Positions 1 to 64,000 of a stretch of 64,000 nt of DNA are shown piece by piece. Position numbers and translations under genes: made by a program. Every line of letters starts with the position of its first letter. Position 1 is the stretch's first letter. The notes below the pieces were generated by a model, which was not told the origin of the DNA, did no database searches, and worked only from the letters and a program-made list of their open reading frames with translations. Source of the DNA: Streptomyces sp. NBC_00358 (lineage in GTDB: Bacteria; Actinomycetota; Actinomycetes; Streptomycetales; Streptomycetaceae); the NCBI RefSeq assembly GCF_036099295.1, contig NZ_CP107976.1, positions 2,046,001 to 2,110,000 on the forward strand. Reading direction: 5' to 3'.

Positions 1-2
1 TG

Positions 3-479
3 AGCTACACCGTGTCCGTCGGGGTGGAGCGCACCTTCCACCAGGACTTCGCGTTCGGGCTCCGGCAGCTCTCGGACATCGGGCTGCGGGCGCTGTCGGC
101 CGCGGTGAACGATCCGACCACCGCCGTGCAGGCCATCGACCGCATCGTGCAGTTCCTGGCCGCCGTCGCCGGCCGGCCCCTGGACGCGGCGGTCCATCGC
201 GACCGGCGCGGGAAAGTCCGGCTGGTGCAGCCGGTACCGGGCTGGACCGAGCTGGTCGATCTCGGGTTCGCCGAGATCCGCTCGTGCGCGGTCGGCAGTC
301 CGCAGGTCACCCGGCGCCTCATCGCCGGGCTCGACGATCTGGCCGGGATCGCTCCCGCGGACCGCCGCGAGCCACTGCTCCGGCATCGCACGCTGCTCGT
401 CGAGGCCGTGGAGGGGTCGGGTCTGGAGGCGTCGGACCGCGCCTTCGCGCTGCGGCCCGACCGGCAGGGCATCGGGTAG
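3..479 (+). CDS. DUF2254 membrane protein, C-terminal part (partial)
   Basis: The reading frame is open from the left edge and ends at TAG 477-479, leaving 158 residues. The segment around 'RTFHQDFAFGLRQLSDIGLRALS' (seen in pieces as 'DFAFGLRQL' and 'SAAVNDPTTAVQAID') is the characteristic cytoplasmic C-terminal region of the DUF2254 predicted membrane proteins. The membrane-spanning N-terminal half lies outside the window, so neither start nor promoter can be judged. The family has no established function. There is no gene directly behind it, only a tandem repeat array. Confidence 0.8.
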   Translation, partial: SYTVSVGVERTFHQDFAFGLRQLSDIGLRALSAAVNDPTTAVQAIDRIVQFLAAVAGRPLDAAVHRDRRGKVRLVQPVPGWTELVDLGFAEIRSCAVGSPQVTRRLIAGLDDLAGIAPADRREPLLRHRTLLVEAVEGSGLEASDRAFALRPDRQGIG

Positions 480-1000
480 CCGACGGAACACCTCCGGCCG
501 ATACCCCGCGCTGCCGGGCAGGGCGGGGTATCGCCCGCAGGGCCATGTCTCGCCCGGCACAGCGGGGCAACGCCCAGCGCGGCAGGGGATCGCCCGCGGG
601 GCCGGGTCTCGCCCGAAGGGCCAGGTCTCGCCCGACCCAGCGGGGTAACACCCAGCACGGCGGGGCAACGCCCGCACGGCGGGGCAACGCCCGCACGGCG
701 GGGCAACGCCCGCACGGCGGGGCAACGCCCGCACGGCGGGGCAACGCCCGCACGGCGGGGCAACGCCCGCACGGCGGGGCAACGCCCGCACGGCGGGGCA
801 ACGCCCGCACGGCGGGGCAACGCCCGCACGGCGGGGCAACGCCCGCACGGCGGGGCAACGCCCGAAGGGCCGCGTCTCGCCCGGCACGGCCGGGGACCGC
901 CCGCACAGCGGAGCAACACCCAGCGCGGCAGGGGACCGCCCGCACGGCGGGGCCGCGCCCGACGGCGGACGCCGCCCCGCGCTCAGCCCGCGAGGCTCAC
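480..1000. repeat. 19-bp tandem repeat array
   Basis: A GC-rich tandem array with a strict 19-bp period and unit GCCCGCACGGCGGGGCAAC. About ten near-identical copies run from about 655 to 865. The element GCACGG starts at 674, 693, 712, 731, 750, 769, 788, 807, 826 and 845. Degenerate copies extend on both sides, from roughly 500 to 960, with variants such as 'gcccgaagggccaggtctc'. The unit contains a short inverted repeat (GCCCG...CGGGGC). Period 19 is not a multiple of 3, so translation runs through all frames, and I regard it as non-coding. Confidence 0.85.
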
Positions 1001-1004
1001 GCCG

Positions 1005-1180
1005 CTCACCGGGCCTGGTCCACCGGACCCACCGGGTGCAGCGACCCCACCGGGTTCACCCGGACCCACCCGGTTCACGGGCCCCGCCGGGTCCACCGGA
1101 CCCACCGGGCGCACCGGGCGCACCGGCCTCACCGGACTCACCGGCCCCGCCAGGTTCACGGGACCGACCGGACCGACCGC
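1005..1180. repeat. Short-period 'accgga/ccaccggg' repeat tract
   Basis: A second low-complexity tract follows the 19-bp array. It is built from 6-, 9- and 15-bp multiples around 'ccaccgg' and 'caccggac'. Read leftward it would encode collagen-like Gly-Pro-Val triplets, but no ribosome binding site or plausible start precedes that frame. It lies in the 784-base gap between the DUF2254 gene and the aldehyde dehydrogenase, and I see no gene in that gap. Confidence 0.6.
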
Positions 1181-1263
1181 ACCGCGCCGGCCTGACGCGG
1201 CCGGGCCCGGCCTGACCCTGCGAGGCGCGGCGAGGCCCGGCCAGGCCAGCAACCTCACGAGGC

Positions 1264-2877
1264 TCACGGCATCAGGTGGTAGTCCGGGAAGTTCCCCGGC
1301 AACCGCTCCCCCGCCGGCCCCTGGGTCACCGCGCGCACGAGCAGTTCGCCGCCCACGAAGGCGCCGCGCCACGACGCGCCGAAGCCGCCGAAGAGTTCGT
1401 CCCGGTCGCCCCGGGAACGGGGCTTCCCGTGGCCGGTCTTGAACGCGCGGATCTGCGGGGCCAGTCGGGTGTACGTCGTCTCGTCGTCCGTGGACAGCGT
1501 GGCGACCAGCGCCCCGTTGGAGGCGTTCATGGCGGCGAGCAGCTCGGCCTCGGTGTCGACCAGGACGATGGTGTCGACCGGGCCGAACGGTTCCGCGTGG
1601 TGCAGGGGTGAGGAGGGGGGCGGGTTGAGGAGCGTGACGGGCTGGACGTACGCCGACGTGTCCTGGCCGGGCAGGAAGCGGGTGTCGGACAGTCGGCCGC
1701 GGTGCAGCGGGACGGCGCCCCGGTCGATGGCCTCGGCCACCTGGTCGTGCAGTTCCTTGGCCTTGGCCGCGTTGATGACCGGGCCGAAGTCCAGCGAGGG
1801 GTACGGGTCGTCGGGCCGCTCGACGGCGAGGGGGTGGCCGGTCCGCAGGGTGCGGACGGCCGGGAGGTACGCGGTGAGGAAGTCGTCGAACAGGGCGCGC
1901 TGGACGACGAAGCGCGGGTAGGCCGTGCAGCGCTGTTTGCCGTAGTCGAAGAGCTTGGGGACGACCGCCGTCAGGGCGTCCCAGTCGGTGAAGTTCCAGA
2001 TGCCCCAGGTGTTCAGGCCCTCCTGTTCGAGGACATGGCGCTTGCCGAGGTCGGCGACGGCGGTGGCCACGGCGGCGCCGGTGTCCCGGCCGCCGACGAA
2101 GGAGACACAGCCGATCTCGGGCGCCCGCACGAGTGCCTCCGACAGCTCACCCCCGCTGCCGCTGACCAGGGTGACGGGGATACCCTCACGCGCGGCGAGC
2201 GCGCAGGCCAGCGTGAGGCAGGCGACACCGCCGTCGGTCGGGGTCTTGGCGATGACGGCGTTGCCCGCCAGGGCCTGGACCAGCATCGCGTGGACGAGGA
2301 CGCTCATCGGGTAGTTCCAGCTGGCGATGTTGGAGACGGGTCCGTCGAGCGGGGCCCGGCCCTCCACCATGGGCTCGATGCCGTCGACGTACCAGCGCAC
2401 GCCGTCGATCGCCCGGTCCACGTCGGCCTGGGCCAGCCGCCAGGGCTTGCCGATCTCCCAGACCAGCAGGAGGGCGAGCAGTTCGCGGTGTTCGGTCAGG
2501 GCGTCGAGGGTCGCCGCCACGCGGGCCCGGCGTTCCGGGAGGGGGACGTGGCGCCAGGCCCGGTGCTGGTCGAGCGAGGCGCGTACGGCCTGCCCGGCGG
2601 TGCCGCCGTCGAGCCGTGGCGGTCCCGCGATGGGGCCGCCGTCGACGGGGCTGGTGGCGGGCAGTGCACGGCCGTCCGCCTGCCAGCCGGAGTTCCAGAG
2701 GTTCAGCACCCGGTCGTCGCGGAACGCCTCGGGAGCGACGGCGAGGGACCGCCTCCAGGCGTCCGTCCAGGAGGTACCGGACTTGAGGACGAGGGGGGTG
2801 GAGCCGGGTGAGGTGAGGACGCGAGGGCCGGACTGGAGGGAACCGCCGTCGCGGGGGTCGGTGTCGAGGGTCGTCAT
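1264..2877 (-). CDS. Aldehyde dehydrogenase family protein
   Basis: A 537-residue NAD(P)-dependent aldehyde dehydrogenase fold. Visible family landmarks are the substrate/NAD segment '[12 protein letters not shown]' (about 183-194), Lys211 in 'IAKTP', the general-base glutamate region 'LEQEG' (Glu284) and the nucleophile Cys317 in '[10 protein letters not shown]'. Its N-terminal extension of about 60 residues is longer than in typical 480-500-residue members. The start ATG is preceded by 'CGGAGACACCC', an acceptable ribosome binding site. It lies 143 bp downstream of sucD on the same strand and may be the third gene of that unit. The substrate cannot be read from sequence. In this context an aldehyde linked to C2 (glyoxylate/glycolaldehyde) or CoA metabolism is conceivable, but this is inference. 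Confidence 0.85.
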
Positions 2878-3020
2878 GGGTGTCTCCGCTCTCGGTGCAC
2901 AGTCGGGGGCGGGGGGCCCGGCTCCTGCCGAGGGGCAGGTCGTACGGGCCCGCGCGAACAGTCGTCGCGTACGTAAGGGGAACGTAGTGAGGTCGATCGG
3001 TTTCCGACAGTCACCTCACA

Positions 3021-3974
3021 TCAACTATGAGTGACATCACTCCCGGCCGCCCGCCCCGGCACCCGTTCCAGGACCAGCCGCGCCGTCTCGGTCGGGGTGC
3101 CGCCCACCTGCACGCCGGCCGCCTCCAGGGCCTTCCGTTTGGCCCGGGCGGTGCCCGAGGAGCCGGAGACGATGGCACCGGCGTGTCCCATGGTCCGGCC
3201 CTCGGGGGCGGTGAATCCGGCGATGTAGCCGACGACGGGCTTGGTGACGTGATCGTGGATGTACGCGGCGGCCCGCTCCTCGGCGTCGCCGCCGATCTCC
3301 CCGATGAGAACGATCAGCTCGGTCCCGGGGTCGTCCTGGAAGGCCGCCAGGCAGTCGATGTGGGTGGTGCCGACGACGGGGTCCCCGCCGATGCCCACAC
3401 AGGTCGAGAAGCCGATGTCCCGCAGTTCGTGCATGAGTTGGTAGGTGAGGGTGCCGGACTTGGAGACCAGGCCGACGCGTCCGGGCCCGGCGATGTCGGC
3501 GGGGATGATGCCCGCGTTGGACTGTCCGGGGCTGATGAGGCCGGGGCAGTTGGGGCCGATGACACGGGTGCCCCGGTCGGCGGCGTGCGCGCAGAAGGCG
3601 ACGGAGTCGTGGACGGGGATGCCCTCGGTGATGACGACGGCGAGTGCGATCCCGGCGTCGGCGGCCTCCAGTACGGCCGTACGGGCGAAGGCGGGCGGCA
3701 CGAACACGACGCTCACGTCGGCGCCGGTCGCCTCGATCCCCTCGCGCACCGATCCGAAGACGGGGACGTTTCTCGGGGCGCCTCCCGGTCCTCCGGGGTG
3801 GTGGGGGCCGTCGGACTCGACGCCGAACTCGACCGTCCGGCCGGCCTTGCGCGGGTTGACTCCGCCGACGACGTTCGTGCCGGCGGCGAGCATGCGCCGG
3901 GTGTGTCTCATGCCCTCGGCTCCGGTCATGCCCTGGACGAGGATCCTGGACTCGTTGGTGAGAAAGACGGCCAT
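3021..3974 (-). CDS. sucD: Succinyl-CoA ligase-type alpha subunit
   Basis: A 317-residue protein with the CoA-binding Rossmann domain first and the ligase domain after it. '[12 protein letters not shown]' (139-150) and the phosphohistidine loop '[10 protein letters not shown]' (His264) are diagnostic of the SucD/NDP-forming acyl-CoA ligase family. The start ATG has 'GAAGGAG' upstream and lies 11 bp after the sucC stop, so the two are co-translated. An unusual Gly/Pro/His-rich insertion ('[13 protein letters not shown]', about residues 53-65) sits where family members normally have a short link. Known family reaction: acid + CoA + NTP to acyl-CoA + NDP + Pi. Placed next to frc, the pair could supply succinyl-CoA or another CoA donor rather than act in the main TCA cycle. 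Confidence 0.9.
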
Positions 3975-3985
3975 GTACCGCTCCT

Positions 3986-5116
3986 TCAGGTGGTGTCGGC
4001 CAGTCGGGCGGCGAGGCGGGCGGCTTCGTCCATGGTGGTGGCCTGGTGGACCAATGGGTGCGCCCGGCCGTCGAGCAGGGCCCGGCCCCGTGCGGCGTTG
4101 TTGCCGTCGAGCCGGACCACGATCGGCTTGCTCGGCCGTACGGTGTCCAGGGCCCGCACGATGCCGTCGGCGACCGTGTCGCAGGCGGTGATCCCGCCGA
4201 AGACGTTGACGAGGACGGACTTGACGTCCGGGTCGGAGAGGACGACGGACAGGGCGTCGGACATGACCCGCGCGGAGGCTCCGCCGCCGATGTCGAGGAA
4301 GTCGGCGGGGCGGGCTCCGCAGTCGGCGACCACGTCGAGTGTCGCCATGACGAGTCCCGCGCCGTTGCCGATGACGCCGACCCGGCCGTCGAGCTTCACG
4401 TAGTTGAGGCCCCTGGCCGCGGCCGCCGCCTCCAGCGGGTCGGTGTGCGGGTCCTCCTTTTCTCCCCAACGTGCTTGGCGGAAGCGGGCGTTGTCGTCGA
4501 GGGTCACTTTGCCGTCGAGTGCCACGAGCTGTCCCCGGGTGGTGCGGACGAGCGGGTTCACCTCGACGAGGACGGCGTCCTCGCGTGTCAGCACCCGCCA
4601 GAGCCCGATCAGGATGTCGGCGGTCCGCGGCGGCAGCCCCGCCGCCCGCGCGATCTCGTCCGCCTTCGCCGGGGTGACGCCCTCCGCCGGGTCCACGGGG
4701 ACGCGCGCGACCGCTTCCGGCCTGGCCGCGGCGACCTGCTCGATCTCCGTACCGCCCTCGGCGGAGGCGATCGCGAGGAAGCGTCCGGCGGCGCGGTCGA
4801 GGACGTACGCGACGTAGAACTCGCTCTCGATGTCGATGGGCTGGGCCAGCATCACCGTCCGGACCGGATGGCCCCCGATCTCCGTGCCGAGGATCCGGCG
4901 TGCCGTCCGTTCGGCGGCGGCGGGGTCCTCGGCGAGCCGCACACCCCCCGCCCTGCCGCGCCCGCCGGTCCTGACCTGGGCCTTGACCACGACCCGGCCG
5001 CCGAGTCCCCGGGCGATCGCCCGCGCCTCCCGGGGCGAGTCCGTGACCTCGGCGCGCGGCACCAAGATGCCGTACTCCTCGAAGAGTTGCCGCGCCTGGT
5101 ACTCGTACAGGTCCAC
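3986..5116 (-). CDS. sucC: Succinyl-CoA ligase-type beta subunit
   Basis: A 376-residue beta subunit. The ATP-grasp domain begins with '[15 protein letters not shown]', then '[16 protein letters not shown]' (nucleotide-binding Lys/Gly segment), 'EVNPL' (metal-binding) and '[15 protein letters not shown]'. The C-terminal CoA-ligase-like part contains '[10 protein letters not shown]'. I chose the GTG at 5116 because 'ACAGGAG' precedes it at normal spacing and the protein then begins exactly like family members. An ATG 30 bases further out would add a poorly conserved tail. It forms a two-gene unit with sucD and is divergent from frc, with an inverted repeat between the two promoters. Confidence 0.9.
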
Positions 5117-5187
5117 GATTCGGCTCCTGTCCTGAAAGTGGTGCACGACCCCTGGACATCACCCATCGGATGCGGGATAACAATCTT

Positions 5188-5211
5188 CATACAGTATTCG
5201 TCGACTGTATG
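5188..5211. promoter_or_regulatory. Perfect 8-bp inverted repeat in the sucC/frc intergenic region
   Basis: Arms CATACAGT and ACTGTATG are separated by 8 bases and lie between the divergent sucC and frc genes, about 70 bp from each start. The 19-base word TCGTCGACTGTATGCAATG (5198-5216), which includes the right arm, recurs with 17 of 19 bases at 15195-15213. The position and symmetry suit a dimeric regulator. The GntR/FadR-type protein encoded at 11792-12466 is the obvious candidate, but this is inference. Confidence 0.55.
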
Positions 5212-5281
5212 CAATGTACGAACCTGGCCCACCGCCGGCGGCATCGGGGCGGCTCAAGGCAACGGACAAGTGAGGTGACCT

Positions 5282-6514
5282 GTGACGACCAAGGCTCTCG
5301 AAGGCATCCGCGTCCTGGACATGACGCACGTTCAGTCCGGGCCCTCGGCGACCCAGTTGATGGCCTGGCTCGGCGCCGACGTGGTCAAACTGGAGGCGCC
5401 GTCCGGCGACATCACCCGCACCCAGCTGCGGGACCTGCCGGACGTCGACTCCCTCTACTTCACCATGCTCAACAGCAACAAGCGCAGCATCACCCTCAAC
5501 ACCAAGACCGAGCGCGGCAAACAGCTCCTGACCGAGCTGATCCGCCGCTCCGATGTCATGGTGGAGAACTTCGGACCCGGCGCGATCGACCGCATGGGCT
5601 TCACCTGGGACCGCGTCCGAGAGATCAACCCGCGGATCGTCTACGCCTCCATCAAGGGCTTCGGGGACGGCCCGTACACCGACTTCAAGGCGTACGAGGT
5701 GGTCGCGCAGGCCATGGGCGGTTCCATGGCCACCACCGGTTTCGAGGACGGTCCGCCGATGGCCACCGGAGCCCAGGTCGGTGACTCCGGCACGGGCGTC
5801 CACGCCGTCGCCGCGATCCTCGCCGCGCTCCTCCAGCGCACCCGCACCGGACGCGGCCAGCGCGTCAACGTCGCCATGCAGCACGCCGTCCTCAACCTCT
5901 GCCGGGTGAAGCTGCGCGACCAGCAGCGCCTCGCGCACGGACCGCTCGCCGAGTACCCCAACGAGGACTTCGGCGACGAGGTCCCGCGCTCCGGCAACGC
6001 CTCCGGCGGCGGCCAGCCCGGCTGGGCCGTCAAGTGCGCGCCCGGCGGCCCCAACGACTACGTCTACGTCATCGTCCAGCCCACCGGCTGGAAGCCGGTC
6101 ACGCGGCTGATCGGCCGGCCCGAACTCGCCGACGACGCCGAATGGGCCACACCGCAGGCCCGGTTGCCCAAGCTCGCCAAGATGTTCCAGCTCATCGAGG
6201 AGTGGACCATCACGCTGCCCAAGTGGCAGGTGCTGGAGAAACTCAACGCCCAGAGCATCCCGTGCGGACCGATCCTGTCCACCAAGGAGATCATCGAGGA
6301 CACCTCGCTCGCCGCCAACGACATGGTCGTCGAGGTCGAGCACCCCGAGCGCGGCTCGTACGTCACCGTCGGCAGCCCGCTCAAACTCTCCGACTCCCCC
6401 GTCGACATCACCGCCTCCCCGCTGCTCGGTGAACACAACGAGGAGATCTACATCGGAGAACTCGGCCTCGGTGACGAGGAGTTGCGTTTGCTGAAGTCGG
6501 GCGGGGTGATCTGA
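5282..6514 (+). CDS. frc: Formyl-CoA:oxalate CoA-transferase
   Basis: A 410-residue class III (CaiB/BaiF) CoA-transferase that follows the Oxalobacter Frc sequence closely from end to end: '[15 protein letters not shown]', '[16 protein letters not shown]', '[17 protein letters not shown]', 'LLGEH'. The catalytic aspartate that carries the acyl anhydride is Asp168 in '[12 protein letters not shown]'. The mobile glycine loop reads SGGGQ (241-245) where the well-studied enzyme has GGGGQ. Known reaction: formyl-CoA + oxalate gives formate + oxalyl-CoA; relatives use succinyl- or acetyl-CoA as donor. The GTG start has 'GTGAGGTGACC' upstream. The acyl-CoA synthetase gene starts 1 base after the stop codon, so the two are coupled. 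Confidence 0.93.
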
Positions 6515-6515
6515 G

Positions 6516-8663
6516 GTGGCCGGTCAGGACCGGGTGGCGAGGGTGCGGGCACTCCTCGAGGGCGTACGACGCGAGGGGCGGACCGCGCTCACGGCACCCG
6601 AGGGGAAGCTGGTCGCCGACGCCTACGGGATCGCCGTGCCCGGTGAGGAGCTGGCCCGCGACGAGGAGGAGGCGGTGGCCCACGCGGAACGCTTCGGCGG
6701 CCCGGTGGTGATGAAGATCGTCTCCCCCGACATCCTGCACAAGACCGACGCGGGCGGGGTGCTCGTCGGTGTCGAGGGGGCGGCGGACGTACGGGCCGCC
6801 TTCCGCACCATCGTCGCGAACGCGCGGGCGTACGACGTGCGCGCCCGGATCGACGGCGTACAGGTGCAGGAACTGGTCCCGCCGGGGCAGGAGGTCATCG
6901 TCGGAGCGGTGAGCGACCCGACGTTCGGGAAGGTCGTCGCCTTCGGGCTCGGCGGGGTGCTGGTCGAGGTCCTCAAGGACGTCACGTTCCGGCTCGCGCC
7001 GGTGAGTGACGACGAGGCCCTGTCGATGCTGGACTCGATCCGCTCGGCACAGATCCTGCGCGGGGTGCGCGGCGCGCCGCCGGTGCGCAGGGCGGCCCTG
7101 GCCGACCAGATCCGCCGGGTCTCCGAACTCGTCACGGACTTCCCCGAGATCGCCGAGGTGGACCTCAACCCGGTGATCGCCTCCCCCGAGGGCGCGGTCG
7201 CGGCGGACATCCGCGTGCTCCTCGGCGGGAGCGCTCCGGCCGCGCGGCGCCGGTACACGCGGGCGGAGATCCTCGCTTCCATGGACCGGCTGATGCGGCC
7301 GAGGTCGATCGCCGTGATCGGCGCCTCGGACGTCCCGGGCAAGATCGGTCACGCGGTGCTGCGCAACCTGATCGACGGGGGTTTCGCGGGCGAGATCCAT
7401 CCGGTGAACCCCCGGGCCGACGACATCCAGGGGCGCAAGGCCTACGCGAGTGTCGCGGACATTCCCGGGGAGGTGGACGTCGCGGTGTTCGCCGTGCCCG
7501 CCCGCGCGGTGGCCCGGGTGCTGGAGGAGGTGGGGCGCAAGAACATCCCGAACGCGGTCCTGATCCCCTCGGGGTTCGCGGAGACCGGCGAACAGGGGCT
7601 CCAGGACGAGCTCGTGGCCATCGGCGAGCGGTACGGCGTCCGGCTGCTGGGCCCGAACATCTACGGCTACTACTCGACCTGGCAGGATGTGTGCGCCACG
7701 TTCTGCACGCCCTACAACGTGAAGGGCGGTGTCGCGCTCACCTCGCAGTCCGGCGGCATCGGCATGGCCGTCCTGGGGTTCGCGCGGACCACGAAGACGG
7801 GGGTCTCGGCGATCGTCGGGCTCGGCAACAAGGCGGACCTGGACGAGGACGACCTGCTCACCTGGTTCGGCGAGGACCCGCACACGACGTGCGTCGCGAT
7901 GCACCTGGAGGACCTCAAGGACGGCCGGGCCTTCGTGGCGGCGGCCCGCGCCACGGTCCCGAGGAAGCCGGTCGTCGTCCTGAAGGCCGGCCGTACCGCC
8001 GCCGGCGCGCGGGCCGCGGGCTCGCACACCGGAGCGCTCGCGGGCGACGACGCCGTGTACGACGACATCCTGCGGCAGGCCGGTGTCATCAGGGCTCCCG
8101 GACTCAACGACATGCTGGAGTACGCGCGCGCCCTGCCGGTGCTGCCGGCTCCCCGGGGCGACAACGTCGTGATCATCACGGGCGCAGGCGGCAGCGGCGT
8201 GCTGCTGTCCGACGCGGTGACCGACAACGGGCTGTCCCTGATGGAGATCCCGCCGGACCTCGACGCCGCCTTCAGGAAGTTCATCCCGCCCTTCGGGGCC
8301 GCGGGCAACCCCGTGGACATCACGGGCGGCGAGCCGCCCTCCACGTACGAGGCGACGATCCGGCTCGGTCTGGAGGACCCGCGCGTGCACGCGCTCGTCC
8401 TCGGCTACTGGCACACCGTGGTGACCCCTCCCCTGGTCTTCGCCGAACTCACCGCGCGCGTGGTGGCCGAATTCCGCGAACGCGGCGTCGAGAAGCCCGT
8501 GGTGGCGTCGCTCGCGGGCGACGTCGAGGTCGAGGAGGCCTGCCGGTACCTGTACGAGCGGGGGGTCGTGGCCTACCCGTACACGACCGAGATGCCGGTG
8601 GCCGTCCTCGGCGCGAAGTACCGCTGGGCGCGCGCGGCAGGACTGTTGGGGGGCCGCTCATGA
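6516..8663 (+). CDS. Acyl-CoA synthetase (NDP-forming), fused beta-alpha type
   Basis: A 715-residue single-chain ADP-forming acyl-CoA synthetase. The order is ATP-grasp first (about 10-235; 'VVMKIVSPDILHKTDAGGV', 'EVDLNPV'), then the CoA-binding Rossmann domain (about 258-350; 'RPRSIAVIGASDVPGKIGH'), then the ligase domain with the phosphohistidine loop 'SHTGALAGDD' (His504). Many archaeal/bacterial homologues have alpha before beta, so this is the permuted order. Known family reaction: carboxylate + ATP + CoA to acyl-CoA + ADP + Pi. The GTG start is 1 base after the frc stop. Together with frc it could activate oxalate or recycle formate/formyl-CoA. The substrate is not determined by sequence. 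Confidence 0.88.
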   Translation: MAGQDRVARVRALLEGVRREGRTALTAPEGKLVADAYGIAVPGEELARDEEEAVAHAERFGGPVVMKIVSPDILHKTDAGGVLVGVEGAADVRAAFRTIVANARAYDVRARIDGVQVQELVPPGQEVIVGAVSDPTFGKVVAFGLGGVLVEVLKDVTFRLAPVSDDEALSMLDSIRSAQILRGVRGAPPVRRAALADQIRRVSELVTDFPEIAEVDLNPVIASPEGAVAADIRVLLGGSAPAARRRYTRAEILASMDRLMRPRSIAVIGASDVPGKIGHAVLRNLIDGGFAGEIHPVNPRADDIQGRKAYASVADIPGEVDVAVFAVPARAVARVLEEVGRKNIPNAVLIPSGFAETGEQGLQDELVAIGERYGVRLLGPNIYGYYSTWQDVCATFCTPYNVKGGVALTSQSGGIGMAVLGFARTTKTGVSAIVGLGNKADLDEDDLLTWFGEDPHTTCVAMHLEDLKDGRAFVAAARATVPRKPVVVLKAGRTAAGARAAGSHTGALAGDDAVYDDILRQAGVIRAPGLNDMLEYARALPVLPAPRGDNVVIITGAGGSGVLLSDAVTDNGLSLMEIPPDLDAAFRKFIPPFGAAGNPVDITGGEPPSTYEATIRLGLEDPRVHALVLGYWHTVVTPPLVFAELTARVVAEFRERGVEKPVVASLAGDVEVEEACRYLYERGVVAYPYTTEMPVAVLGAKYRWARAAGLLGGRS

Positions 8664-8676
8664 CATGAGTGTGCGC

Positions 8677-8709
8677 GGGGGCGGCCGACGGTGCGCGTCG
8701 GCCGCCCCC
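8677..8709 (+). terminator. GC-rich hairpin after the acyl-CoA synthetase gene
   Basis: Thirteen-base perfect arms (GGGGGCGGCCGAC and its complement) with a 7-base loop, 13 bases behind the stop codon. There is no U-tract, as is common in high-GC actinomycetes. It may attenuate transcription into the downstream transporter pair. Confidence 0.55.
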
Positions 8710-8786
8710 GGGACCCGTGAGCGCACGAAAGGCATTTGGCAGGGGGCGCTGACCAGATCTTTCGACGCAAGGGGTGCACGATCGAC

Positions 8787-10175
8787 ATGACAACCACCGA
8801 CTACTCGACATCCGTCCCCCATCGGGAGGTGAGGGACCGCCACGGCCGCGTGTACCGGGTCGGCGAGACCGACATCGACCTCATGGGCCGCGGACGCGTG
8901 TGGATGGTCCTCCTGCCCTGGGCGGGCATGCTGGGCATCAGTTCCGCCGAGTACGCGTTCACCTCGGCGGAGGACACACTCCACGAGGCCCATCTGTGGA
9001 GCAGCGGACACATCTTCTGGCTGATGGGTGTCTGGATCTTCTTCCAGGCGGCCGTGGCCTTCCCCGCCGGGCGACTGCGCGAGAGCGGCAGGCTCCCGGC
9101 CCGTACGGCGATGCTGCTGGGCGCGCTCGGCACCCTGCTCGGCTATGTGTCCCTGGCGTTCGCGCCGCATGTGGCGGTCGCGTACCTCGGCTTCGGCATG
9201 TGCAGCGGCATCGGCGCGGGTCTCGTCTACGCGACCTGCGTGAACATGGTCGGCAAGTGGTATCCGGAGCGCAAGGGCGGCAAGACCGGCTTCGTCAACG
9301 GCGGTTTCGCCTACGGGTCCGTGCCCTTCGTGTTCCTGTTCACCTCGTACATGGACCCGGGCAACTACCGGGGCGTCCTGGTGGGCGTCGGTCTGCTCTG
9401 CTGCGCCCTGGTCGCGGTGGCCGGCTGGTTCTTCAAGGACCCGCCGAAGGGCTGGTGGCCGGCGGACGTGGACCCGCTGAAGGTCTCCGACGACCCGAGG
9501 ATCCGGCGGGCGCTGGAGAAGAACCCGCCGGCGGTGAAGCAGTACACCCCCAGGGAGGCGGCGCGTACGCCCGTTCTGTGGATGATGTGGTTCTGCCTGC
9601 TGTGCACGGCCGGGATCAACATCTTCGGCATCGCCTTCCAGGTGCCGTTCGGCAGGGACATGGGCTTCGCGGGCGGGATCGTGGCCACGGCGATGTCCCT
9701 GAAGGCGATCGTCAACGGCACCGGACGCGGCGTCATCGGCTGGATCTCCGACCGCTTCGGGCGGCGCCACACGCTGATCATCGTGTGCCTGGTGCTCGGC
9801 TCCGCCCAGTTCGGGGTCCTGGTCTCCGGCCAGTTGGGCAGCATGCCCTTCTTCCTGTTCTGCTCCATGGTCTCCGGCTTCGGCGGCGGCGCGATCTTCC
9901 CGCTGTTCGCGGCCATGACGGCGGACTACTTCGGTGAGAACAACAACGCCTCCAACTACGGGATGGTCTACAGCTCGAAGCTGATCTCGGGCCTCGTGGG
10001 CTCCGGCATGGGCGCGGTCGTCGTCGGCGCGTGGGACTACCACGGCGCCTTCGTGCTCGCCGGGTCCATCGGTCTGGCGTCGGCGGTACTGGCCCTGTTC
10101 CTCAAGGCACCGGGCCGGCCGCGGGCCCGCAGCATCGTTCCCAATCCGCACCCGCTCGGCGAGGAGATGGCCTGA
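8787..10175 (+). CDS. OFA-family MFS transporter (oxalate/formate antiporter-like) 1
   Basis: A 462-residue major facilitator protein with about 12 hydrophobic spans. Actinobacterial OFA-type features are a polar N-terminus with 'HGRVYRVGETD', 'GFGMCSGIGAGLVYATCVNMVGKWYPERKGGKTGFVNGG' (recognisable in pieces) and the 'GWISDRFGRR' loop between domains. OFA members include OxlT, which exchanges oxalate for formate; substrate here is inferred from the adjacent frc. The ATG at 8787 is preferred although the nearest purine stretch (AAGGGG) is 12 bases away; a TTG at 8736 is an alternative. Its TGA overlaps the ATG of the next gene (TGATG), so the two paralogues are translationally coupled. Confidence 0.85.
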   Translation: MTTTDYSTSVPHREVRDRHGRVYRVGETDIDLMGRGRVWMVLLPWAGMLGISSAEYAFTSAEDTLHEAHLWSSGHIFWLMGVWIFFQAAVAFPAGRLRESGRLPARTAMLLGALGTLLGYVSLAFAPHVAVAYLGFGMCSGIGAGLVYATCVNMVGKWYPERKGGKTGFVNGGFAYGSVPFVFLFTSYMDPGNYRGVLVGVGLLCCALVAVAGWFFKDPPKGWWPADVDPLKVSDDPRIRRALEKNPPAVKQYTPREAARTPVLWMMWFCLLCTAGINIFGIAFQVPFGRDMGFAGGIVATAMSLKAIVNGTGRGVIGWISDRFGRRHTLIIVCLVLGSAQFGVLVSGQLGSMPFFLFCSMVSGFGGGAIFPLFAAMTADYFGENNNASNYGMVYSSKLISGLVGSGMGAVVVGAWDYHGAFVLAGSIGLASAVLALFLKAPGRPRARSIVPNPHPLGEEMA

Positions 10176-11581
10176 TGACGACGGAACCCATCGCGGAGAA
10201 GGACGCGCCCGACGACCCCGGCGCCCCGGGGCGCGCGTACCGGGAGGTCACGGACGCCCGGGGCCGTGTCTACCGGGTCGGCGAGACCGACCGGGACATC
10301 CTCGGCCACTCACGGAAGTTCATGGTGTACCTGCCCTGGGCCGCCATGATGGCCATCAGTGTCTTCGAGTACGCGTACGGCTCGGCCGAGGACACCCTGT
10401 CCCACGCCCACGGCTGGACGCAGAGCAACACCTTCTGGATCCTGAGCATCTGGGTCTTCTTCCAGGCGGGCATAGCCTTCCCCGCCGGCTGGCTGCGGGA
10501 GAAGGGGATCCTGAGCGCCCGCCGGGCCATGTACACGGGCTCGGTCATGTGCGCGGCCGGCTTCCTCGCCCTGTCGCACCTGAGCAACGTGCTGCTGGCG
10601 ATCGTGGGTTTCGGCGTGATCGGCGGCATCGGGTCCGGGCTGGTGTACGCGACCTGCATCAACATGGTCGGGAAGTGGTTCCCCGAACGGCGCGGCGCGC
10701 GGACGGGATTCGTCAACGGCGGATTCGCGTACGGCTCCCTGCCGTTCATCTTCATCTTCAACTACGCCTTCGACACTGCCAATTACCACCGGGTCCTGGA
10801 CCTCATCGGCTGCTACGTGATGATCGTGGTGCTGTCGGCCGCGTTCTTCTTCAAGGACCCGCCGAAGAACTGGTGGCCCGCGGACATCGACCCGCTGACG
10901 TACGGCGGTTCCGCGAAGGGGGCCGCGAGTCTCTCCAAGAACCCTCCCGCGGTGAAGCAGTTCACCCCCAAGGAGGCCATCAGGACCGGCATGCTCCCGC
11001 TGATGTGGATCGCGCTCGTGATGACCGCGGGTGTGTCGATCTTCGGGATCTCCTTCCAGGTCGACTACGCCAAGGAGATCGGCTTCGGGCCCCTGGTGGC
11101 CGCGTCGTCGATGGGCGTGATGGCGGTCATCAACGGTGTCGGCCGGGGCGTGGTGGGCTGGCTGTCCGACACGTACGGCCGCAAGCAGACCCTGGTGTTC
11201 GTCATCCTGGTCCTCGGACTCGCGCAGTTCGGCGTGATCTGGGCCGGTGACATCCACAGCGAGGCGCTCTTCCTGATCTTCGCCTTCCTCTCCGGGTTCG
11301 GCGGCGGGGCCTTCTACCCGATGTTCGCGGCCCTGACCCCGGACTACTTCGGCGAGAACTACAACGCCACCAACTACGGCCTGGTGTACAGCGGAAAGCT
11401 GATCAGCGGGCTGTTCGGCGGCGGGCTCGGCTCGATGGTGGTCGCCGCCTGGGGCTACGACGGCGCGTACGCGCTGGCCGGCGGTATCTCCATGGTCGCG
11501 GCCGCGATCGCCCTGCTGCTGCGGCAGCCGGGCCGCAGCACGGCCGACAGCCCGGCGCCCCGGCCACAACCGGTGGGCTGA
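10175..11581 (+). CDS. OFA-family MFS transporter 2, paralogue of the preceding gene
   Basis: A 468-residue, about 12-span transporter very similar to its upstream neighbour over the whole length: 'RGRVYRVGETDRDI', 'GLVYATCINMVGKWFPERRGARTGFVNGG' in pieces, 'NNGVGRGVVGWLSDTYGRKQ'-like central loop, and 'GGGAFYPMFAALTPDYFGENYNATNYG' in pieces. The start ATG is embedded in the upstream stop codon (TGATG). Tandem OFA paralogues suggest either a heteromeric carrier or two carriers with different substrates (uptake versus product export). Substrate assignment to oxalate, formate or another short carboxylate is inferred from frc in the same unit. Confidence 0.85.
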   Translation: MTTEPIAEKDAPDDPGAPGRAYREVTDARGRVYRVGETDRDILGHSRKFMVYLPWAAMMAISVFEYAYGSAEDTLSHAHGWTQSNTFWILSIWVFFQAGIAFPAGWLREKGILSARRAMYTGSVMCAAGFLALSHLSNVLLAIVGFGVIGGIGSGLVYATCINMVGKWFPERRGARTGFVNGGFAYGSLPFIFIFNYAFDTANYHRVLDLIGCYVMIVVLSAAFFFKDPPKNWWPADIDPLTYGGSAKGAASLSKNPPAVKQFTPKEAIRTGMLPLMWIALVMTAGVSIFGISFQVDYAKEIGFGPLVAASSMGVMAVINGVGRGVVGWLSDTYGRKQTLVFVILVLGLAQFGVIWAGDIHSEALFLIFAFLSGFGGGAFYPMFAALTPDYFGENYNATNYGLVYSGKLISGLFGGGLGSMVVAAWGYDGAYALAGGISMVAAAIALLLRQPGRSTADSPAPRPQPVG

Positions 11582-11664
11582 GCAAGCGACTTCCCCGCAG
11601 GGGTGGCCCTCTCCGCGATCCGGCGGGAGGGTCACCCTCGGGTGCGTGCCGGAGCCGGTCCCGG

Positions 11665-11709
11665 CCCGAGTCCTCGTCCGGCGCGCGGAGCGCCGGACGA
11701 GGACTCGGG
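11665..11709. terminator. Strong bidirectional hairpin between convergent genes
   Basis: A perfect 20-base stem (left arm 11665-11684, CCCGAGTCCTCGTCCGGCGC; right arm 11690-11709) with a 5-base loop GCGGA. It sits between the convergent OFA transporter 2 and the GntR regulator and would terminate both. Three copies of 'CGGACGAAGGG'-like words follow (about 11712-11770). Confidence 0.8.
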
Positions 11710-11791
11710 CCGCCGGACGAAGGGAGTCGGGCGGGCCCGACGAAGGGAGTGGGCGCCGGACGAAGGGCGCCTGGCGGGCCCGCTCGCGGGG

Positions 11792-12466
11792 CTACTTCTC
11801 GCGGTCGTGGTACATCTGCCGCGTGTGTTCCGTGTGGGCCCGCATGACCGCGGTGGCCCGCTGTCCGTCGCGTTCCGCTATCGCGGCGATCAGTTCGCGG
11901 TGCTCGGTCCAGGACTGCCGGCCGCGCTGGCGGGCCACCGGGGTGTAGTACCAGCGGACCCGGCGGTCGACCTGTGCGGCGAGTTCGGCGAGGACCGTGT
12001 TGCCCGCGAGCTCCATGACCTTGGCGTGCAGTCGCGCGTTCATCGCGACCGCGGCGTCCACGTCGTCGGCGTCCACCGCCCGCTCCCCCTCGGCACACAG
12101 GTCTTCGAGGACGCTGATGGCCGCGGTGCCCGCGTTGGCGGCGGCGAGCCGGGCCGCCTCGGCCTCCAGGAGCGTACGGACCGTGAGGAGCTGGTCGGCC
12201 TCCTCCTCGGTCGGCTCGTGGACGAACGCGCCCTGGGCGGGCCGCAGATCGACCCAGCCCTCGGTGCTCAGCCGCTGGAGGGCCTCGCGCACGGGCTGCC
12301 GGGACACTCCGAGATGTCCGGCGAGCTCGCTCTCGACGAGGTGCTGGCCCGGCTTGAGCGCACGGGTGGTGATGAGTTCGAGCAGCGCCTCGTACACGCG
12401 GTCACGCAGCGGGCCGGGTCGTTCGAGCCTGGGTACCGCTCCCTGAGGCAGTCCTGTCGACAACAT
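11792..12466 (-). CDS. GntR-family regulator, FadR/FCD type
   Basis: A 224-residue regulator. It has an N-terminal winged helix (about 18-78; 'LRDRVYEALLELI', 'LKPGQHLVESELAGHLGVSRQPVREALQRL') followed by an all-helical FCD ligand-binding domain. Candidate metal/ligand histidines are in 'MNARLHAKV', 'WTEHRELI' and 'MRAHTEHTR'. The sequence 'AGGAGGGACC' precedes both a GTG (12469) and an ATG (12466); spacing favours the ATG. FCD regulators usually sense small carboxylates and repress neighbouring operons. It lies convergent to the OFA transporters and is the best candidate regulator for the frc operon and for the transporter/reductase pair near 15.2 kb. Confidence 0.88.
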   Translation of the reverse strand: MLSTGLPQGAVPRLERPGPLRDRVYEALLELITTRALKPGQHLVESELAGHLGVSRQPVREALQRLSTEGWVDLRPAQGAFVHEPTEEEADQLLTVRTLLEAEAARLAAANAGTAAISVLEDLCAEGERAVDADDVDAAVAMNARLHAKVMELAGNTVLAELAAQVDRRVRWYYTPVARQRGRQSWTEHRELIAAIAERDGQRATAVMRAHTEHTRQMYHDREK

Positions 12467-12623
12467 CACGGTCCCTCCTGGGCAGCGCCGTCGCCGCGAT
12501 AGGAAAGTCGATTATCAATTGTCTTTCGCCTACAGTCTACGGCGCACAAACGCCCGGCAGGGCACGGGAGTCGGGCTTGTCACACCCGGGGCCGCGGGAG
12601 CCGGACGAGCAGCTCAGGCCGCC

Positions 12624-13571
12624 TCACGGACAGCGGACGACCTGGCCCGCGTAGGAGAGGTTGCCGCCGAAACCGAACAGCAGGACGGGGTCGCCGGTGG
12701 AGATCTCGCCGCGTTCGACGAGCTTGGAGAAGGCGAGCGGGATGCTCGCGGCGGAGGTGTTGCCGGACTCGACGACATCCCGCGCGACGACGGCGTTGAC
12801 CGCGCCGATCTTCAGGGCGAGGGGTTCGATGATGCGCAGGTTGGCCTGGTGCAGGACGACTCCGGCGAGGTCCTCGGGCACGAGGCCGGCCCGCTCGCAG
12901 GCCTTCCGGGCGAGCGGCGGGAGCTGCGTGGTGGCCCAGCGGTAGACGCTCTGCCCCTCCTGGGCGAACCGAGAGGGGGTGCCCTCGATGCGTACCGCGT
13001 GCCCCATCTCGGGCACCGAGCCCCACAGCACCGGCCCGATCCCGGGCTCCTCGCCGTCGGCGCAGGCCTCGACGACGGCGGCCCCCGCGCCGTCGCCGAC
13101 CAGGACGCACGTGGTGCGGTCGGTCCAGTCCGCCACCTCGCTCATCTTGTCGGCGCCGATGACCAGTGCCCGGGTCGCGGCACCGGCGCGCACGGTGTGG
13201 TCGGCGGTGGCGAGGGCGTGCGTGAAGCCGGCGCAGACGACGTTGACGTCCATGGCGGCCGGTGAGGGGATGCCGAGGCGGGCGGAGACCCGGGCGGCCA
13301 TGTTCGGGGAGCGGTCGACGGCCGTGGAGGTGGCGACGAGGACGAGGTCGATGTCGCCCGGCGTCAGACCGGCGGAGGCGAGGGCCTTGGCGGCGGCGTG
13401 CGCGGCCAGCTCGTCGACGGGTTCGTCGGGCCCGGCGATGTGGCGGGTCCGGATGCCGACGCGGCTCCTGATCCACTCGTCGCTGGTGTCGACCAGGCCC
13501 GCCAGGTCCTCGTTGGTGAGTACCCTGGCGGGCTGGTAATGGCCGACGGCGGCGATCCTTGAGCCGTTCAT
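12624..13571 (-). CDS. Beta-ketoacyl-ACP synthase III (FabH-like)
   Basis: A 315-residue thiolase-fold protein with the full KAS III triad: Cys in 'NVVCAGFTHA', His in 'VVLHQANLRI' and Asn in 'VESGNTSAAS'. The C-terminal signature 'FGFGGNLSYAGQ' is also present. The ATG at 13571 follows 'GAGGGGGACCACTG'. KAS III enzymes condense an acyl-CoA with malonyl-ACP to start fatty-acid or polyketide chains. This copy is not accompanied by acpP, fabD or fabF, so it is an orphan paralogue rather than the housekeeping gene. It lies behind the third OFA transporter on the same strand (136 bp gap). Its substrate and link to the carboxylate cluster are unknown. Confidence 0.88.
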   Translation of the reverse strand: MNGSRIAAVGHYQPARVLTNEDLAGLVDTSDEWIRSRVGIRTRHIAGPDEPVDELAAHAAAKALASAGLTPGDIDLVLVATSTAVDRSPNMAARVSARLGIPSPAAMDVNVVCAGFTHALATADHTVRAGAATRALVIGADKMSEVADWTDRTTCVLVGDGAGAAVVEACADGEEPGIGPVLWGSVPEMGHAVRIEGTPSRFAQEGQSVYRWATTQLPPLARKACERAGLVPEDLAGVVLHQANLRIIEPLALKIGAVNAVVARDVVESGNTSAASIPLAFSKLVERGEISTGDPVLLFGFGGNLSYAGQVVRCP

Positions 13572-13706
13572 CAGTGGTCCCCCTCGTGCTTCGGTAGCGG
13601 GATCCACCAGTCTGATCAATGACTCACCGGTACGGCGGCAGGTGAAGCCACAGGATTGAGACGCCAGGCTTGTCGGCTTCTGTCAGACTCTCGGACGCCC
13701 GAACAC

Positions 13707-13841
13707 CTACCCCGAGAACAGCTGTGTCGCCTTCTGTATCAGCTCGTAGACGCCGTAGCACAGGGGTGCGCCCACCCACAGCCAGGCGAAGGCGATCAGT
13801 GCCCGCCGGTCAGGCGGACTCGGGCTGCTGTCGTGCGACAT
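13707..13841 (-). CDS. 44-residue single-span protein, putative MFS transporter small subunit
   Basis: A short gene overlapping the 3' end of the transporter gene by 32 bases in another frame. ATG 13841 is preceded by 'GAGGGAGGCCGCCG', and TAG lies at 13707-13709. The product begins MSHDSSPSPPDRR and has one hydrophobic span ('LIAFAWLWVGAPLCYGVYEL', about 15-34), ending 'QKATQLFSG'. Short single-span proteins of this look occur directly behind OFA-type transporters and have been called MFS transporter small subunits. The good ribosome binding site, the overlap and the coherent span argue that it is real. Its role as an accessory subunit is inference. Confidence 0.72.
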   Translation of the reverse strand: MSHDSSPSPPDRRALIAFAWLWVGAPLCYGVYELIQKATQLFSG

Positions 13842-15141
13842 CGGCGGCCTCCCTCGGTGCGGGGATGTGGTGGCGGGCGTGCACGGGCCGTACGAGCTCG
13901 TTCGCGACGAAGCCGACGGCGAGCAGCCCGATCATGATCAGGAACGACAGGGTGTAGAGGGACGAGCCGTGCCTGCCCGCCGCCTCCTGGTGGTCCGCGA
14001 TGCGGTTGACGATCAGCGGGCCGAGGACACCCGCGGTGGACCAGGCGGTGAGGAGCCTGCCGTGGATGGCGCCGACCTGGTAGGTGCCGAACAGGTCCTT
14101 CAGATACGCCGGGATCGTGGCGAAGCCGCCTCCGTAGAAGGAGAGGATCACCAGCGCGCTCAGGATGAACAGGGGTTTGGAGGAGTCCCCGAGCCATGCG
14201 ATGAGGGCGTACATCAGCGCGCCGACCCCGAGGTAGACGCGGTAGATGTTCTTGCGTCCGATCAGGTCCGAGGTCGAGGACCAGCCTATGCGGCCCGCCA
14301 TGTTCGCCGCGGACAGCAGGGCGACGAATCCGGCGGCCGCCGAGACGGACACCGGCGTGGAGGTGTTCCCGAAGAAGTCCGTGATCATCGGGGCGGCCTT
14401 CTCCAGGATGCCGATGCCCGCGGTCACGTTCATGCAGAGGACGATCCACAGGCACCAGAACTGCGGGGTGCGGACGGCGTTACGAGCGGAGACCTGGACG
14501 CCGTCGAGCGCGCTCGGCCCGGACACGGCCGGTTTCTCGCCGCGCGGCACGCGCACCAGCAGCACGCCGAGCGTCATGAACACGGCGTACGTCAGTCCGT
14601 GGACCAGGAAGGCGAGCGCGATCCCGGAGGAGTCGGAGCCGAACGACTTCAGCATCTGGGCGGACCAGGGCGAGGCGATCAGCGCGCCGCCGCCGAAGCC
14701 CATGATCGCGATGCCGGTGGCCATGCCGGGCCGGTCCGGGAACCACTTGATCAGCGTGGAGACGGGCGAGATGTAGCCGATGCCGAGGCCGGTCCCGCCG
14801 ACGAAGCCGTAGCCGAGGACGATCAGCCAGTACTGCTCGGTGGCGGCGCCGAGCGCGGAGATGAGAAAGCCGGAGGAGAAGCAGACGAGGGCGACGGTCA
14901 TCGCCCAGCGGGGGCCGTTGCGCTCGACGAGCGTGCCGCCGAACGCGGCCGACAGGCCGAGCATCACGATGGCGAGCTGGAAGGGTAGCGCGCTCTGCGT
15001 TCCGCTGAGGCCGAGCGCGGATTCGAGCGGTGGCTTGAAGACGCTCCAGGCGTAGGCCTGGCCGATGGAGAGATGGACCGACAGGGCGGCCGGCGGGACG
15101 AGCCAGCGGCTCCAACCGGGCGGTGCGACAGGAGGGCTCAT
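13810..15141 (-). CDS. OFA-family MFS transporter 3
   Basis: A 443-residue carrier with about 12 spans, more distant from the two tandem copies. It shows the OFA landmarks 'SIGQAYAWSVFKPPLE' near the N-terminus, 'GTGLGIGYISPVSTLIKWFPDRPG' (in pieces) in the first half, and 'ANMAGRIGWSSTSDLIGRKN' in the central/second half. This architecture is typical of oxalate/formate antiporters. No strong Shine-Dalgarno sequence precedes ATG 15141. The gene is divergent from the PanE-like reductase (199-bp gap), and that gap carries a copy of the word found in the frc promoter. Likely substrate: oxalate or a related dicarboxylate, by context. Confidence 0.85.
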   Translation of the reverse strand: MSPPVAPPGWSRWLVPPAALSVHLSIGQAYAWSVFKPPLESALGLSGTQSALPFQLAIVMLGLSAAFGGTLVERNGPRWAMTVALVCFSSGFLISALGAATEQYWLIVLGYGFVGGTGLGIGYISPVSTLIKWFPDRPGMATGIAIMGFGGGALIASPWSAQMLKSFGSDSSGIALAFLVHGLTYAVFMTLGVLLVRVPRGEKPAVSGPSALDGVQVSARNAVRTPQFWCLWIVLCMNVTAGIGILEKAAPMITDFFGNTSTPVSVSAAAGFVALLSAANMAGRIGWSSTSDLIGRKNIYRVYLGVGALMYALIAWLGDSSKPLFILSALVILSFYGGGFATIPAYLKDLFGTYQVGAIHGRLLTAWSTAGVLGPLIVNRIADHQEAAGRHGSSLYTLSFLIMIGLLAVGFVANELVRPVHARHHIPAPREAADVARQQPESA

Positions 15142-15194
15142 GATCCGGGACGATAGGAAGCGCTCGCCCGGCTGTGAAGCGGCCTGACGCGAAC

Positions 15195-15213
15195 TCGTCG
15201 ACCGTATGCGATG
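15195..15213. promoter_or_regulatory. Second copy of the frc-promoter word
   Basis: TCGTCGACCGTATGCGATG matches the sequence at 5198-5216 in 17 of 19 bases. It lies 54 bp upstream of the third OFA transporter start and 128 bp upstream of the PanE-like gene. Its recurrence upstream of functionally related genes suggests a shared regulator. Confidence 0.45.
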
Positions 15214-15271
15214 AGCGGTATCCCTGACGCGACGAACGGTCACCGGCCCCTTGCCCCCACTCATTCCATCC

Positions 15272-15293
15272 TGTAGACAATATTTCGTCGACA
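15272..15293. promoter_or_regulatory. Third related operator-like sequence before the PanE-like gene
   Basis: The stretch contains TGTAGACAATA (read the other way TATTGTCTACA, close to the TTGT-NN-ACAA half-site layout of FadR-type GntR regulators) followed by TTTCGTCGACAG. It shares TCGTCGAC with the two other sites. It lies about 50 bp upstream of the GTG start at 15341. Assignment to the GntR protein is inference. Confidence 0.35.
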
Positions 15294-15340
15294 GAGTTCG
15301 GAAGTTCCTCGGTACCCTCGACCGAACGGAGCGCCACACA

Positions 15341-16312
15341 GTGAGAGTCGCAGTTCTCGGCGCCGGTGCGATCGGCGCCTACGTCGGCGCCGCGCTGCAC
15401 CGCGCCGGCGCCGACGTGCATCTCGTCGCCCGTGGACCGCACCTCGCGGCCATGAGGCAGCACGGCGTCCAAGTCATCAGCCCCCGCGGGGACTTCACCG
15501 CGCGTGCCCATGTCACCGACGACCCGGCCGACATTGGTCCGGTCGACTGTGTCTTCCTCGGCCTGAAGGCCAACTCGTACGCGGCGTGCGGGCCGCTCAT
15601 CGAGCCGCTGCTGCACGACACCACGGCGGTGATCGCCGCCCAGAACGGCATTCCCTGGTGGTACTTCCACCGGCACGGCGGACCCCACGACGGCCACCGG
15701 GTGGAGAGCGTGGACCCGGGCGGCGCGGTCAGCGCGGTGCTGGCGCCGCGGCGGGCCATCGGGTGCGTGGTCTACGCGGCGACCGAGCTGCAGGCGCCGG
15801 GCGTCGTCCGCCACCTCGAAGGAACCCGGTTCTCCATCGGGGAACCGGACCGGTCCGTCTCGGCACGCTGCCGGGCCTTCAGCGACGCCATGCGGGAGGG
15901 CGGGCTGAAATGCCCGGTCGAACCGGACCTGCGCAACGACATCTGGCTCAAGCTGCTCGGCAACATCTCCTTCAACCCGATCAGCGCGCTGTCCCGCGCC
16001 ACGATGCGGCAGATGTGCCTGCACGGCGGGACGCGCGAGGTCATCGAGATCATGATGACCGAGACGCTCACCGTCGCCCGGGCCCTCGGCTGCGAGGTGG
16101 GCGTGTCCATCGAGCGGCGCCTCGCGGGGGCCGAGCGCGTCGGCGACCACCGCACCTCCACGCTCCAGGACCTGGAGCGCGGCAAGCCGCTGGAGCTCGA
16201 CGTGCTGCTCGCGGCCGTCGTGGAACTGGCGGAGATCACCGGGGTGCCGGTCCCGACGCTGCGCACCGTCCACGCCATCTCGGACCTGCTCGCGCTGCGG
16301 ACGGCGGCATGA
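15341..16312 (+). CDS. Ketopantoate-reductase-family protein; candidate oxalyl-CoA reductase
   Basis: A 323-residue PanE-fold reductase. The N-terminal Rossmann motif is GAGAIG (7-12). Asn102 lies in 'AAQNGIPWW', catalytic Lys204 in 'IWLKLLGNISFNP', and Asn208 in the same helix. The unusual insert 'HGGPHDGHRVESVDPGG' (about 112-128) marks a subgroup distinct from biosynthetic PanE. In Methylobacterium extorquens the PanE-family protein PanE2 is oxalyl-CoA reductase (oxalyl-CoA + NADPH to glyoxylate + CoA). Sharing a promoter region with an OFA transporter and a motif with frc makes that role plausible here, but it is inference. The GTG start has GGAG 10 bases upstream. Confidence 0.75.
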   Translation: MRVAVLGAGAIGAYVGAALHRAGADVHLVARGPHLAAMRQHGVQVISPRGDFTARAHVTDDPADIGPVDCVFLGLKANSYAACGPLIEPLLHDTTAVIAAQNGIPWWYFHRHGGPHDGHRVESVDPGGAVSAVLAPRRAIGCVVYAATELQAPGVVRHLEGTRFSIGEPDRSVSARCRAFSDAMREGGLKCPVEPDLRNDIWLKLLGNISFNPISALSRATMRQMCLHGGTREVIEIMMTETLTVARALGCEVGVSIERRLAGAERVGDHRTSTLQDLERGKPLELDVLLAAVVELAEITGVPVPTLRTVHAISDLLALRTAA

Positions 16313-16504
16313 GGGCGGAGCGGGCCGCCGCAGCCACCGGGCGGCCCGCTCCACTCACGCGGGTCCGGCGACCGGCGCACATGCAGGACAATGAGGACGC
16401 GAAGGTCACCCGCCCCGCCCGTCGATCCGGTGACCCGCACGGCAACCGCCGCAGGAAGGGCCGATCCGGCCGGCCGCACGTACGGAAGCGGGACTGATCA
16501 GGAC

Positions 16505-17368
16505 ATGGGACGAGTCACGGAACGACGCAAGGTGATCCGTGTCCGGGACGGTGCCGTGAGCACCCGCCCGGACACGCTCGTCGCCGAGGAACCACTGGAG
16601 ATCCGCCTCGACGGCAAGCCCCTGGCGATCACCATGCGCACCCCGGGCGACGACTTCGCGCTGGCCGCGGGCTTCCTGGTGAGCGAGGGCGTGCTGGGCC
16701 GGGCCGACGAGCTGCAGAACATCGTGTACTGCGCCGGGGCCACGGTGGACGGTTCCAACAGCTACAACATCGTCGACGTACGGACGGCGCCCGGCGTCGT
16801 CATCCCCGACATCACGCTCGAACGCAATGTGTACACGACGTCGTCGTGCGGTCTGTGCGGCAAGGCGAGCCTGGACGCGGTCCGTACGACGGCCCGCTGG
16901 CCCATCGACGACACCGAGGGCGGCACCACTCCCCCGGTGCGGCTGGAGCCGGGCCTGCTCGCGGTCCTCCCCGACCGGCTTCGCGCGGCCCAGCAGGTCT
17001 TCGACCGCACCGGGGGCCTGCACGCGGCGGCCCTGTTCACCGAGGACGGCGAGCTGGTCGACGTACGCGAGGACGTGGGCCGGCACAACGCGGTCGACAA
17101 GCTGGTCGGCCGCGCGCTGCAGAACGGCACGCTCCCGCTCTCCCGGACGGTGCTGCTGGTCTCCGGCCGGGCGTCCTTCGAGCTGGCGCAGAAGGCGGTG
17201 ATGGCGGGCATCCCGGTGCTCGCGGCGGTCTCCGCGCCGTCGTCCCTGGCCGTCGACCTGGCCGCCGAGACCGGCCTGACCCTGGTCGGCTTCCTGCGCG
17301 GCACCAACATGAACGTGTACGCGGGCGAGCACCGCGTCGCCCTGCGGGCCGCGGCCGCCCAGGGCTGA
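16505..17368 (+). CDS. fdhD: Formate dehydrogenase accessory sulfurtransferase FdhD
   Basis: A 287-residue FdhD protein. The redox-active CxxC is Cys115/Cys118 in 'TTSSCGLCGKAS', and the conserved segments 'ALAAGFLVSEG', 'DVREDVGRHNAVDKLVG' and 'SGRASFELAQKA' are intact. FdhD carries sulfur from IscS-type cysteine desulfurase to the molybdenum cofactor of formate dehydrogenases in the cytoplasm. No formate dehydrogenase structural gene is in the window. The link to the upstream cluster is that frc releases formate, which such an enzyme would oxidise. The ATG at 16505 gives the family-typical N-terminus. Confidence 0.92.
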   Translation: MGRVTERRKVIRVRDGAVSTRPDTLVAEEPLEIRLDGKPLAITMRTPGDDFALAAGFLVSEGVLGRADELQNIVYCAGATVDGSNSYNIVDVRTAPGVVIPDITLERNVYTTSSCGLCGKASLDAVRTTARWPIDDTEGGTTPPVRLEPGLLAVLPDRLRAAQQVFDRTGGLHAAALFTEDGELVDVREDVGRHNAVDKLVGRALQNGTLPLSRTVLLVSGRASFELAQKAVMAGIPVLAAVSAPSSLAVDLAAETGLTLVGFLRGTNMNVYAGEHRVALRAAAAQG

Positions 17369-17390
17369 CGCAGGCTCCCCGCGACACGGC

Positions 17391-17442
17391 GGCGGGGCCC
17401 CGGACGGCGGGGAGCGCCCCCTGCGCCGGAGGGGGCCCCGCC
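17391..17442. terminator. Hairpin between convergent fdhD and isochorismatase-family genes
   Basis: Eleven-base perfect arms GGCGGGGCCCC (17391-17401) and GGGGCCCCGCC (17432-17442) with a partly self-complementary loop. The position between convergent genes suggests bidirectional termination. Confidence 0.6.
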
Positions 17443-17500
17443 TCGGCCCCGGCCCTCCCCACCTGGGCGGGCACGGGAGCGCCGGGAGCGCCCCAGCGGC

Positions 17501-18043
17501 TCACCGCGCGGAGAAGCGCACCTCCCCGGCGGTCACCACCGTGCCGAGGCGCGGGAAGTCCAGGCGGACGGAGGCCTCGTGCTCGGGGGCGGTGAAAGCG
17601 GCCATCGCGTCCTGGACGAAGACGAGGTCGTAGCCGAGGTCGCCGGCGGCGCGCGCGGTGGACTCGACCCCCAGGTTGGTGGCGATCCCGCCGAACACCA
17701 GGGTGGAGACGCCGTGTTCGCGCAGCCGTTCGTCGAGGCCGGTGCCCTGGAACCCACCGATGGTCCGCTTCACGATCTCCAGATCACCCTCCGCGACCAG
17801 CCCGGGGACGAGACCGCTGCCGGGCGGCTGCTCCGGGACTCCGGACCGCTCCACCCGGATGAGCACGACGAGCGCGCCGGCCTTCCGGAAGGTGGCCGCC
17901 AACTCCTCGGCGGTGGCGAGAACTTCGGTCCCCTTGTACGGCTCAAGGGGCAGCGCCACGATGCGCTCCATCAGATCGACGAGCACAAGGGCGGTGCGCG
18001 CCGGATCGAGGGCGAGGCGGGGTTCGGCTTCGGGTGCGGTCAT
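17501..18043 (-). CDS. Isochorismatase-family protein lacking the catalytic cysteine
   Basis: A 180-residue isochorismatase-like fold. The aspartate of the triad is visible in 'LVLVDLMERI' and a lysine in 'EIVKRTIGGFQGT'. The usual nucleophile site reads 'GGIATNLGVESTAR', with Gly where cysteine hydrolases have Cys. True isochorismatases (EntB/PhzD type) also lack that cysteine, and a large uncharacterised subgroup carries this TNxGVESTAR motif. The protein is therefore unlikely to be a nicotinamidase-type cysteine hydrolase. Substrate is unknown. It stands alone, convergent to fdhD. Confidence 0.82.
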   Translation of the reverse strand: MTAPEAEPRLALDPARTALVLVDLMERIVALPLEPYKGTEVLATAEELAATFRKAGALVVLIRVERSGVPEQPPGSGLVPGLVAEGDLEIVKRTIGGFQGTGLDERLREHGVSTLVFGGIATNLGVESTARAAGDLGYDLVFVQDAMAAFTAPEHEASVRLDFPRLGTVVTAGEVRFSAR

Positions 18044-18181
18044 GACGGAACGTTAGCCCGCATCAGCCGTCCGTACCGGAAATCCGGATCAACAAGCCAG
18101 TGAACTGCTCCTCGCGGAGCGGCCACCCGGACGCGCGCCGACCGGTCGAAATCTGGCGTGAACACGACCGGTGCAGGCTCC

Positions 18182-18211
18182 TTGTGGGGTGCCTGAGAGC
18201 CCAAGTAGCGT
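18182..18211 (+). promoter_or_regulatory. Candidate vegetative promoter for the sialidase unit
   Basis: TTGTGG (18182-18187) and TAGCGT (18206-18211) are separated by 18 bases and lie about 80 bp before the sialidase ATG. Both hexamers fit the TTGACN/TANNNT consensus of the Streptomyces principal sigma factor. Confidence 0.35.
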
Positions 18212-18288
18212 CTGCGGCGCGAACGTTGGACGTGGGATGTCCAGAGAATCCGGATTGCCCAGCCGCCGTACGAAGGGCAGGTCGCACG

Positions 18289-20256
18289 ATGCCGTCACGC
18301 CTTTGCACCCGTCTGAGATCCACCTTCGCCGCACGGCCGGGACCGCGTTCCCGCACCCGTCCGCGACTCCCCTTCGCCACCCGGCGGGGACCGCGATCCC
18401 GCACCCGCCTCGTAGCCGCGCTCACCGCCGCTCTGAGCATCGCCGCGCTGATCGCGCTCCCGGGGACCGCACGGGCCGAACCCGCTCCGGCCGGCGGCGA
18501 GTTCGAGCAGCAGGTGCTGTTCAAGGCCGCCCAGGATCCGGGTTACGCCTGCTTCCGCATCCCCTCCGTCGTACGGACGACCGAGGGAACGCTGCTGGCG
18601 TTCGCCGAGGGACGGGTCCTCAACTGCGGTGACGCGGCCGACATCGACATCGTCGTGAAGCGCTCCGGCGACGGCGGGCGCACCTGGAGCCCGCTCCAGG
18701 TCGTCAACGACGGGGGCGGGAACACCCACGGCAACCCCACACCGATCGTGGACCGTGAGACCGGCCGGATCGTCCTGGCGGAGACGTACAACACGGGCCG
18801 TACGGACAGCGCGAGCTGCTCCGTGCCGTGCGACCGCACTCCGCATCTCCAGTACAGCGACGACGACGGTCTGAGCTGGTCGCGGCCGCGCGACCTGAGC
18901 GACGAGATCCTGCCCGCGAACTGGAACTCGTGGTACGCCACCGGTCCCGTGCACGGCATCCAGCTCACGCGCGGCCGGCACGCGGGACGGCTGGTCTTCG
19001 CCGTCAACACCGAGACCTGGAACGGCAGTCGGGTCACGGCCAACAACGCCGCGCTCATCACCAGCGACGACGGAGGCGACCACTGGGACATCGGTGCGAC
19101 CGACTCCTGGCCGATCGCGGACGACGGCACCTACCGGCAGAAGCCCTCCGAGATGACGCTCACCGAGCGCGCCGACGGCTCGGTCCTGGTCAGTGGCCGC
19201 GAGCAGGACGGCACCGACCTCGGGCACCGCACCCAGGCGGTCAGCCGGGACGGCGGCGACAGTTTCCTCTCCCCCTTCCGTGACGTCCCGGACCTCTACG
19301 CGCCCCAGGTGCAGGGCTCCGTCCTGCGCGTCGGCGACCGGATCCTGCTGTCCTGCCCGGCCGACCCGGACCGCCGCCGGACCATGATGATCCGCTCCTC
19401 CTACGACGGCGGACGCACCTGGGACGGCGTGGACCGCGGCACGGTCGTCACCACCGACTGGTCCGGCTACTCCGACCTGGTGCGTGTCGACGGTGACACC
19501 GTGGGCCTGCTGTACGAGGGCGGCGCGGCCGACGCGCGCGACGAGATCCGCTTCGCCCGCTTCACCGAGGACTGGCTCCGGCCGCGCCGGGGCCCCGACC
19601 CGACGACGGCCGACCTCGCCCCGTTCACCCGTCGGGCGGCGGTCCTCGGCGGCGCGAGCGAGACCTCCGGCGTCCTCGGCGGCGCGCTGGAGTTCGACGG
19701 CACCGACGACGCCGTACGGCTGCCGTACCAGGACCGGTTGCCGCTGGGGACGAAGGACTTCACCGCTTCCCTGTGGTTCCGCTACACGGCGACCGGCGGT
19801 GAGCAGCCGCTGCTGTGGATGGGCGGGATCGGTACGACGCAGCCCCAGGTGTGGCTGCGCGGGGAACCCTCGTCCGGCCGGATCACCGGTCTCATCACCA
19901 CCAGGGACGGCGCCGCGGCCCCGGCCACGGCGTTCGTGCGCACCGCGGGGGCGTTCAACGACGGCCAGTGGCACCATCTGGCGCTGCGCCGCGGCGGCGG
20001 ACGGCTCACGCTGTTCATCGACGGGACGACGGTCGGCACCGCGGACGTGCCCGGATCGGTGAGCCGCAACTCGCCGTTCGGGGTGCACGTCGGCCAACGG
20101 ATGGACAGCCGCGCGTACTTCACCGGCGCGATCGACGACGTAAGGGTCTACGGAAGGGCGTTGAGCGACGCGGAGCTGGCCGCACCACCCGAGCGGCAGG
20201 TGACCTCGGGCACCGTCCTGTGGCTCCCCATGGACCGGGTGAGCGGGGGCCACTAA
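18289..20256 (+). CDS. Secreted sialidase (GH33) with C-terminal LamG domain
   Basis: A 655-residue exported protein. An Arg-rich N-terminus of about 40 residues is followed by a hydrophobic stretch and an Ala-Arg-Ala site near residue 63. The six-bladed propeller shows the FRIP motif (89-92) and several Asp boxes: 'SGDGGRTW', 'SDDDGLSW', 'SDDGGDHW', 'SRDGGDSF', 'SYDGGRTW'. After about residue 450 a LamG/concanavalin-like domain follows ('GALEFDGTDDAVRLP', 'DGQWHHLALRR', 'GAIDDVRVYGRAL'). It would cleave terminal sialic acids from glycans outside the cell. The start at 18289 has 'GAAGGGCAGG' upstream. The next gene begins 10 bases after its stop, suggesting a shared transcript. Confidence 0.9.
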   Translation: MPSRLCTRLRSTFAARPGPRSRTRPRLPFATRRGPRSRTRLVAALTAALSIAALIALPGTARAEPAPAGGEFEQQVLFKAAQDPGYACFRIPSVVRTTEGTLLAFAEGRVLNCGDAADIDIVVKRSGDGGRTWSPLQVVNDGGGNTHGNPTPIVDRETGRIVLAETYNTGRTDSASCSVPCDRTPHLQYSDDDGLSWSRPRDLSDEILPANWNSWYATGPVHGIQLTRGRHAGRLVFAVNTETWNGSRVTANNAALITSDDGGDHWDIGATDSWPIADDGTYRQKPSEMTLTERADGSVLVSGREQDGTDLGHRTQAVSRDGGDSFLSPFRDVPDLYAPQVQGSVLRVGDRILLSCPADPDRRRTMMIRSSYDGGRTWDGVDRGTVVTTDWSGYSDLVRVDGDTVGLLYEGGAADARDEIRFARFTEDWLRPRRGPDPTTADLAPFTRRAAVLGGASETSGVLGGALEFDGTDDAVRLPYQDRLPLGTKDFTASLWFRYTATGGEQPLLWMGGIGTTQPQVWLRGEPSSGRITGLITTRDGAAAPATAFVRTAGAFNDGQWHHLALRRGGGRLTLFIDGTTVGTADVPGSVSRNSPFGVHVGQRMDSRAYFTGAIDDVRVYGRALSDAELAAPPERQVTSGTVLWLPMDRVSGGH

Positions 20257-20266
20257 CGTCCCCTCC

Positions 20267-21505
20267 GTGCCCGAGGACGCCCGAGCGCGGCGGCGGAACG
20301 GGACCGGGCTCGGCGTCCTGCTGGCCCTGGTCTCGGCGGCCGTGCTGCTCACCGCCCTCCCGGACCACCACCGGGACGGCGGTGGCACGTGCCGCGCCCG
20401 CGCCGTCACCTCCTGGGCCGCGGACGCCCGGCTCACGGCCGAGTTCGCCCGGTACGGCGACGACGACGGCCGTGCCGACGACTGGACCGGCGGCGACGGG
20501 ACCCATTCGGTGCGACTGCCGGACGGCCGGGTGCTGTGGCTGTTCTCGGACACCTATCTCGGCCCGGTGCACGGACCGCCGAACCCGGTCGGTGAGCCGT
20601 ACGCGTGGCGCGACCCGGGCACACCCCTGGTGCGCAACTCGGCCGTCGTGATGTCCCGCGAGGGCCGATTGACCGGCACCCTGCCCGCGCCCCTCTTCCC
20701 GGATCCGGCACCCTCGCTGTGGCGCTGGCCGGTCGCCGCCCGGGTCGAACCCCGCGCCCCCGGCTCGGACCGGAAGGTCGTGCGGGTGCTGCTGTGGACC
20801 CGGACCGCCGGACAACCGCCGTGGATCTACGGGGTGCCCACCGCCACCGAGGTCGCCACGCTCTCGCTGCCCGCCCTGCGGCTCGAAGGCATCACCACGG
20901 CCCTGGACCAGCGAACGGTCGCGGACCCCTCCCGGCGCGTGCTGTTCGGCACCGCGGCCGTCGCCTCCGGCGCGTGGACGTACGTCTTCGGGGGTGACGA
21001 CGGGCGGGCCGCCGCGCGCCCCGCCGGGCGGGCGTACGTGGCGCGGGTGCCGCGCGGCGGCCTCGGCGAGCCGGGGGCCTGGGAGTACTGGGACGGTTCG
21101 GCGTGGACCGTGCGCGGGCGCCCGGCGCCGGTGCTCGGGGACGACCGGCGCACGGGCGTGGGCAGCGCGTTCACGGTGGTGCGGGACGGCGGCACGTACG
21201 TCCTGTTCACGATGGCGGCGGGTGCCGCCGGCCTGACCACGGTCAGCTCGTACTGGGCGTGCGCGCCGACCGGTCCCTGGCACGGCCCCGCCCGCGGCCT
21301 CGACCCGTCGCTCCCGAGCGCCGGTGCGGCCGCGTACAACCCGCAGGCGCACCCGGAGCTGGGCGACGGCGACCGGGTCGTCCTCAGCTACGACGTCAAC
21401 CGGCTCGACTCCACCGGCGCGGCGGCGAAGCAGAACCTCAGCCGGAACGTCTCCCTGTACCGGCCGCGATTCGTGACGCTGCGTCTGGGGAGACCCGCGC
21501 CCTGA
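20267..21505 (+). CDS. Membrane-anchored DUF4185/DUF5005-like propeller protein
   Basis: A 412-residue protein with one N-terminal hydrophobic span ('LGVLLALVSAAVLLTALP') and an extracellular propeller-like domain. Recognisable segments are 'GGDGTHSVRLPDGRVLWLFSDTYLG' (in pieces), 'RNSAVVMSREGRLTG', 'YVFGGDDGRAAARPAG' and 'YNPQAHPEL' near the end. These match secreted DUF4185/DUF5005 proteins, which resemble five-bladed glycosidase propellers but have no assigned activity. It follows the sialidase by 10 bases and probably works on the same glycans. Its 3' end overlaps the convergent transporter gene by 68 bases. Confidence 0.7.
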   Translation: MPEDARARRRNGTGLGVLLALVSAAVLLTALPDHHRDGGGTCRARAVTSWAADARLTAEFARYGDDDGRADDWTGGDGTHSVRLPDGRVLWLFSDTYLGPVHGPPNPVGEPYAWRDPGTPLVRNSAVVMSREGRLTGTLPAPLFPDPAPSLWRWPVAARVEPRAPGSDRKVVRVLLWTRTAGQPPWIYGVPTATEVATLSLPALRLEGITTALDQRTVADPSRRVLFGTAAVASGAWTYVFGGDDGRAAARPAGRAYVARVPRGGLGEPGAWEYWDGSAWTVRGRPAPVLGDDRRTGVGSAFTVVRDGGTYVLFTMAAGAAGLTTVSSYWACAPTGPWHGPARGLDPSLPSAGAAAYNPQAHPELGDGDRVVLSYDVNRLDSTGAAAKQNLSRNVSLYRPRFVTLRLGRPAP

Positions 21506-22571
21506 CGGACCGGGCGGGACCGGTGGGCCCGCCCGCACCGCCAGCCCTTCCGCCGGTGCCCGTCGCCCCCCTGGTTCCGGCCGCGCTGTCCGGGCCGGTC
21601 ACCTCGGGGTCGCGGGCGCGGCGCTTGGCGATCACCGCGCACACCATGAGCTGCATCTGGTGGAAGAGCATCAGCGGGAGCACGGCGAGCGAGGCGTGCG
21701 CGCCGAACAGGACGCCGGCCATGGGGAGTCCGGAGGCGAGCGACTTCTTGGACCCGGCGAACTGGATGGCGATCCGGTCCTCCCTGCCGAAGCGCAGGGC
21801 CTTCGCGCCGTACCAGGTCAGCAGGAGCATCACACCGAGCAGCAGCGCCTCGACGACGAGGAGTCCGGCCAGCCGGACGGCGCTGACCTGGTGCCAGATA
21901 CCCCGCACCATGCCCTCGCTGAACGCGGTGTACACGACGAGCAGGATCGAGCCTCGGTCGACGTACCCGAGGACCTGCTTGTGGCGGGTGATGAAGGCGC
22001 CGATCCAGGGGCGCAGCAGTTGTCCGGCCACGAAGGGCACCAGCAGTTGCAGCACGATCCTGAGGAGCGAGTCTGCGGAGAACCCGCCGCCGCTGCTGCC
22101 CAGGAGGACCGCCGCGAGCAGCGGGGTGACGACGATGCCCGCCAGCGACGAGAAGGAGCCCGCGCAGATCGCGGCGGGCACGTTGCCGCGGGCGATCGAG
22201 GTGAAGGCGATCGACGACTGGATGGTCGACGGGACGAGCGTGAGGAAGAGGAGGCCGGTGTAGAGGTCGTGTGTCAGGAGTGCCGGTTCGAGGCCGCGGG
22301 CGGCGAGGCCGAGCAGCGGGAACGCCACGAAGGTGCACACGAGGACCGTGCCGTGCAGCCGCCAGTGTCTGAGGCCTTCCATCGCCTCACGGGTGGACAG
22401 GCGCGCGCCGTACAGGAAGAAGAGGAAGGCGATCGCGGCCGTGGAGGCCCCGGAGGCGACGTCCGCCGCCGTACCGCTCGCCGGGAACAGGGCGGCGAGG
22501 CCCACGGTCCCGAGCAGCAGGAGGATGTAGGGGTCGACCGGCATCCAGCTCGGCCACTGCAGGCGTTTCAC
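21438..22571 (-). CDS. SBF-like (bile acid:sodium symporter family) transporter
   Basis: A 377-residue protein with about 9-10 spans. The segments 'FLFFLYGARLSTREAMEGLRHWRLH' (in pieces), 'LVPSTIQSSIAFTSIARGN', 'AICAGSFSSLAGIVVTPL' and 'AIQFAGSKKSLASGLPM' are typical of the SBF-like group (Rch1/YfeH type). The GTG at 22571, behind 'GGAGCACC', gives the family N-terminus 'MKRLQWPSWMPVDPYILLLL'. An upstream GTG would add an implausible Arg/Thr-rich tail. The last 50 residues are a low-complexity Gly/Ala/Arg tail that overlaps the convergent DUF4185 gene. The divergent LysR gene probably controls it. Substrate unknown. Confidence 0.83.
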   Translation of the reverse strand: MKRLQWPSWMPVDPYILLLLGTVGLAALFPASGTAADVASGASTAAIAFLFFLYGARLSTREAMEGLRHWRLHGTVLVCTFVAFPLLGLAARGLEPALLTHDLYTGLLFLTLVPSTIQSSIAFTSIARGNVPAAICAGSFSSLAGIVVTPLLAAVLLGSSGGGFSADSLLRIVLQLLVPFVAGQLLRPWIGAFITRHKQVLGYVDRGSILLVVYTAFSEGMVRGIWHQVSAVRLAGLLVVEALLLGVMLLLTWYGAKALRFGREDRIAIQFAGSKKSLASGLPMAGVLFGAHASLAVLPLMLFHQMQLMVCAVIAKRRARDPEVTGPDSAAGTRGATGTGGRAGGAGGPTGPARSVRARVSPDAASRIAAGTGRRSG

Positions 22572-22792
22572 GGTGCTCCACTGCTCGGTTCGGTGCGTCT
22601 GAATCGTCGTCCGGCCACTGTCCCGCCGCCGTCCGGCCCTTCCGGCCGAAGTCCGGCCGTCGTCCGTCGTCGTCACTCGCCGTCCGGTGGTCGTCGGCGG
22701 ACCGTGCCCTCTCCATCGTCCTCTCCCGTGCCGCGATCGGGAATCCGTCATACCGCTCTGACTGTCATCACGTTTCGCGATAGCGTGGCGGT

Positions 22793-23665
22793 GTGTACGA
22801 CCCTTCCCAGTTGCGTACGTTCCTCGCGGTGGCCCAGACGCTGAGCTTCACCCAGGCCGCCCGGCGGCTGGGACTGCGCCAGTCCACGGTCAGCCAGCAT
22901 GTGCGCCGGCTGGAGGACGCGGCCGGGCGGCAGTTCTTCTCCCGTGACACGCACTCCGTGGAGCTCACCGAGGACGGTGAGGCGATGCTCGGGTTCGCTC
23001 GGCGCATCCTGGAGGTGCAGGAGCAGGCGACGGCGTTCTTCACCGGGACCCGGCTGCGCGGGCGACTGCGCTTCGGCGCCTCCGAGGACTTCGTGCTGAC
23101 CCGGCTGCCGGAGATCCTGGAGGGCTTCCGCACGGACCATCCCGAGGTGGACCTGGAGCTGACGGTCGAGCTGTCCGGCACCCTGCACGAGCAGCTCGCC
23201 GCGGGGGATCTCGACCTGGTGCTGGCGAAGCGGCGGCCCGAGGACCCGCGCGGCGAACTCGTCTGGCACGACCGGCTGGTCTGGATCGGCGCCCAGCGGC
23301 TGCGGCTGGACCCGGACCGTCCGGTGCCGCTGATCGTCTATCCGCCCCCGGGCATCACCCGCGCGCTGGCCCTCGAAGCCCTGGAACGCCAGGGCAGGCC
23401 GTGGCGCATCGCCTGCACCAGCGGCAGTCTGAACGGCCTGATCGCGGCGGCCCGCGCGGGTCTCGGCGTGATGGCCCACTCGCGGGGGCTGGTGCCGCCC
23501 GGCCTGGTCCGGGTACCGGAGCGTGCAGGGCTCCCGAAGCTCGGCGAGGTCGACTTCGTGCTGGTGCACGGACGCCGGCGGCCGTCCGCGCAGGGGGCCG
23601 CGGACGCGCTCGCGGCGGCGATCCTCGCGGGCGGGGACCGGCTGTACCGGGGGCGGAAGGGCTAG
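22793..23665 (+). CDS. LysR-family transcriptional regulator
   Basis: A 290-residue LysR protein. The winged helix spans about residues 1-60 ('QLRTFLAVAQTLSFTQAARRLG', in pieces; 'LRQSTVSQHVRRLE'), followed by a periplasmic-binding-like effector domain ('LRFGASEDFVLTRLPEIL', 'LDLVLAKRR', 'AARAGLGVMAHSR'). LysR proteins normally activate a divergent target from the shared intergenic region. Here that target is the SBF-like transporter, with 221 bp between the starts. The start GTG at 22793 matches the family's usual N-terminus. Confidence 0.9.
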   Translation: MYDPSQLRTFLAVAQTLSFTQAARRLGLRQSTVSQHVRRLEDAAGRQFFSRDTHSVELTEDGEAMLGFARRILEVQEQATAFFTGTRLRGRLRFGASEDFVLTRLPEILEGFRTDHPEVDLELTVELSGTLHEQLAAGDLDLVLAKRRPEDPRGELVWHDRLVWIGAQRLRLDPDRPVPLIVYPPPGITRALALEALERQGRPWRIACTSGSLNGLIAAARAGLGVMAHSRGLVPPGLVRVPERAGLPKLGEVDFVLVHGRRRPSAQGAADALAAAILAGGDRLYRGRKG

Positions 23666-23983
23666 CGGAGCGGAAGAGCCCGGCGCTTCCCCATACGCAG
23701 GGGGCGGGGCCGGAGGAGCCCGCGCCGACCGCGGAATGCGATGTTCCGAATGTGCTCCCGGAGGGACTCGTGACCCGGCCCGGGTCGTAGCGATTCCGTG
23801 GAGATTACGGACGCGAAACCTACGGAACCGTAAGGAATTCTGTCCTACCCTTCCCCTTGTGGGGGCATTTCCGCGGCTGACCTGTGCGAACCCCGCACCC
23901 CTCGGCGGTTCGAGGCCCCTCCCGCCCGGTCGCGTGGTGGGGTAGCTTTCACGGCGCTGTGCGGAGCGCCACGAGGAGCGGTA
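23666..23983. other. 318-base intergenic region before fadD-like gene
   Basis: I see no gene in this gap. It contains a short palindrome TACGG-AA-CCGTA (23821-23832) flanked by a related TTACGGA at 23796-23801, and the ribosome binding site of the next gene at its end. The rest is GC-rich spacer with no clear terminator. Confidence 0.5.
23821..23832 (+). promoter_or_regulatory. TACGGAACCGTA palindrome upstream of the acyl-CoA synthetase gene
   Basis: Five-base perfect arms with an AA centre lie 152 bp upstream of the TTG start. TACGG/CCGTA-type inverted repeats are the general shape of TetR-family operators at actinobacterial fatty-acid genes. No candidate regulator gene is adjacent, so the assignment is open. 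Confidence 0.35.
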
Positions 23984-25810
23984 TTGCGCGAGTTCACCAA
24001 CCCCCCGTTGGCGTCGGCGCCGCCGGTCGGCGGCCTGGCCGACGCCGTGTTCGAGTATGCCCGGGTGGACCCCCTCCACGTCGCGCTCGGCCGCAAGGAC
24101 GAGCAGGGACAGTGGCGCGACGTCACCTCGGCCGAGTTCCGGGACGAGGTCCTGGCGCTCGCCAAGGGAATGCTCGCCCAGGGCGTCCGCTTCGGCGACC
24201 GGGTCGCCATCATGTGCCCGACCCGCTACGAGTGGACCCTGTTCGACTTCGCCCTGTGGACGATCGGCGCCCAGGTCGTGCCCATCTACCCCACGTCCTC
24301 CGCCGAGCAGGTCTTCTGGATGCTGCACGACGCGCAGGTGTCGGCCGTCATGGTGGAGCACGAGGACCACGCGATGACCATCGCCACGGTCGTCGACCGG
24401 CTGCCCCAGTTGCACAAGCTGTGGCAGCTCGACGTGGGCGCGGTGCACGAGCTGTACGAGGCCGGTGCGCACCTCGACGACGAGGTGGTCCACCGGCACC
24501 GCCGGGCGGTCACCCCCGAGTCGACCGCGACGATCATCTACACCTCGGGCACCACCGGGCGCCCCAAGGGCTGTGTCATCTCGCACGCGAACTTCATGTT
24601 CGAGGCGGACACCGTCATCACCCGCTGGGAACCCGTCTTCCACTCCAAGCGTGGTGACGAGGCGTCCACGCTGCTGTTCCTGCCGCTCGCGCACGTCTTC
24701 GGGCGGATGGTGCAGATCGCCGCGTTCCGCGGGAAGGTCAAGTTCGGGCACCAGCCTCAACTGCACGCGTCCGCGCTGCTGCCGGACCTCGCCGCGTTCC
24801 GGCCCACCTTCTTCCTGGCCGTGCCGTACATCTTCGAGAAGGTCTTCAACGCCGCCCGCCGCAAGGCCGAGAGGGAGGGCAAGGCCGGTCCCTTCGAGAA
24901 GGCCGTCGACGCCGCCGTGCGCTACGCGGACGCCGTCGAGGCCAAGGCCTGGGGCACCGGTCCGGGCCCCTCGGCGAGTCTGCGCATGCAGCACCAGGTC
25001 TTCGACAAGCTCGTCTACTCCAAGGTGCGGGCCGCGATGGGCGGCCGGGTCAGGCACGCGATGTCGGGCGGCTCGGCGATGGACCGGCGGCTCGGACTGT
25101 TCTTCGCGGGCGCGGGCGTGACCATCTACGAGGGGTACGGGCTCACCGAGTCCACGGCCGCCGCGACCGCCAATCCGCCCGAGCTCACCCGGTTCGGCAC
25201 CGTCGGCCAGGCGATCCCCGGCACCACCGTGCACATCGCGGACGACGGGGAGATCTGGCTCAACGGCGGCAATGTGTTCCAGGGCTACCTGAACAACGAC
25301 AAGGCCACCGACGCCACCCTGCACGACGGCTGGCTGGCCACCGGCGACCTCGGCTCCCTGGACGAGGACGGGTACCTCACGATCACCGGGCGCAAGAAGG
25401 AGATCCTGGTGACCTCCGGCGGCAAGAGCGTCTCGCCGGGCGTGCTGGAGGAGCGGGTGCGCGACCATCCGCTGGTCGCCCAGTGCATAGTGGTCGGAAA
25501 CGACCGGCCCTACATCGCCGCGCTCGTCACCCTCGACGCCGAGGCCGTCGAGCACTGGCTCCAGATGCGCGGCAAGCCGCCGCTGTCCGCCGGCGATCTG
25601 GTGCGCGACCCCGATCTGGAGACCGAGGTGCGGCGCGCCGTGGTCGCCGCGAACACCCTGGTCTCGCAGGCCGAGTCGATCCGTACGTTCCGGATACTGG
25701 CCAACCAGTTCACCGAGGAGCACGGCCTGCTGACGCCGTCGCTGAAGCTGAAGCGCAAGGCGATCGAGAAGGCGTACTCGGCGGAGGTCGAGGCGCTCTA
25801 CCGGACGTAG
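23984..25810 (+). CDS. Long-chain fatty-acid:CoA ligase (AMP-forming)
   Basis: A 608-residue adenylate-forming enzyme with all core motifs: P-loop 'YTSGTTGRPKG', 'YEGYGLTES' adenine/acyl pocket, 'WLATGDLGSLDEDGYL' and the hinge 'TGRKKEILVTSGGKSVSP'. The length and the insertion before the A5 motif match the long-chain (FadD15/FACS) group. It converts a free fatty acid to acyl-CoA in the cytoplasm, via acyl-AMP. The TTG start at 23984 is preceded by 'GAGGAGCGGTA'. It is a single-gene unit; neither beta-oxidation nor polyketide genes adjoin it. Confidence 0.9.
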   Translation: MREFTNPPLASAPPVGGLADAVFEYARVDPLHVALGRKDEQGQWRDVTSAEFRDEVLALAKGMLAQGVRFGDRVAIMCPTRYEWTLFDFALWTIGAQVVPIYPTSSAEQVFWMLHDAQVSAVMVEHEDHAMTIATVVDRLPQLHKLWQLDVGAVHELYEAGAHLDDEVVHRHRRAVTPESTATIIYTSGTTGRPKGCVISHANFMFEADTVITRWEPVFHSKRGDEASTLLFLPLAHVFGRMVQIAAFRGKVKFGHQPQLHASALLPDLAAFRPTFFLAVPYIFEKVFNAARRKAEREGKAGPFEKAVDAAVRYADAVEAKAWGTGPGPSASLRMQHQVFDKLVYSKVRAAMGGRVRHAMSGGSAMDRRLGLFFAGAGVTIYEGYGLTESTAAATANPPELTRFGTVGQAIPGTTVHIADDGEIWLNGGNVFQGYLNNDKATDATLHDGWLATGDLGSLDEDGYLTITGRKKEILVTSGGKSVSPGVLEERVRDHPLVAQCIVVGNDRPYIAALVTLDAEAVEHWLQMRGKPPLSAGDLVRDPDLETEVRRAVVAANTLVSQAESIRTFRILANQFTEEHGLLTPSLKLKRKAIEKAYSAEVEALYRT

Positions 25811-25985
25811 TCCGGGCGAGGCCGCTTCCGTTCCGGGGGCGGGGACCCCGGCGTTCCGGCATGATTGATCGGTTCATTTCAGCCAATCTCTGATTCGTCG
25901 GACCGGGGGCCCGGTCAGGAATGCATCACGGCCCGTGATCGTTGACGATACGAGTACCACCCGACGACTGAAGGATCGAGAGCTC

Positions 25986-26819
25986 GTGAGCAAGGTCCCC
26001 CCGACCATCCTGAACAACGGCGTCGAGATGCCGCAGCTGGGCTTCGGCGTCTGGCAGGTGCCGGACGACGAGGCGGAGCGGGCGGTCGCCACCGCGCTGG
26101 AGTCCGGGTACCGCAGCATCGACACAGCGGCGATCTACGGCAACGAATCGGGCACCGGCAAGGCCGTCAACAGCTCCGGCATCGCCCGCGAGGAGCTCTT
26201 CGTCACCACCAAGCTCTGGAACAGCGACCAGGGGTACGACTCCGCCCTGCGCGCCTTCGACACCTCGCTGGAGAAGCTCGGCCTGGACTATGTCGATCTG
26301 TACCTGATCCACTGGCCGACGCCGTCCCGGGGCACGTACGTCGACACGTTCAAGGCCTTCGAGAAGATCTACGCGGACGGCCGCGCCAAGGCCATCGGCA
26401 CCTCGAACTTCCTCCCGGAGCACCTGGAGAAGCTGATCGACGCGACGTCGGTCATCCCGGCCGTCAACCAGATCGAGCTGCACCCGCACCTTCAGCAGCG
26501 CGCGGCCCGCGAGTTCCACGCCGAGCAGGGCATCGCGACCGAGGCCTGGTCGCCGCTGGGACAGGGCAAGGGCCTCCTGGAGGTCCCGGCCATCGTCGCC
26601 ATCGCCCAGAAGCACGGCCGCTCCCCGGCGCAGATCGTCCTGCGCTGGCACCTGCAGCTCGGCACCGTCGTGATCCCGAAGTCCGTGACCCCGTCCCGGA
26701 TCAAGGAGAACATCGATGTCTTCGAGTTCTCCCTGGACACCGAGGACATCGCGGCGATCTCGGCCCTGAACGAGGACCGCCGCATCGGCCCGGACCCGGC
26801 CGCCTTCGACATCGGCTGA
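25986..26819 (+). CDS. Aldo/keto reductase
   Basis: A 277-residue AKR barrel of the 2,5-diketo-D-gluconate reductase type. The catalytic tetrad can be placed: Asp in 'SIDTAAIYGNE', Tyr in the same motif, Lys in 'VTTKLWNSD' and His in 'YLIHWPTP'. The cofactor segment 'IPKSVTPSRIKENIDVF' is near the C-terminus. NADPH-dependent reduction of a small carbonyl is expected; substrate unknown. The GTG at 25986 gives a family-typical start ('SKVPPTILNNGVEMPQLGFG') and has AAGGA 10 bases upstream. A GTG at 25935 is a weaker alternative. A textbook intrinsic terminator follows. Confidence 0.88.
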   Translation: MSKVPPTILNNGVEMPQLGFGVWQVPDDEAERAVATALESGYRSIDTAAIYGNESGTGKAVNSSGIAREELFVTTKLWNSDQGYDSALRAFDTSLEKLGLDYVDLYLIHWPTPSRGTYVDTFKAFEKIYADGRAKAIGTSNFLPEHLEKLIDATSVIPAVNQIELHPHLQQRAAREFHAEQGIATEAWSPLGQGKGLLEVPAIVAIAQKHGRSPAQIVLRWHLQLGTVVIPKSVTPSRIKENIDVFEFSLDTEDIAAISALNEDRRIGPDPAAFDIG

Positions 26820-26837
26820 CCGGCCCGCCCGCAGCCC

Positions 26838-26882
26838 GCCGCCGGCCCGGACGCCCATCGCGTCCGGGCCGGCGGCTTTTTT
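26838..26882 (+). terminator. Intrinsic terminator after the aldo/keto reductase gene
   Basis: A 17-base perfect GC-rich stem (26838-26854 with 26860-26876), 5-base loop CCATC, followed by six T residues. This is the only hairpin in the window with a real T-tract. Confidence 0.92.
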
Positions 26883-26963
26883 CGCACCCTTGGACCGGAC
26901 CAACTGGGCCACAGGTCTTGACGCGGTCATGCAAGGAGGGCCATTTTGTGGGGCAACCCGGTA

Positions 26964-26976
26964 AGGAAAGTTTCCT
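26964..26976 (+). promoter_or_regulatory. AGGAAAGTTTCCT palindrome upstream of the chitosanase gene
   Basis: A perfect 6-base-arm inverted repeat 20 bases before the chitosanase start. Palindromes built on GAAAGTTTC are described as the operator class of the ROK-family repressor CsnR, which controls Streptomyces chitosanase and other hydrolase genes. A TTGACG element at 26918-26923 could be the -35 box. The operator would overlap the transcribed leader. Confidence 0.6.
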
Positions 26977-26995
26977 AACAGAAGGGTCCCCCACA

Positions 26996-27691
26996 GTGCG
27001 CACTCGAACACTGACCCTGTCCGCGGCCGTCGGCGCGGCGCTGCTCGCCGTCGCCACGCTGCCGGCCAGCGCCTCCGGCACGGCCAACCCCCGCTCGGCA
27101 CAGGAGGGTTCGGTCAGCGCGTCCGCCCTCCTCGCCAAAGTGACGTCCTGTTCGCAGATATCGAGCGGCAAGTACAGGACCGACGAGGAGACTTCGGCCA
27201 CCGTCCCGGTCTGCGGCAAGAACGGCGCCGTGTTCTGGAAGGCCGACATGGACATCGACTGCGACGGCCAGGTCACCGGCAAGTGCAGCGCCGACACCGA
27301 CCCCTGGTTCCAGGACGACACGGCCTTCCACCAGTCCAACGGCCAGGCGCTGCGCGCCGACTCGCTGCCCTACGTCGTCGTGCCGAGCACCAGCAGCATC
27401 TGGAAGTACACGAGTTCGGGCATCAAGGGCGGTGGTGTGGTCGCCGTCGTCTACAACGGCAAGGTCGAGTACGCGGTGGTCGGCGACACCGGTCCGACGC
27501 AGATCATCGGCGAGGCGTCGTACGCCACGGCCAACGCGCTCGGCATCGACCCCGACCCGGAGACGGGCGGGGCCGACTCGGGCGTGACGTACATCCTGTT
27601 CAAGAACTCCCAGGTGTCACCCATCGAGAGCCACAGCGCGGCCGTCTCGCTCGGTGACTCGCTGGCCAGGCAGTTCCTCGCGAACAACTGA
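26996..27691 (+). CDS. Secreted chitosanase, GH75
   Basis: A 231-residue exported enzyme. The signal peptide ('LTLSAAVGAALLAVATLPASASG') ends near residue 26. The GH75 core follows: 'YRTDEETSATVPVCG', 'AVFWKADMDIDCDGQ' with the proposed catalytic Asp, 'LPYVVVPST', and 'KVEYAVVGDTGPTQIIGEASY' (in pieces) with the proposed catalytic Glu. GH75 enzymes hydrolyse chitosan. The GTG at 26996 fits the signal peptide; the purine stretch GAAGGG lies close upstream. The CsnR-like palindrome in its promoter supports regulation by chitosan breakdown products. Confidence 0.9.
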   Translation: MRTRTLTLSAAVGAALLAVATLPASASGTANPRSAQEGSVSASALLAKVTSCSQISSGKYRTDEETSATVPVCGKNGAVFWKADMDIDCDGQVTGKCSADTDPWFQDDTAFHQSNGQALRADSLPYVVVPSTSSIWKYTSSGIKGGGVVAVVYNGKVEYAVVGDTGPTQIIGEASYATANALGIDPDPETGGADSGVTYILFKNSQVSPIESHSAAVSLGDSLARQFLANN

Positions 27692-27697
27692 GCACCT

Positions 27698-27729
27698 GCC
27701 CGGCGGGGACGCCTGTCGCCCCGCCGGGC
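27698..27729. terminator. Hairpin between convergent chitosanase and SDR genes
   Basis: Eleven-base perfect arms GCCCGGCGGGG (27698-27708) and CCCCGCCGGGC (27719-27729), 10-base loop. It lies in the 43-base gap between convergent genes and probably serves both. Confidence 0.7.
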
Positions 27730-27734
27730 CGGGA

Positions 27735-28436
27735 TCAGACGGGCTGGCCGATCGGGCGGACGACCACGGTGTTCACGTCGACGCCCGTCGGCTGCCCGAC
27801 CGCCCAGACGATCGAGTCCGCGAGCTGGTCCGCCGTCAGCAGGTGCCCCGGCGGGAGGCTGCCGTAGCTGTCCCAGAACGGGGTCTCCACGCGGCCGGGC
27901 GAGATCAGGGTCACGCCCACCCCGTACTCGGTGACCTGGCGCCTGGTGTTCTCGGCGAGCCCGGTCACCGCCCACTTGGTCGCGCCGTAGATGTTGCCCG
28001 GTGTGTTCACATGCCCGGCGACACTGCCGATCAGCACGATGCGGCCACGGGTCTCCCTCAGGGCGTCGATGGACGCCCTGATGAGCAGCGCGGGCCCCAG
28101 TACGTTGGTCAGCACCATCTCGGACCAGCCGGCCGGGTCGCCCTCCGCCACCGTGTCGTGGGTGGCGAAACCGGCGTTGGCCACGACCGTGTCGAGCCGC
28201 CCGAACTCCTTGAGCGTCGCCTCGACCGCGGCCCGCACCTGGTCGTGCTCGGCCGCGTGCCCGACGATCGTCAACAGCCCCTCGGGATGGCCGAGTTCCT
28301 CGGCGAAACCGCGCAGCCGCTCCTCGCCCCGACCGGTGACGGCCACCCGGTGCCCGGCGTCGAGCAGCCGGCGGGCGACCGCGGCTCCGATACCGCTTCC
28401 GCCTCCGGTGATGAGCGCGACGGGAGAGTCGGTCAT
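27735..28436 (-). CDS. Short-chain dehydrogenase/reductase
   Basis: A 233-residue classical SDR: cofactor motif 'TGGGSGIG' near residue 11, 'VVANAGFAT' in the middle, catalytic Ser in 'IGSVAGHVN' and the YxxxK motif as 'YGATKWAV'. An N-terminal basic residue ('TGRGEERL') suggests NADP(H). It reduces or oxidises an unidentified alcohol/carbonyl in the cytoplasm. 'TGGGGGTACACC' before the ATG is an acceptable ribosome binding site. No clear operon partner; the next gene on the strand ends 128 bases upstream. Confidence 0.88.
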   Translation of the reverse strand: MTDSPVALITGGGSGIGAAVARRLLDAGHRVAVTGRGEERLRGFAEELGHPEGLLTIVGHAAEHDQVRAAVEATLKEFGRLDTVVANAGFATHDTVAEGDPAGWSEMVLTNVLGPALLIRASIDALRETRGRIVLIGSVAGHVNTPGNIYGATKWAVTGLAENTRRQVTEYGVGVTLISPGRVETPFWDSYGSLPPGHLLTADQLADSIVWAVGQPTGVDVNTVVVRPIGQPV

Positions 28437-28564
28437 GGTGTACCCCCAGGAGTGTCCGGCCCAGCGCGGGCCAACTGTGCACTGAACCGGGGGAGTTCAT
28501 CACTTGGAGCACACTCGATGTCAAGGTCCGCCGGCCGCGCGCGATGGGCGGGCGGCCACCGGGA

Positions 28565-29473
28565 CTACTCCGGCCTGACCCCCACGTACACCGTCATGGC
28601 CGTCAGCAGGAAAACGTCCGAGCGGTGGTGCACGCTCGCCTTGTCTTCCGGGTCGAGGAGCCGGTCGAGTGTGGCGAGGTCGTCCGGGTCGAGCGCTTCG
28701 GCGAGGCCGTCCCGTCGGCGGGTGAGGGCGGTGACGACGAAGGCGCGGGCCTCGTCCGATACGGGGGCGGGGAGGTCGAGGAGGAAGGTGCGGGTCGCCG
28801 TGTGACGCAGGCCGACGGCGCCGAGCAGAGCGGGCCAGTCCTCCGTCTCCGCCACCGAACCGGGCAGCTCGGCCCGCATCCGGGTGAACCACTCGTCGTG
28901 CACCGCGTCGATACGGGCCTCCAGGCCGGGGCGGCCGATGCCGGTGTCCCGCGGGAGGAACCGCGTGGGCAGACCGCCCTCCAGCAGGGCGAGCATGCCA
29001 CCGGGCGCCAGGCTCCGGACGAAGCCGGCGAGCGCGGCCCGCTGGTCACCGACATGGTGCAGCGACCTGCTGGCCCACAGCAGATCCGCGGGGTACTCCA
29101 AGTCGCCCACGCCCTCGGAGAGTTCGGCCTCGATCGTGCCGAAGCGGTCGGCGACACCGAGCCGCTCGGCGCGGGTGCGGGCCTCCGCCAGCAAGGGCTC
29201 GGCGCCGTCCACGGCGACGACCCGGGCACCGGGGAACTTCTCGGCGAGCAGACAGGAGATGACGCCGGGGCCGCTGCCCGCGTCCACGATCAGTCCCGGC
29301 TCGGGCCGCTGCTCCCGCAGCCACTCGGCCGCCTCGGCATACGCAGGGGTGAACAGCTCCGCCTCCTGCACCAGCAGGGGCAGCATCTGAGCGAAGTCCA
29401 TATGGGTGTCACCGTGCCCGTGCCCGTGGGGTCGCGCCGGGCCGTGAACGTGTTCGTGGTGGTCGGATGCCAT
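28565..29473 (-). CDS. SAM-dependent methyltransferase with histidine-rich N-terminus
   Basis: A 302-residue class I methyltransferase. The SAM site is 'IVDAGSGPGVISC' (about 62-74), followed by 'VVAVDGAEPLL', 'LWASRSLHHVGD' and 'LAPGGMLALLEGG'. The first 24 residues contain eight histidines in a 'HVHGPARPHGHGHG' pattern, which is not part of the fold and looks like a metal-binding tail. Substrate is unknown. It is divergent from the PhyH-type dioxygenase. The N-terminal ATG is the most upstream in frame; a downstream in-frame ATG ('MDFAQMLPLL') would delete the His tail, so the start remains somewhat uncertain. Confidence 0.82.
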   Translation of the reverse strand: MASDHHEHVHGPARPHGHGHGDTHMDFAQMLPLLVQEAELFTPAYAEAAEWLREQRPEPGLIVDAGSGPGVISCLLAEKFPGARVVAVDGAEPLLAEARTRAERLGVADRFGTIEAELSEGVGDLEYPADLLWASRSLHHVGDQRAALAGFVRSLAPGGMLALLEGGLPTRFLPRDTGIGRPGLEARIDAVHDEWFTRMRAELPGSVAETEDWPALLGAVGLRHTATRTFLLDLPAPVSDEARAFVVTALTRRRDGLAEALDPDDLATLDRLLDPEDKASVHHRSDVFLLTAMTVYVGVRPE

Positions 29474-29613
29474 GGGACGGGCCTCTCTCTCGGTATGGGG
29501 ACAGCCTGCCCCGGCACTCCCGGAAACGGCCAGTCGTGTTGCTCGAACGGCAAAAAAAGGGGCCGCCGGAAAACCGGATGCGCCCGCGGGGGCCCGTCGT
29601 CGAACATGGCCGG

Positions 29614-30390
29614 ATGGACGACGCCGACGTCATGCTGGAGCGTTTCCTCAAGGACGGCTTCGTGCGCGTCGAGGGCGCCTTCCCGCCCCGGGTCGCCGCG
29701 GACTGCGCCCGGCTGCTGTGGAAGGAGACCGGCTGCTCCCCGGACGACCCCGCCACCTGGACCGAGCCCGTGCGCTGGATCTCCGGGATGGCCCAGGGAC
29801 CCTTCGCCGCGGCCGTCAACTCACCCGCCCTGCACGAGGCGTTCGACCTGCTGCTCGGGGAGGGCCGCTGGGAGCCGCGCTATTCGCTGGGCAGTTTCCC
29901 GTTGCGCTTCCCGCATGAGCTGGAGCCGGACGACGCGGGCTGGCACATCGAGGGCAGCTATATGCCCGAGGGCGCGACCTGGTACCACACCAATCTCCGT
30001 TCCCGGGACCGCGCGCTGCTGATGCTGTTCCTGTTCAGCGAGGTGGGCCCCGAGGACGCCCCGACCCGTATCCGCGTCGGCTCGCACCTGGACGTGCCGC
30101 CGATCCTGGAGCCGTACGGGGAGGAGGGCGTCTCGGGCCTGGACATCGCGCCCCGCCTGGTCGAGGCGTCGGCGCACCGGCCGGTCGCGTACGCCACCGG
30201 CCGGCCCGGCGACGTCTACCTGTGTCATCCGTTCCTGGTGCACGCGGCGCAGCCGCACCACGGCAGCCGGCCCCGGTTCATGGCGCAGCCGCCGCTGTCC
30301 CCGGCGGTGCCCCTGGAGCTGGAGCGGGCCGACGGGGACTACTCGGCGGTGGAGTTCGCGATCCGCCAGGGGCTGGGGAAGGGGAGCTGA
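29614..30390 (+). CDS. Phytanoyl-CoA dioxygenase (PhyH) family protein
   Basis: A 258-residue double-stranded beta-helix oxygenase of the PhyH superfamily. The first iron-binding motif reads His-x-Glu ('GWHIEGSYM') rather than the usual His-x-Asp. The distal His is in 'LCHPFLVHAAQPHHG', followed by Arg in 'SRPRFMAQPP' for 2-oxoglutarate. The family performs Fe(II)/2-oxoglutarate hydroxylation. ATG 29614 ('MDDADVMLERFLKDGFV') is family-like but lacks an obvious Shine-Dalgarno. It is divergent from the methyltransferase and ends 29 bases from the convergent cellobiohydrolase. Confidence 0.82.
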   Translation: MDDADVMLERFLKDGFVRVEGAFPPRVAADCARLLWKETGCSPDDPATWTEPVRWISGMAQGPFAAAVNSPALHEAFDLLLGEGRWEPRYSLGSFPLRFPHELEPDDAGWHIEGSYMPEGATWYHTNLRSRDRALLMLFLFSEVGPEDAPTRIRVGSHLDVPPILEPYGEEGVSGLDIAPRLVEASAHRPVAYATGRPGDVYLCHPFLVHAAQPHHGSRPRFMAQPPLSPAVPLELERADGDYSAVEFAIRQGLGKGS

Positions 30391-30419
30391 CCCCTGGCGG
30401 ACCGCACGCGCTCAGCCGG

Positions 30420-32135
30420 TCACAGGGCCGGGTACGCGTTCTTCATGAGCTCCTGGAACTGGGCGGAGAACCAGTGCCCGGAGAGCGGAGCGTTCGGCAG
30501 CGCGCCGGAGAGGCTGTTCCCGTTGCGGGCGTTGCCCGTGTACGTCGGGTCGCACATCCGGTCGAAGCCCTTGCCCTCGTCGTTCGCGATCGCCGTGCTG
30601 GAGCCGTCGGACTCGCCCGGAGGCTTCATCCAGACGTAGGCGTCGATGCCGGCCGCCGGTGCCGCCTGCGGCCGCTCGCCGAGGCCCGCGCCCGACTGGT
30701 TGCACCAGTTGCCGATGTGGATACGGCGGTCGTAGCGTCCTCCGTCGACATAGGTGTCGACGCTGGTCGTCGCGCCGGGGCCGGTGGGCCGGGCGGTGCC
30801 GCCCCAGCCGTTCCTGGAGGTGTCGATCAGCATGCCGATGCCGGAGTTGAAGCCGAGCGAGACGAGTTCGGTGCGGAAGGCCTGCGCGAAGGAGAGCTCG
30901 TCGACATAGCGGTTCCAGTCCACCCACTTGGACTGGCGCACCGAGGTGCCGTTCACCGTGTCGTTGATGGTGAAGTTGTTCTCCTTGAGGGCGCTGTAGT
31001 TCGCCGTGTTGGTGATGAAGCCCTGGACGTCGTCGACCGTCGCGCCCTCGGCCGTCGCGGCCTGCTTGAAGATGTTGGCGGCGGGGGCGAAGTTGTCGTC
31101 CCAGCCGAGCCATCCGTGGTGGCCGGCGTCGAGGTAGTTGTAGACGTTCGGGATCGCGCCGAGCTTGGCGAGCGCGTAGCCGACGCCCTTCACGTAGTTG
31201 CCGTTGGCGAGCATGGTGTCGCAGTTCGCGGTGGCGGTGGCCCGGCTGCCGGTGTTGGTGACGAGGTTCGGCAGCGAGTCGATCTCGATGGTGGTGACGA
31301 TGCGCAGGGAGGCGTACTTGCTGTCGGCGAGGATCGCCGCGATCGGGTCGATGAACTGCGTCTTGTACTTGTCGATGTCCGTCGCGCCGAGTTCACCGTT
31401 GGAGGCGAGGGCGGCGCAGTCGCGTCCGGGCAGGTCGTAGACGACGAGTTGGACGACCTCTTCGCCGGTGCCCTTCTGGGCGAGCGCCGCGTCGAGGTGG
31501 GCGCGCAGGCCCATGCTGGTGGACGAGCCGTTGATCGCGGCGATCCGGTCGAGCCAGACACCGGTGGGCTGGTTGGAGATCCTGCTGCCGCCGGTCTCGG
31601 CGGCGGCCTTCGCCGACCATTCCGGGTTCACGTACACCTTGGCGCCGGAGTACGGGTTGTCGACGCGGGTGCCGGTGCCGCCGCCTCCCCCGCCTCCCCC
31701 GCCGCCTCCGTCATCGACGTTGCAGGTGACGCCGTCGAGGGTGAAGGACGTCGGCAGCGCGTTGGTGCCGCTGTAGGAGCCGTTGAAGCCGAAGCTCACC
31801 GAACTCCCGGTCGCCAGTGTGCCGTTGTACGTCTCATTGGCCGCGGTGACGGCCGTGCCGCTCTGGGTGATCTTGGCGTTCCAGCCGGAGGTGACCTTCT
31901 GGTTCCCGGCGTACGACCACTTGACCGCCCAGGAGGACTTGGCCGCGCTGTTGTTGGTGACGGTGACGGCGGCGGTGAAGCCGGTGTCCCACTGGCTCTG
32001 CACCTTGTAGTCGACGGTGCAGGGGATGGAGGCGACGGCGTTGGTGCCGACGTCGGCGGGAACGGCCGAGGCGGCGCCCGTTCCCGCGGCGATCAGGGCG
32101 AGTGCCCCGAGAAGTGCTGTTCTTGCACGGCTCAT
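30420..32135 (-). CDS. Secreted cellobiohydrolase, CBM2-GH6
   Basis: A 571-residue cellulase. Signal peptide to about residue 24; CBM2 about 38-140 with its Cys pair and the surface Trp residues ('QSQWDTGF', 'SGWNAKI'); an oligo-Gly linker at 143-153; GH6 catalytic domain from about 160. Family landmarks are 'VVYDLPGRDCAALASNGE', 'TTIEIDSLPNLV' (general acid Asp; IEID in place of the common IEPD), 'YLDAGHHGWLGW' and 'WMKPPGESDG'. Loop length fits exo-acting GH6 enzymes that release cellobiose from non-reducing ends. It starts 11 bases after the GH5 stop codon, so the endo- and exo-cellulase form one leftward operon under the CebR-like box. Confidence 0.92.
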   Translation of the reverse strand: MSRARTALLGALALIAAGTGAASAVPADVGTNAVASIPCTVDYKVQSQWDTGFTAAVTVTNNSAAKSSWAVKWSYAGNQKVTSGWNAKITQSGTAVTAANETYNGTLATGSSVSFGFNGSYSGTNALPTSFTLDGVTCNVDDGGGGGGGGGGGTGTRVDNPYSGAKVYVNPEWSAKAAAETGGSRISNQPTGVWLDRIAAINGSSTSMGLRAHLDAALAQKGTGEEVVQLVVYDLPGRDCAALASNGELGATDIDKYKTQFIDPIAAILADSKYASLRIVTTIEIDSLPNLVTNTGSRATATANCDTMLANGNYVKGVGYALAKLGAIPNVYNYLDAGHHGWLGWDDNFAPAANIFKQAATAEGATVDDVQGFITNTANYSALKENNFTINDTVNGTSVRQSKWVDWNRYVDELSFAQAFRTELVSLGFNSGIGMLIDTSRNGWGGTARPTGPGATTSVDTYVDGGRYDRRIHIGNWCNQSGAGLGERPQAAPAAGIDAYVWMKPPGESDGSSTAIANDEGKGFDRMCDPTYTGNARNGNSLSGALPNAPLSGHWFSAQFQELMKNAYPAL

Positions 32136-32146
32136 GTGCGGGTTCC

Positions 32147-33631
32147 TTATCCGTTGAGGGCGCGCAGGTGGTCGCGCAGCCCGATGCCGTAGGAGGTCGG
32201 AGTGCCGTCGTAGTTCGAGATCAGCGACGGGCCGGAGGAACAGTCCCAGGTGTTCCAGGTCCAGCCGAGGTACGAGAGCCCCCGGTCGTCGAACCACTTC
32301 ATGACGGTGTCGACGAAGGAGTGGGAGCAGGTGTTCTCCCCGATCTCCCCCGCCACGAGCGGTACTTGGGCCGCGACCGGGGCGAGTGTGGAGGTCCAGC
32401 AGCTCTCGCTCGCGCAGGTGTTGAAGTTGTAGACGTGGTACGCGGCGACGAGATTGCCCGTCGGGTCACTCGGTCTGTACGTCAGCCACTGGCTCAGGTC
32501 GTTGGAGTAGGCGAGGCCGCCGGCCAGGATCAGGTTCTTGGCGCCGGTGCCGCGTACCGAGTCGACCAGGCTCTGCATTCCGGCGACCTGGTAGGAGATG
32601 CCGGGGCAGGTGCCGCCGTCGCGCCAGCAGGTCCACGCCTGGGTGGTCGTGGAGGTCGCGCGGTCCGGGTAGGGCTCGTTGAACAGGTCGAACGCGACGG
32701 CCCGGTCGTCCTTGAAGGTGCTCGCCACCGAGGCCCAGAAGGACGGGGTGTACTGCGCGTCGGGCATCGGCTTCTGGCACGTCGCGTGCACGTCGGAGCA
32801 GCCCGCCGAGTTGCCCGTGTACTGGCCGTACGTCCAGTGCAGGTCGAGGACCGGGGTCATGCCGTGCGCCTCGACCTTGGACACCAGGTCCTTGACCGCG
32901 GCGATGTAGTTGGCGCCGGCGTACTCCGGTTTGATGTTGGACAGGCCCAGCCAGCACTCCTCGTTCAGCGGGATGCGGACCGTGTTGGCCTTCCAGTCGG
33001 CGATCGCCTTGACGGAGGCGTCGTCGACGGGACCGTCGAAGAAGCCGTAGCCCTGGACGCACATGAACTCGCCGCCGGAGCGGTTGACTCCGAGCAGCCT
33101 GCGGGTGGCTCCGGCGGAGTCGACCAGCTTGTTGCCCGAGACGTGCAGTTCCGGCGCCTCACCGCCGGTCGGCGGCGGATCGGTCGGGGTGGGCGTGGGT
33201 GTGGGCGTCGGCTGGACGTCCGCATTGCAGGTGGTGCCGTTGAGCCGGAAGGCCGTGGGCACGGCGTTGCTTCCCGACCAGGAGGCGAGGAACCCGGCGC
33301 TGACGCTCGCACCGGTGGCCAGCGTGCCGTTCCAGCTCTCGTTGGACGCGGTCACCGTCGTACCGGACTGGGACCATTTGGCGCTCCAGCCCTGGGTGAC
33401 CTTCTGGCCGCCGGAGAAGTCGAAGCCGAGGCTCCAACTGCTCAGCGCTGCCATGTTGTTGGTGATGGTCACGGCGCCCTGGAAGCCGGTGTCCCACTGG
33501 CCGGTGACCGAGTACTCCACCGTGCACGCGGGTGTGGCTCCCGAAGCCGTGACGACCGGCGCGACGGCCGTGCCCACAAGGGCGACCGCGGCGCCGATCA
33601 CTAAGAGGGAAAGACGCGGGGGGTGACGCAT
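32147..33631 (-). CDS. Secreted endoglucanase, CBM2-GH5
   Basis: A 494-residue enzyme. Signal peptide to about residue 32; CBM2 about 36-137; a Pro-Thr linker ('PTPTPTPTPTDPPP'); GH5 domain from about 158. The acid/base glutamate is in 'AFDLFNEPYP' and the nucleophile in 'PLVAGEIGENTC'; 'LDLHWTYGQ' and 'LGWTWNTWDC' are also family-typical. It cuts internal beta-1,4 bonds of cellulose. The ATG is behind a strong AAGGAG. A CebR-like box at 33681-33694, 50 bp upstream of the start, probably represses the GH5-GH6 pair in the absence of cello-oligosaccharides. Confidence 0.92.
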   Translation of the reverse strand: MRHPPRLSLLVIGAAVALVGTAVAPVVTASGATPACTVEYSVTGQWDTGFQGAVTITNNMAALSSWSLGFDFSGGQKVTQGWSAKWSQSGTTVTASNESWNGTLATGASVSAGFLASWSGSNAVPTAFRLNGTTCNADVQPTPTPTPTPTDPPPTGGEAPELHVSGNKLVDSAGATRRLLGVNRSGGEFMCVQGYGFFDGPVDDASVKAIADWKANTVRIPLNEECWLGLSNIKPEYAGANYIAAVKDLVSKVEAHGMTPVLDLHWTYGQYTGNSAGCSDVHATCQKPMPDAQYTPSFWASVASTFKDDRAVAFDLFNEPYPDRATSTTTQAWTCWRDGGTCPGISYQVAGMQSLVDSVRGTGAKNLILAGGLAYSNDLSQWLTYRPSDPTGNLVAAYHVYNFNTCASESCWTSTLAPVAAQVPLVAGEIGENTCSHSFVDTVMKWFDDRGLSYLGWTWNTWDCSSGPSLISNYDGTPTSYGIGLRDHLRALNG

Positions 33632-33680
33632 GAAGCGACTCCTTGCAGCTCTGGCGCGCCTTGATCGACGCGTCGACTGA

Positions 33681-33694
33681 TGGAACCGCTCCCA
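33681..33694 (-). promoter_or_regulatory. CebR-like box for the leftward cellulase operon
   Basis: TGGAACCGCTCCCA matches 12 of 14 bases of the CebR operator TGGGAGCGCTCCCA, with one perfect half-site. It is 50 bp upstream of the GH5 start. Confidence 0.7.
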
Positions 33695-33812
33695 CTGGTG
33701 CCGATGAAGCTAGCGCCAAGTTCCGTTGTTGGACAGAGGAGTTGCACTGTTGATCAATCGAATCATTTCGACTCTTCAAGCACCTTGACCCCTCACACCC
33801 CTCTCTCCAATA

Positions 33813-33826
33813 TGGGAGCGCTCCCA
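33813..33826 (+). promoter_or_regulatory. CebR operator upstream of the GH48 gene
   Basis: TGGGAGCGCTCCCA is a perfect 14-base palindrome identical to the consensus CebR operator of Streptomyces cellulase genes. It lies 61 bp upstream of the GH48 start. CebR is a LacI-family repressor released by cello-oligosaccharides; its gene is not in the window. Confidence 0.88.
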
Positions 33827-33886
33827 CTGGTTCAAGGCTTGTTGCTCCTCCCCCCATTCTCCGAGCCGCAAGGAGGAACCAGCACC

Positions 33887-36811
33887 ATGGATCCCAGCCC
33901 TCGATGGAGACGTCGTCGCAGCTCGCGACGCCTGTGGACCGCCGTCGTGGCGGCTCTCGCCCTCCCGCTCACGACTCTGGCGACCGGTACGACTCCCGCA
34001 CACGCGGCCACGGTTCAGTGCAGCGTCGACTACAAGACCAACGACTGGGGCTCCGGCTTCACCGCGGATCTGACGATCACCAACCGGGGCACCGACGCCA
34101 TCAACGGCTGGACCCTGACGTACGCCTACACGGGCAACCAGACCCTCACCAACGGCTGGAACGGGACCTGGTCCCAGTCCGGCAAGACGGTCACCGCGAA
34201 GAACGCGGCGTGGAACGGGACGATCGCCGCAGGGACCGCCGTGACCGCCGGCGCCCAGTTCACCTACAGCGGCACCAACACCGCCCCGGCCTCCTACGCC
34301 GTCAACGGCACCACCTGCACCGGCGCACATCAGCCACCCCTCACCGTGCTGACCAGCCCGGCGGCGGGCGCCGTCTACACGCAGGGCGACGCCGTCCCGC
34401 TGGCCGCGACCGCGGCGGCGGCCGACGGGGCGACCGTCTCCAAGGTCGAGTTCTACGACGACACGACCCTGCTGGGCACCGACACCAGCTCGCCGTTCAC
34501 ACTGTCGGCGTCCGGACTGGCCGTGGGCAGTCACTCCATCCTCGCGAAGGCGTACGACAGCCTGGGCGCTTCGGCGGAGTCCACGCCGGCCGGCATCACG
34601 GTCGCCTCGGGGCCCGCGATCGTCGCATCGCCGACCCAACTCGGCGTCCAACAGGGCAAGTCGGGGACGTTCGCGGTGAAGCTCTCGACGCAGCCGAGCG
34701 CCGATGTGACCGTGGCGGTGGCCCGCACGGACGGCAACACCGGGCTGTCCGTGACCGGCGGTTCGAGTCTCGCGTTCACCCCGTCCAACTGGAACACGGC
34801 CCAGACGGTGACCGTCACCGCCGACGCCTCGGGCACGGGGTCCGCGACCTTCACGGCCTCCGCGACCGGCCAGGCCAAGGCCACCGTCACCGTGACGGAA
34901 CTGGCCGCGACCAAGGCGTACGACGCGCGCTTCCTGGACCTCTACGGCAAGATCACCGACCCGGCGAACGGCTACTTCTCCCCCGAGGGCATTCCCTACC
35001 ACTCGGTGGAGACGCTGATCGTCGAGGCGCCGGACCAAGGACATGAGACGACGTCGGAGGCGTACAGCTATCTGATCTGGCTCCAGGCGATGTACGGGAA
35101 GGTCACCGGCGACTGGTCGAAGTTCAACGCCGCGTGGACGACCATGGAGACGTACATGATCCCCACGCACGCCGACCAGCCGACGAACTCCTTCTACAAC
35201 GCCTCCAAACCGGCCACCTACGCGCCCGAGCTGGACACCCCGAACGAGTACCCGGCCAAGCTCGACACCGGCGTCTCGGTCGGTTCCGACCCGATCGCCG
35301 GCGAGCTGAAGAGCGCGTACGGCACGGACGACGTGTACGGCATGCACTGGCTCCAGGACGTGGACAACACCTACGGCTACGGCAACGAGCCCGGCAAGTG
35401 CGAGGCGGGTCCGACGGCGACCGGCCCGTCGTACATCAACACCTTCCAGCGCGGTGCGCAGGAGTCGGTGTGGGAGACGGTGCCGCAGCCGACCTGCGAC
35501 GCCTTCAAGTACGGGGGCAAGAACGGGTACCTGGACCTCTTCACCGGGGACTCCTCGTACGCGAAGCAGTGGAAGTACACGGACGCCCCGGACGCCGACG
35601 CGCGCGCGGTGCAGGCCGCGTACTGGGCCGACGTGTGGGCCAAGGCCCAGGGCAAGAGCGCCGACGTCTCGACCACGGTCGGCAAGGCGGCGAAGATGGG
35701 CGACTATCTGCGCTACGCCATGTACGACAAGTACTTCAAGAAAATTGGCAACTGCGTCGGCCCGACGACCTGCCCCGCGGGTACCGGCAAGGACGCCTCG
35801 GACTATCTGATCTCCTGGTACTACGCCTGGGGCGGCGCGAACGACACCTCGGCGGGCTGGGCCTGGCGCATCGGCTCCAGCCATGTCCACGGCGGCTACC
35901 AGAACCCGCTGGCCGCCTACGCGCTCAGCACCAACGCCGACCTCAGGCCCAAGTCGGCGACCGGCGCCTCGGACTGGGCCACCTCGCTGACCCGGCAACT
36001 GGAGTTCTACCGCTGGCTCCAGTCGAGCGAGGGCGCCATCGCGGGCGGCGCGACCAACAGTTGGGCGGGCCGGTACGCGACGCCTCCCACCGGCACGCCG
36101 ACCTTCTACGGCATGTACTACGACCAGCAGCCGGTGTACCACGACCCGCCGTCCAACCAGTGGTTCGGCTTCCAGGCGTGGTCCATGGAACGGGTCGCCG
36201 AGTACTACCAGCAGACGGGGAACGCGAGCGCCAAGGCGGTCCTCGACAAGTGGGTCGCGTGGGCGCTGTCCAAGACCACGATCAACCCGGACGGCACCTA
36301 CCAGATCCCCTCCACCCTCCAGTGGTCCGGCGCCCCGGACACCTGGAACGCGTCGAGTCCCGGTGCCAACAGCGGACTTCACGTCACGGTCGCCGACTAC
36401 ACGAACGACGTCGGGGTGGCCGCCGCGTACGCCAAGACCCTGTCGTACTACGCCGCCAAGTCCGGCAACACCCAGGCGAAGACGACGGCCAAGGCGCTCC
36501 TGGACGGCATGTGGAACAACTACCAGGACGGTCTGGGCATAGCCGTCCCGGAGACCCGCGCCGACTACAACCGCTTCAACGACAGCGTGTACGTGCCGAG
36601 CACCTTCTCCGGCACGATGCCGAACGGCGACGCGGTCAACTCCTCCTCCACCTTCGCCTCGCTGCGGTCCTTCTACAAGAACGACCCTGCCTGGTCGAAG
36701 ATCCAGGCCTATCTGGCGGGCGGCGCCGCGCCCTCCTTCACGTACCACCGGTTCTGGGCGCAGGCGGACATCGCCCTCGCCATGGGTTCGTACGCGGAGC
36801 TTCTCGAATAG
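33887..36811 (+). CDS. Secreted reducing-end cellobiohydrolase, CBM2-Ig-like-GH48
   Basis: A 974-residue processive cellulase. The twin-Arg-like signal ('[20 protein letters not shown]') is cleaved near 'AHAA'. Domains in order: CBM2 (about 43-142), a bacterial Ig-like module ('[15 protein letters not shown]', about 150-238), a second beta-sandwich module ('[17 protein letters not shown]', about 240-340), and the GH48 domain to the end ('[19 protein letters not shown]', '[11 protein letters not shown]' with the acid Glu). Family function: release of cellobiose from reducing ends. Two accessory modules between CBM2 and GH48 make it larger than many relatives. ATG 33887 sits behind AAGGAGG. A CebR box precedes it and a hairpin follows. 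Confidence 0.93.
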
Positions 36812-36862
36812 TCCCCGCTGTGGCTCCGGGTACGCGGCCCTGTCCCTGACGGCAGGGCCACC

Positions 36863-36901
36863 GGCCGGGCGGTCCCTCACCAAGCTGAGGGCCGCCCGGC
36901 C
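36863..36901 (+). terminator. Hairpin after the GH48 gene
   Basis: A 15-base-pair stem with one bulged T (GGCCGGGCGG-T-CCCTC with GAGGGCCGCCCGGCC) and an 8-base loop, 51 bases after the stop. No T-tract. It separates GH48 from GH74 transcription. Confidence 0.65.
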
Positions 36902-36996
36902 ATCACTCCTGTCCCTCCGCCAACTCCCCTTGTCCTGCGCTCCTTTTCCGCCCCACTCCGCCTCTTTCCCCCCGATCTTCCCGGAGAGGACCCACC

Positions 36997-39654
36997 GTGC
37001 GAAGAACCCGCATCCTCACGGCCGTGCTCGCCCTCGCCGCCGGACTGCTGGCCGGCACCCCGCCCGCACTGGCCGCGAGCTCCCCCACGACAGCCGTCGC
37101 GGCCGACACGTACACCTGGAAGAACGCCCGGATCGACGGCGGCGGCTTCGTCCCGGACATCGTCTTCAACCGCTCCGAGAAGAACCTCGCCTACGCCCGT
37201 ACGGACATCGGCGGCGCCTACCGCTGGGTCCAGGCCTCGAAGAGCTGGACCCCCCTGCTCGACTCGGTCGGCTGGGACGAGTGGGGCCACTCCGGCGTCG
37301 TCAGCCTCGCCTCCGACTCCGTCGACCCGGACAAGGTGTACGCGGCGGTGGGCACGTACACCAACGGCTGGGACCCGACCAACGGGGCCGTCCTGCGCTC
37401 CGCCGACCGGGGCGCGAGCTGGCAGAAGGCCGACCTGCCCTTCAAGCTGGGCGGCAACATGCCCGGACGGGGCATGGGGGAGCGGCTGGCCGTCGACCCC
37501 AACAGGAACAGCGTGCTGTATCTCGGGGCGCCCAGCGGCAAGGGCCTGTGGAAGTCCACGGACTCCGGAGCCAGTTGGTCACAGGTCACCGGCTTCCCCA
37601 ACGTCGGCGACTATGTGCAGGACGCGACCGACACCAGTGGCTACGCCTCCGACAACCAGGGCATCGTCTGGGTCACCTTCGACGAGTCGACCGGCACCTC
37701 GGGAAGCACCACGCAGACGATCTACGTGGGGGTCGCCGACAAGGACAACGCGGTCTACCGCTCGACGGACGGCGGCGCGACCTGGTCCAGGATCGCGGGC
37801 CAGCCCACCGGCTACCTCGCCCACAAGGGCGTCCTCGACGCGGTGAACGGCTACCTCTATCTCGCGTACAGCGACAAGGGCGGTCCGTACGACGGCGGCA
37901 AGGGCCAGTTGTGGCGCTACGCGACGAGGACCGGGACGTGGACGGACATCAGCCCGGTCGCGGAGGCCGACACCTACTACGGATTCAGCGGGCTGACCGT
38001 GGACCGGCAGCACCCGGGCACCGTGATGGCGACGGCGTACAGCTCCTGGTGGCCGGACACCCAGATCTTCCGGTCCACGGACAGCGGCGGCACCTGGACG
38101 CAGGCGTGGGACTACTCGTCGTACCCGAACCGTTCCAACCGCTACACGACGGACGTCTCGTCCGTGCCCTGGCTGACCTTCGGCGCGAATCCCTCGCCAC
38201 CCGAGCAGACTCCCAAACTCGGCTGGATGACCGAGGGACTGGAGATCGACCCGTTCGACTCCGCCCGGATGATGTACGGGACCGGCGCGACGATCTACGG
38301 CACCGAGAACCTCACCAACTGGGACACCGGGGGCCAGTTCACCGTCAAGCCCATGGTCCAGGGCCTGGAGGAGACGGCCGTCAACGACCTCGCCTCTCCC
38401 CCGTCGGGCGCTCCCCTGCTCAGCGCGCTCGGTGACGTCGGCGGCTTCCGGCACACGGATCTCACCAAGGTCCCCTCGATGATGTACACCTCACCGAACC
38501 TCACCACCACGACCAGCCTCGACTACGCCGAGACCGACCCGAACACCGTGGTCCGCGTCGGAAACCTCGACTCCGGGCCGCACATCGGCTTCTCGACGGA
38601 CAACGGCGCCAACTGGTTCGCGGGCAGCGACCCTTCGGGCGTCACCGGCGGCGGGACGGTCGCCGCGGCCTCGGACGGCAGCCGCTTCGTGTGGAGCCCG
38701 GCCGGCACCGGGGTGCAGTACACCACCGGGTTCGGTACCTCGTGGTCCGCGTCGAGCGGCATCCCCTCCGGCGCGGCCGTCGAGTCGGACCGGGTCGATC
38801 CGAAGACCTTCTACGGCTTCAAGTCGGGGAAGTTCTATGTCAGTTCGGACGGCGGCGCGACCTTCACGGCGTCCTCGGCCGGGAACCTGCCCAGCGGGGA
38901 CAGCGTGCGTTTCAAGGCGCTGCCCGGGACCAAGGGCGATGTGTGGCTCGCGGGCGGCGCGAGCGACGGCGCGTACGGACTGTGGCACTCGACTGACGGC
39001 GGCGCGAACTTCACCAGGCTGTCGAACGTCGAGCAGGCCGACACCATCGGCTTCGGCAAGGCGGCGGCCGGCGCCTCCTACCAGACGCTCTACACCAGCG
39101 CGAAGATCGGCGGCGTCCGCGGGATCTTCCGCTCGACGGACAAGGGGGCGAGCTGGACCCGCATCAACGACGACGCCCACCAGTGGGGTTGGACCGGCGC
39201 GGCCATCACCGGTGACCCGCGGATCTACGGGCGGGTGTACGTGTCGACGAACGGACGCGGGATCGTCTACGGCGACAGTTCGGACACCGGGGACGGCGGC
39301 GGGGGCGGTACGGACCCGACTCCCCCGCCGACGGGCGCCTGCGCGGTGACGTACAAGATCACGAACCAGTGGCAGGGCGGCTTCCAGGCCGACGTGTCCC
39401 TCGCCAACACCGGCTCCGTCGCCTGGAGCGGCTGGACACTGGGCTGGACCTTCCCGGACGGCCAGAAGATCACCCAGCTGTGGAACGCCGACCACACGCA
39501 GTCGGGCGCGGCCGTCACGGCGAAGAACCTGACGTGGAACGCGAACGTGGCCCCGGGTTCGACGGTGGGCTTCGGCTTCACGGGGAGCTGGACGGGGACG
39601 AACACGAAACCGACGGCTTTCAAGCTGGGGGATCAGACCTGCGCGGTGAGTTGA
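36997..39654 (+). CDS. Secreted xyloglucanase, GH74-CBM2
   Basis: An 885-residue enzyme with a signal peptide to about residue 26. The twin seven-bladed propeller catalytic region (about 36-765) contains repeated Asp-box-like motifs ('RSADRGASW', 'RSTDGGATW', 'RSTDSGGTW', 'HSTDGGANF', 'RSTDKGASW'). A Gly/Pro-Thr linker and a C-terminal CBM2 (about 787-885) follow. 'FVPDIVFNRSEKNLAYARTDIGGAYRW' (in pieces) is the typical GH74 opening, carrying a catalytic Asp. GH74 enzymes cut the glucan backbone of xyloglucan. The GTG follows 'GGAGAGGACCCACC'. Unlike its neighbours it has no CebR box directly upstream. Confidence 0.92.
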   Translation: MRRTRILTAVLALAAGLLAGTPPALAASSPTTAVAADTYTWKNARIDGGGFVPDIVFNRSEKNLAYARTDIGGAYRWVQASKSWTPLLDSVGWDEWGHSGVVSLASDSVDPDKVYAAVGTYTNGWDPTNGAVLRSADRGASWQKADLPFKLGGNMPGRGMGERLAVDPNRNSVLYLGAPSGKGLWKSTDSGASWSQVTGFPNVGDYVQDATDTSGYASDNQGIVWVTFDESTGTSGSTTQTIYVGVADKDNAVYRSTDGGATWSRIAGQPTGYLAHKGVLDAVNGYLYLAYSDKGGPYDGGKGQLWRYATRTGTWTDISPVAEADTYYGFSGLTVDRQHPGTVMATAYSSWWPDTQIFRSTDSGGTWTQAWDYSSYPNRSNRYTTDVSSVPWLTFGANPSPPEQTPKLGWMTEGLEIDPFDSARMMYGTGATIYGTENLTNWDTGGQFTVKPMVQGLEETAVNDLASPPSGAPLLSALGDVGGFRHTDLTKVPSMMYTSPNLTTTTSLDYAETDPNTVVRVGNLDSGPHIGFSTDNGANWFAGSDPSGVTGGGTVAAASDGSRFVWSPAGTGVQYTTGFGTSWSASSGIPSGAAVESDRVDPKTFYGFKSGKFYVSSDGGATFTASSAGNLPSGDSVRFKALPGTKGDVWLAGGASDGAYGLWHSTDGGANFTRLSNVEQADTIGFGKAAAGASYQTLYTSAKIGGVRGIFRSTDKGASWTRINDDAHQWGWTGAAITGDPRIYGRVYVSTNGRGIVYGDSSDTGDGGGGGTDPTPPPTGACAVTYKITNQWQGGFQADVSLANTGSVAWSGWTLGWTFPDGQKITQLWNADHTQSGAAVTAKNLTWNANVAPGSTVGFGFTGSWTGTNTKPTAFKLGDQTCAVS

Positions 39655-39672
39655 CCCTTCTTGCTCTTCGCC

Positions 39673-39709
39673 CTCGGGGGCGCGTGCCGGTCGGGCGCGC
39701 GCCCCTGAG
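39673..39709 (+). terminator. Hairpin after the GH74 gene
   Basis: Core arms GGGGCGCG (39677-39684) and CGCGCCCC (39698-39705), extended by CTC/GAG across one unpaired base. It lies 19 bases after the stop codon. Confidence 0.5.
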
Positions 39710-39860
39710 AGTGTGGCGACGGGTCACGGCAGATCCCGGATCGGTGTCATGCGCCCCACCCGGGATGATCACAACTCCGTCACCACCTTCACGTTTCACT
39801 CACACGCTCTTCACATCACCCGATATCGTCACCCCCTCACGAACCATCCTTGGGGGGACC

Positions 39861-40406
39861 TTGTCGCACAACCAGCCGCCGCACGGATACGGGAGGCCGT
39901 CCGCGGTACCCGGCTCCGCACCGCAGTCGGCCAGACCTCGTCGGGCGCAAAAGCGCTACGTACTGCCGACGATCGCCTTCGCGGTCCTCTTCGGCGCGAG
40001 CGCCTGCGGCAGTGACAGCGGCGGCGAGAAGAACGACACCACGAAGGTGGCGGCCGCCAAGGTGCGGCCCACCGTCACGGTCACCGCGACGGCGACCGCG
40101 ACGGTGACCGCGGAGCCGGAACCCGCACCGACGGTGACCGCCACGAAGACGGTCAAGGTGAAGGTCACCGTCACCGCGAGGGCAGCCTCCGGCAGTGGCT
40201 CCGGCGGCAGCGGCTCCGGCGGCAGCACGGGCGGCGGCGGCAGCACCAGCGTCGGCACCTGCTCGATCACCTCGAACGCGGGCAACTGCTATTCGGCGGG
40301 CCAGTACTGCCGCAACAGCGACCACGGTGCCAGTACGACCACCGCGGGCGGCACCAGGATCACGTGCGCGTACCGGTCCGGTGGCTGGCGCTGGTCGTAC
40401 AGCTGA
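39861..40406 (+). CDS. Membrane-anchored or lipoprotein with Val-Thr stalk and Cys-containing C-terminal domain
   Basis: A 181-residue protein. A polar 35-residue N-terminus precedes a single hydrophobic stretch ending in 'FGASACGSDSGG', which could be a lipobox. A Val-Thr-Ala stalk ('TVTVTATATATVTA'), a Gly-Ser linker, and a compact C-terminal domain of about 45 residues with four cysteines follow ('GTCSITSNAGNCY', 'GQYCRNSDHG', 'ITCAYRSG'). Similar small Cys-containing end domains occur in other Streptomyces secreted proteins, without known function. The TTG start at 39861 sits 3 bases after GGGGGG. I do not recognise a named family. Confidence 0.65.
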   Translation: MSHNQPPHGYGRPSAVPGSAPQSARPRRAQKRYVLPTIAFAVLFGASACGSDSGGEKNDTTKVAAAKVRPTVTVTATATATVTAEPEPAPTVTATKTVKVKVTVTARAASGSGSGGSGSGGSTGGGGSTSVGTCSITSNAGNCYSAGQYCRNSDHGASTTTAGGTRITCAYRSGGWRWSYS

Positions 40407-40413
40407 CGGTGAC

Positions 40414-40445
40414 GGGTCCCTCCCGGAACTCCCGGAAAGGGACCC
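40414..40445. terminator. Hairpin between convergent lipoprotein and PL11 genes
   Basis: Eight-base arms GGGTCCCT (40414-40421) and AGGGACCC (40438-40445) with a 16-base loop that itself contains CCCGGAACTCCCGG. It follows the stop codon by 7 bases. Confidence 0.5.
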
Positions 40446-40478
40446 GATCGGCTCAACCAGGAGCCGGGATGCCCCGGT

Positions 40479-42350
40479 TCACGGCGTGTAGACGGCGGGC
40501 CGGGGCGCCGTCGCCATGCCGTTGCCGAGGAAGAAGCTCGGGTGCGGGGGCTGGTTGTAGGCGGTGTTCTGCCAGGCCAGGGCTGTGCGGTACTGGGTGT
40601 CGTGCAGGAGCGTGGTGATCTTCGTGGTCGTTTCGTACGGGGTGGAGTAGATCCTCAGCGCCGTGTTGTCCGTCGTCGGCCAGACGACCTCCTCCCGCCA
40701 GTCACCGAGGATGTCGCCGGACAGCGCCGGCGTCGCCTTGGTGCCGTTGTCGGAATGGACGCCCGCGCCGGTCAGCAGACGGGTGTCCGCGGACGTGCCG
40801 TACTTGTCGATGTGGGTGTCGTCGAGGAGTTCGCGGACGGTGTCCCCGTCCCACCAGGACAGGAAGTTGACGCTGCCCGGCTTTCGGGTGGCCACCACCG
40901 TTCCCTGCGGGTTGCGGACGCCGTCGGCATGGGAGGACCAGGACTCGGCACCCGCGCTGCCCGCCCAGACGTCCCCGGACACGCCCCGGCCGTTGTCGCC
41001 GTTGGCGGCCGTCGACCACAGGATCGCGCCGGTCCTCGCGTCCGCCATCCACGAGGCAGGCTTGGTGGAGTCCTCGTCCACCTTGAACTCCTCCAGGCCC
41101 GCGCGGGACGGGTCGAGATCGCCGACGTGCATGGCGTCGCCGTGGCCGTTCTTGGTGGTCCAGAGTCCGGAGCCGTTGTCGTCCACGGCCATGGAACCGT
41201 AGACGATCTCGTCCTTGCCGTCGCCGTCGACGTCGGCCACGGACAGTTGGTGGTTGCCCTGGCCGTCGTATCCCTTGCCGCTGTTGGTCGACGAGTCGGT
41301 GTCGAAGGTCCAGCGCCGGGTGAACGCGCCGCCCCGCCAGTCCCAGGCGGCTATGACGGTACGGGTGTAGTAGCCGCGCGCCATGACGAGGGAGGGCCTG
41401 GAGCCGTCCAAGTAGGCGGTTCCGGCGAGGAATCGGTCGACGCGGTTGCCGTAGGAATCGCCCCAGGAGGAGACCGTGCCGCGCGCCGGGACGTAGTCGA
41501 CGGTGCCCATCGCCGCGCCCGTCTGTCCGTTGAACATGGTCAGGTACTCGGGCCCGGACAGGACGTAGCCGCTGGAGTTCCGGTAGTCGGCGGAGGAGCT
41601 GCCGATCACCGTGCCCCGGCCGTCCGTTGTGCCGTCCGCCGTCTTCATGGCGACCTCTGCCTTGCCGTCGCCGTCGTAGTCGTACACCTGGAACTGCGTG
41701 TAGTGGGCGCCCGAGCGGATGTTCCTGCCCAGGTCGACGCGCCACAGCCGGGTGCCGTCGAGCTTGACGCCGTCGACGATCGTGTCGCCCGTGTAGCCGG
41801 ACTGGGAGTTGTCCTTGGCGTTGGTCGGCTGCCACTTGAGGACGAAGTCGAGCTGCCCGTCGCCGTCGAGGTCGCCGACGGAGGCGTCGTTGGCCTCGTA
41901 GGTGTACGCGACCCCGTCGGGGGTGGTGCCGCCGGCGGGCGGGGTGATCGGAACGTCCTTGTAGCCCGTACGGAACTGGACGGCGTGCACCGAGTCGCCC
42001 TGCTCCACACCGTTCACGATCGCGCGGACCGTGTAGTCGGCCTGGGCGGGCGCGCCCGAGTGGAAGTAGTTCGTGGAGCCGGTGATCGGGGCGGAGTTGA
42101 CGAGCGTACCGGCGCGGTAGACGTTGAACGACACGTCGTTCGGGTCGGTGCCGAGCCAGCGCCAGCTCACCAGGTTGCCGCTGTCGGTGTGGACGCTGAC
42201 GACGCCCCGGTCGAGGGCTTCGACCTGCCTCGCCGTGGCGGCCTGGGCCGGACCGGTGCCGAGGGCGGTGAGTCCGGCGGCGATGAGGGCGGCTGCCGCC
42301 AAGGCCGAGCCGATCGCACGTCTGCGGTGCTGCCGTTGCGGGTGCTGCAC
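40479..42350 (-). CDS. Secreted rhamnogalacturonan lyase, PL11
   Basis: A 623-residue pectin-degrading enzyme. The signal peptide (about 1-37, ending 'GPAQAA') is followed by an N-terminal Ig-like part and an eight-bladed propeller rich in calcium-binding D-x-D-x-D loops: 'VGDLDGDGQLDF', 'VYDYDGDGKAEV', 'VADVDGDGKDEI'. The segments 'EYLTMFNGQTG', 'MARGYYTRTVIAAWDWRGG' and 'NPPHPSFFLG'-like 'NQPPHPSFFLGNGM' are typical of the YesW/YesX lyases. It cleaves the rhamnogalacturonan-I backbone by beta-elimination. The GTG start is behind 'AGGAGGTACCCATC'. It widens the substrate range of the neighbouring cellulose/xyloglucan set. Confidence 0.9.
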   Translation of the reverse strand: MQHPQRQHRRRAIGSALAAAALIAAGLTALGTGPAQAATARQVEALDRGVVSVHTDSGNLVSWRWLGTDPNDVSFNVYRAGTLVNSAPITGSTNYFHSGAPAQADYTVRAIVNGVEQGDSVHAVQFRTGYKDVPITPPAGGTTPDGVAYTYEANDASVGDLDGDGQLDFVLKWQPTNAKDNSQSGYTGDTIVDGVKLDGTRLWRVDLGRNIRSGAHYTQFQVYDYDGDGKAEVAMKTADGTTDGRGTVIGSSSADYRNSSGYVLSGPEYLTMFNGQTGAAMGTVDYVPARGTVSSWGDSYGNRVDRFLAGTAYLDGSRPSLVMARGYYTRTVIAAWDWRGGAFTRRWTFDTDSSTNSGKGYDGQGNHQLSVADVDGDGKDEIVYGSMAVDDNGSGLWTTKNGHGDAMHVGDLDPSRAGLEEFKVDEDSTKPASWMADARTGAILWSTAANGDNGRGVSGDVWAGSAGAESWSSHADGVRNPQGTVVATRKPGSVNFLSWWDGDTVRELLDDTHIDKYGTSADTRLLTGAGVHSDNGTKATPALSGDILGDWREEVVWPTTDNTALRIYSTPYETTTKITTLLHDTQYRTALAWQNTAYNQPPHPSFFLGNGMATAPRPAVYTP

Positions 42351-42438
42351 GATGGGTACCTCCTGAGAGGACGGACTGCTTCTGCCTTCTCAGTCGCCGC
42401 CGCCCGCACGGGAGTTGCCGCTCCGCAGCAAGCGCTCT

Positions 42439-43389
42439 CTATCCGTATCTGCGGGCCAGTTCGGCGACGGTCCCGGCGAGGCGGGCGCGCAGTCCGGGCG
42501 GTCCCAGGACCTCGACCGCCGTCCCGAGCCGCAGGAAGTCGTCGTGGGCCTGCTCCTCGGACTCGATGGGAACGGTGGCGCGCGTCCAACCGTCCGCCTC
42601 CGTAAGGCCGTTGGCTGCCACGGCCTGAGCCGCGGAACCGCTCAGCCGGGTGCCGGGCGCGATCCGCACGACCGCCTCGGCTCGGTGCAGCCGATCATGG
42701 AAATCCCGCTGGTACGCGGTCCAGTACGCCGCCAGGTCGAACCCGTCGGGCCGGGTGAACCCATCGCCGGAGGGCGCGAGTTCGAGGATCTGGTCGACCC
42801 GGTAGGTGCGCGGGCCGGGTGCGGCGACGACGTACCAGCGCCCCGCCTTCAGGACGAGACCGTACGGCTCCAGGCGGCGCTCCACATCGGTGGGTTCGCG
42901 CCAGCGGCGGTAGCGGACGTGCAGGACACGACAGTTCCAGACGGCATCCGCGACGGCGGAGAGGTGCGGGGTCTCGTCGGCGTCCGCGTACCAGCCCGGC
43001 GCGTCCAGGTGGAAGCGGCCGCTCACCCTGTCGGCGTGCTCGCGCAGTTCGCGCGGGAGGGCGGCGCGCACCTTGAGCTGGGCCGCGGCGAGCACCGAGC
43101 CGAGACCGAGTTCGGCGGCGGGCCCGGGAGCCCCGGCGAGGAAAAGTGCCTCGGCCTCCTCGGTGGTGAGGCCGGTGAGGCGGGTGCGGTAGCCGTCGAG
43201 GAGCCGGTAGCCGCCCGCGTGCCCGGCGTCGCCGTACAGCGGGACACCCGCGGCGCTGAGCGCCTCGACGTCCCGGTACACCGTCCGGACCGACACCTCC
43301 AGCTCCTCGGCGAGCTGGGCGGCGGTCAGCCTGCCGCGGGTCTGGAGCAGCAGCAGGACCGAGAGGAGACGGCTGGACTTCACTGACAC
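42439..43389 (-). CDS. WYL-domain (YafY/DeoR-like) transcriptional regulator
   Basis: A 316-residue regulator. The N-terminal helix-turn-helix ('RLLSVLLLLQTRGRLTAAQLAEEL' in pieces, 'VSVRTVYRDVEALSAAGVPL') is followed by a WYL ligand-binding domain ('LHVRYRRW', 'LEPYGLVLKAGRWYVVA') and the WCX-like C-terminus ('ERL'-type end 'RLAGTVAELARRYG'). GTG codons at 43389 and 43383 are both possible starts. They lie inside a 27-base perfect palindrome, so the protein probably represses its own transcription. The divergent small gene pair is the likely target. No Shine-Dalgarno is visible, which suggests a leaderless mRNA. Confidence 0.9.
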   Translation of the reverse strand: MSVKSSRLLSVLLLLQTRGRLTAAQLAEELEVSVRTVYRDVEALSAAGVPLYGDAGHAGGYRLLDGYRTRLTGLTTEEAEALFLAGAPGPAAELGLGSVLAAAQLKVRAALPRELREHADRVSGRFHLDAPGWYADADETPHLSAVADAVWNCRVLHVRYRRWREPTDVERRLEPYGLVLKAGRWYVVAAPGPRTYRVDQILELAPSGDGFTRPDGFDLAAYWTAYQRDFHDRLHRAEAVVRIAPGTRLSGSAAQAVAANGLTEADGWTRATVPIESEEQAHDDFLRLGTAVEVLGPPGLRARLAGTVAELARRYG

Positions 43390-43404
43390 ATGGTGTCAGT
43401 GAAG
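43378..43404. promoter_or_regulatory. 27-base perfect palindrome across the WYL regulator start codon
   Basis: Arms CTTCACTGACAC and GTGTCAGTGAAG (12 bases each) surround ATG. The palindrome covers both candidate GTG starts of the leftward regulator gene and ends 18 bases before the rightward gene. This placement suits an autoregulatory operator that also controls the divergent gene. Confidence 0.8.
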
Positions 43405-43422
43405 GGGGCCTAGCGTCCTGCC

Positions 43423-43983
43423 ATGACCTCAGCGACCTCCATGACGTCCGCCCACACCGGCACTTCCACGGCTGATACGGCCTCCGTCCCCTCCCCCGTC
43501 TCCCCGGGCTTCAAGGAGAAGTTCCTGACCGTGCCGCCTCCCATCGAGGTGGCGGGGCGGCGGATCAAGCGGTACCACGTCACGGCGGACCCGGCCGGCA
43601 TCGAGCCCGAGGTCGAGCGGGCGGCGTACGCGATGCTGCCGCGGCTGCTCCCCGAGCCGGACGGCACCCCGCCCGCCACCTTCGTCGTCCTGCACCGGGG
43701 AGGCGACGACGGCGCCTACTTCAACGCCTACAGCTGGGTGTGGGACAACGTCCTGCATTTCCGGGGCGCCGCCGCGGGTCAGCCGGTCCTTGGCTGCCCC
43801 GACCGGGACCCGGCGCACTTCGTCACCGTGGACCTTCCGTGGATCGGGTGCGTCTGGGAACTGCCGCCGATCCTGCATGAGCGGGACGCCTGGGTCAGGC
43901 ACCTGCTCGCCTGCGAAGTACCGGACCTGGAGGCCTACTTGACCGACTCGATGGCCGAAGGAACCACGGGGGACCGCGCATGA
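43423..43983 (+). CDS. Conserved hypothetical protein
   Basis: A 186-residue soluble protein with a Ser/Thr-rich first 25 residues and no export signal or membrane span. The core contains 'AYFNAYSWVWDNVLHFRGAAAG', seen as 'YFNAYSWVWDN', and an acidic C-terminus. I do not recognise the family. Its stop overlaps the next start (ATGA), so the two products are co-translated. The divergent WYL regulator, whose operator ends 18 bases upstream, is the likely regulator. Confidence 0.75.
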   Translation: MTSATSMTSAHTGTSTADTASVPSPVSPGFKEKFLTVPPPIEVAGRRIKRYHVTADPAGIEPEVERAAYAMLPRLLPEPDGTPPATFVVLHRGGDDGAYFNAYSWVWDNVLHFRGAAAGQPVLGCPDRDPAHFVTVDLPWIGCVWELPPILHERDAWVRHLLACEVPDLEAYLTDSMAEGTTGDRA

Positions 43984-44471
43984 GCGGCGCCCGTGACACC
44001 GTCGCCGTCCCCCGCGACTTCGACTTCCTCGTCGGAGACTGGGACGTCGTCAACCACCGCCGTACCGACTTCCTCGACCCCGGGAGCGACTGGGAGGAGT
44101 TCCCGGCCGTCAGCAGTTGCTGGAGCCTGTTCGGCGGGGCGGCGAACATCGACGAGATCGATGTGCCGAGCCAGGGGTGGACGGGGCTGACCCTGCGGCT
44201 CTTCGACGTCGAGACCGGGCGGTGGTCGCTGAACTGGTCCTCCAGCCGCAGCGGGAAGCTGTTCCCGCCGGTGCTCGGGCGGTTCGGGCCGGACGGGCGG
44301 GGCGAGTTCCTCGGCGACGACACCCATGACGGGAAGGACGTGCGGGTGCGGTTCGTGTGGTCGGGGATCTCGGGGACGACGGCCCGCTGGGAGCAGGCGT
44401 TCTCCTTCGACGGAGAGAAGACCTGGCTGACCAACTGGACCATGCGGTTCACACGGAGGAGGGCCGCCTGA
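43980..44471 (+). CDS. Small beta-barrel-like protein (DUF1579-type)
   Basis: A 163-residue protein that opens with 'DFDFLVGDWDVVNHRR', the motif with which DUF1579/lipocalin-like proteins of this class begin. It continues with regularly spaced Trp residues ('GRWSLNWSSSRSG', 'RWEQAFSFDGEKTW', 'NWTMRFTR'). There is no signal peptide. It is translationally coupled to the preceding conserved hypothetical gene through ATGA. Function unknown; a small-molecule-binding barrel is plausible. Confidence 0.7.
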   Translation: MSGARDTVAVPRDFDFLVGDWDVVNHRRTDFLDPGSDWEEFPAVSSCWSLFGGAANIDEIDVPSQGWTGLTLRLFDVETGRWSLNWSSSRSGKLFPPVLGRFGPDGRGEFLGDDTHDGKDVRVRFVWSGISGTTARWEQAFSFDGEKTWLTNWTMRFTRRRAA

Positions 44472-44528
44472 CCCGCGCCGAGCCGTGGTTCTCGCGTCTC
44501 CGGTCGCGTACGTGCCGGTTCGGGCGGC

Positions 44529-45245
44529 TCATTGCCTGCGGAACGCCCTGAGGGTGAACTCGGGTTCCTGGCGCGGGACATCCGGGTCCGGCAACATCTC
44601 TACGCGGTCGGCGAGTCGGGGGCCGCCGGCCGCGTAGAGCTGGCGGGTCCGGATGTAGTGGGCGACGCGGCGCGGGGTCCGGCCCTGGCCATGGCCCCGG
44701 AAACGGGCCGCACCGCCCGGGACCAGGCCGTGTTCGGCGGCCTGCGCCGTGACACGGTCGGCTCCGTCCGTGGCGCGCTCGGTGCCATAGGTCACGGTCA
44801 ACGCGTCTATGTCGCTGCCGACATGGTGGGCCGCGGCCTTGTCGACGGTCGTGCCGAACACACCACCGGGGCGCAGGACCCGTGCGGCCTCGGCGACGAC
44901 GGGTCCCGCGTCGTCCAGCAGGTGCAACAGCCAGACGGCGGAGACGGCGTCGAACGAGCAGTCGGCGAACGGGAGTCGACGGCAGTCCGCGCGGACGACC
45001 GCTCCCGGGAGACGCTCCGCCGCCCTGCGCGTCATCCCGTCCGCCGCGTCCGTGCCCGTGACCGCGAGACCGGGCCGGCCGGTGGCGAGCCGGCGGGTCA
45101 CGATGCCCGTGCCGCAGGCCAGGTCGAGCAGGCTGCCGGCGTTCTTGGGGACCAGCGCGAGCACCGCTTCGGCAGCCGCCGCGGCCCGTGGCTCGCCGCC
45201 CCGCGTCGCGTCGTACCCGTCCGCTTCCTTGTCGTAGTCCAGCAC
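44529..45245 (-). CDS. Class I SAM-dependent methyltransferase
   Basis: A 238-residue methyltransferase: 'DYDKEADGYDATRGG' start typical of the UbiE/BioC-like group, SAM motif 'LLDLACGTGIVTRRL' near residues 40-54, 'GTDAADGM', 'LPFADCSFDAVSAVWLLH' and 'RVLRPGGVFGTTV'. The GTG at 45245 lies 5 bases after the stop of the pterin dehydratase gene. It has a weak ribosome binding site, consistent with translational coupling. Substrate unknown. Confidence 0.85.
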   Translation of the reverse strand: MLDYDKEADGYDATRGGEPRAAAAAEAVLALVPKNAGSLLDLACGTGIVTRRLATGRPGLAVTGTDAADGMTRRAAERLPGAVVRADCRRLPFADCSFDAVSAVWLLHLLDDAGPVVAEAARVLRPGGVFGTTVDKAAAHHVGSDIDALTVTYGTERATDGADRVTAQAAEHGLVPGGAARFRGHGQGRTPRRVAHYIRTRQLYAAGGPRLADRVEMLPDPDVPRQEPEFTLRAFRRQ

Positions 45246-45250
45246 GGAGG

Positions 45251-45556
45251 TCAGTCTGCCCCGTGCCCCGGCGCGAGTTCCTCCACCCTGCGGGCGAGAT
45301 CGAAGTCGAGCGCGGTGACGGCGCCGCCGACGCTGTGCGTGTTCACGGTGAGGGCGATCGTGTTGTAGCCGAGGGTGAGGTCGGAGTGGTGGTCCAGCTC
45401 CTCCTGCACCTGGGCGATGTGCACGACCATCGCGGTCGCCGCGAAGTGCGAGCCGAGCCGGTAGGTACGCGCGAGCCGGTCGCCCTCCAGCGACCAGCCG
45501 GGCAGCTCCGCCAGCCGCTCCTCGATCTCCTTCTGTGCCAGCGCTTCGACGGCCAT
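45251..45556 (-). CDS. Pterin-4a-carbinolamine dehydratase family protein
   Basis: A 101-residue protein of the PCD/DCoH fold. The active-site motif 'EELDHHSDLTLGYNTIAL' shows the paired histidines, followed by 'THSVGGAVTALDFDLARRVEEL'. Known family reaction: dehydration of 4a-hydroxytetrahydrobiopterin, recycling the cofactor of aromatic amino acid hydroxylases. No hydroxylase gene is nearby. ATG 45556 follows 'GAAGGGATCC'. It forms a two-gene unit with the methyltransferase. Confidence 0.88.
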   Translation of the reverse strand: MAVEALAQKEIEERLAELPGWSLEGDRLARTYRLGSHFAATAMVVHIAQVQEELDHHSDLTLGYNTIALTVNTHSVGGAVTALDFDLARRVEELAPGHGAD

Positions 45557-45719
45557 GGAATGGATCCCTTCGTACGGCGGGTGAGATGTGCGGAACGGGA
45601 CGAGGGTGCGGGGGCGGGACGACAGGTGCGGGGCGGGGTCCTTGCCAGCGTGCCACAGCCGCACCCGGCAGGCAGGCAGGGCACGAGGGGCGCGGCGCGC
45701 GGTGCTCGCGGCGCGCCGC

Positions 45720-46790
45720 TCACCGTCGTACGCACTCCGCGGCGAAATCGTCCGCCAGGACCGTGGTCGTCGCGCGGCCCTCGATCCGTTCCAGCCACTC
45801 CTGGGGCAGCCCGTGGTCGCCGTGCAGGGCGCCGAGGAGGTTGCCGCAGATCGCGCCGGTGGAGTCGCTGTCACCCGAGTGGTTGACGGACAGGAGCAGG
45901 GCGTCGGTGACCTCTGGCACGGCGAGCGCGCAGTAGACGGCGATCGCCAGGGCCTCCTCCGCGATCCAGCCGGCGCCGAGCGACTCGACCTTCTCGGCGG
46001 TCGGACCGTCTTCGGAGGCGAGGTCGAGGGCGCCGTTCAGGGCGGCCGTGGTCTCCTCGTGCCCGGGATGGCGGGCGAGCAGCCGCAGCGTACGCAGCAC
46101 GGAGCCCTCCAGGGATTCCCCGGAGACGAGGTGGGCGACGATCGCCGCGAGGGCGCCGGAGGCGTAGTACCCCGTGGGATGGCCGTGGGTCATCTGGGCA
46201 CAGCGCGCGGCCATGCCGAACGCGGTCCCGGCCGGGGTCCGGGCGAGACCGAAGGGCGCCGACCGCATGACCGCGCCGCACCCCTTGGAGTCCGGGTTGA
46301 CGGGTCCGGGCGGTCCGAGCTCGCTCGCCGGGTCGGGACAGTGGTCCTGCTGCCGGAGCCCGGAGAGGCAGGCGTTGCCGGGCGCACGGCGGGCGTACAG
46401 CCAGCTCTGCGCGGCGAGTCCGCCGTGGACGTCCGGGCCGGGTCCGGGCTCGGTCTGGGTGTCCAGCCACCGGCCGTAGGCCCAGCGCACCAGCCGTGAC
46501 CAGCCGCCCCCGATGCCCTTGTGCCGCTCGCGTGCGTGCGCCTGCTGAAGGCCCTCCACCGTGAACAGGGTCATCTGGGTGTCGTCACTGATCCGGCCGG
46601 TCACCCCGTCCGTGTCCGGGACGGGCCCGCTCACCCCGCGTGGTCCGTGCACGGCACGGATCCGGTCCAGGGAGTCGAACTCGACGGGATAGCCGAGGGC
46701 GTCGCCGAGCGCTCCGCCCAGCAGGCAGCCGCGGACGCGGGCCCGGTAGAGGGCCTCGGCCTCCCAGGACAGGTTCCACCAGTCGTTCAC
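45720..46790 (-). CDS. ADP-ribosylglycohydrolase
   Basis: A 356-residue member of the DraG/ARH family. Metal-binding motifs are visible: 'GCLLGGALGDALGYPVEF' at the N-terminus, 'RISDDTQMTLFT' about residue 66, and 'SVNHSGDSDSTGAICGN' near the C-terminus with the paired Asp residues. It removes ADP-ribose from proteins or nucleic acids using two Mg ions. Only 27 bases separate its start from the divergent XRE regulator, so their promoters must overlap or one transcript is leaderless. No ADP-ribosyltransferase gene is adjacent. Confidence 0.92.
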   Translation of the reverse strand: MNDWWNLSWEAEALYRARVRGCLLGGALGDALGYPVEFDSLDRIRAVHGPRGVSGPVPDTDGVTGRISDDTQMTLFTVEGLQQAHARERHKGIGGGWSRLVRWAYGRWLDTQTEPGPGPDVHGGLAAQSWLYARRAPGNACLSGLRQQDHCPDPASELGPPGPVNPDSKGCGAVMRSAPFGLARTPAGTAFGMAARCAQMTHGHPTGYYASGALAAIVAHLVSGESLEGSVLRTLRLLARHPGHEETTAALNGALDLASEDGPTAEKVESLGAGWIAEEALAIAVYCALAVPEVTDALLLSVNHSGDSDSTGAICGNLLGALHGDHGLPQEWLERIEGRATTTVLADDFAAECVRR

Positions 46791-46817
46791 GTGCCACTCC
46801 TCGACTACGGTCCTCGT

Positions 46818-47654
46818 ATGAGCATTGTCCCGCCCGGCCCCGCCGCCGCCTCAAGTGCCTTCGCCGAGAGGGGCGTCGGGCCGCTGCTGCGCGGCTGGCG
46901 GGAGGAGCGGCGGGTGAGTCAGCTTGAACTGGCGCTGCGGGCCGGGTCCTCGGCCCGGCACATCAGTTTCGTCGAGACGGGCCGCTCCCGTCCCAGCGAG
47001 GAGATGGTGCTGCGGCTCGCCGAACACCTCGACGTGCCGGTGCGGGAGCGCAACGCGCTGCTGCTCGCGGCCGGTTACGCCCCGCACTATCCGGAGACAT
47101 CGCTCGACGACCCCTCGATGGAGGCGCTGCGCGAGGGCCTGGAGCGGCTGATCCAGGGCTACGAGCCGTATCCGGCGCTGGTGGTCGACGCGACGTACGA
47201 CGTCGTCGCCGCGAACCGGGGCATCGCCCTGCTGCTGGACGGTGTCCCGGAACGGCTCCTCGCGCCGCCGCTGAACGCGATTCGGCTGGCCCTCCACCCG
47301 GAGGGCCTGGCGCCGCGCATCCGCAATCTTCGCGCGTGGCGGGATCATCTGCTCGCCCAGATGGACCGGCAGATCGCGTTGCGCCGCTCGCCGCGACTGC
47401 GGGCCCTGTACGAGGAGGTGGCGGCGTATCCGGTTCCGGACCGGGACGCGTCGCAGGACCGCGAGCCCCTCGGTCCCGCCCCTCACCTCGCGCTCCCGTT
47501 GCGGATCGAGCACAAGGGCCGGGTGCTGTCGTTCATCTCGACCATCTCGACGTTCAACACCCCGATGGACGTGACCGTCTCCGAGCTGGCCATCGAGACG
47601 TTCCTGCCGGCGGATCCGGCGACGGGCAAGTACCTTCACTCACTGCGTTCCTGA
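46818..47654 (+). CDS. XRE-family regulator with MmyB-like ligand-binding domain
   Basis: A 278-residue regulator. The Cro/C1-type helix-turn-helix (about 25-80; 'LLRGWREERRVSQLELALRAGSSARHISFVETGRSRPS' in overlapping pieces) is followed by a PAS-like MmyB/MLTR domain ('LIQGYEPYPALVVDATYDVVAANRG', in pieces; 'STISTFNTPMDVTVSELAIETFLPAD', in pieces). This type often controls a divergent oxidoreductase. Here the divergent neighbour is the ADP-ribosylglycohydrolase, 27 bases away. Starts at ATG 46818 without a clear Shine-Dalgarno. Confidence 0.88.
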   Translation: MSIVPPGPAAASSAFAERGVGPLLRGWREERRVSQLELALRAGSSARHISFVETGRSRPSEEMVLRLAEHLDVPVRERNALLLAAGYAPHYPETSLDDPSMEALREGLERLIQGYEPYPALVVDATYDVVAANRGIALLLDGVPERLLAPPLNAIRLALHPEGLAPRIRNLRAWRDHLLAQMDRQIALRRSPRLRALYEEVAAYPVPDRDASQDREPLGPAPHLALPLRIEHKGRVLSFISTISTFNTPMDVTVSELAIETFLPADPATGKYLHSLRS

Positions 47655-47824
47655 GGGCTGATCGCTCCCGGGAGAGCCGGTGTTCCGGCCACGCGGCGCG
47701 AGACACCGGTGGGTGCAGCGGGCCTCAAATCGCCCTGGACGTCGTCGTGTTGAGGGCAACCTCTGTTGGTTCTCCACAGGCATGGCACACTGCACGCATA
47801 CTTCGGCGCGTGGGGAGGCGTGGC

Positions 47825-48688
47825 GTGAGTGAGCGGCGACCGGCACCCACCGTGGGACAGGTGGTTCTGGGGCGACGGCTGCAGGAACTGCGCGAGGCCG
47901 CTGGTCTGAAGCGGGAGGAGGCGGCGCTCGTCCTGCGGGTCGCGCCGGCGACCGTACGGCGGATGGAGATGGCCGAGGTCGCACTCAAGATCCCTTACGT
48001 ACAGGTGCTGCTGACGACGTACGGGGTGGCCGACGACGAGTCCGACGTCTTCGTGGCGCTGGCCGAGGAGGCGAACGAGCCGGGCTGGTGGCAGCGGTAC
48101 CACGACGTGCTGCCGGACTGGTTCAGCATGCACGTCAGCCTGGAGGGTGCCGCGCGGCTGATCCGTTCGTACGAGCCGCACTTCGTGCCGGGGCTGCTGC
48201 AGACCGAGGAGTACGCGCGGGCCGTGCTGGAGGCCGGAACGGTCGGGCAAACGGGCCCCGAGGCCATCGACCGGCATGTGGCGCTGCGCATGAAGCGGCA
48301 GGCGCTGCTCACCCGCGAGAACCCTCCGCATCTCTGGGTGATCATGGACGAGACGGCGCTGCTGCGTCCGGTGAGCACCCGGGCCGAGGTCATGCGCGAG
48401 CAGATGGACCGGCTCCTCGAATGGATCGAGCTCGACCATGTCACCCTGCAGGTGGCGGAGTTCGCGGCAGGCCCGCACCCGGGGACGTACACGTCCTTCG
48501 CCCTGTTCCGCTTCGCCGAACGGGAACTGCCGGACATCGTGTACAGCGAGTACGTGACCGGCGCCCTCTATCTCGACGCGCGCGAGGAGGTGGCCCTGCA
48601 CCTGGAGGTGCTGGACCACATGTCGGCCCACGCCGCCTCCGCCCAGCGCACCAAGGAAGTCCTCCAGGAGTTCCGCGAGCGCTACTGA
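47825..48688 (+). CDS. XRE-family regulator with DUF5753 domain
   Basis: A 287-residue protein of the abundant Streptomyces XRE-DUF5753 group. The HTH spans about residues 12-68 ('LGRRLQELREAAGLKREEAALVLRV', in pieces). The DUF5753 sensor begins 'EPGWWQRYHDVLPDWF' and includes 'YEPHFVPGLLQTEEYARAVL', 'ENPPHLWVIMDETALLRPV' and 'DIVYSEYVTGALYLD'. Such genes are normally followed by a small DUF397 gene; none is present here. The GTG start follows GGGGAGG. The target is unknown. Confidence 0.9.
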   Translation: MSERRPAPTVGQVVLGRRLQELREAAGLKREEAALVLRVAPATVRRMEMAEVALKIPYVQVLLTTYGVADDESDVFVALAEEANEPGWWQRYHDVLPDWFSMHVSLEGAARLIRSYEPHFVPGLLQTEEYARAVLEAGTVGQTGPEAIDRHVALRMKRQALLTRENPPHLWVIMDETALLRPVSTRAEVMREQMDRLLEWIELDHVTLQVAEFAAGPHPGTYTSFALFRFAERELPDIVYSEYVTGALYLDAREEVALHLEVLDHMSAHAASAQRTKEVLQEFRERY

Positions 48689-48694
48689 GCGGGC

Positions 48695-48825
48695 GCGGGT
48701 CCCGCTCGGCGGGACGGCGGGTCCCGCTCGGCGAGCGGCGACGGGCGGGGGCAGGACCCCGCTCGGCGACCGGCGCCCGGCGACCGGCGACCGGCGGGGG
48801 CGGGTCCCGCTCGGCGAGGGGCCCT
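48695..48825. repeat. Repeated 'cccgctcggcg' words between convergent genes
   Basis: Four copies of (C)CCCGCTCGGCG occur at about 48701, 48723, 48758 and 48806 in a 141-base gap, mixed with 'ggcgaccggc' repeats. They can fold into several alternative hairpins and may serve as the transcription end for the XRE gene and the leftward dnaK. Confidence 0.6.
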
Positions 48826-48829
48826 ACGC

Positions 48830-50704
<1,875 letters not shown>

Positions 50705-50740
50705 GTCCGTCCCCTTCCGCCCGGGCTCTGCCCGCCCTCA

Positions 50741-50769
50741 AGCACAAGACGCGCGTTACCGCTTGTCAA
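50741..50769 (-). promoter_or_regulatory. Candidate promoter of the solitary dnaK
   Basis: On the leftward strand TTGACA (50769-50764) is followed after 17 bases by TGTGCT (50746-50741), 37 bp upstream of the start codon. An ACAAG-N12-CTTGT inverted repeat overlaps the promoter and could be an operator. Confidence 0.55.
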
Positions 50770-50797
50770 TGGCGCGGACGGCCGGGCGGGGGCGGAC

Positions 50798-50840
50798 ACG
50801 CCGATGCCGCGCCCTCACGGGGAGGGCGCGGCATCGGCGT
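50798..50840 (-). terminator. Hairpin terminator of the osmC-like gene
   Basis: A 19-base perfect stem (50798-50816 with 50822-50840) and 5-base loop, 7 bases behind the leftward osmC stop codon and before the dnaK promoter. No T-tract. Confidence 0.75.
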
Positions 50841-50847
50841 ACGTACG

Positions 50848-51273
50848 TCAGGCGAGCTTCGCCGACAGGGTGATCGTCGTACCGGTCAGGGCCTGGCTGA
50901 CCGGGCAGTTCTTCTTGGCGTCCTCGGCCGCGGCGACGAAGCCGTCGTTGTCGAGGCCCGGCACCGTGCCCTCGACCGTGAGGTGGATGCCGGTGATGCC
51001 CTCGCCGGGCTGGAAGGTGACGTCGGCGTTGGTGAGGAGCTTGGTGGGCGGGGTGCCGGCACCCGCGAGGGCGTGCGACAGCGCCATGGAGAAGCAGCTG
51101 GAGTGGGCGGCCGCGATGAGTTCCTCGGGGCTGGTCTTGCCGTTCGCGTCCTGGGCCCGCGACGCCCACGTCACCGGCTGCTGGCCGATGCCGGAGGAGT
51201 CGAAGGTGACGACGCCGTTGCCCTCGAGCAGGTTGCCTTCCCACACGGTGTGTGCGGTGCGCGTGGTTGCCAC
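50848..51273 (-). CDS. OsmC/Ohr-family peroxiredoxin
   Basis: A 141-residue OsmC-type protein. The two redox cysteines are in 'AAAHSSCFSMALSHAL' and 'DAKKNCPVSQALTG', with 'NGKTSPEELIAAAH' in front. OsmC/Ohr proteins are thiol-dependent peroxidases that reduce organic hydroperoxides in the cytoplasm. The GTG at 51273 follows 'GAAAGGAATCATC'. It is a single-gene unit with its own hairpin terminator; its neighbour dnaK is also a stress protein. Confidence 0.92.
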   Translation of the reverse strand: MATTRTAHTVWEGNLLEGNGVVTFDSSGIGQQPVTWASRAQDANGKTSPEELIAAAHSSCFSMALSHALAGAGTPPTKLLTNADVTFQPGEGITGIHLTVEGTVPGLDNDGFVAAAEDAKKNCPVSQALTGTTITLSAKLA

Positions 51274-51488
51274 GATGATTCCTTTCGGGTGTGGTCCCGT
51301 TGCCGGGGTCCGTGTCCCCCATCCGATCACACCCGGGCCCGGTGCACCCCGCGGATCGGGTGGCGACCTGCCGGGGCATGTCCGGGATTTCCCCGACAGG
51401 GGCCGTACACCGACCCGCTGACGCAACGTCGCCTGGCCCACCGGGACACGATGGCGTCGTGCCGCCGGGACGCTTTGGCGCCGGCCGC

Positions 51489-53294
51489 TCAGCTCACCCG
51501 GAAGACCGGTCCGCGCGCGGTGAACGGGAGACGCGCGCCCTGCGGGATCAGATAGGCGTGCTCGCGCCGCACCCGCAGAACGTCGCAGTATCCGTCCGTG
51601 ATCACCAGGACCGGTGCGCCGGGCGGGAAGTCGTCGGCGCGGTGCAGCAGGTCGATGCCCGGCTGCAGCACGGTGCCACCACGACCGCGCACCCGCACGC
51701 GTCCGGCTATCTCCGTGACCGGCAGATAGCCCGCGTCGTGCGGTGCGGCGTCGCAGAACACGACGCGGGCGGCCGGTACGTCACGGGCCCCGGCGTACGA
51801 GGCGATGGCGCCCAGCGCCTTGCCGAGCAGGGTGCGGTCCATGGAACCGGAGGTGTCGAGCACGACACCGAACGTGCAGCGGGCGATCTCCTCGGGCGGG
51901 AACCAGCGGCCCGCACGCGGGATGTCCGGGGTGGCCGCCTGCCGACGGGAGGGACGCGCGTACGACCGCAGGGGCTCGGGGCGCGGCACGAACTCGTCGA
52001 ACCAGCGGGCGAGCCGGGCGTCCCAGGGCAGTGGTGGATGGCTGAGCGCCCGGATCTCCTCGACCAGGCCGCCGGGCAGGAAGCCGCGCTCCTGCTGCTG
52101 GTGCAGGTCCAGGCCGTGGGCCAGACCCCGGCGGTAGAACTCGTCGAGGTCGACGTAGTCGCGCGGAGAGCCGAGGGGTCCGCCCAGGATGTCGCCGGTT
52201 CCCTTGCCGCGCGGCGTGGCGAGGCGGCGCATCCGGCGCAGATCGCCGGCGATCCGGTCGTAGACCTCCTCGGCGGACAGGTCCTTCAGTTCGGGATCGT
52301 GCAGCAGACCCTCGGGCATCGTGCCGATCCGCATCTCGCACAGCCAGCCGTTGATGACGTAGTCGGCGGCGATGTTGAAGAGGTACGGGTCCCGGGGGCC
52401 GCGGCGGTCGCCGTGGCGCAGGGCGGCGTGCAGCATCTCGTGGGCGAGGACGAACCGCCATTCCTCGTCGCTGAACCGCCGCAGCGGGTTGATGTAGATC
52501 TCGGCCGCCTCGGTGTCCACGGCGGCGACGGAGATGCCGTGGGCGCGGGCGATCTCGGCGTCGGCGACGAGGGTGATGCCCGCGGCGATGCCGCCGAGCA
52601 GCGGGTAGGAGGAGACGAACCAGCTCAGCGCCCGCTCCCAGGGCCGGAGCGGAACGGGCCCCTCGTTCATGGAGGCGCGCCGGCCGCCCGCCACGTCCAT
52701 GGCGGCGGACATGGTGCGGGTCAGCCCGTGGGCGAAGGCCACCTGCCAGTCGGCGGGCGCGGCGCCGTTCCAGCCGTTCCAGGGCACGAGCACCTGGTCC
52801 GGGTCGCCGCCCGCCGTGCCGCAGAGCTCGTACCGGGGCGGGATGCCGTCGCGGCGCCAGACCGCGGCGAGCCGTTCCTCGTCGCCGTCGGGGTAGGCGG
52901 CCGGGAGGTCCTCGGGGGCCGGACCGGGCGAGAAGCCGAGCAGGAAACGGTTCACCACGACGCAGCGGGCGGCGAGGTCGAAGCGGTCCGGCTGCTCGCG
53001 CGGACCGGCCGCGGCCGGGACGTGGCCGAAGCCCAGATGGATGACGGCGTGCGCCAAGGCCCAGGTCCAGACGGCGGGTTCGGCGCGGCGGGTGGGGTGG
53101 ACGTGCAGGGTTCCGTCGGAGTCGACGGTCACCAGCCCGTTCCGGGGAGCCCGGACGCACGTGTCCTCCCGGCAGACCCGGAAGCCGACGGCGTCCAGCG
53201 CCGGATTGAGCCGTGCCAGCCGCATCCCCTCGGCGAACGCCTCGGTGGCCGGATCGGGCTTGGTCTTGGCTCCGGGTTTACGGGAACGGCTCAC
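51489..53294 (-). CDS. VWA-like putative metallopeptidase (DUF2201 type)
   Basis: A 601-residue protein with a zinc-peptidase-like region and a C-terminal von Willebrand A-like domain. HExxH is 'LAHEMLHAALRHGD' (285-289), inside the DUF2201 N-terminal domain. An earlier 'ALAHAVIHLGFGH' (82-91) resembles a decayed copy of the same helix. The VWA-like part has the MIDAS sequence 'DTSGSMD' (480-486) and 'VLVITDG'. The GTG start overlaps the ATPase stop as GTGA, so the two are co-translated. MoxR ATPases with VWA partners act as chaperone-like assembly or activation machines; the client of this pair is unknown. Confidence 0.85.
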   Translation of the reverse strand: MSRSRKPGAKTKPDPATEAFAEGMRLARLNPALDAVGFRVCREDTCVRAPRNGLVTVDSDGTLHVHPTRRAEPAVWTWALAHAVIHLGFGHVPAAAGPREQPDRFDLAARCVVVNRFLLGFSPGPAPEDLPAAYPDGDEERLAAVWRRDGIPPRYELCGTAGGDPDQVLVPWNGWNGAAPADWQVAFAHGLTRTMSAAMDVAGGRRASMNEGPVPLRPWERALSWFVSSYPLLGGIAAGITLVADAEIARAHGISVAAVDTEAAEIYINPLRRFSDEEWRFVLAHEMLHAALRHGDRRGPRDPYLFNIAADYVINGWLCEMRIGTMPEGLLHDPELKDLSAEEVYDRIAGDLRRMRRLATPRGKGTGDILGGPLGSPRDYVDLDEFYRRGLAHGLDLHQQQERGFLPGGLVEEIRALSHPPLPWDARLARWFDEFVPRPEPLRSYARPSRRQAATPDIPRAGRWFPPEEIARCTFGVVLDTSGSMDRTLLGKALGAIASYAGARDVPAARVVFCDAAPHDAGYLPVTEIAGRVRVRGRGGTVLQPGIDLLHRADDFPPGAPVLVITDGYCDVLRVRREHAYLIPQGARLPFTARGPVFRVS

Positions 53295-54352
53295 CGCCGC
53301 GCCTGCACCAGGCGCGGCATGTCCCGGGCCGCCTCCACCAGGAACCACGCGGGCAGGACGGGATTGCCGTCGGCGTCCGAGGCGATGACGCTCTGGGCGA
53401 CCTCGACGGATATCTCGGCGAGCTGGACGAGCAGGGACTTGGCCCGGTACGCGGTCTGCCGGGCGCTCGCCGGGACGTGGTCGCGGCCGGCGGGGAGTTC
53501 CTTGACGAGCCGGCCGCGGAAGGACTCCGCCAGGTAGTAGAGGAGATCGCGGTCCTCCAGGCGGGAGGGCCAGCGGGCGTCACCCTTGAGGATGGCCTCG
53601 ATGCCGAAGCGGCTGCGCACGATCTTGACGTAGCCGCAGAACGCGACGGCGTGCGCCGGCGTCAGCGTGCCGTGGGCGATCACCTTCAGGGTCTGCTCGT
53701 CGACAGCGTCACCGAAGGAGCCCAGGGCGTCGGAGAGCATGTGCCAGGAGCGCGGCGTGGAGAAGGGTTCCTCGGTCTTCGGCGGCTTGGACCACAGGTG
53801 GTCGGGGCGGTCGGTGAGGTGGTCGAGCACCCAGGGGTGGATGTCGTTCGCGGCCGCCCAGACCAGCCAGTCCTTCGGGGAGGCCTCCAGGTGGACGTGG
53901 GTGAGGCGGTTGACCAGTGCCGAGGCGATGGGGCGGGCCAGCGCGTTGTCCGTCGAGCGGTTGCCCGCGCCGATCACGATGGAGCCCTTCGGCAGCTCGT
54001 AGTCACCGATACGGCGGTCGAGGATCAGCGAGTAGAAGGCCTTCTGCACATCGGGGGTCGCCGCGTTCAGCTCGTCCAGGAAGAGGCAGTACGGCTCGTC
54101 ACGGGCGATGGCCTGCGGCGGGCAGAAGACGGAGCGTCCGTCGCGGATCTGCGGCACGCCGATCAGGTCCTCGGGTGCCAACTGCGTGCCCAGCAGGCTC
54201 ACGCACTCCAGCCCGAGCGATTCGGCGAACTCCCTGACCAGGGAGGACTTTCCGATGCCGGGGGCGCCCCAGAGGAAGACCGGCCGCACGGTGGCGAGAC
54301 CGAGCAGCAGCTCCGGAATACGGGCGGGAGTGACGGTGACGACTGCCTGCAC
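53291..54352 (-). CDS. MoxR-type AAA+ ATPase
   Basis: A 353-residue AAA+ protein: Walker A 'GAPGIGKSS' (29-37), Walker B 'YCLFLDEL' (88-95), sensor 1 'VIGAGNRSTDNALARP', and a helical lid domain. The short N-terminus places it in the MoxR group. The GTG start at 54352 follows 'GAGGAGCCCGCCT'. The last bases overlap the start of the VWA-metallopeptidase gene. As in other MoxR-VWA pairs, the ATPase probably remodels or activates a target held by the VWA protein. Confidence 0.88.
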   Translation of the reverse strand: MQAVVTVTPARIPELLLGLATVRPVFLWGAPGIGKSSLVREFAESLGLECVSLLGTQLAPEDLIGVPQIRDGRSVFCPPQAIARDEPYCLFLDELNAATPDVQKAFYSLILDRRIGDYELPKGSIVIGAGNRSTDNALARPIASALVNRLTHVHLEASPKDWLVWAAANDIHPWVLDHLTDRPDHLWSKPPKTEEPFSTPRSWHMLSDALGSFGDAVDEQTLKVIAHGTLTPAHAVAFCGYVKIVRSRFGIEAILKGDARWPSRLEDRDLLYYLAESFRGRLVKELPAGRDHVPASARQTAYRAKSLLVQLAEISVEVAQSVIASDADGNPVLPAWFLVEAARDMPRLVQARR

Positions 54353-54593
54353 AGGCGGGCTCCTCGAAGGGGGTGCGAGAGGGGGTGCGAAAAAAAAGGG
54401 GGGTGGGGGCGGGTGGCACGCCTGCGAAGGCGCGGCGTGCGATGCCCACAGTGTGGGCGTGGCCGTCCGCCCCCCGCCTCCCATTTTCCGGCGGACGCGC
54501 CCGCGCCCCGTGACCTTGCCGAGCCCCGGCCCGTCGCCGCGGCCGGGCGGCCGCTCTCTCGTTCCCGGCGTCCCGCTCCCGGCGGAGCGCCGC

Positions 54594-56711
54594 TCAGGCC
54601 GCCTGCTCGTCCGGGCTTGCCGGCAAAGGCACTTGGGGTCCGTCGCACTCGCGCAGCCAGCGGCTCAGTACGTCGTGCACCCGCTCGGCGCCGACGAGTT
54701 CGGTGTCCGCGCCGACGAACTCGGTCTCCGTGAGCGCGAGTTCGGTGTTCGGGCCGACCGGCGTCGACAGGGCCACCGGGGAGAGCAGGAAGGGCCGCCC
54801 CTGGGCGCCGCCGAGGCCACCGTGGGAGCCGATCTGCTCCTCGAAGGCGAGGACTTCGCCCTCGGCGGGGTCGTACCACGAGTTGACCATGATGTCGGCG
54901 GTGTGCGGGAAGGAGTGTGTGCGCCGCACGGCGTCGGCGGCGCCGGGGCCGAAGTCGGCGAGGGGGCCCGGGTGTTCGTCGTCGAGGCGGTCCACCGGCA
55001 CCTCGGCTCCGTGCGCCCCGAGCACGAGCCCGCCGTGCTCCTCGCTGCGGACCAGGAGGAAGCCGACCCCGGGGTGGTTGGCGAGCGTGGACAGCAGCGC
55101 GGGGTGGCGGCGGTCGATCTCCTCCCGGCTCATCCGGTGCGGAACGTCGGGGAAGGAGACGAGACCGAGGTTGCCGGAGGCCAGGACGAGGGGCTCGGAG
55201 CGGCGCCCGGACGGCCCGAGCCGCTCCTCGCGCTCCTCGACCGGCCTGCGCAGCGCGGCGCGCACGGCGGTCCGCGCCTCGGCTCCGCTGTGGGTCCTCC
55301 GGGCCTTGCGGGGCACGGGCAGCCCGCAGCCGGCCCGGACCAGATTGCCGAGGCTGAGGCCGTAGCGGGCCAGGAACGTCTCACCCGGGCTCTGGCCGTG
55401 GTCGGAGAGGACGACGATCCGGTACGGGCGCGGGGCGTGCTCGGCGACCTTCTCGATCAGCGCGAGGGAGCGGTCGAGCCGCTGCAGGATCTTCTCGGTG
55501 TCCCGGCTCCGCGGCCCGGAGTGGTGCGCCACCTCGTCGTACGCCACCAGGTCCGCGTAGACCGCGTTGCGCCCGGCGAGCAGGTCGCCGATCACCGCGG
55601 CGACCACGACGTCCCGCTCGACGACCGTCGCGAAGGCGCGGACGAACGGGTACAGCCCGCCGCGCTTGACGCGGGGCCGTCGCCGCTTCAGGCGGGCCCA
55701 GGTGGACTGGCCCGTCTCCCGGAAGACCTCGGCGACGAACGACATCGCCGTACGGACGGCGTTGGCCGGGTCGGAGAAGTACGCGAAGTAGCCCGCCCGC
55801 GAACGGTTGTCCCGTCCCCTGCGCGCGGCCACGGACAGCACCAGGGCGAGCTCGTCGGCGCCGCCGCTGAAGAGGTTGCCGCGGCTCGCGCCGTCGGCGG
55901 TGAGCAGTCCCCCGTCGCCGGTGTGCTCGACGGCCCGGCGCTGGAGTTCGGCGGCGCCGGCCGGCCGGTTGCAGACCATGACCTCCTCGGTGTCCTTCTC
56001 GTACCACCGGAAGGCCGGGACGTCGTGGTTGCTGCCGTGCAGGATGCCCAGTTGGCTGGCGCCGGTCTGGCTGGACCAGTCGGTGCGCCACGGGGTGAGG
56101 CGGTGGGTCGGACGGGTACCGCCCAGCCACCGGGCCGCGGTCGGCATCAGGCCCTTGCCGATCGCCTCCAGCAGGACGTCGTGCCCGACCCCGTCGAGCT
56201 GGAGGAAGACCGCACCGTGCGTCGAGGGACCGGGCTGCCCGGCGGCGCGTCTGCGGCGGCGGTCGGCGAGACGGTAGAGCCGGCGGCGGTACGCGTCGTC
56301 GTCCCGTACGGCGAGAGCGGCGCCGGTGGCCGAGGCGACGGCGGACATCACGGCGGCCACCACGACGGCGGTCTCGGGGGCCGCCTCCCCGTGCCCGGAG
56401 GGGTTGAGCCGCAGGGCGATCAGCAGCAGCGAGCCGTTCAGGAAGAAGACGAGCAGGCCGAGAACCAGGGCGGGGACGAGCAGCAGGGCCCGCACGAGCA
56501 GGGGCCACACCAGCGAGGACAGAAGGCCGAAGACGCCCGCGCCCGCCGCGGCGGTGACGGCGATCCGGGTCGCGCTGTCCCCGCCGGCCGACTGCAACCG
56601 GAAGTCGGGCAGCGCGCCGGCCAGGACGAGCATCGTGACCGTGGACGCGGCCCACACCGTGATGCTTCGCCCCACCGCGCTGGCGAGGCGCCGCCACCGT
56701 CCTCCGTCCAC
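54594..56711 (-). CDS. Phage-holin-like membrane domain fused to alkaline-phosphatase-superfamily domain
   Basis: A 705-residue protein. The first about 135 residues have four hydrophobic spans and match the mycobacterial four-span holin-like (PF04020-type) proteins. The rest is an alkaline phosphatase/phosphodiesterase fold: 'GAVFLQLDGVGHDVLLEAI' with the first metal Asp, 'YADLVAYDEVAHHSGPRS' with Asp/His/His, and 'RIVVLSDHGQSPGETF' with Asp/His. Such nucleotide pyrophosphatase-type enzymes hydrolyse phosphomono- or diesters. The GTG start has 'GAGGTGGGC' upstream. The active domain topology (outside or inside) is not certain; substrate may be a lipid or polymer phosphoester. Confidence 0.82.
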   Translation of the reverse strand: MDGGRWRRLASAVGRSITVWAASTVTMLVLAGALPDFRLQSAGGDSATRIAVTAAAGAGVFGLLSSLVWPLLVRALLLVPALVLGLLVFFLNGSLLLIALRLNPSGHGEAAPETAVVVAAVMSAVASATGAALAVRDDDAYRRRLYRLADRRRRRAAGQPGPSTHGAVFLQLDGVGHDVLLEAIGKGLMPTAARWLGGTRPTHRLTPWRTDWSSQTGASQLGILHGSNHDVPAFRWYEKDTEEVMVCNRPAGAAELQRRAVEHTGDGGLLTADGASRGNLFSGGADELALVLSVAARRGRDNRSRAGYFAYFSDPANAVRTAMSFVAEVFRETGQSTWARLKRRRPRVKRGGLYPFVRAFATVVERDVVVAAVIGDLLAGRNAVYADLVAYDEVAHHSGPRSRDTEKILQRLDRSLALIEKVAEHAPRPYRIVVLSDHGQSPGETFLARYGLSLGNLVRAGCGLPVPRKARRTHSGAEARTAVRAALRRPVEEREERLGPSGRRSEPLVLASGNLGLVSFPDVPHRMSREEIDRRHPALLSTLANHPGVGFLLVRSEEHGGLVLGAHGAEVPVDRLDDEHPGPLADFGPGAADAVRRTHSFPHTADIMVNSWYDPAEGEVLAFEEQIGSHGGLGGAQGRPFLLSPVALSTPVGPNTELALTETEFVGADTELVGAERVHDVLSRWLRECDGPQVPLPASPDEQAA

Positions 56712-56866
56712 GCCCAGCCCACCTCACGTCCCGGCCCGCCCGGTCCGCGCGGCCTGCTCCCACCTTGTCACAACGGCCGGAGAACCCCAGAAGTCCCCAA
56801 AAGCCGCAGGCAGTCCCCCGGAGCCTCCGCCGCGGCCCTCCCGCGGCGCCCGGCCCGGCCGAGGGA

Positions 56867-57346
56867 TCAGCGGCCGTCGTACCCGGCCGTCGGCATCGAC
56901 AGACGGCGGTGGACCCGGGCCTTCATCTGGGCGTCGTACGACGGTTCGGCGGTGCCCACGGTCTCGACGCGCACACCGCGGCGCACGCACTCGGCGGTGA
57001 ATTCCTCGACCGAGGCGAGCGCGCGCTCCAGGACCCGGTGGCTGGGCGCGACGAACAGGTCCACGAGGCCGGCCTCGACGTCCGCCCACAGGCTGCGGTG
57101 GTCGGGGCGCAGCCCGCGTACGAGGAGTTCGCGCGTGACGACATGGCCGTGCTCCGCGGCCCAGCGGGCACACATCGCGTGCTGGCTGCGGGAGTCGACG
57201 AGGAAGGGGTCCTCGTCGAGCTCCTCCAGAGGTGTCAGGCTCGCGATCGCCATGACGCGAAGCGACGGGGCGCGTGGCGCCGGGGCGCTCCACTCGTGCG
57301 AGCGGTCGAGGGCGTGCGTGCCGGAGGCAGCGCGTGCGTCTCCCAT
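56867..57346 (-). CDS. Degenerate resolvase/serine-recombinase-like protein
   Basis: A 159-residue protein. Residues about 28-140 follow the fold pattern of a serine recombinase N-terminal domain: 'RSQHAMCARWAAEHGHVV', 'LWADVEAGLVDLFVAPSHRVLERAL', 'FTAECVRRGVRVETVG'. The catalytic serine position (RxS near the start) reads RVM ('LRVMAIASL'), and no C-terminal DNA-binding region is present. It is therefore unlikely to recombine DNA. It is divergent from the metallo-beta-lactamase-fold gene (84-base gap). Function unknown; it might bind DNA-independent partners or be a relic. Confidence 0.6.
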   Translation of the reverse strand: MGDARAASGTHALDRSHEWSAPAPRAPSLRVMAIASLTPLEELDEDPFLVDSRSQHAMCARWAAEHGHVVTRELLVRGLRPDHRSLWADVEAGLVDLFVAPSHRVLERALASVEEFTAECVRRGVRVETVGTAEPSYDAQMKARVHRRLSMPTAGYDGR

Positions 57347-57430
57347 GGCGTCCCCCTCACCTCCGGGTTTCGCCGCCGACCCTACTCCTGCCCGTAGGCT
57401 CGGGGGGAGTCGCGCGAAGGAGGTAAAGAG

Positions 57431-58204
57431 GTGCCGGTGGAGATCACCTGGTGGGGGCACGCCACCTGCACGCTGGAGGACTCCGGGACGCGTGTGCTCA
57501 CCGATCCGCTCTTCGCGCGCCGGCTCGCGCACCTGCGGCGCAGGCGCGGGGCGCCGCCCCCTCCCTCGGCGGCGGTCGCCGACGTGGCGCTCGTCTCCCA
57601 TCTGCACGCCGACCATCTGCATCTGCCCTCGCTGGCCCGGCTGGCTCCGGGCACCCGGCTGCTCGTGCCGCGCGGCGCCCCACGCTCGGTGCCCGGACTG
57701 CGCAGGCTGGACCATCTGCGGATCACCGAGGTCGCGCCCGGTGACCGCACCCGGGTCGGTGACCTGGTCGTCCGCACGGTTGCGGCACGGCACGACGGAC
57801 GGCGGCTGCCGATCGGACCGCACCGCTCCCCCGCCGTGGGGTACGTGGTCGAGGGCGAGGCACGGACGTACTTCGCCGGGGACACCGGGCTGTTCGCGTC
57901 GATGGCCGAAGAGGTCGGAGCGGTCGACGTGGCCCTGCTGCCGGTGGGCGGCTGGGGTCCGTATCTGGGCGAGGGCCATCTCGACGCGGGGCGTGCCGCC
58001 GAGGCGCTCGCCGCGCTGCGTCCGCGGAGCGCAGTGCCGGTGCACTACGGCACGTTCTGGCCCATCGGGATGGATGCCGTGCGCCCTCATGAATTCCACG
58101 CGCCGGGCGAGGAGTTCGTGCGCCTGGCGGCCGAGCGCGTGCCCCAGGTGGCGGTGCACCTCCTGGGGCACGGCGAGAGCGTGCGTCCGGAGGCCGCTCG
58201 GTGA
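57431..58204 (+). CDS. Metallo-beta-lactamase-fold hydrolase
   Basis: A 257-residue MBL-fold protein of the UlaG-like group. The metal motif is 'SHLHADHLHLP' (HxHxDH). Further ligands are in 'TVAARHDGR', 'YFAGDTGLF' and 'VPVHYGTF'. Cytoplasmic, no signal peptide. The GTG is behind an excellent AAGGAGG. Its stop overlaps the start of the DedA-type gene (GTGA), so the two are co-translated. Substrate unknown. Confidence 0.88.
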   Translation: MPVEITWWGHATCTLEDSGTRVLTDPLFARRLAHLRRRRGAPPPPSAAVADVALVSHLHADHLHLPSLARLAPGTRLLVPRGAPRSVPGLRRLDHLRITEVAPGDRTRVGDLVVRTVAARHDGRRLPIGPHRSPAVGYVVEGEARTYFAGDTGLFASMAEEVGAVDVALLPVGGWGPYLGEGHLDAGRAAEALAALRPRSAVPVHYGTFWPIGMDAVRPHEFHAPGEEFVRLAAERVPQVAVHLLGHGESVRPEAAR

Positions 58205-58902
58205 TTCCCTGGCCCGCCGCGGGGGCGGTGGTTCCCTCTCTGCTCCGGTCGGTCGGGGGCTCCGCTCCGGTGGTGTTCCTGTCCGCCACGGCCCCGGCCG
58301 TGCCACCGGAGTCCACCCAGCAGGCGATCGGGTATCCGTCCCTGTTCCTGCTGGTGCTGATCGGCGCGCTGGTACCGGTGGTACCGACGGGTGCGCTGGT
58401 GAGTTCGGCGGCGGTGGTGGCCTTCCATCGGACGTCGACGTCGCCCTTCGCGCTGCTGATGGTGTTCCTGGTGTCCTCGGTCGCCGCCTTCCTCGGCGAC
58501 ATATCGCTGTACTGGCTCGGTCGGCGCGGCATGGGTTCGAAGAACGGGTCGCGCTGGCTGGAGGCGATCCGGGTGCGCGCGCCCGAGGACCGGCTCGCTC
58601 AGGCGCAGCGCAAACTCGGCGAGCACGGCATCGCCGTCCTGGTCCTGTCGCGCCTGGTGCCGGCGGGCCGTATTCCGGTGATGCTGGCCTGCCTGATGGC
58701 GAAGATGCCGATGCGCGTCTTCGCCCGCGGGGACATCCCGGCCTGTCTCGCCTGGGCGGCGACGTACCAGATCATCGGCATCCTCGGCGGCTCGCTCTTC
58801 CCCGAGCCGTGGGAGGGCGTGGTCGCGGCGGTGGCCCTGACCCTCGCGATCAGCGCGGCGCCGAGCGTGTGGCGCAGGATCCGCAGGACGTCGGCGCCCT
58901 AG
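58201..58902 (+). CDS. DedA-family membrane protein
   Basis: A 233-residue integral membrane protein with about five hydrophobic spans. DedA signatures are 'SVAAFLGDISLYWLGRRG' and 'LSRLVPAGRIPVMLACLMAKMP', where the conserved Arg/Gly pattern 'F/LxRxxPxxR' is present. DedA proteins flip or transport phospholipid carriers and support envelope homeostasis. The GTG start overlaps the preceding stop. Its last part ends 23 bases before the convergent broken MBL gene. Confidence 0.88.
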   Translation: MIPWPAAGAVVPSLLRSVGGSAPVVFLSATAPAVPPESTQQAIGYPSLFLLVLIGALVPVVPTGALVSSAAVVAFHRTSTSPFALLMVFLVSSVAAFLGDISLYWLGRRGMGSKNGSRWLEAIRVRAPEDRLAQAQRKLGEHGIAVLVLSRLVPAGRIPVMLACLMAKMPMRVFARGDIPACLAWAATYQIIGILGGSLFPEPWEGVVAAVALTLAISAAPSVWRRIRRTSAP

Positions 58903-58925
58903 GAACCCTCGTCCTGAAGGCACGG

Positions 58926-60039
58926 TCACTCCAGGACCCGGGAGCCTCCCACCGCCAGGTCCCGCAGGTCCTCCCGGGCCAGGCCCGCCCGTTGCCAGGC
59001 TGCCCGCACCCGTCGCAGGGGCTCCAGCACCGGTTCCGCGGAGAGCACGAACGTACCCCAGTGCATCGGTGCCATCCGCCGCGCTCTCAGGTCGACGGCC
59101 GCCCGCACCGCCTCTTCCGGGTCGCAGTGCACATCGCTCAGCCACCAACGGGGTCGTCCGCGCCGATGGGCAGGAGAGCGAGGTCGATCCCCGGATGGCA
59201 CTGCCCGATGCGGCCGAACCAGTGGCCGTATCCGGTGTCGCCCGCGAAGTACACCCGTTGTCCGCCGGGCGCCGCCAGGACCCAGCCGCCCCACAGCGAG
59301 CGGCAGGTGTCGGTGAGGGTGCGCTTGGACCAGTGGTGGGCGGGGACGAAGTCGAAGCGGACGCCGTCGAGTTCGGCCGCCCCCACCAGTCCAGCTCGGT
59401 GATCCGGGTGAACCGACGCCGTCTGAACCACCATCCGAGTCCGGCGGGGACGAACACCGCGGTGTCGCGCGGGAGTCGGCGCAGGGTCGGTGCGTCCAGA
59501 TGGTCGTAGTGGTTGTGGCTGATGACGACCGCGTCGACGCGTGGCAGGGCGCTCCAGGCCACGCCGACCGGGGTGATCCGGGCCGGGGTGCCCACGATCC
59601 TGCGGGACCAGACCGGGTCGGTGAGCACGGTGAGCCCGCCGATCCGGATCACCCAACTCGCGTGTCCCGCCCAGGAGACGGCGACCGTACGGGCCTCCAC
59701 GCGGGGCAGCGGTCCCGGCTCGAACGGCAGCAAGGGGATGTCGGCGAGCCCCTCGGCCCCCGGCCGCAGGGCGCCCTCGCGGGCGAAGCGCGCGAGGGCG
59801 CGGAGCCCCGGCAGCGGCGCGGTCAGCCGGTCCACGAAGGACCGGGGCCAGACACGCCGTTCGCCGAGCGGGCGCGGCTCGGGGAGCGGGGGCGGCTCCG
59901 CGAACGGGCGCGGCTCGGGGAGCGGGGGTGCGGGTGGAAGGAACGCCGGGTGTCCCGGTGCCTGGGCGGCGGGTGGCGGCGGGGGATCGCCGGTGTCCTG
60001 GGTCGTCGTGCTCGGGGCCGACTCGGACTGCCGCGTCAT
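58926..60039 (-). pseudogene. MBL-fold hydrolase (NAPE-PLD/UlaG-like) with two 1-base frameshifts
   Basis: The protein is continuous only if two single bases are restored. Part 1 (from ATG 60039) carries a Pro-rich start, 'SWAGHASWVIRIGG', 'TDPVWSRR' and 'ISHNHYDHLD'. After 'ELDWWG' the frame shifts at a run of five C (59380-59384); part 2 reads 'AELDGVRFDFVPAHHWSKRT' and 'FAGDTGYGHWF'. A second shift occurs at a run of four G (59150-59153); part 3 reads 'RWWLSDVHCDPEEAV' and 'PMHWGTF'. With both bases added the gene has 372 codons. Both lesions are homopolymer shortenings, so assembly error is as likely as real decay. The ATG overlaps the stop of the upstream gene (ATGA). Confidence 0.85.
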
Positions 60040-61283
60040 CGAGGGGACTCCCATCGCTGAGCATCGTCGCGGAGATCGTCGAAGGCCGACCCCAACAGGG
60101 TCAACGCGCTGTGCACATGCGGCAGTTCCAGTGGATCGGAGGAGGCGAGCGACTCCTCCCGCTCCTCGTCCGAGGAACCGAGCAGGGGCCCGGTGCCGAG
60201 GCGGACCCGGAGCGCGGCGAGGTCGTCGCCGAAGCGGTGTCCGCCCGGCGCGGGCATCCCCAGCCGGGCGGACAGGTAGTCCTCCAGGTCCTGCGCGTCG
60301 CCGACACCGTGCGCGCCGAGGGCGGTGCGCAGTGGCCCGAGGTCGACGTACAGGTGTCGGCCGGCCTGCGGGGGGCGCACCACGGCACCGGCGGCGCCCA
60401 CCAGGCGCTGCGCGGCGTCGGCGACGCGGGCGTGCAGGCGTACGGCCGCCGTGAGCCGCCCGGTGATCGCGGCGGGCTCGCCGAGCGCGTACGCGGCCGC
60501 CGCGGCGACCGGTTCGGCGACGCGCGCGCCGAGCACGGTGAGCACGTCGAGGACCCGGGAACGCAGCAGAGCGCCCGCGTCGTTGCCGGGGAACCGGGCG
60601 ACGGCGGCCGGCCAGCCCTGCGGCAGGAAGGCGCCCGCGAGGTCCGTGATCACGGTGACGTCGTCGGGGAGCATCTCGGCGGGGCTGAGCAGCACGGTGT
60701 CGTGCGGCCGGTGCAGGGTGTCGCGCCAGGTCTCGTCGCTGACGATGTGCAGTCCCTCGCCCGCCGCGGCCTCCACGGTCTCGTGCACCACCTCGGGCGG
60801 AGCGACGGTCGCGGTCGGGTCGTCGGCGACGGACAGCAGGAGCAGACGCGGGTCGCCGCCCTCCGCGCGGACCCTGCGGACGGTCTCCAGCAGGGCGTAC
60901 GGATCGGGGACGCCGCCGCACTCCGCCGGCGTCGCCACCCGGAACACGGATCTGCCCAGCAGCCGTGCCTGCGGCGCCCACCACGCGGCGCACGGGCGGG
61001 GCGCGAGGACATCGCCGCCGATGGCTCCGGTCAGCGCCAGCAGCAGCGCGGGGGCTCCGGGGGCGGCCACCACCCGGTCGGGTGCGGCGGGCAGCCCGCG
61101 CCGGGTCCAGTAGCCGCGGGCGGCGTCGAGGAGCGCGGGGCCGCCGCCGAACAGCGCGGCGTCGGAGCGGCCCGCGGCGTCGGCCAGCACGGACCGGAGT
61201 TCCGGCAGCACGGGCAGGCCCTGGTCGGGCAGCGGCGGCCCGTAGCGGACCGGTCCGTGGCCTTCCGGATCCGTCCGCCGCAT
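60036..61283 (-). CDS. Aminotransferase-fold protein without any lysine
   Basis: A 415-residue protein with the layout of a class I/II aminotransferase: 'GGGPALLDAARGYWTRRGLP' near the start, 'VAAPGAPALLLALTGAI', and 'HIVSDETWRDTL' (182-189), which corresponds to the SDE-x-Y/W motif holding the PLP ring nitrogen. The position of the Schiff-base lysine ('SxSK...GxR' in relatives) reads 'TDLAGAFLPQGW' (213-224). No lysine occurs anywhere in the protein. It cannot form the usual internal aldimine. ATG 61283 with 'GGAGGCAGGT' upstream is preferred over a TTG at 61451. It is coupled to the broken MBL gene by ATGA. Confidence 0.75.
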   Translation of the reverse strand: MRRTDPEGHGPVRYGPPLPDQGLPVLPELRSVLADAAGRSDAALFGGGPALLDAARGYWTRRGLPAAPDRVVAAPGAPALLLALTGAIGGDVLAPRPCAAWWAPQARLLGRSVFRVATPAECGGVPDPYALLETVRRVRAEGGDPRLLLLSVADDPTATVAPPEVVHETVEAAAGEGLHIVSDETWRDTLHRPHDTVLLSPAEMLPDDVTVITDLAGAFLPQGWPAAVARFPGNDAGALLRSRVLDVLTVLGARVAEPVAAAAAYALGEPAAITGRLTAAVRLHARVADAAQRLVGAAGAVVRPPQAGRHLYVDLGPLRTALGAHGVGDAQDLEDYLSARLGMPAPGGHRFGDDLAALRVRLGTGPLLGSSDEEREESLASSDPLELPHVHSALTLLGSAFDDLRDDAQRWESPR

Positions 61284-61589
61284 ACCTGCCTCCGCACCGT
61301 GGGTGCTGCCGTGCCCTGTTCCGGAGCCTGCCTGTCCGTACGGTTCCGGGTGTTCGTGCCCCCGCCCGCGGTTCACCCCGCGCGGACCGCCGTCCCGCGC
61401 CGTGGGCCTCTCGGCTTCCAGCGGCATGCCGTCCCAGGAGTGTTCTCGCAAGGGTCCTCGGAAGTGGTCTCCGGAGGGGGCTCCGCAGGGCTGGCGGGAG
61501 AGCTGTCGGGAGGGCTGTCCTGAGCGTGCCCGTCACCCCGTCGCCCGTCGACCGTCGCGCCGTCGACCGTCACCGTGCCGCCCGCCCGG
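61284..61589. other. 306-base intergenic region
   Basis: The gap between the lysine-free aminotransferase-like gene and the wall-protein gene contains a repeated 'tcgaccgtc/cgccgtcgaccgtc' word (about 61545-61570) and the series 'ggaagtggtctccggagggggctcc'. An in-frame TTG at 61451 could extend the aminotransferase-like protein by 56 low-complexity residues. I see no other gene. Confidence 0.4.
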
Positions 61590-62747
61590 CTACGCCCGCC
61601 GCCGGTGCGGTCGGCGCAACCGGTGCAGCCGATGGGCGGCCCCGCCCAAGGCCCCGGCGATCAGCACACCGCCGGCGATCAGGGCGGGCACGGAGTCGGT
61701 GAACACGCCGCCCTCACCGGCCCGCACACCGCGCTGGACGGTGGGGGGACGCTCACCCGCACCGGTGCCCGCGCCGGTATCGGCACCGGCCCCGCCGTCG
61801 GGGCTGTGCGTCGCCGTGCCACCCCGCGCCACGGAGTACGACGCGGTCCACTGCTTCCCGTGACCGCCCTGCGGCGCGGGACAGACGCCGTCCACGCTCC
61901 ACCGCCCGTCCGCGCCTCCGGTGCCGGGTCCCGTCGTGTCCGGACCGGCCTTGTCCGGGGCCACCGTGCCGGGGGCCGAGGTGTCGGGACCCACCGAGTC
62001 CGGGCCGACCGTGTCGGGACCCACCGTGTCGGGTCCGACATCGTCCGGGCCCACGGTGTCCGGACCGACGGTGTCCGGACCGACGGTGTCCGGCCCCACC
62101 GTGTCCGGCCCGACGTCGTCAGGGGTCGCCGGGTCCGGTACGACCGGGGCGCCGGCGACGGGAGCGGGTGCCAGGGCATCGGGTGCGACGGTGTCCGAGC
62201 CACCGGGGTAGGCACTCACCCCGTCCGCGCTCCCCACGTCGGACTCCTTCGCGACGAGGTTCTTCGCATCGGACGTCTTCGCGTCGGGATTCTTCGCGTC
62301 GGAAGCGCCCGACGCGCCGGAGCCCGACCTGTCGGAGCCCACCGGGCCGGGACCCACCGTGTCGGGGACCACCGTGTCGGAGCCGATCCCCGCGTCGGAC
62401 CCCGTCGCGGCGGGATCGCCCAGGGTGTCGGACGCTCCCCCGGACTCGCCGGAAGGGATGTGCGCCGTACCGCTGTAGGAGGCGGCGCCGGCGGTACCCG
62501 GGTCGGTGTCCTCGACGCGGTGCAGTTGGACCTTGCCCTCCTCGAAACCCTGGGAGCTGGCGTCGATCAGGTCGGGCGGGGTCCCCGTGATCGCGTCGCA
62601 GGTGACCGTGATGGTGACGGTGCCGCCGGGTTCGACGGAGCCCGGACTGACCTGCGCGGCCGGATCCGCGGACGCGCCCGACGCGGCGGCGCCCAGGGCT
62701 GCGCCGGCCAGGGCGGTGGCGTACAGGGCACGGGCGGTACGGCGCAT
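61590..62747 (-). CDS. Secreted, wall-anchored repeat protein
   Basis: A 385-residue surface protein. Signal peptide about 1-27 ('ATALAGAALGAAASGASA'); a short N-terminal domain with 'VTITVTCDAITG'; a Ser/Asp/Ala/Lys-rich stretch; an array of about ten five-residue repeats of the type D-T-V-G-P (about 210-265); a Cys-containing segment ('SVDGVCPAPQGGHGKQWTASYS'), broken here only by my quoting limit at 22 residues so see 'VDGVCPAPQGG'; and a C-terminal hydrophobic helix followed by a strongly basic tail ('HRLHRLRRPHRRRA'). No LAxTG motif, so anchoring is by the membrane helix. The repeats resemble a Pro-rich wall-spanning spacer. No function can be assigned. Confidence 0.8.
   Translation of the reverse strand: MRRTARALYATALAGAALGAAASGASADPAAQVSPGSVEPGGTVTITVTCDAITGTPPDLIDASSQGFEEGKVQLHRVEDTDPGTAGAASYSGTAHIPSGESGGASDTLGDPAATGSDAGIGSDTVVPDTVGPGPVGSDRSGSGASGASDAKNPDAKTSDAKNLVAKESDVGSADGVSAYPGGSDTVAPDALAPAPVAGAPVVPDPATPDDVGPDTVGPDTVGPDTVGPDTVGPDDVGPDTVGPDTVGPDSVGPDTSAPGTVAPDKAGPDTTGPGTGGADGRWSVDGVCPAPQGGHGKQWTASYSVARGGTATHSPDGGAGADTGAGTGAGERPPTVQRGVRAGEGGVFTDSVPALIAGGVLIAGALGGAAHRLHRLRRPHRRRA
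61930..62110. repeat. 15-bp tandem repeats inside the wall-protein gene
   Basis: The unit GTGTCCGGACCGACG and near-identical forms repeat in register with the reading frame (15 bp = 5 codons, encoding D-T-V-G-P). About ten copies are present. Several adjacent copies are identical at DNA level, so copy number may vary between strains. Confidence 0.85.
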
Positions 62748-62952
62748 GAGCGGGGCTCCTTCGGAGGGGCTGCGGTCCGAGGGCCACGGCCGTCGTGCCC
62801 CTCGGGCCCATCAGAGCCCGCCGGGCCGCCGGGCGCGAACGGCCGGGCACCATTCGCGGGACAACAGGGCCCGTGCGGGTGACGTCGCCGGGGTCGGCGG
62901 CCGGTCCCCGCGTACGGCGTCCTCCGTCCCCCGCCCCGATTCCCGCCGCACG

Positions 62953-63669
62953 TCAGCCGGTCCGGGAGACCAGTTCCTCCCCCAGTCCGTGTCCGCGCTT
63001 GTCGACGACGGACGCGGCGACGTCGGACAGTTTGCGGTTGGTGCCCTGGGAGATCCGGCGCAGGACCGCGAAGGCCCGGTCCGCGTCGCAGCCGAGAACG
63101 TGCATCAGCATGCCGCACGCCTGGTCGACGACCGGCCGGGAGCGCAGCGCGGCACCCAGCTGGTCGAGTTCGGTGAGCGCGGCGCGGTACGAGCGGTCGC
63201 GGACCAGGCAGGTGGCGGCGTGGTCCCCCAGCGTGCGGGCGGCTCCGTGCGGGGCGTCTTCGAGGGCGCCGGGCCGGAAGCTGTAGAGGCTGAGGGTGAC
63301 GGTCAGCCCGGAGCGGCGGAAGGGGATGGTCACGCTGGAGCGGACTCCCGCGTCGAGGGCCATGGCCCGGTACCCGGGCCAGCGCTCCTCGGTCAGCAGG
63401 TCCGCCGAGTCGACGGGTTCGCCGCGTTCCAGCGCGGCCGGGATCGGTCCGTCGCCGGAACGCAGTTGCACCGAGACGAGTCCGGCGAGGTCGGGGTGGG
63501 TCACCGCGGCGGGCCGGTCCCGGCCGCCCTCGGACACCAGGCTGCTGGCGCCGCAGCAGTCCGTGACGCACCGCGTGGCCTGCTCGGCGAGTTCCGAGAG
63601 ACGCCTCCCGGGAAGCGCCGACTCGGGTGATTCCGTTCCCAGACGGTCGAGTTGGCCGGTTTCCGGCAC
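62953..63669 (-). CDS. GAF-ANTAR domain regulator
   Basis: A 238-residue protein. A GAF-like sensor occupies about 20-165 ('RCVTDCCGASSLVSEGG', 'VSSVTIPFRRSG'-like 'VRSSVTIPFRRSGLTV') and an ANTAR RNA-binding domain occupies about 170-228 ('LRSRPVVDQACGMLMHVLGCDADRAFAVLRRISQ' in overlapping pieces). ANTAR proteins bind paired hexanucleotide stem-loops and prevent transcription termination. The 'ALRSRPVVDQACGML' segment is the characteristic first helix. GTG start at 63669. A sensory cysteine pair (CC in the GAF region) is notable. Target RNA unknown. Confidence 0.88.
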   Translation of the reverse strand: MPETGQLDRLGTESPESALPGRRLSELAEQATRCVTDCCGASSLVSEGGRDRPAAVTHPDLAGLVSVQLRSGDGPIPAALERGEPVDSADLLTEERWPGYRAMALDAGVRSSVTIPFRRSGLTVTLSLYSFRPGALEDAPHGAARTLGDHAATCLVRDRSYRAALTELDQLGAALRSRPVVDQACGMLMHVLGCDADRAFAVLRRISQGTNRKLSDVAASVVDKRGHGLGEELVSRTG

Positions 63670-63857
63670 GGCTCGCTCCTCCTCCCCTCTCCTCCTGTTC
63701 TCCTCTTCTCCTCCCTCTCCGCGCCTTCCCGCTCATCCACGCCGAAAACGAGTACTCCGCCCAGGCCGGAACCAAGTGCCCTCACCTGCGCCGAAGAAGT
63801 CCGGCCTGTTCCGCCCCCGCCCCCCGCGACATGCCCCGGCCGGGTTACGTTCGTCGC

Positions 63858-64000
63858 ATGGCGCAGACGGACGAATTCGGTGAAGAACTCGCGGATTTCG
63901 TGCGCCGCGTCGCGGAGTTGAAGGCGGCGCGTTCCGTGCCCGCCCAGGAACTGCCGACGGTCCTCGACGCGGCCATCTTCGAACTCGACCATGTGGCGGA
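63858..64000 (+). CDS. N-terminal part of an unidentified protein (partial)
   Basis: An open frame starts at ATG 63858 and runs past the right edge (47 complete codons). It begins MAQTDEFGEELADFVRRVAEL and continues 'KAARSVPAQELPTVLDAAIFELDH'. The helical, acidic start resembles short leaders in front of PAS or other sensor domains in Streptomyces signalling proteins, but the visible part is too short to assign. It is divergent from the GAF-ANTAR gene with a 188-base gap. Codon use (G/C third positions) supports coding. Confidence 0.6.
   Translation, partial: MAQTDEFGEELADFVRRVAELKAARSVPAQELPTVLDAAIFELDHVA

Follow-up and report, generated by a model that had tools for sequence, protein, structure and literature searches.

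It is already known that an enzyme fold may be kept by a protein that is not an enzyme, for example in LCB1 (SPTLC1) of serine palmitoyltransferase, a fold-type-I protein that is maintained although it lacks the PLP lysine and that forms heterodimers with a catalytic homologue (PMC3794620). A fold-type-I protein of 415 amino acids that likewise lacks this lysine is encoded in the 64,000-nucleotide stretch of Streptomyces sp. NBC_00358 analysed here (the window); unlike LCB1, it has no such homologue co-distributed with it among the matches listed. Its whole fold is shared (Z about 40) with PLP-dependent class I/II aminotransferases, namely the aspartate aminotransferase (AspAT) of Thermus (1gck, 1bjw) and the prephenate aminotransferase of Arabidopsis (5wml, 5wmk). 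Compared with aminotransferases of family PF00155, the pseudoenzyme keeps the Asp of the SDE motif and the Arg that binds the substrate carboxylate, whereas the Schiff-base Lys and five other contacts are replaced and no Lys is conserved. The nearest relatives form a Lys-bearing clade of Streptomycetaceae and other actinobacterial paralogues (e.g. L071 and L127), of the same length and about 36-45% identical. Unlike the pseudoenzyme, these contain the motifs PDNPT, SDEIY, GLSK and GWRIG, possess 2 to 11 Lys and are not located beside a NAPE-PLD-like gene.

The usual neighbour of the pseudoenzyme gene is a NAPE-PLD-like MBL-fold gene, here named MBLa. The motifs HNHYDH, HHW, AGDTGY, MHWGTF and PRW..DPEEAV are common to human NAPE-PLD, bacterial NAPE-PLD-like or UPF0173 proteins and the intact MBLa orthologues, while MBLa differs from these known proteins by a proline-rich N-terminus and, in the window, by a frameshifted copy. 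No description of the pseudoenzyme family was found among the open-access papers searched. The reading favoured here, with confidence a little better than even, is that the protein represents a family-wide fold-type-I pseudoenzyme with a ligand-sensing or scaffold function, usually but not only for the NAPE-PLD-like hydrolase.

Gene, predicted fold and orthologues

The pseudoenzyme gene (60036..61283, minus strand) starts with an ATG at 61283 and ends with a stop codon at 60038-60036. A GGAGG ribosome-binding site (61289..61293, minus strand) is read directly 5 nt before the ATG. An N-terminal extension of 56 residues is unlikely, because the orthologues begin at the same, nearly invariant Met. 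The first-pass annotation had described an SDETW motif without the Schiff-base Lys and without any Lys in 415 residues, and this description is confirmed: the ORF encodes 0 Lys in 415 residues, SDETW is present, and in the alignment the Schiff-base position is occupied by Gly217, within DLAG where the Lys-bearing relatives have GLSK. The match to PF00155 (E 6e-07) exceeds the family cut-off, and proteins of this type will therefore probably be labelled PLP-dependent aminotransferases in annotations, although their cofactor site is dismantled. Structure prediction, which the same annotation had proposed as a check, gave the full fold-type-I architecture: the AlphaFold2 model (pLDDT 93.4, pTM 0.91) comprises a complete aminotransferase fold, and its best structural matches are aspartate and prephenate aminotransferases (best Z 41, over 350 residues).

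In total, 172 loci drawn from the genus, the family and the class were read; of 150 genomes from the genus, 143 contained a match. About 115 distinct orthologues, 46-95% identical, are found in Streptomyces and other Streptomycetaceae, and none carries the Schiff-base Lys (0 of 114 distinct orthologues, and also 0 in two intermediates, L133 and L134). The earlier proposal that the protein cannot be a normal PLP enzyme is supported.

Cofactor site

Eight positions of the cofactor site were tallied in 114 distinct sequences using the numbering of Thermus AspAT, with residue roles and numbers that we take from general knowledge of the enzyme family. The Schiff-base residue K234 is replaced by Gly in 88 sequences and by Ala in 21. 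N175 is Asp in 112 of 114 (D155 here), Y206 is Trp in 85 and Tyr in 15, and the phosphate-binding R242 is Pro in 109 of 114 (P225 here). The stacking Trp has become Ala (70), Pro (38) or also Ser, and the Ser of the cofactor loop is Ala in 91 of 114. Six of the eight positions are thus replaced; only the Asp facing the PLP ring (D203 in Thermus, D183 here; 114 of 114) and the loop residue Gly76 stay. Of the 114 sequences, 110 retain the Arg that binds the substrate carboxylate (R359). The features of a PLP aminotransferase that remain are the fold, the pyridine-nitrogen Asp and the substrate-carboxylate Arg, while the Schiff-base Lys is missing, together with the phosphate Arg, the stacking aromatic residue and the Asn and Tyr that contact O3'. 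Binding of PLP, one of two ligands suggested by the first-pass annotation, is therefore unlikely, since six of the eight contacts are replaced. The other suggestion was an amino-acid-like ligand, which may bind because R359 is kept.

Lys-less enzymes of fold type I that use PMP exist, for example ColD, and this precedent in the same fold could be extended to the present protein, which might still be an enzyme that performs cofactor-independent chemistry or holds PLP or PMP non-covalently in a remodelled pocket. The invariant pyridine-nitrogen Asp and the kept carboxylate Arg are consistent with such a function, as is the conservation of the replacements D155 and P225 at old cofactor positions. 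However, the replacements extend to the phosphate Arg, to both residues at O3' (Asn and Tyr), to the loop Ser and to the stacking aromatic residue, no His stands in place of the Lys, and Asp183 may be structural; continued catalysis is considered unlikely. The replacement residues point to new constraint rather than drift in the old cofactor site, because they are themselves conserved.

Neighbouring NAPE-PLD-like gene

MBLa (58926..60039, minus strand) belongs to PF12706 and matches human NAPE-PLD (4qn9) with E values of about 1e-59 to 1.1e-58. The metal-ligand motifs of NAPE-PLD align in the orthologue at locus L004, and the protein is close to NAPE-PLD in sequence and metal ligands, with hydrolysis of NAPE as a putative activity. 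The stop codon of the pseudoenzyme gene and the start codon of MBLa overlap in an ATGA (60036..60039, minus strand) that is read directly in the window and recurs in 47 of the 50 orthologues with identities of 68% or more. At nearly all loci MBLa follows the pseudoenzyme gene on the same strand, and it is never found beside the Lys-bearing relatives. Among 81 genomes of the family, 38 possess both genes, 3 the pseudoenzyme only, none MBLa only and 40 neither; these classes are clustered by descent, and the distribution may go back to the acquisition of a syntenic block on a single occasion.

The translational coupling to an MBL-fold protein that had been noted for this locus therefore extends across the family in the ATGA and in co-distribution, but it is not obligate. 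Relative to the closest relative, the window copy of MBLa carries two one-base deletions, near 59381 and 59153, that break its frame twice, while the orthologues are intact; the deletions are either real mutations or sequencing errors. Pseudoenzyme genes without an adjacent MBLa are found at loci L048, L057, L061, L070, L087, L097, L101 and L123, the copy at L087 being in pieces, and the lineages concerned fall on at least three separate branches. Accordingly, a chaperone or inhibitor dedicated to the NAPE-PLD-like hydrolase only, as the ATGA in close relatives, the adjacency and the co-distribution might suggest, is rather improbable: the pseudoenzyme is conserved without the hydrolase on those branches, and this genome itself carries a frameshifted hydrolase gene. 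It counts against the favoured reading that three loci, L305 (G037), L306 (G041) and L308 (G010), keep MBLa with the upstream pseudoenzyme absent or present as a remnant.

Phylogeny and selection

Four paralogues encoded in this genome served to root the phylogenetic tree. The proteins without the Lys form one clade with a support of 100/100, nested within the Lys-bearing clades, and therefore this tree shows a single loss of the catalytic Lys, from within a clade of aminotransferase-like proteins that carry it. Besides the genus of the window, the Lys-less clade is represented in at least eight further genera of Streptomycetaceae and is absent from the other genera sampled. L133 and L134, both from one genus, branch first within it. 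They have lost the Lys, Asn, Tyr, loop Ser and Trp while the phosphate Arg (GWRxG) and LRFR are kept. A route from enzyme to non-enzyme can thus be traced from Lys-bearing relatives, by way of Lys-less proteins with a phosphate Arg, to the fully remodelled clade.

This genome encodes 22 PF00155 proteins, and the Lys is present in each of the 13 that were amenable to alignment. An active Lys-bearing PLP enzyme encoded elsewhere might form a heterodimer with the pseudoenzyme, which would serve, like LCB1, as a non-catalytic subunit lending residues or stability. Active sites are shared across the dimers of fold type I, serine palmitoyltransferase provides a precedent for a subunit without the Lys (PMC3794620), and R359 and D183 are kept. 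Yet the nearest Lys-bearing paralogue clade occurs, among the matches listed, in a minority of the genomes with the pseudoenzyme, the closest Lys-bearing relative that this genome encodes is only distantly related (E 7e-46 against the clade profile), and no aminotransferase gene adjoins; this arrangement is judged quite improbable.

Pairwise dN/dS values of 0.09-0.33 among the pseudoenzymes, compared with 0.10-0.27 among the Lys-bearing relatives, indicate that the gene is under purifying selection. The first-pass annotation had allowed that orthologues might possess the Lys and that this copy had simply decayed. Decay of the window copy is ruled out, because every orthologue lacks the Lys and the gene appears to be maintained by selection.

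Absence of lysine

The mean Lys content of the 42 window genes encoding at least 200 amino acids is 2.0%, from which the probability of finding none in 415 residues is about 2e-4, and among the 32 window genes of at least 300 amino acids the pseudoenzyme gene alone has zero Lys. The number of Lys per distinct orthologue (n = 116) is 0 in 71, 1 in 37, 2 in 7 and 3 in one. Complete absence of Lys is typical of the family but not absolute; absence of the Schiff-base Lys, by contrast, is absolute across the orthologue set. Lys makes up 0.11% of the residues in the pseudoenzymes, compared with 0.97% in the Lys-bearing relatives and 0.85% in the adjoining MBL protein. Asn (0.16% against 1.07% in the Lys-bearing relatives) and Ile (0.81% against 3.01%) are depleted in parallel, and GC at the first codon position is raised. 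The zero count is therefore largely compositional and adds little in itself; on the simplest account, the composition drifted once the catalytic Lys had been lost. Actinobacteria commonly possess lysine deserts (PMC10665810). A specifically selected trait, for example the avoidance of pupylation, was considered and rejected, as Asn and Ile are depleted too. A gene decaying with residual conservation, to which GC-rich drift with depletion of Lys, Asn and Ile might be attributed, is highly improbable and is refuted for the family by more than 110 intact orthologues, by dN/dS of 0.09-0.33 and by strongly conserved clade-specific residues. Against the favoured reading of a ligand-sensing or scaffold pseudoenzyme, it counts that the composition appears to have drifted to an unusual degree.

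Proposed role and candidate partner surface

After loss of the Lys, different but again conserved residues took the place of the remaining PLP contacts, whereas purifying selection preserved the fold, the PLP-ring Asp and the carboxylate Arg. The protein would carry out no PLP chemistry and would work as a binding protein. Most likely it would sense a small ligand, either a carboxylate or an amino-acid-like compound, in the former active site, or dock a partner through helices 128-140 and 163-175 and thereby modulate it, or both. In most cases this partner would be the NAPE-PLD-like hydrolase that is translated together with it. A further role or partner is probably needed in the lineages that lack MBLa, because several of them keep the protein after loss of the hydrolase. 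A more specific version, again family-wide, in which an amino- or keto-acid signal is read in the dead transaminase pocket and controls hydrolysis of N-acyl-phospholipids by the NAPE-PLD-like phospholipase in Streptomyces, is put forward tentatively and is doubtful as it stands. The pair nevertheless points to an unstudied and directly testable NAPE-PLD-like phospholipase system in Streptomyces.

Residues that are conserved in the pseudoenzyme clade only are concentrated in PDPYALLETVRRVR (helix 128-140) and in helix 163-175, and from conservation and secondary structure these two helices form a putative partner surface. Relaxation of the helix surface was sought in the lineages lacking MBLa, and none was found among the 8 sequences available, one of them at a contig edge (mismatch 0.048 vs 0.027, p 0.88). 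The conserved surface may thus not serve the MBL protein, since it is unrelaxed where that protein is missing, and its use as a docking site for MBLa is, on these few sequences, unsupported.

Other genes around the locus

Comparison of neighbourhoods identified two conserved neighbours outside the pair. MBLb (57431..58204, plus strand) is a second MBL-fold gene, of the NAPE-PLD/UPF0173 type and convergent with the pair, and it overlaps by 4 bp with a gene for a VTT-domain (DedA-like) membrane protein (58201..58902, plus strand). On the minus strand, 54594-56711 encodes a 705-aa protein that combines a Phage_holin_4_2 domain with a type I phosphodiesterase/nucleotide pyrophosphatase domain. Finally, the gene at 61590-62747 (minus strand), whose secreted or anchored product contains numerous DTVGPD repeats, is located upstream of the pseudoenzyme gene only in close relatives.
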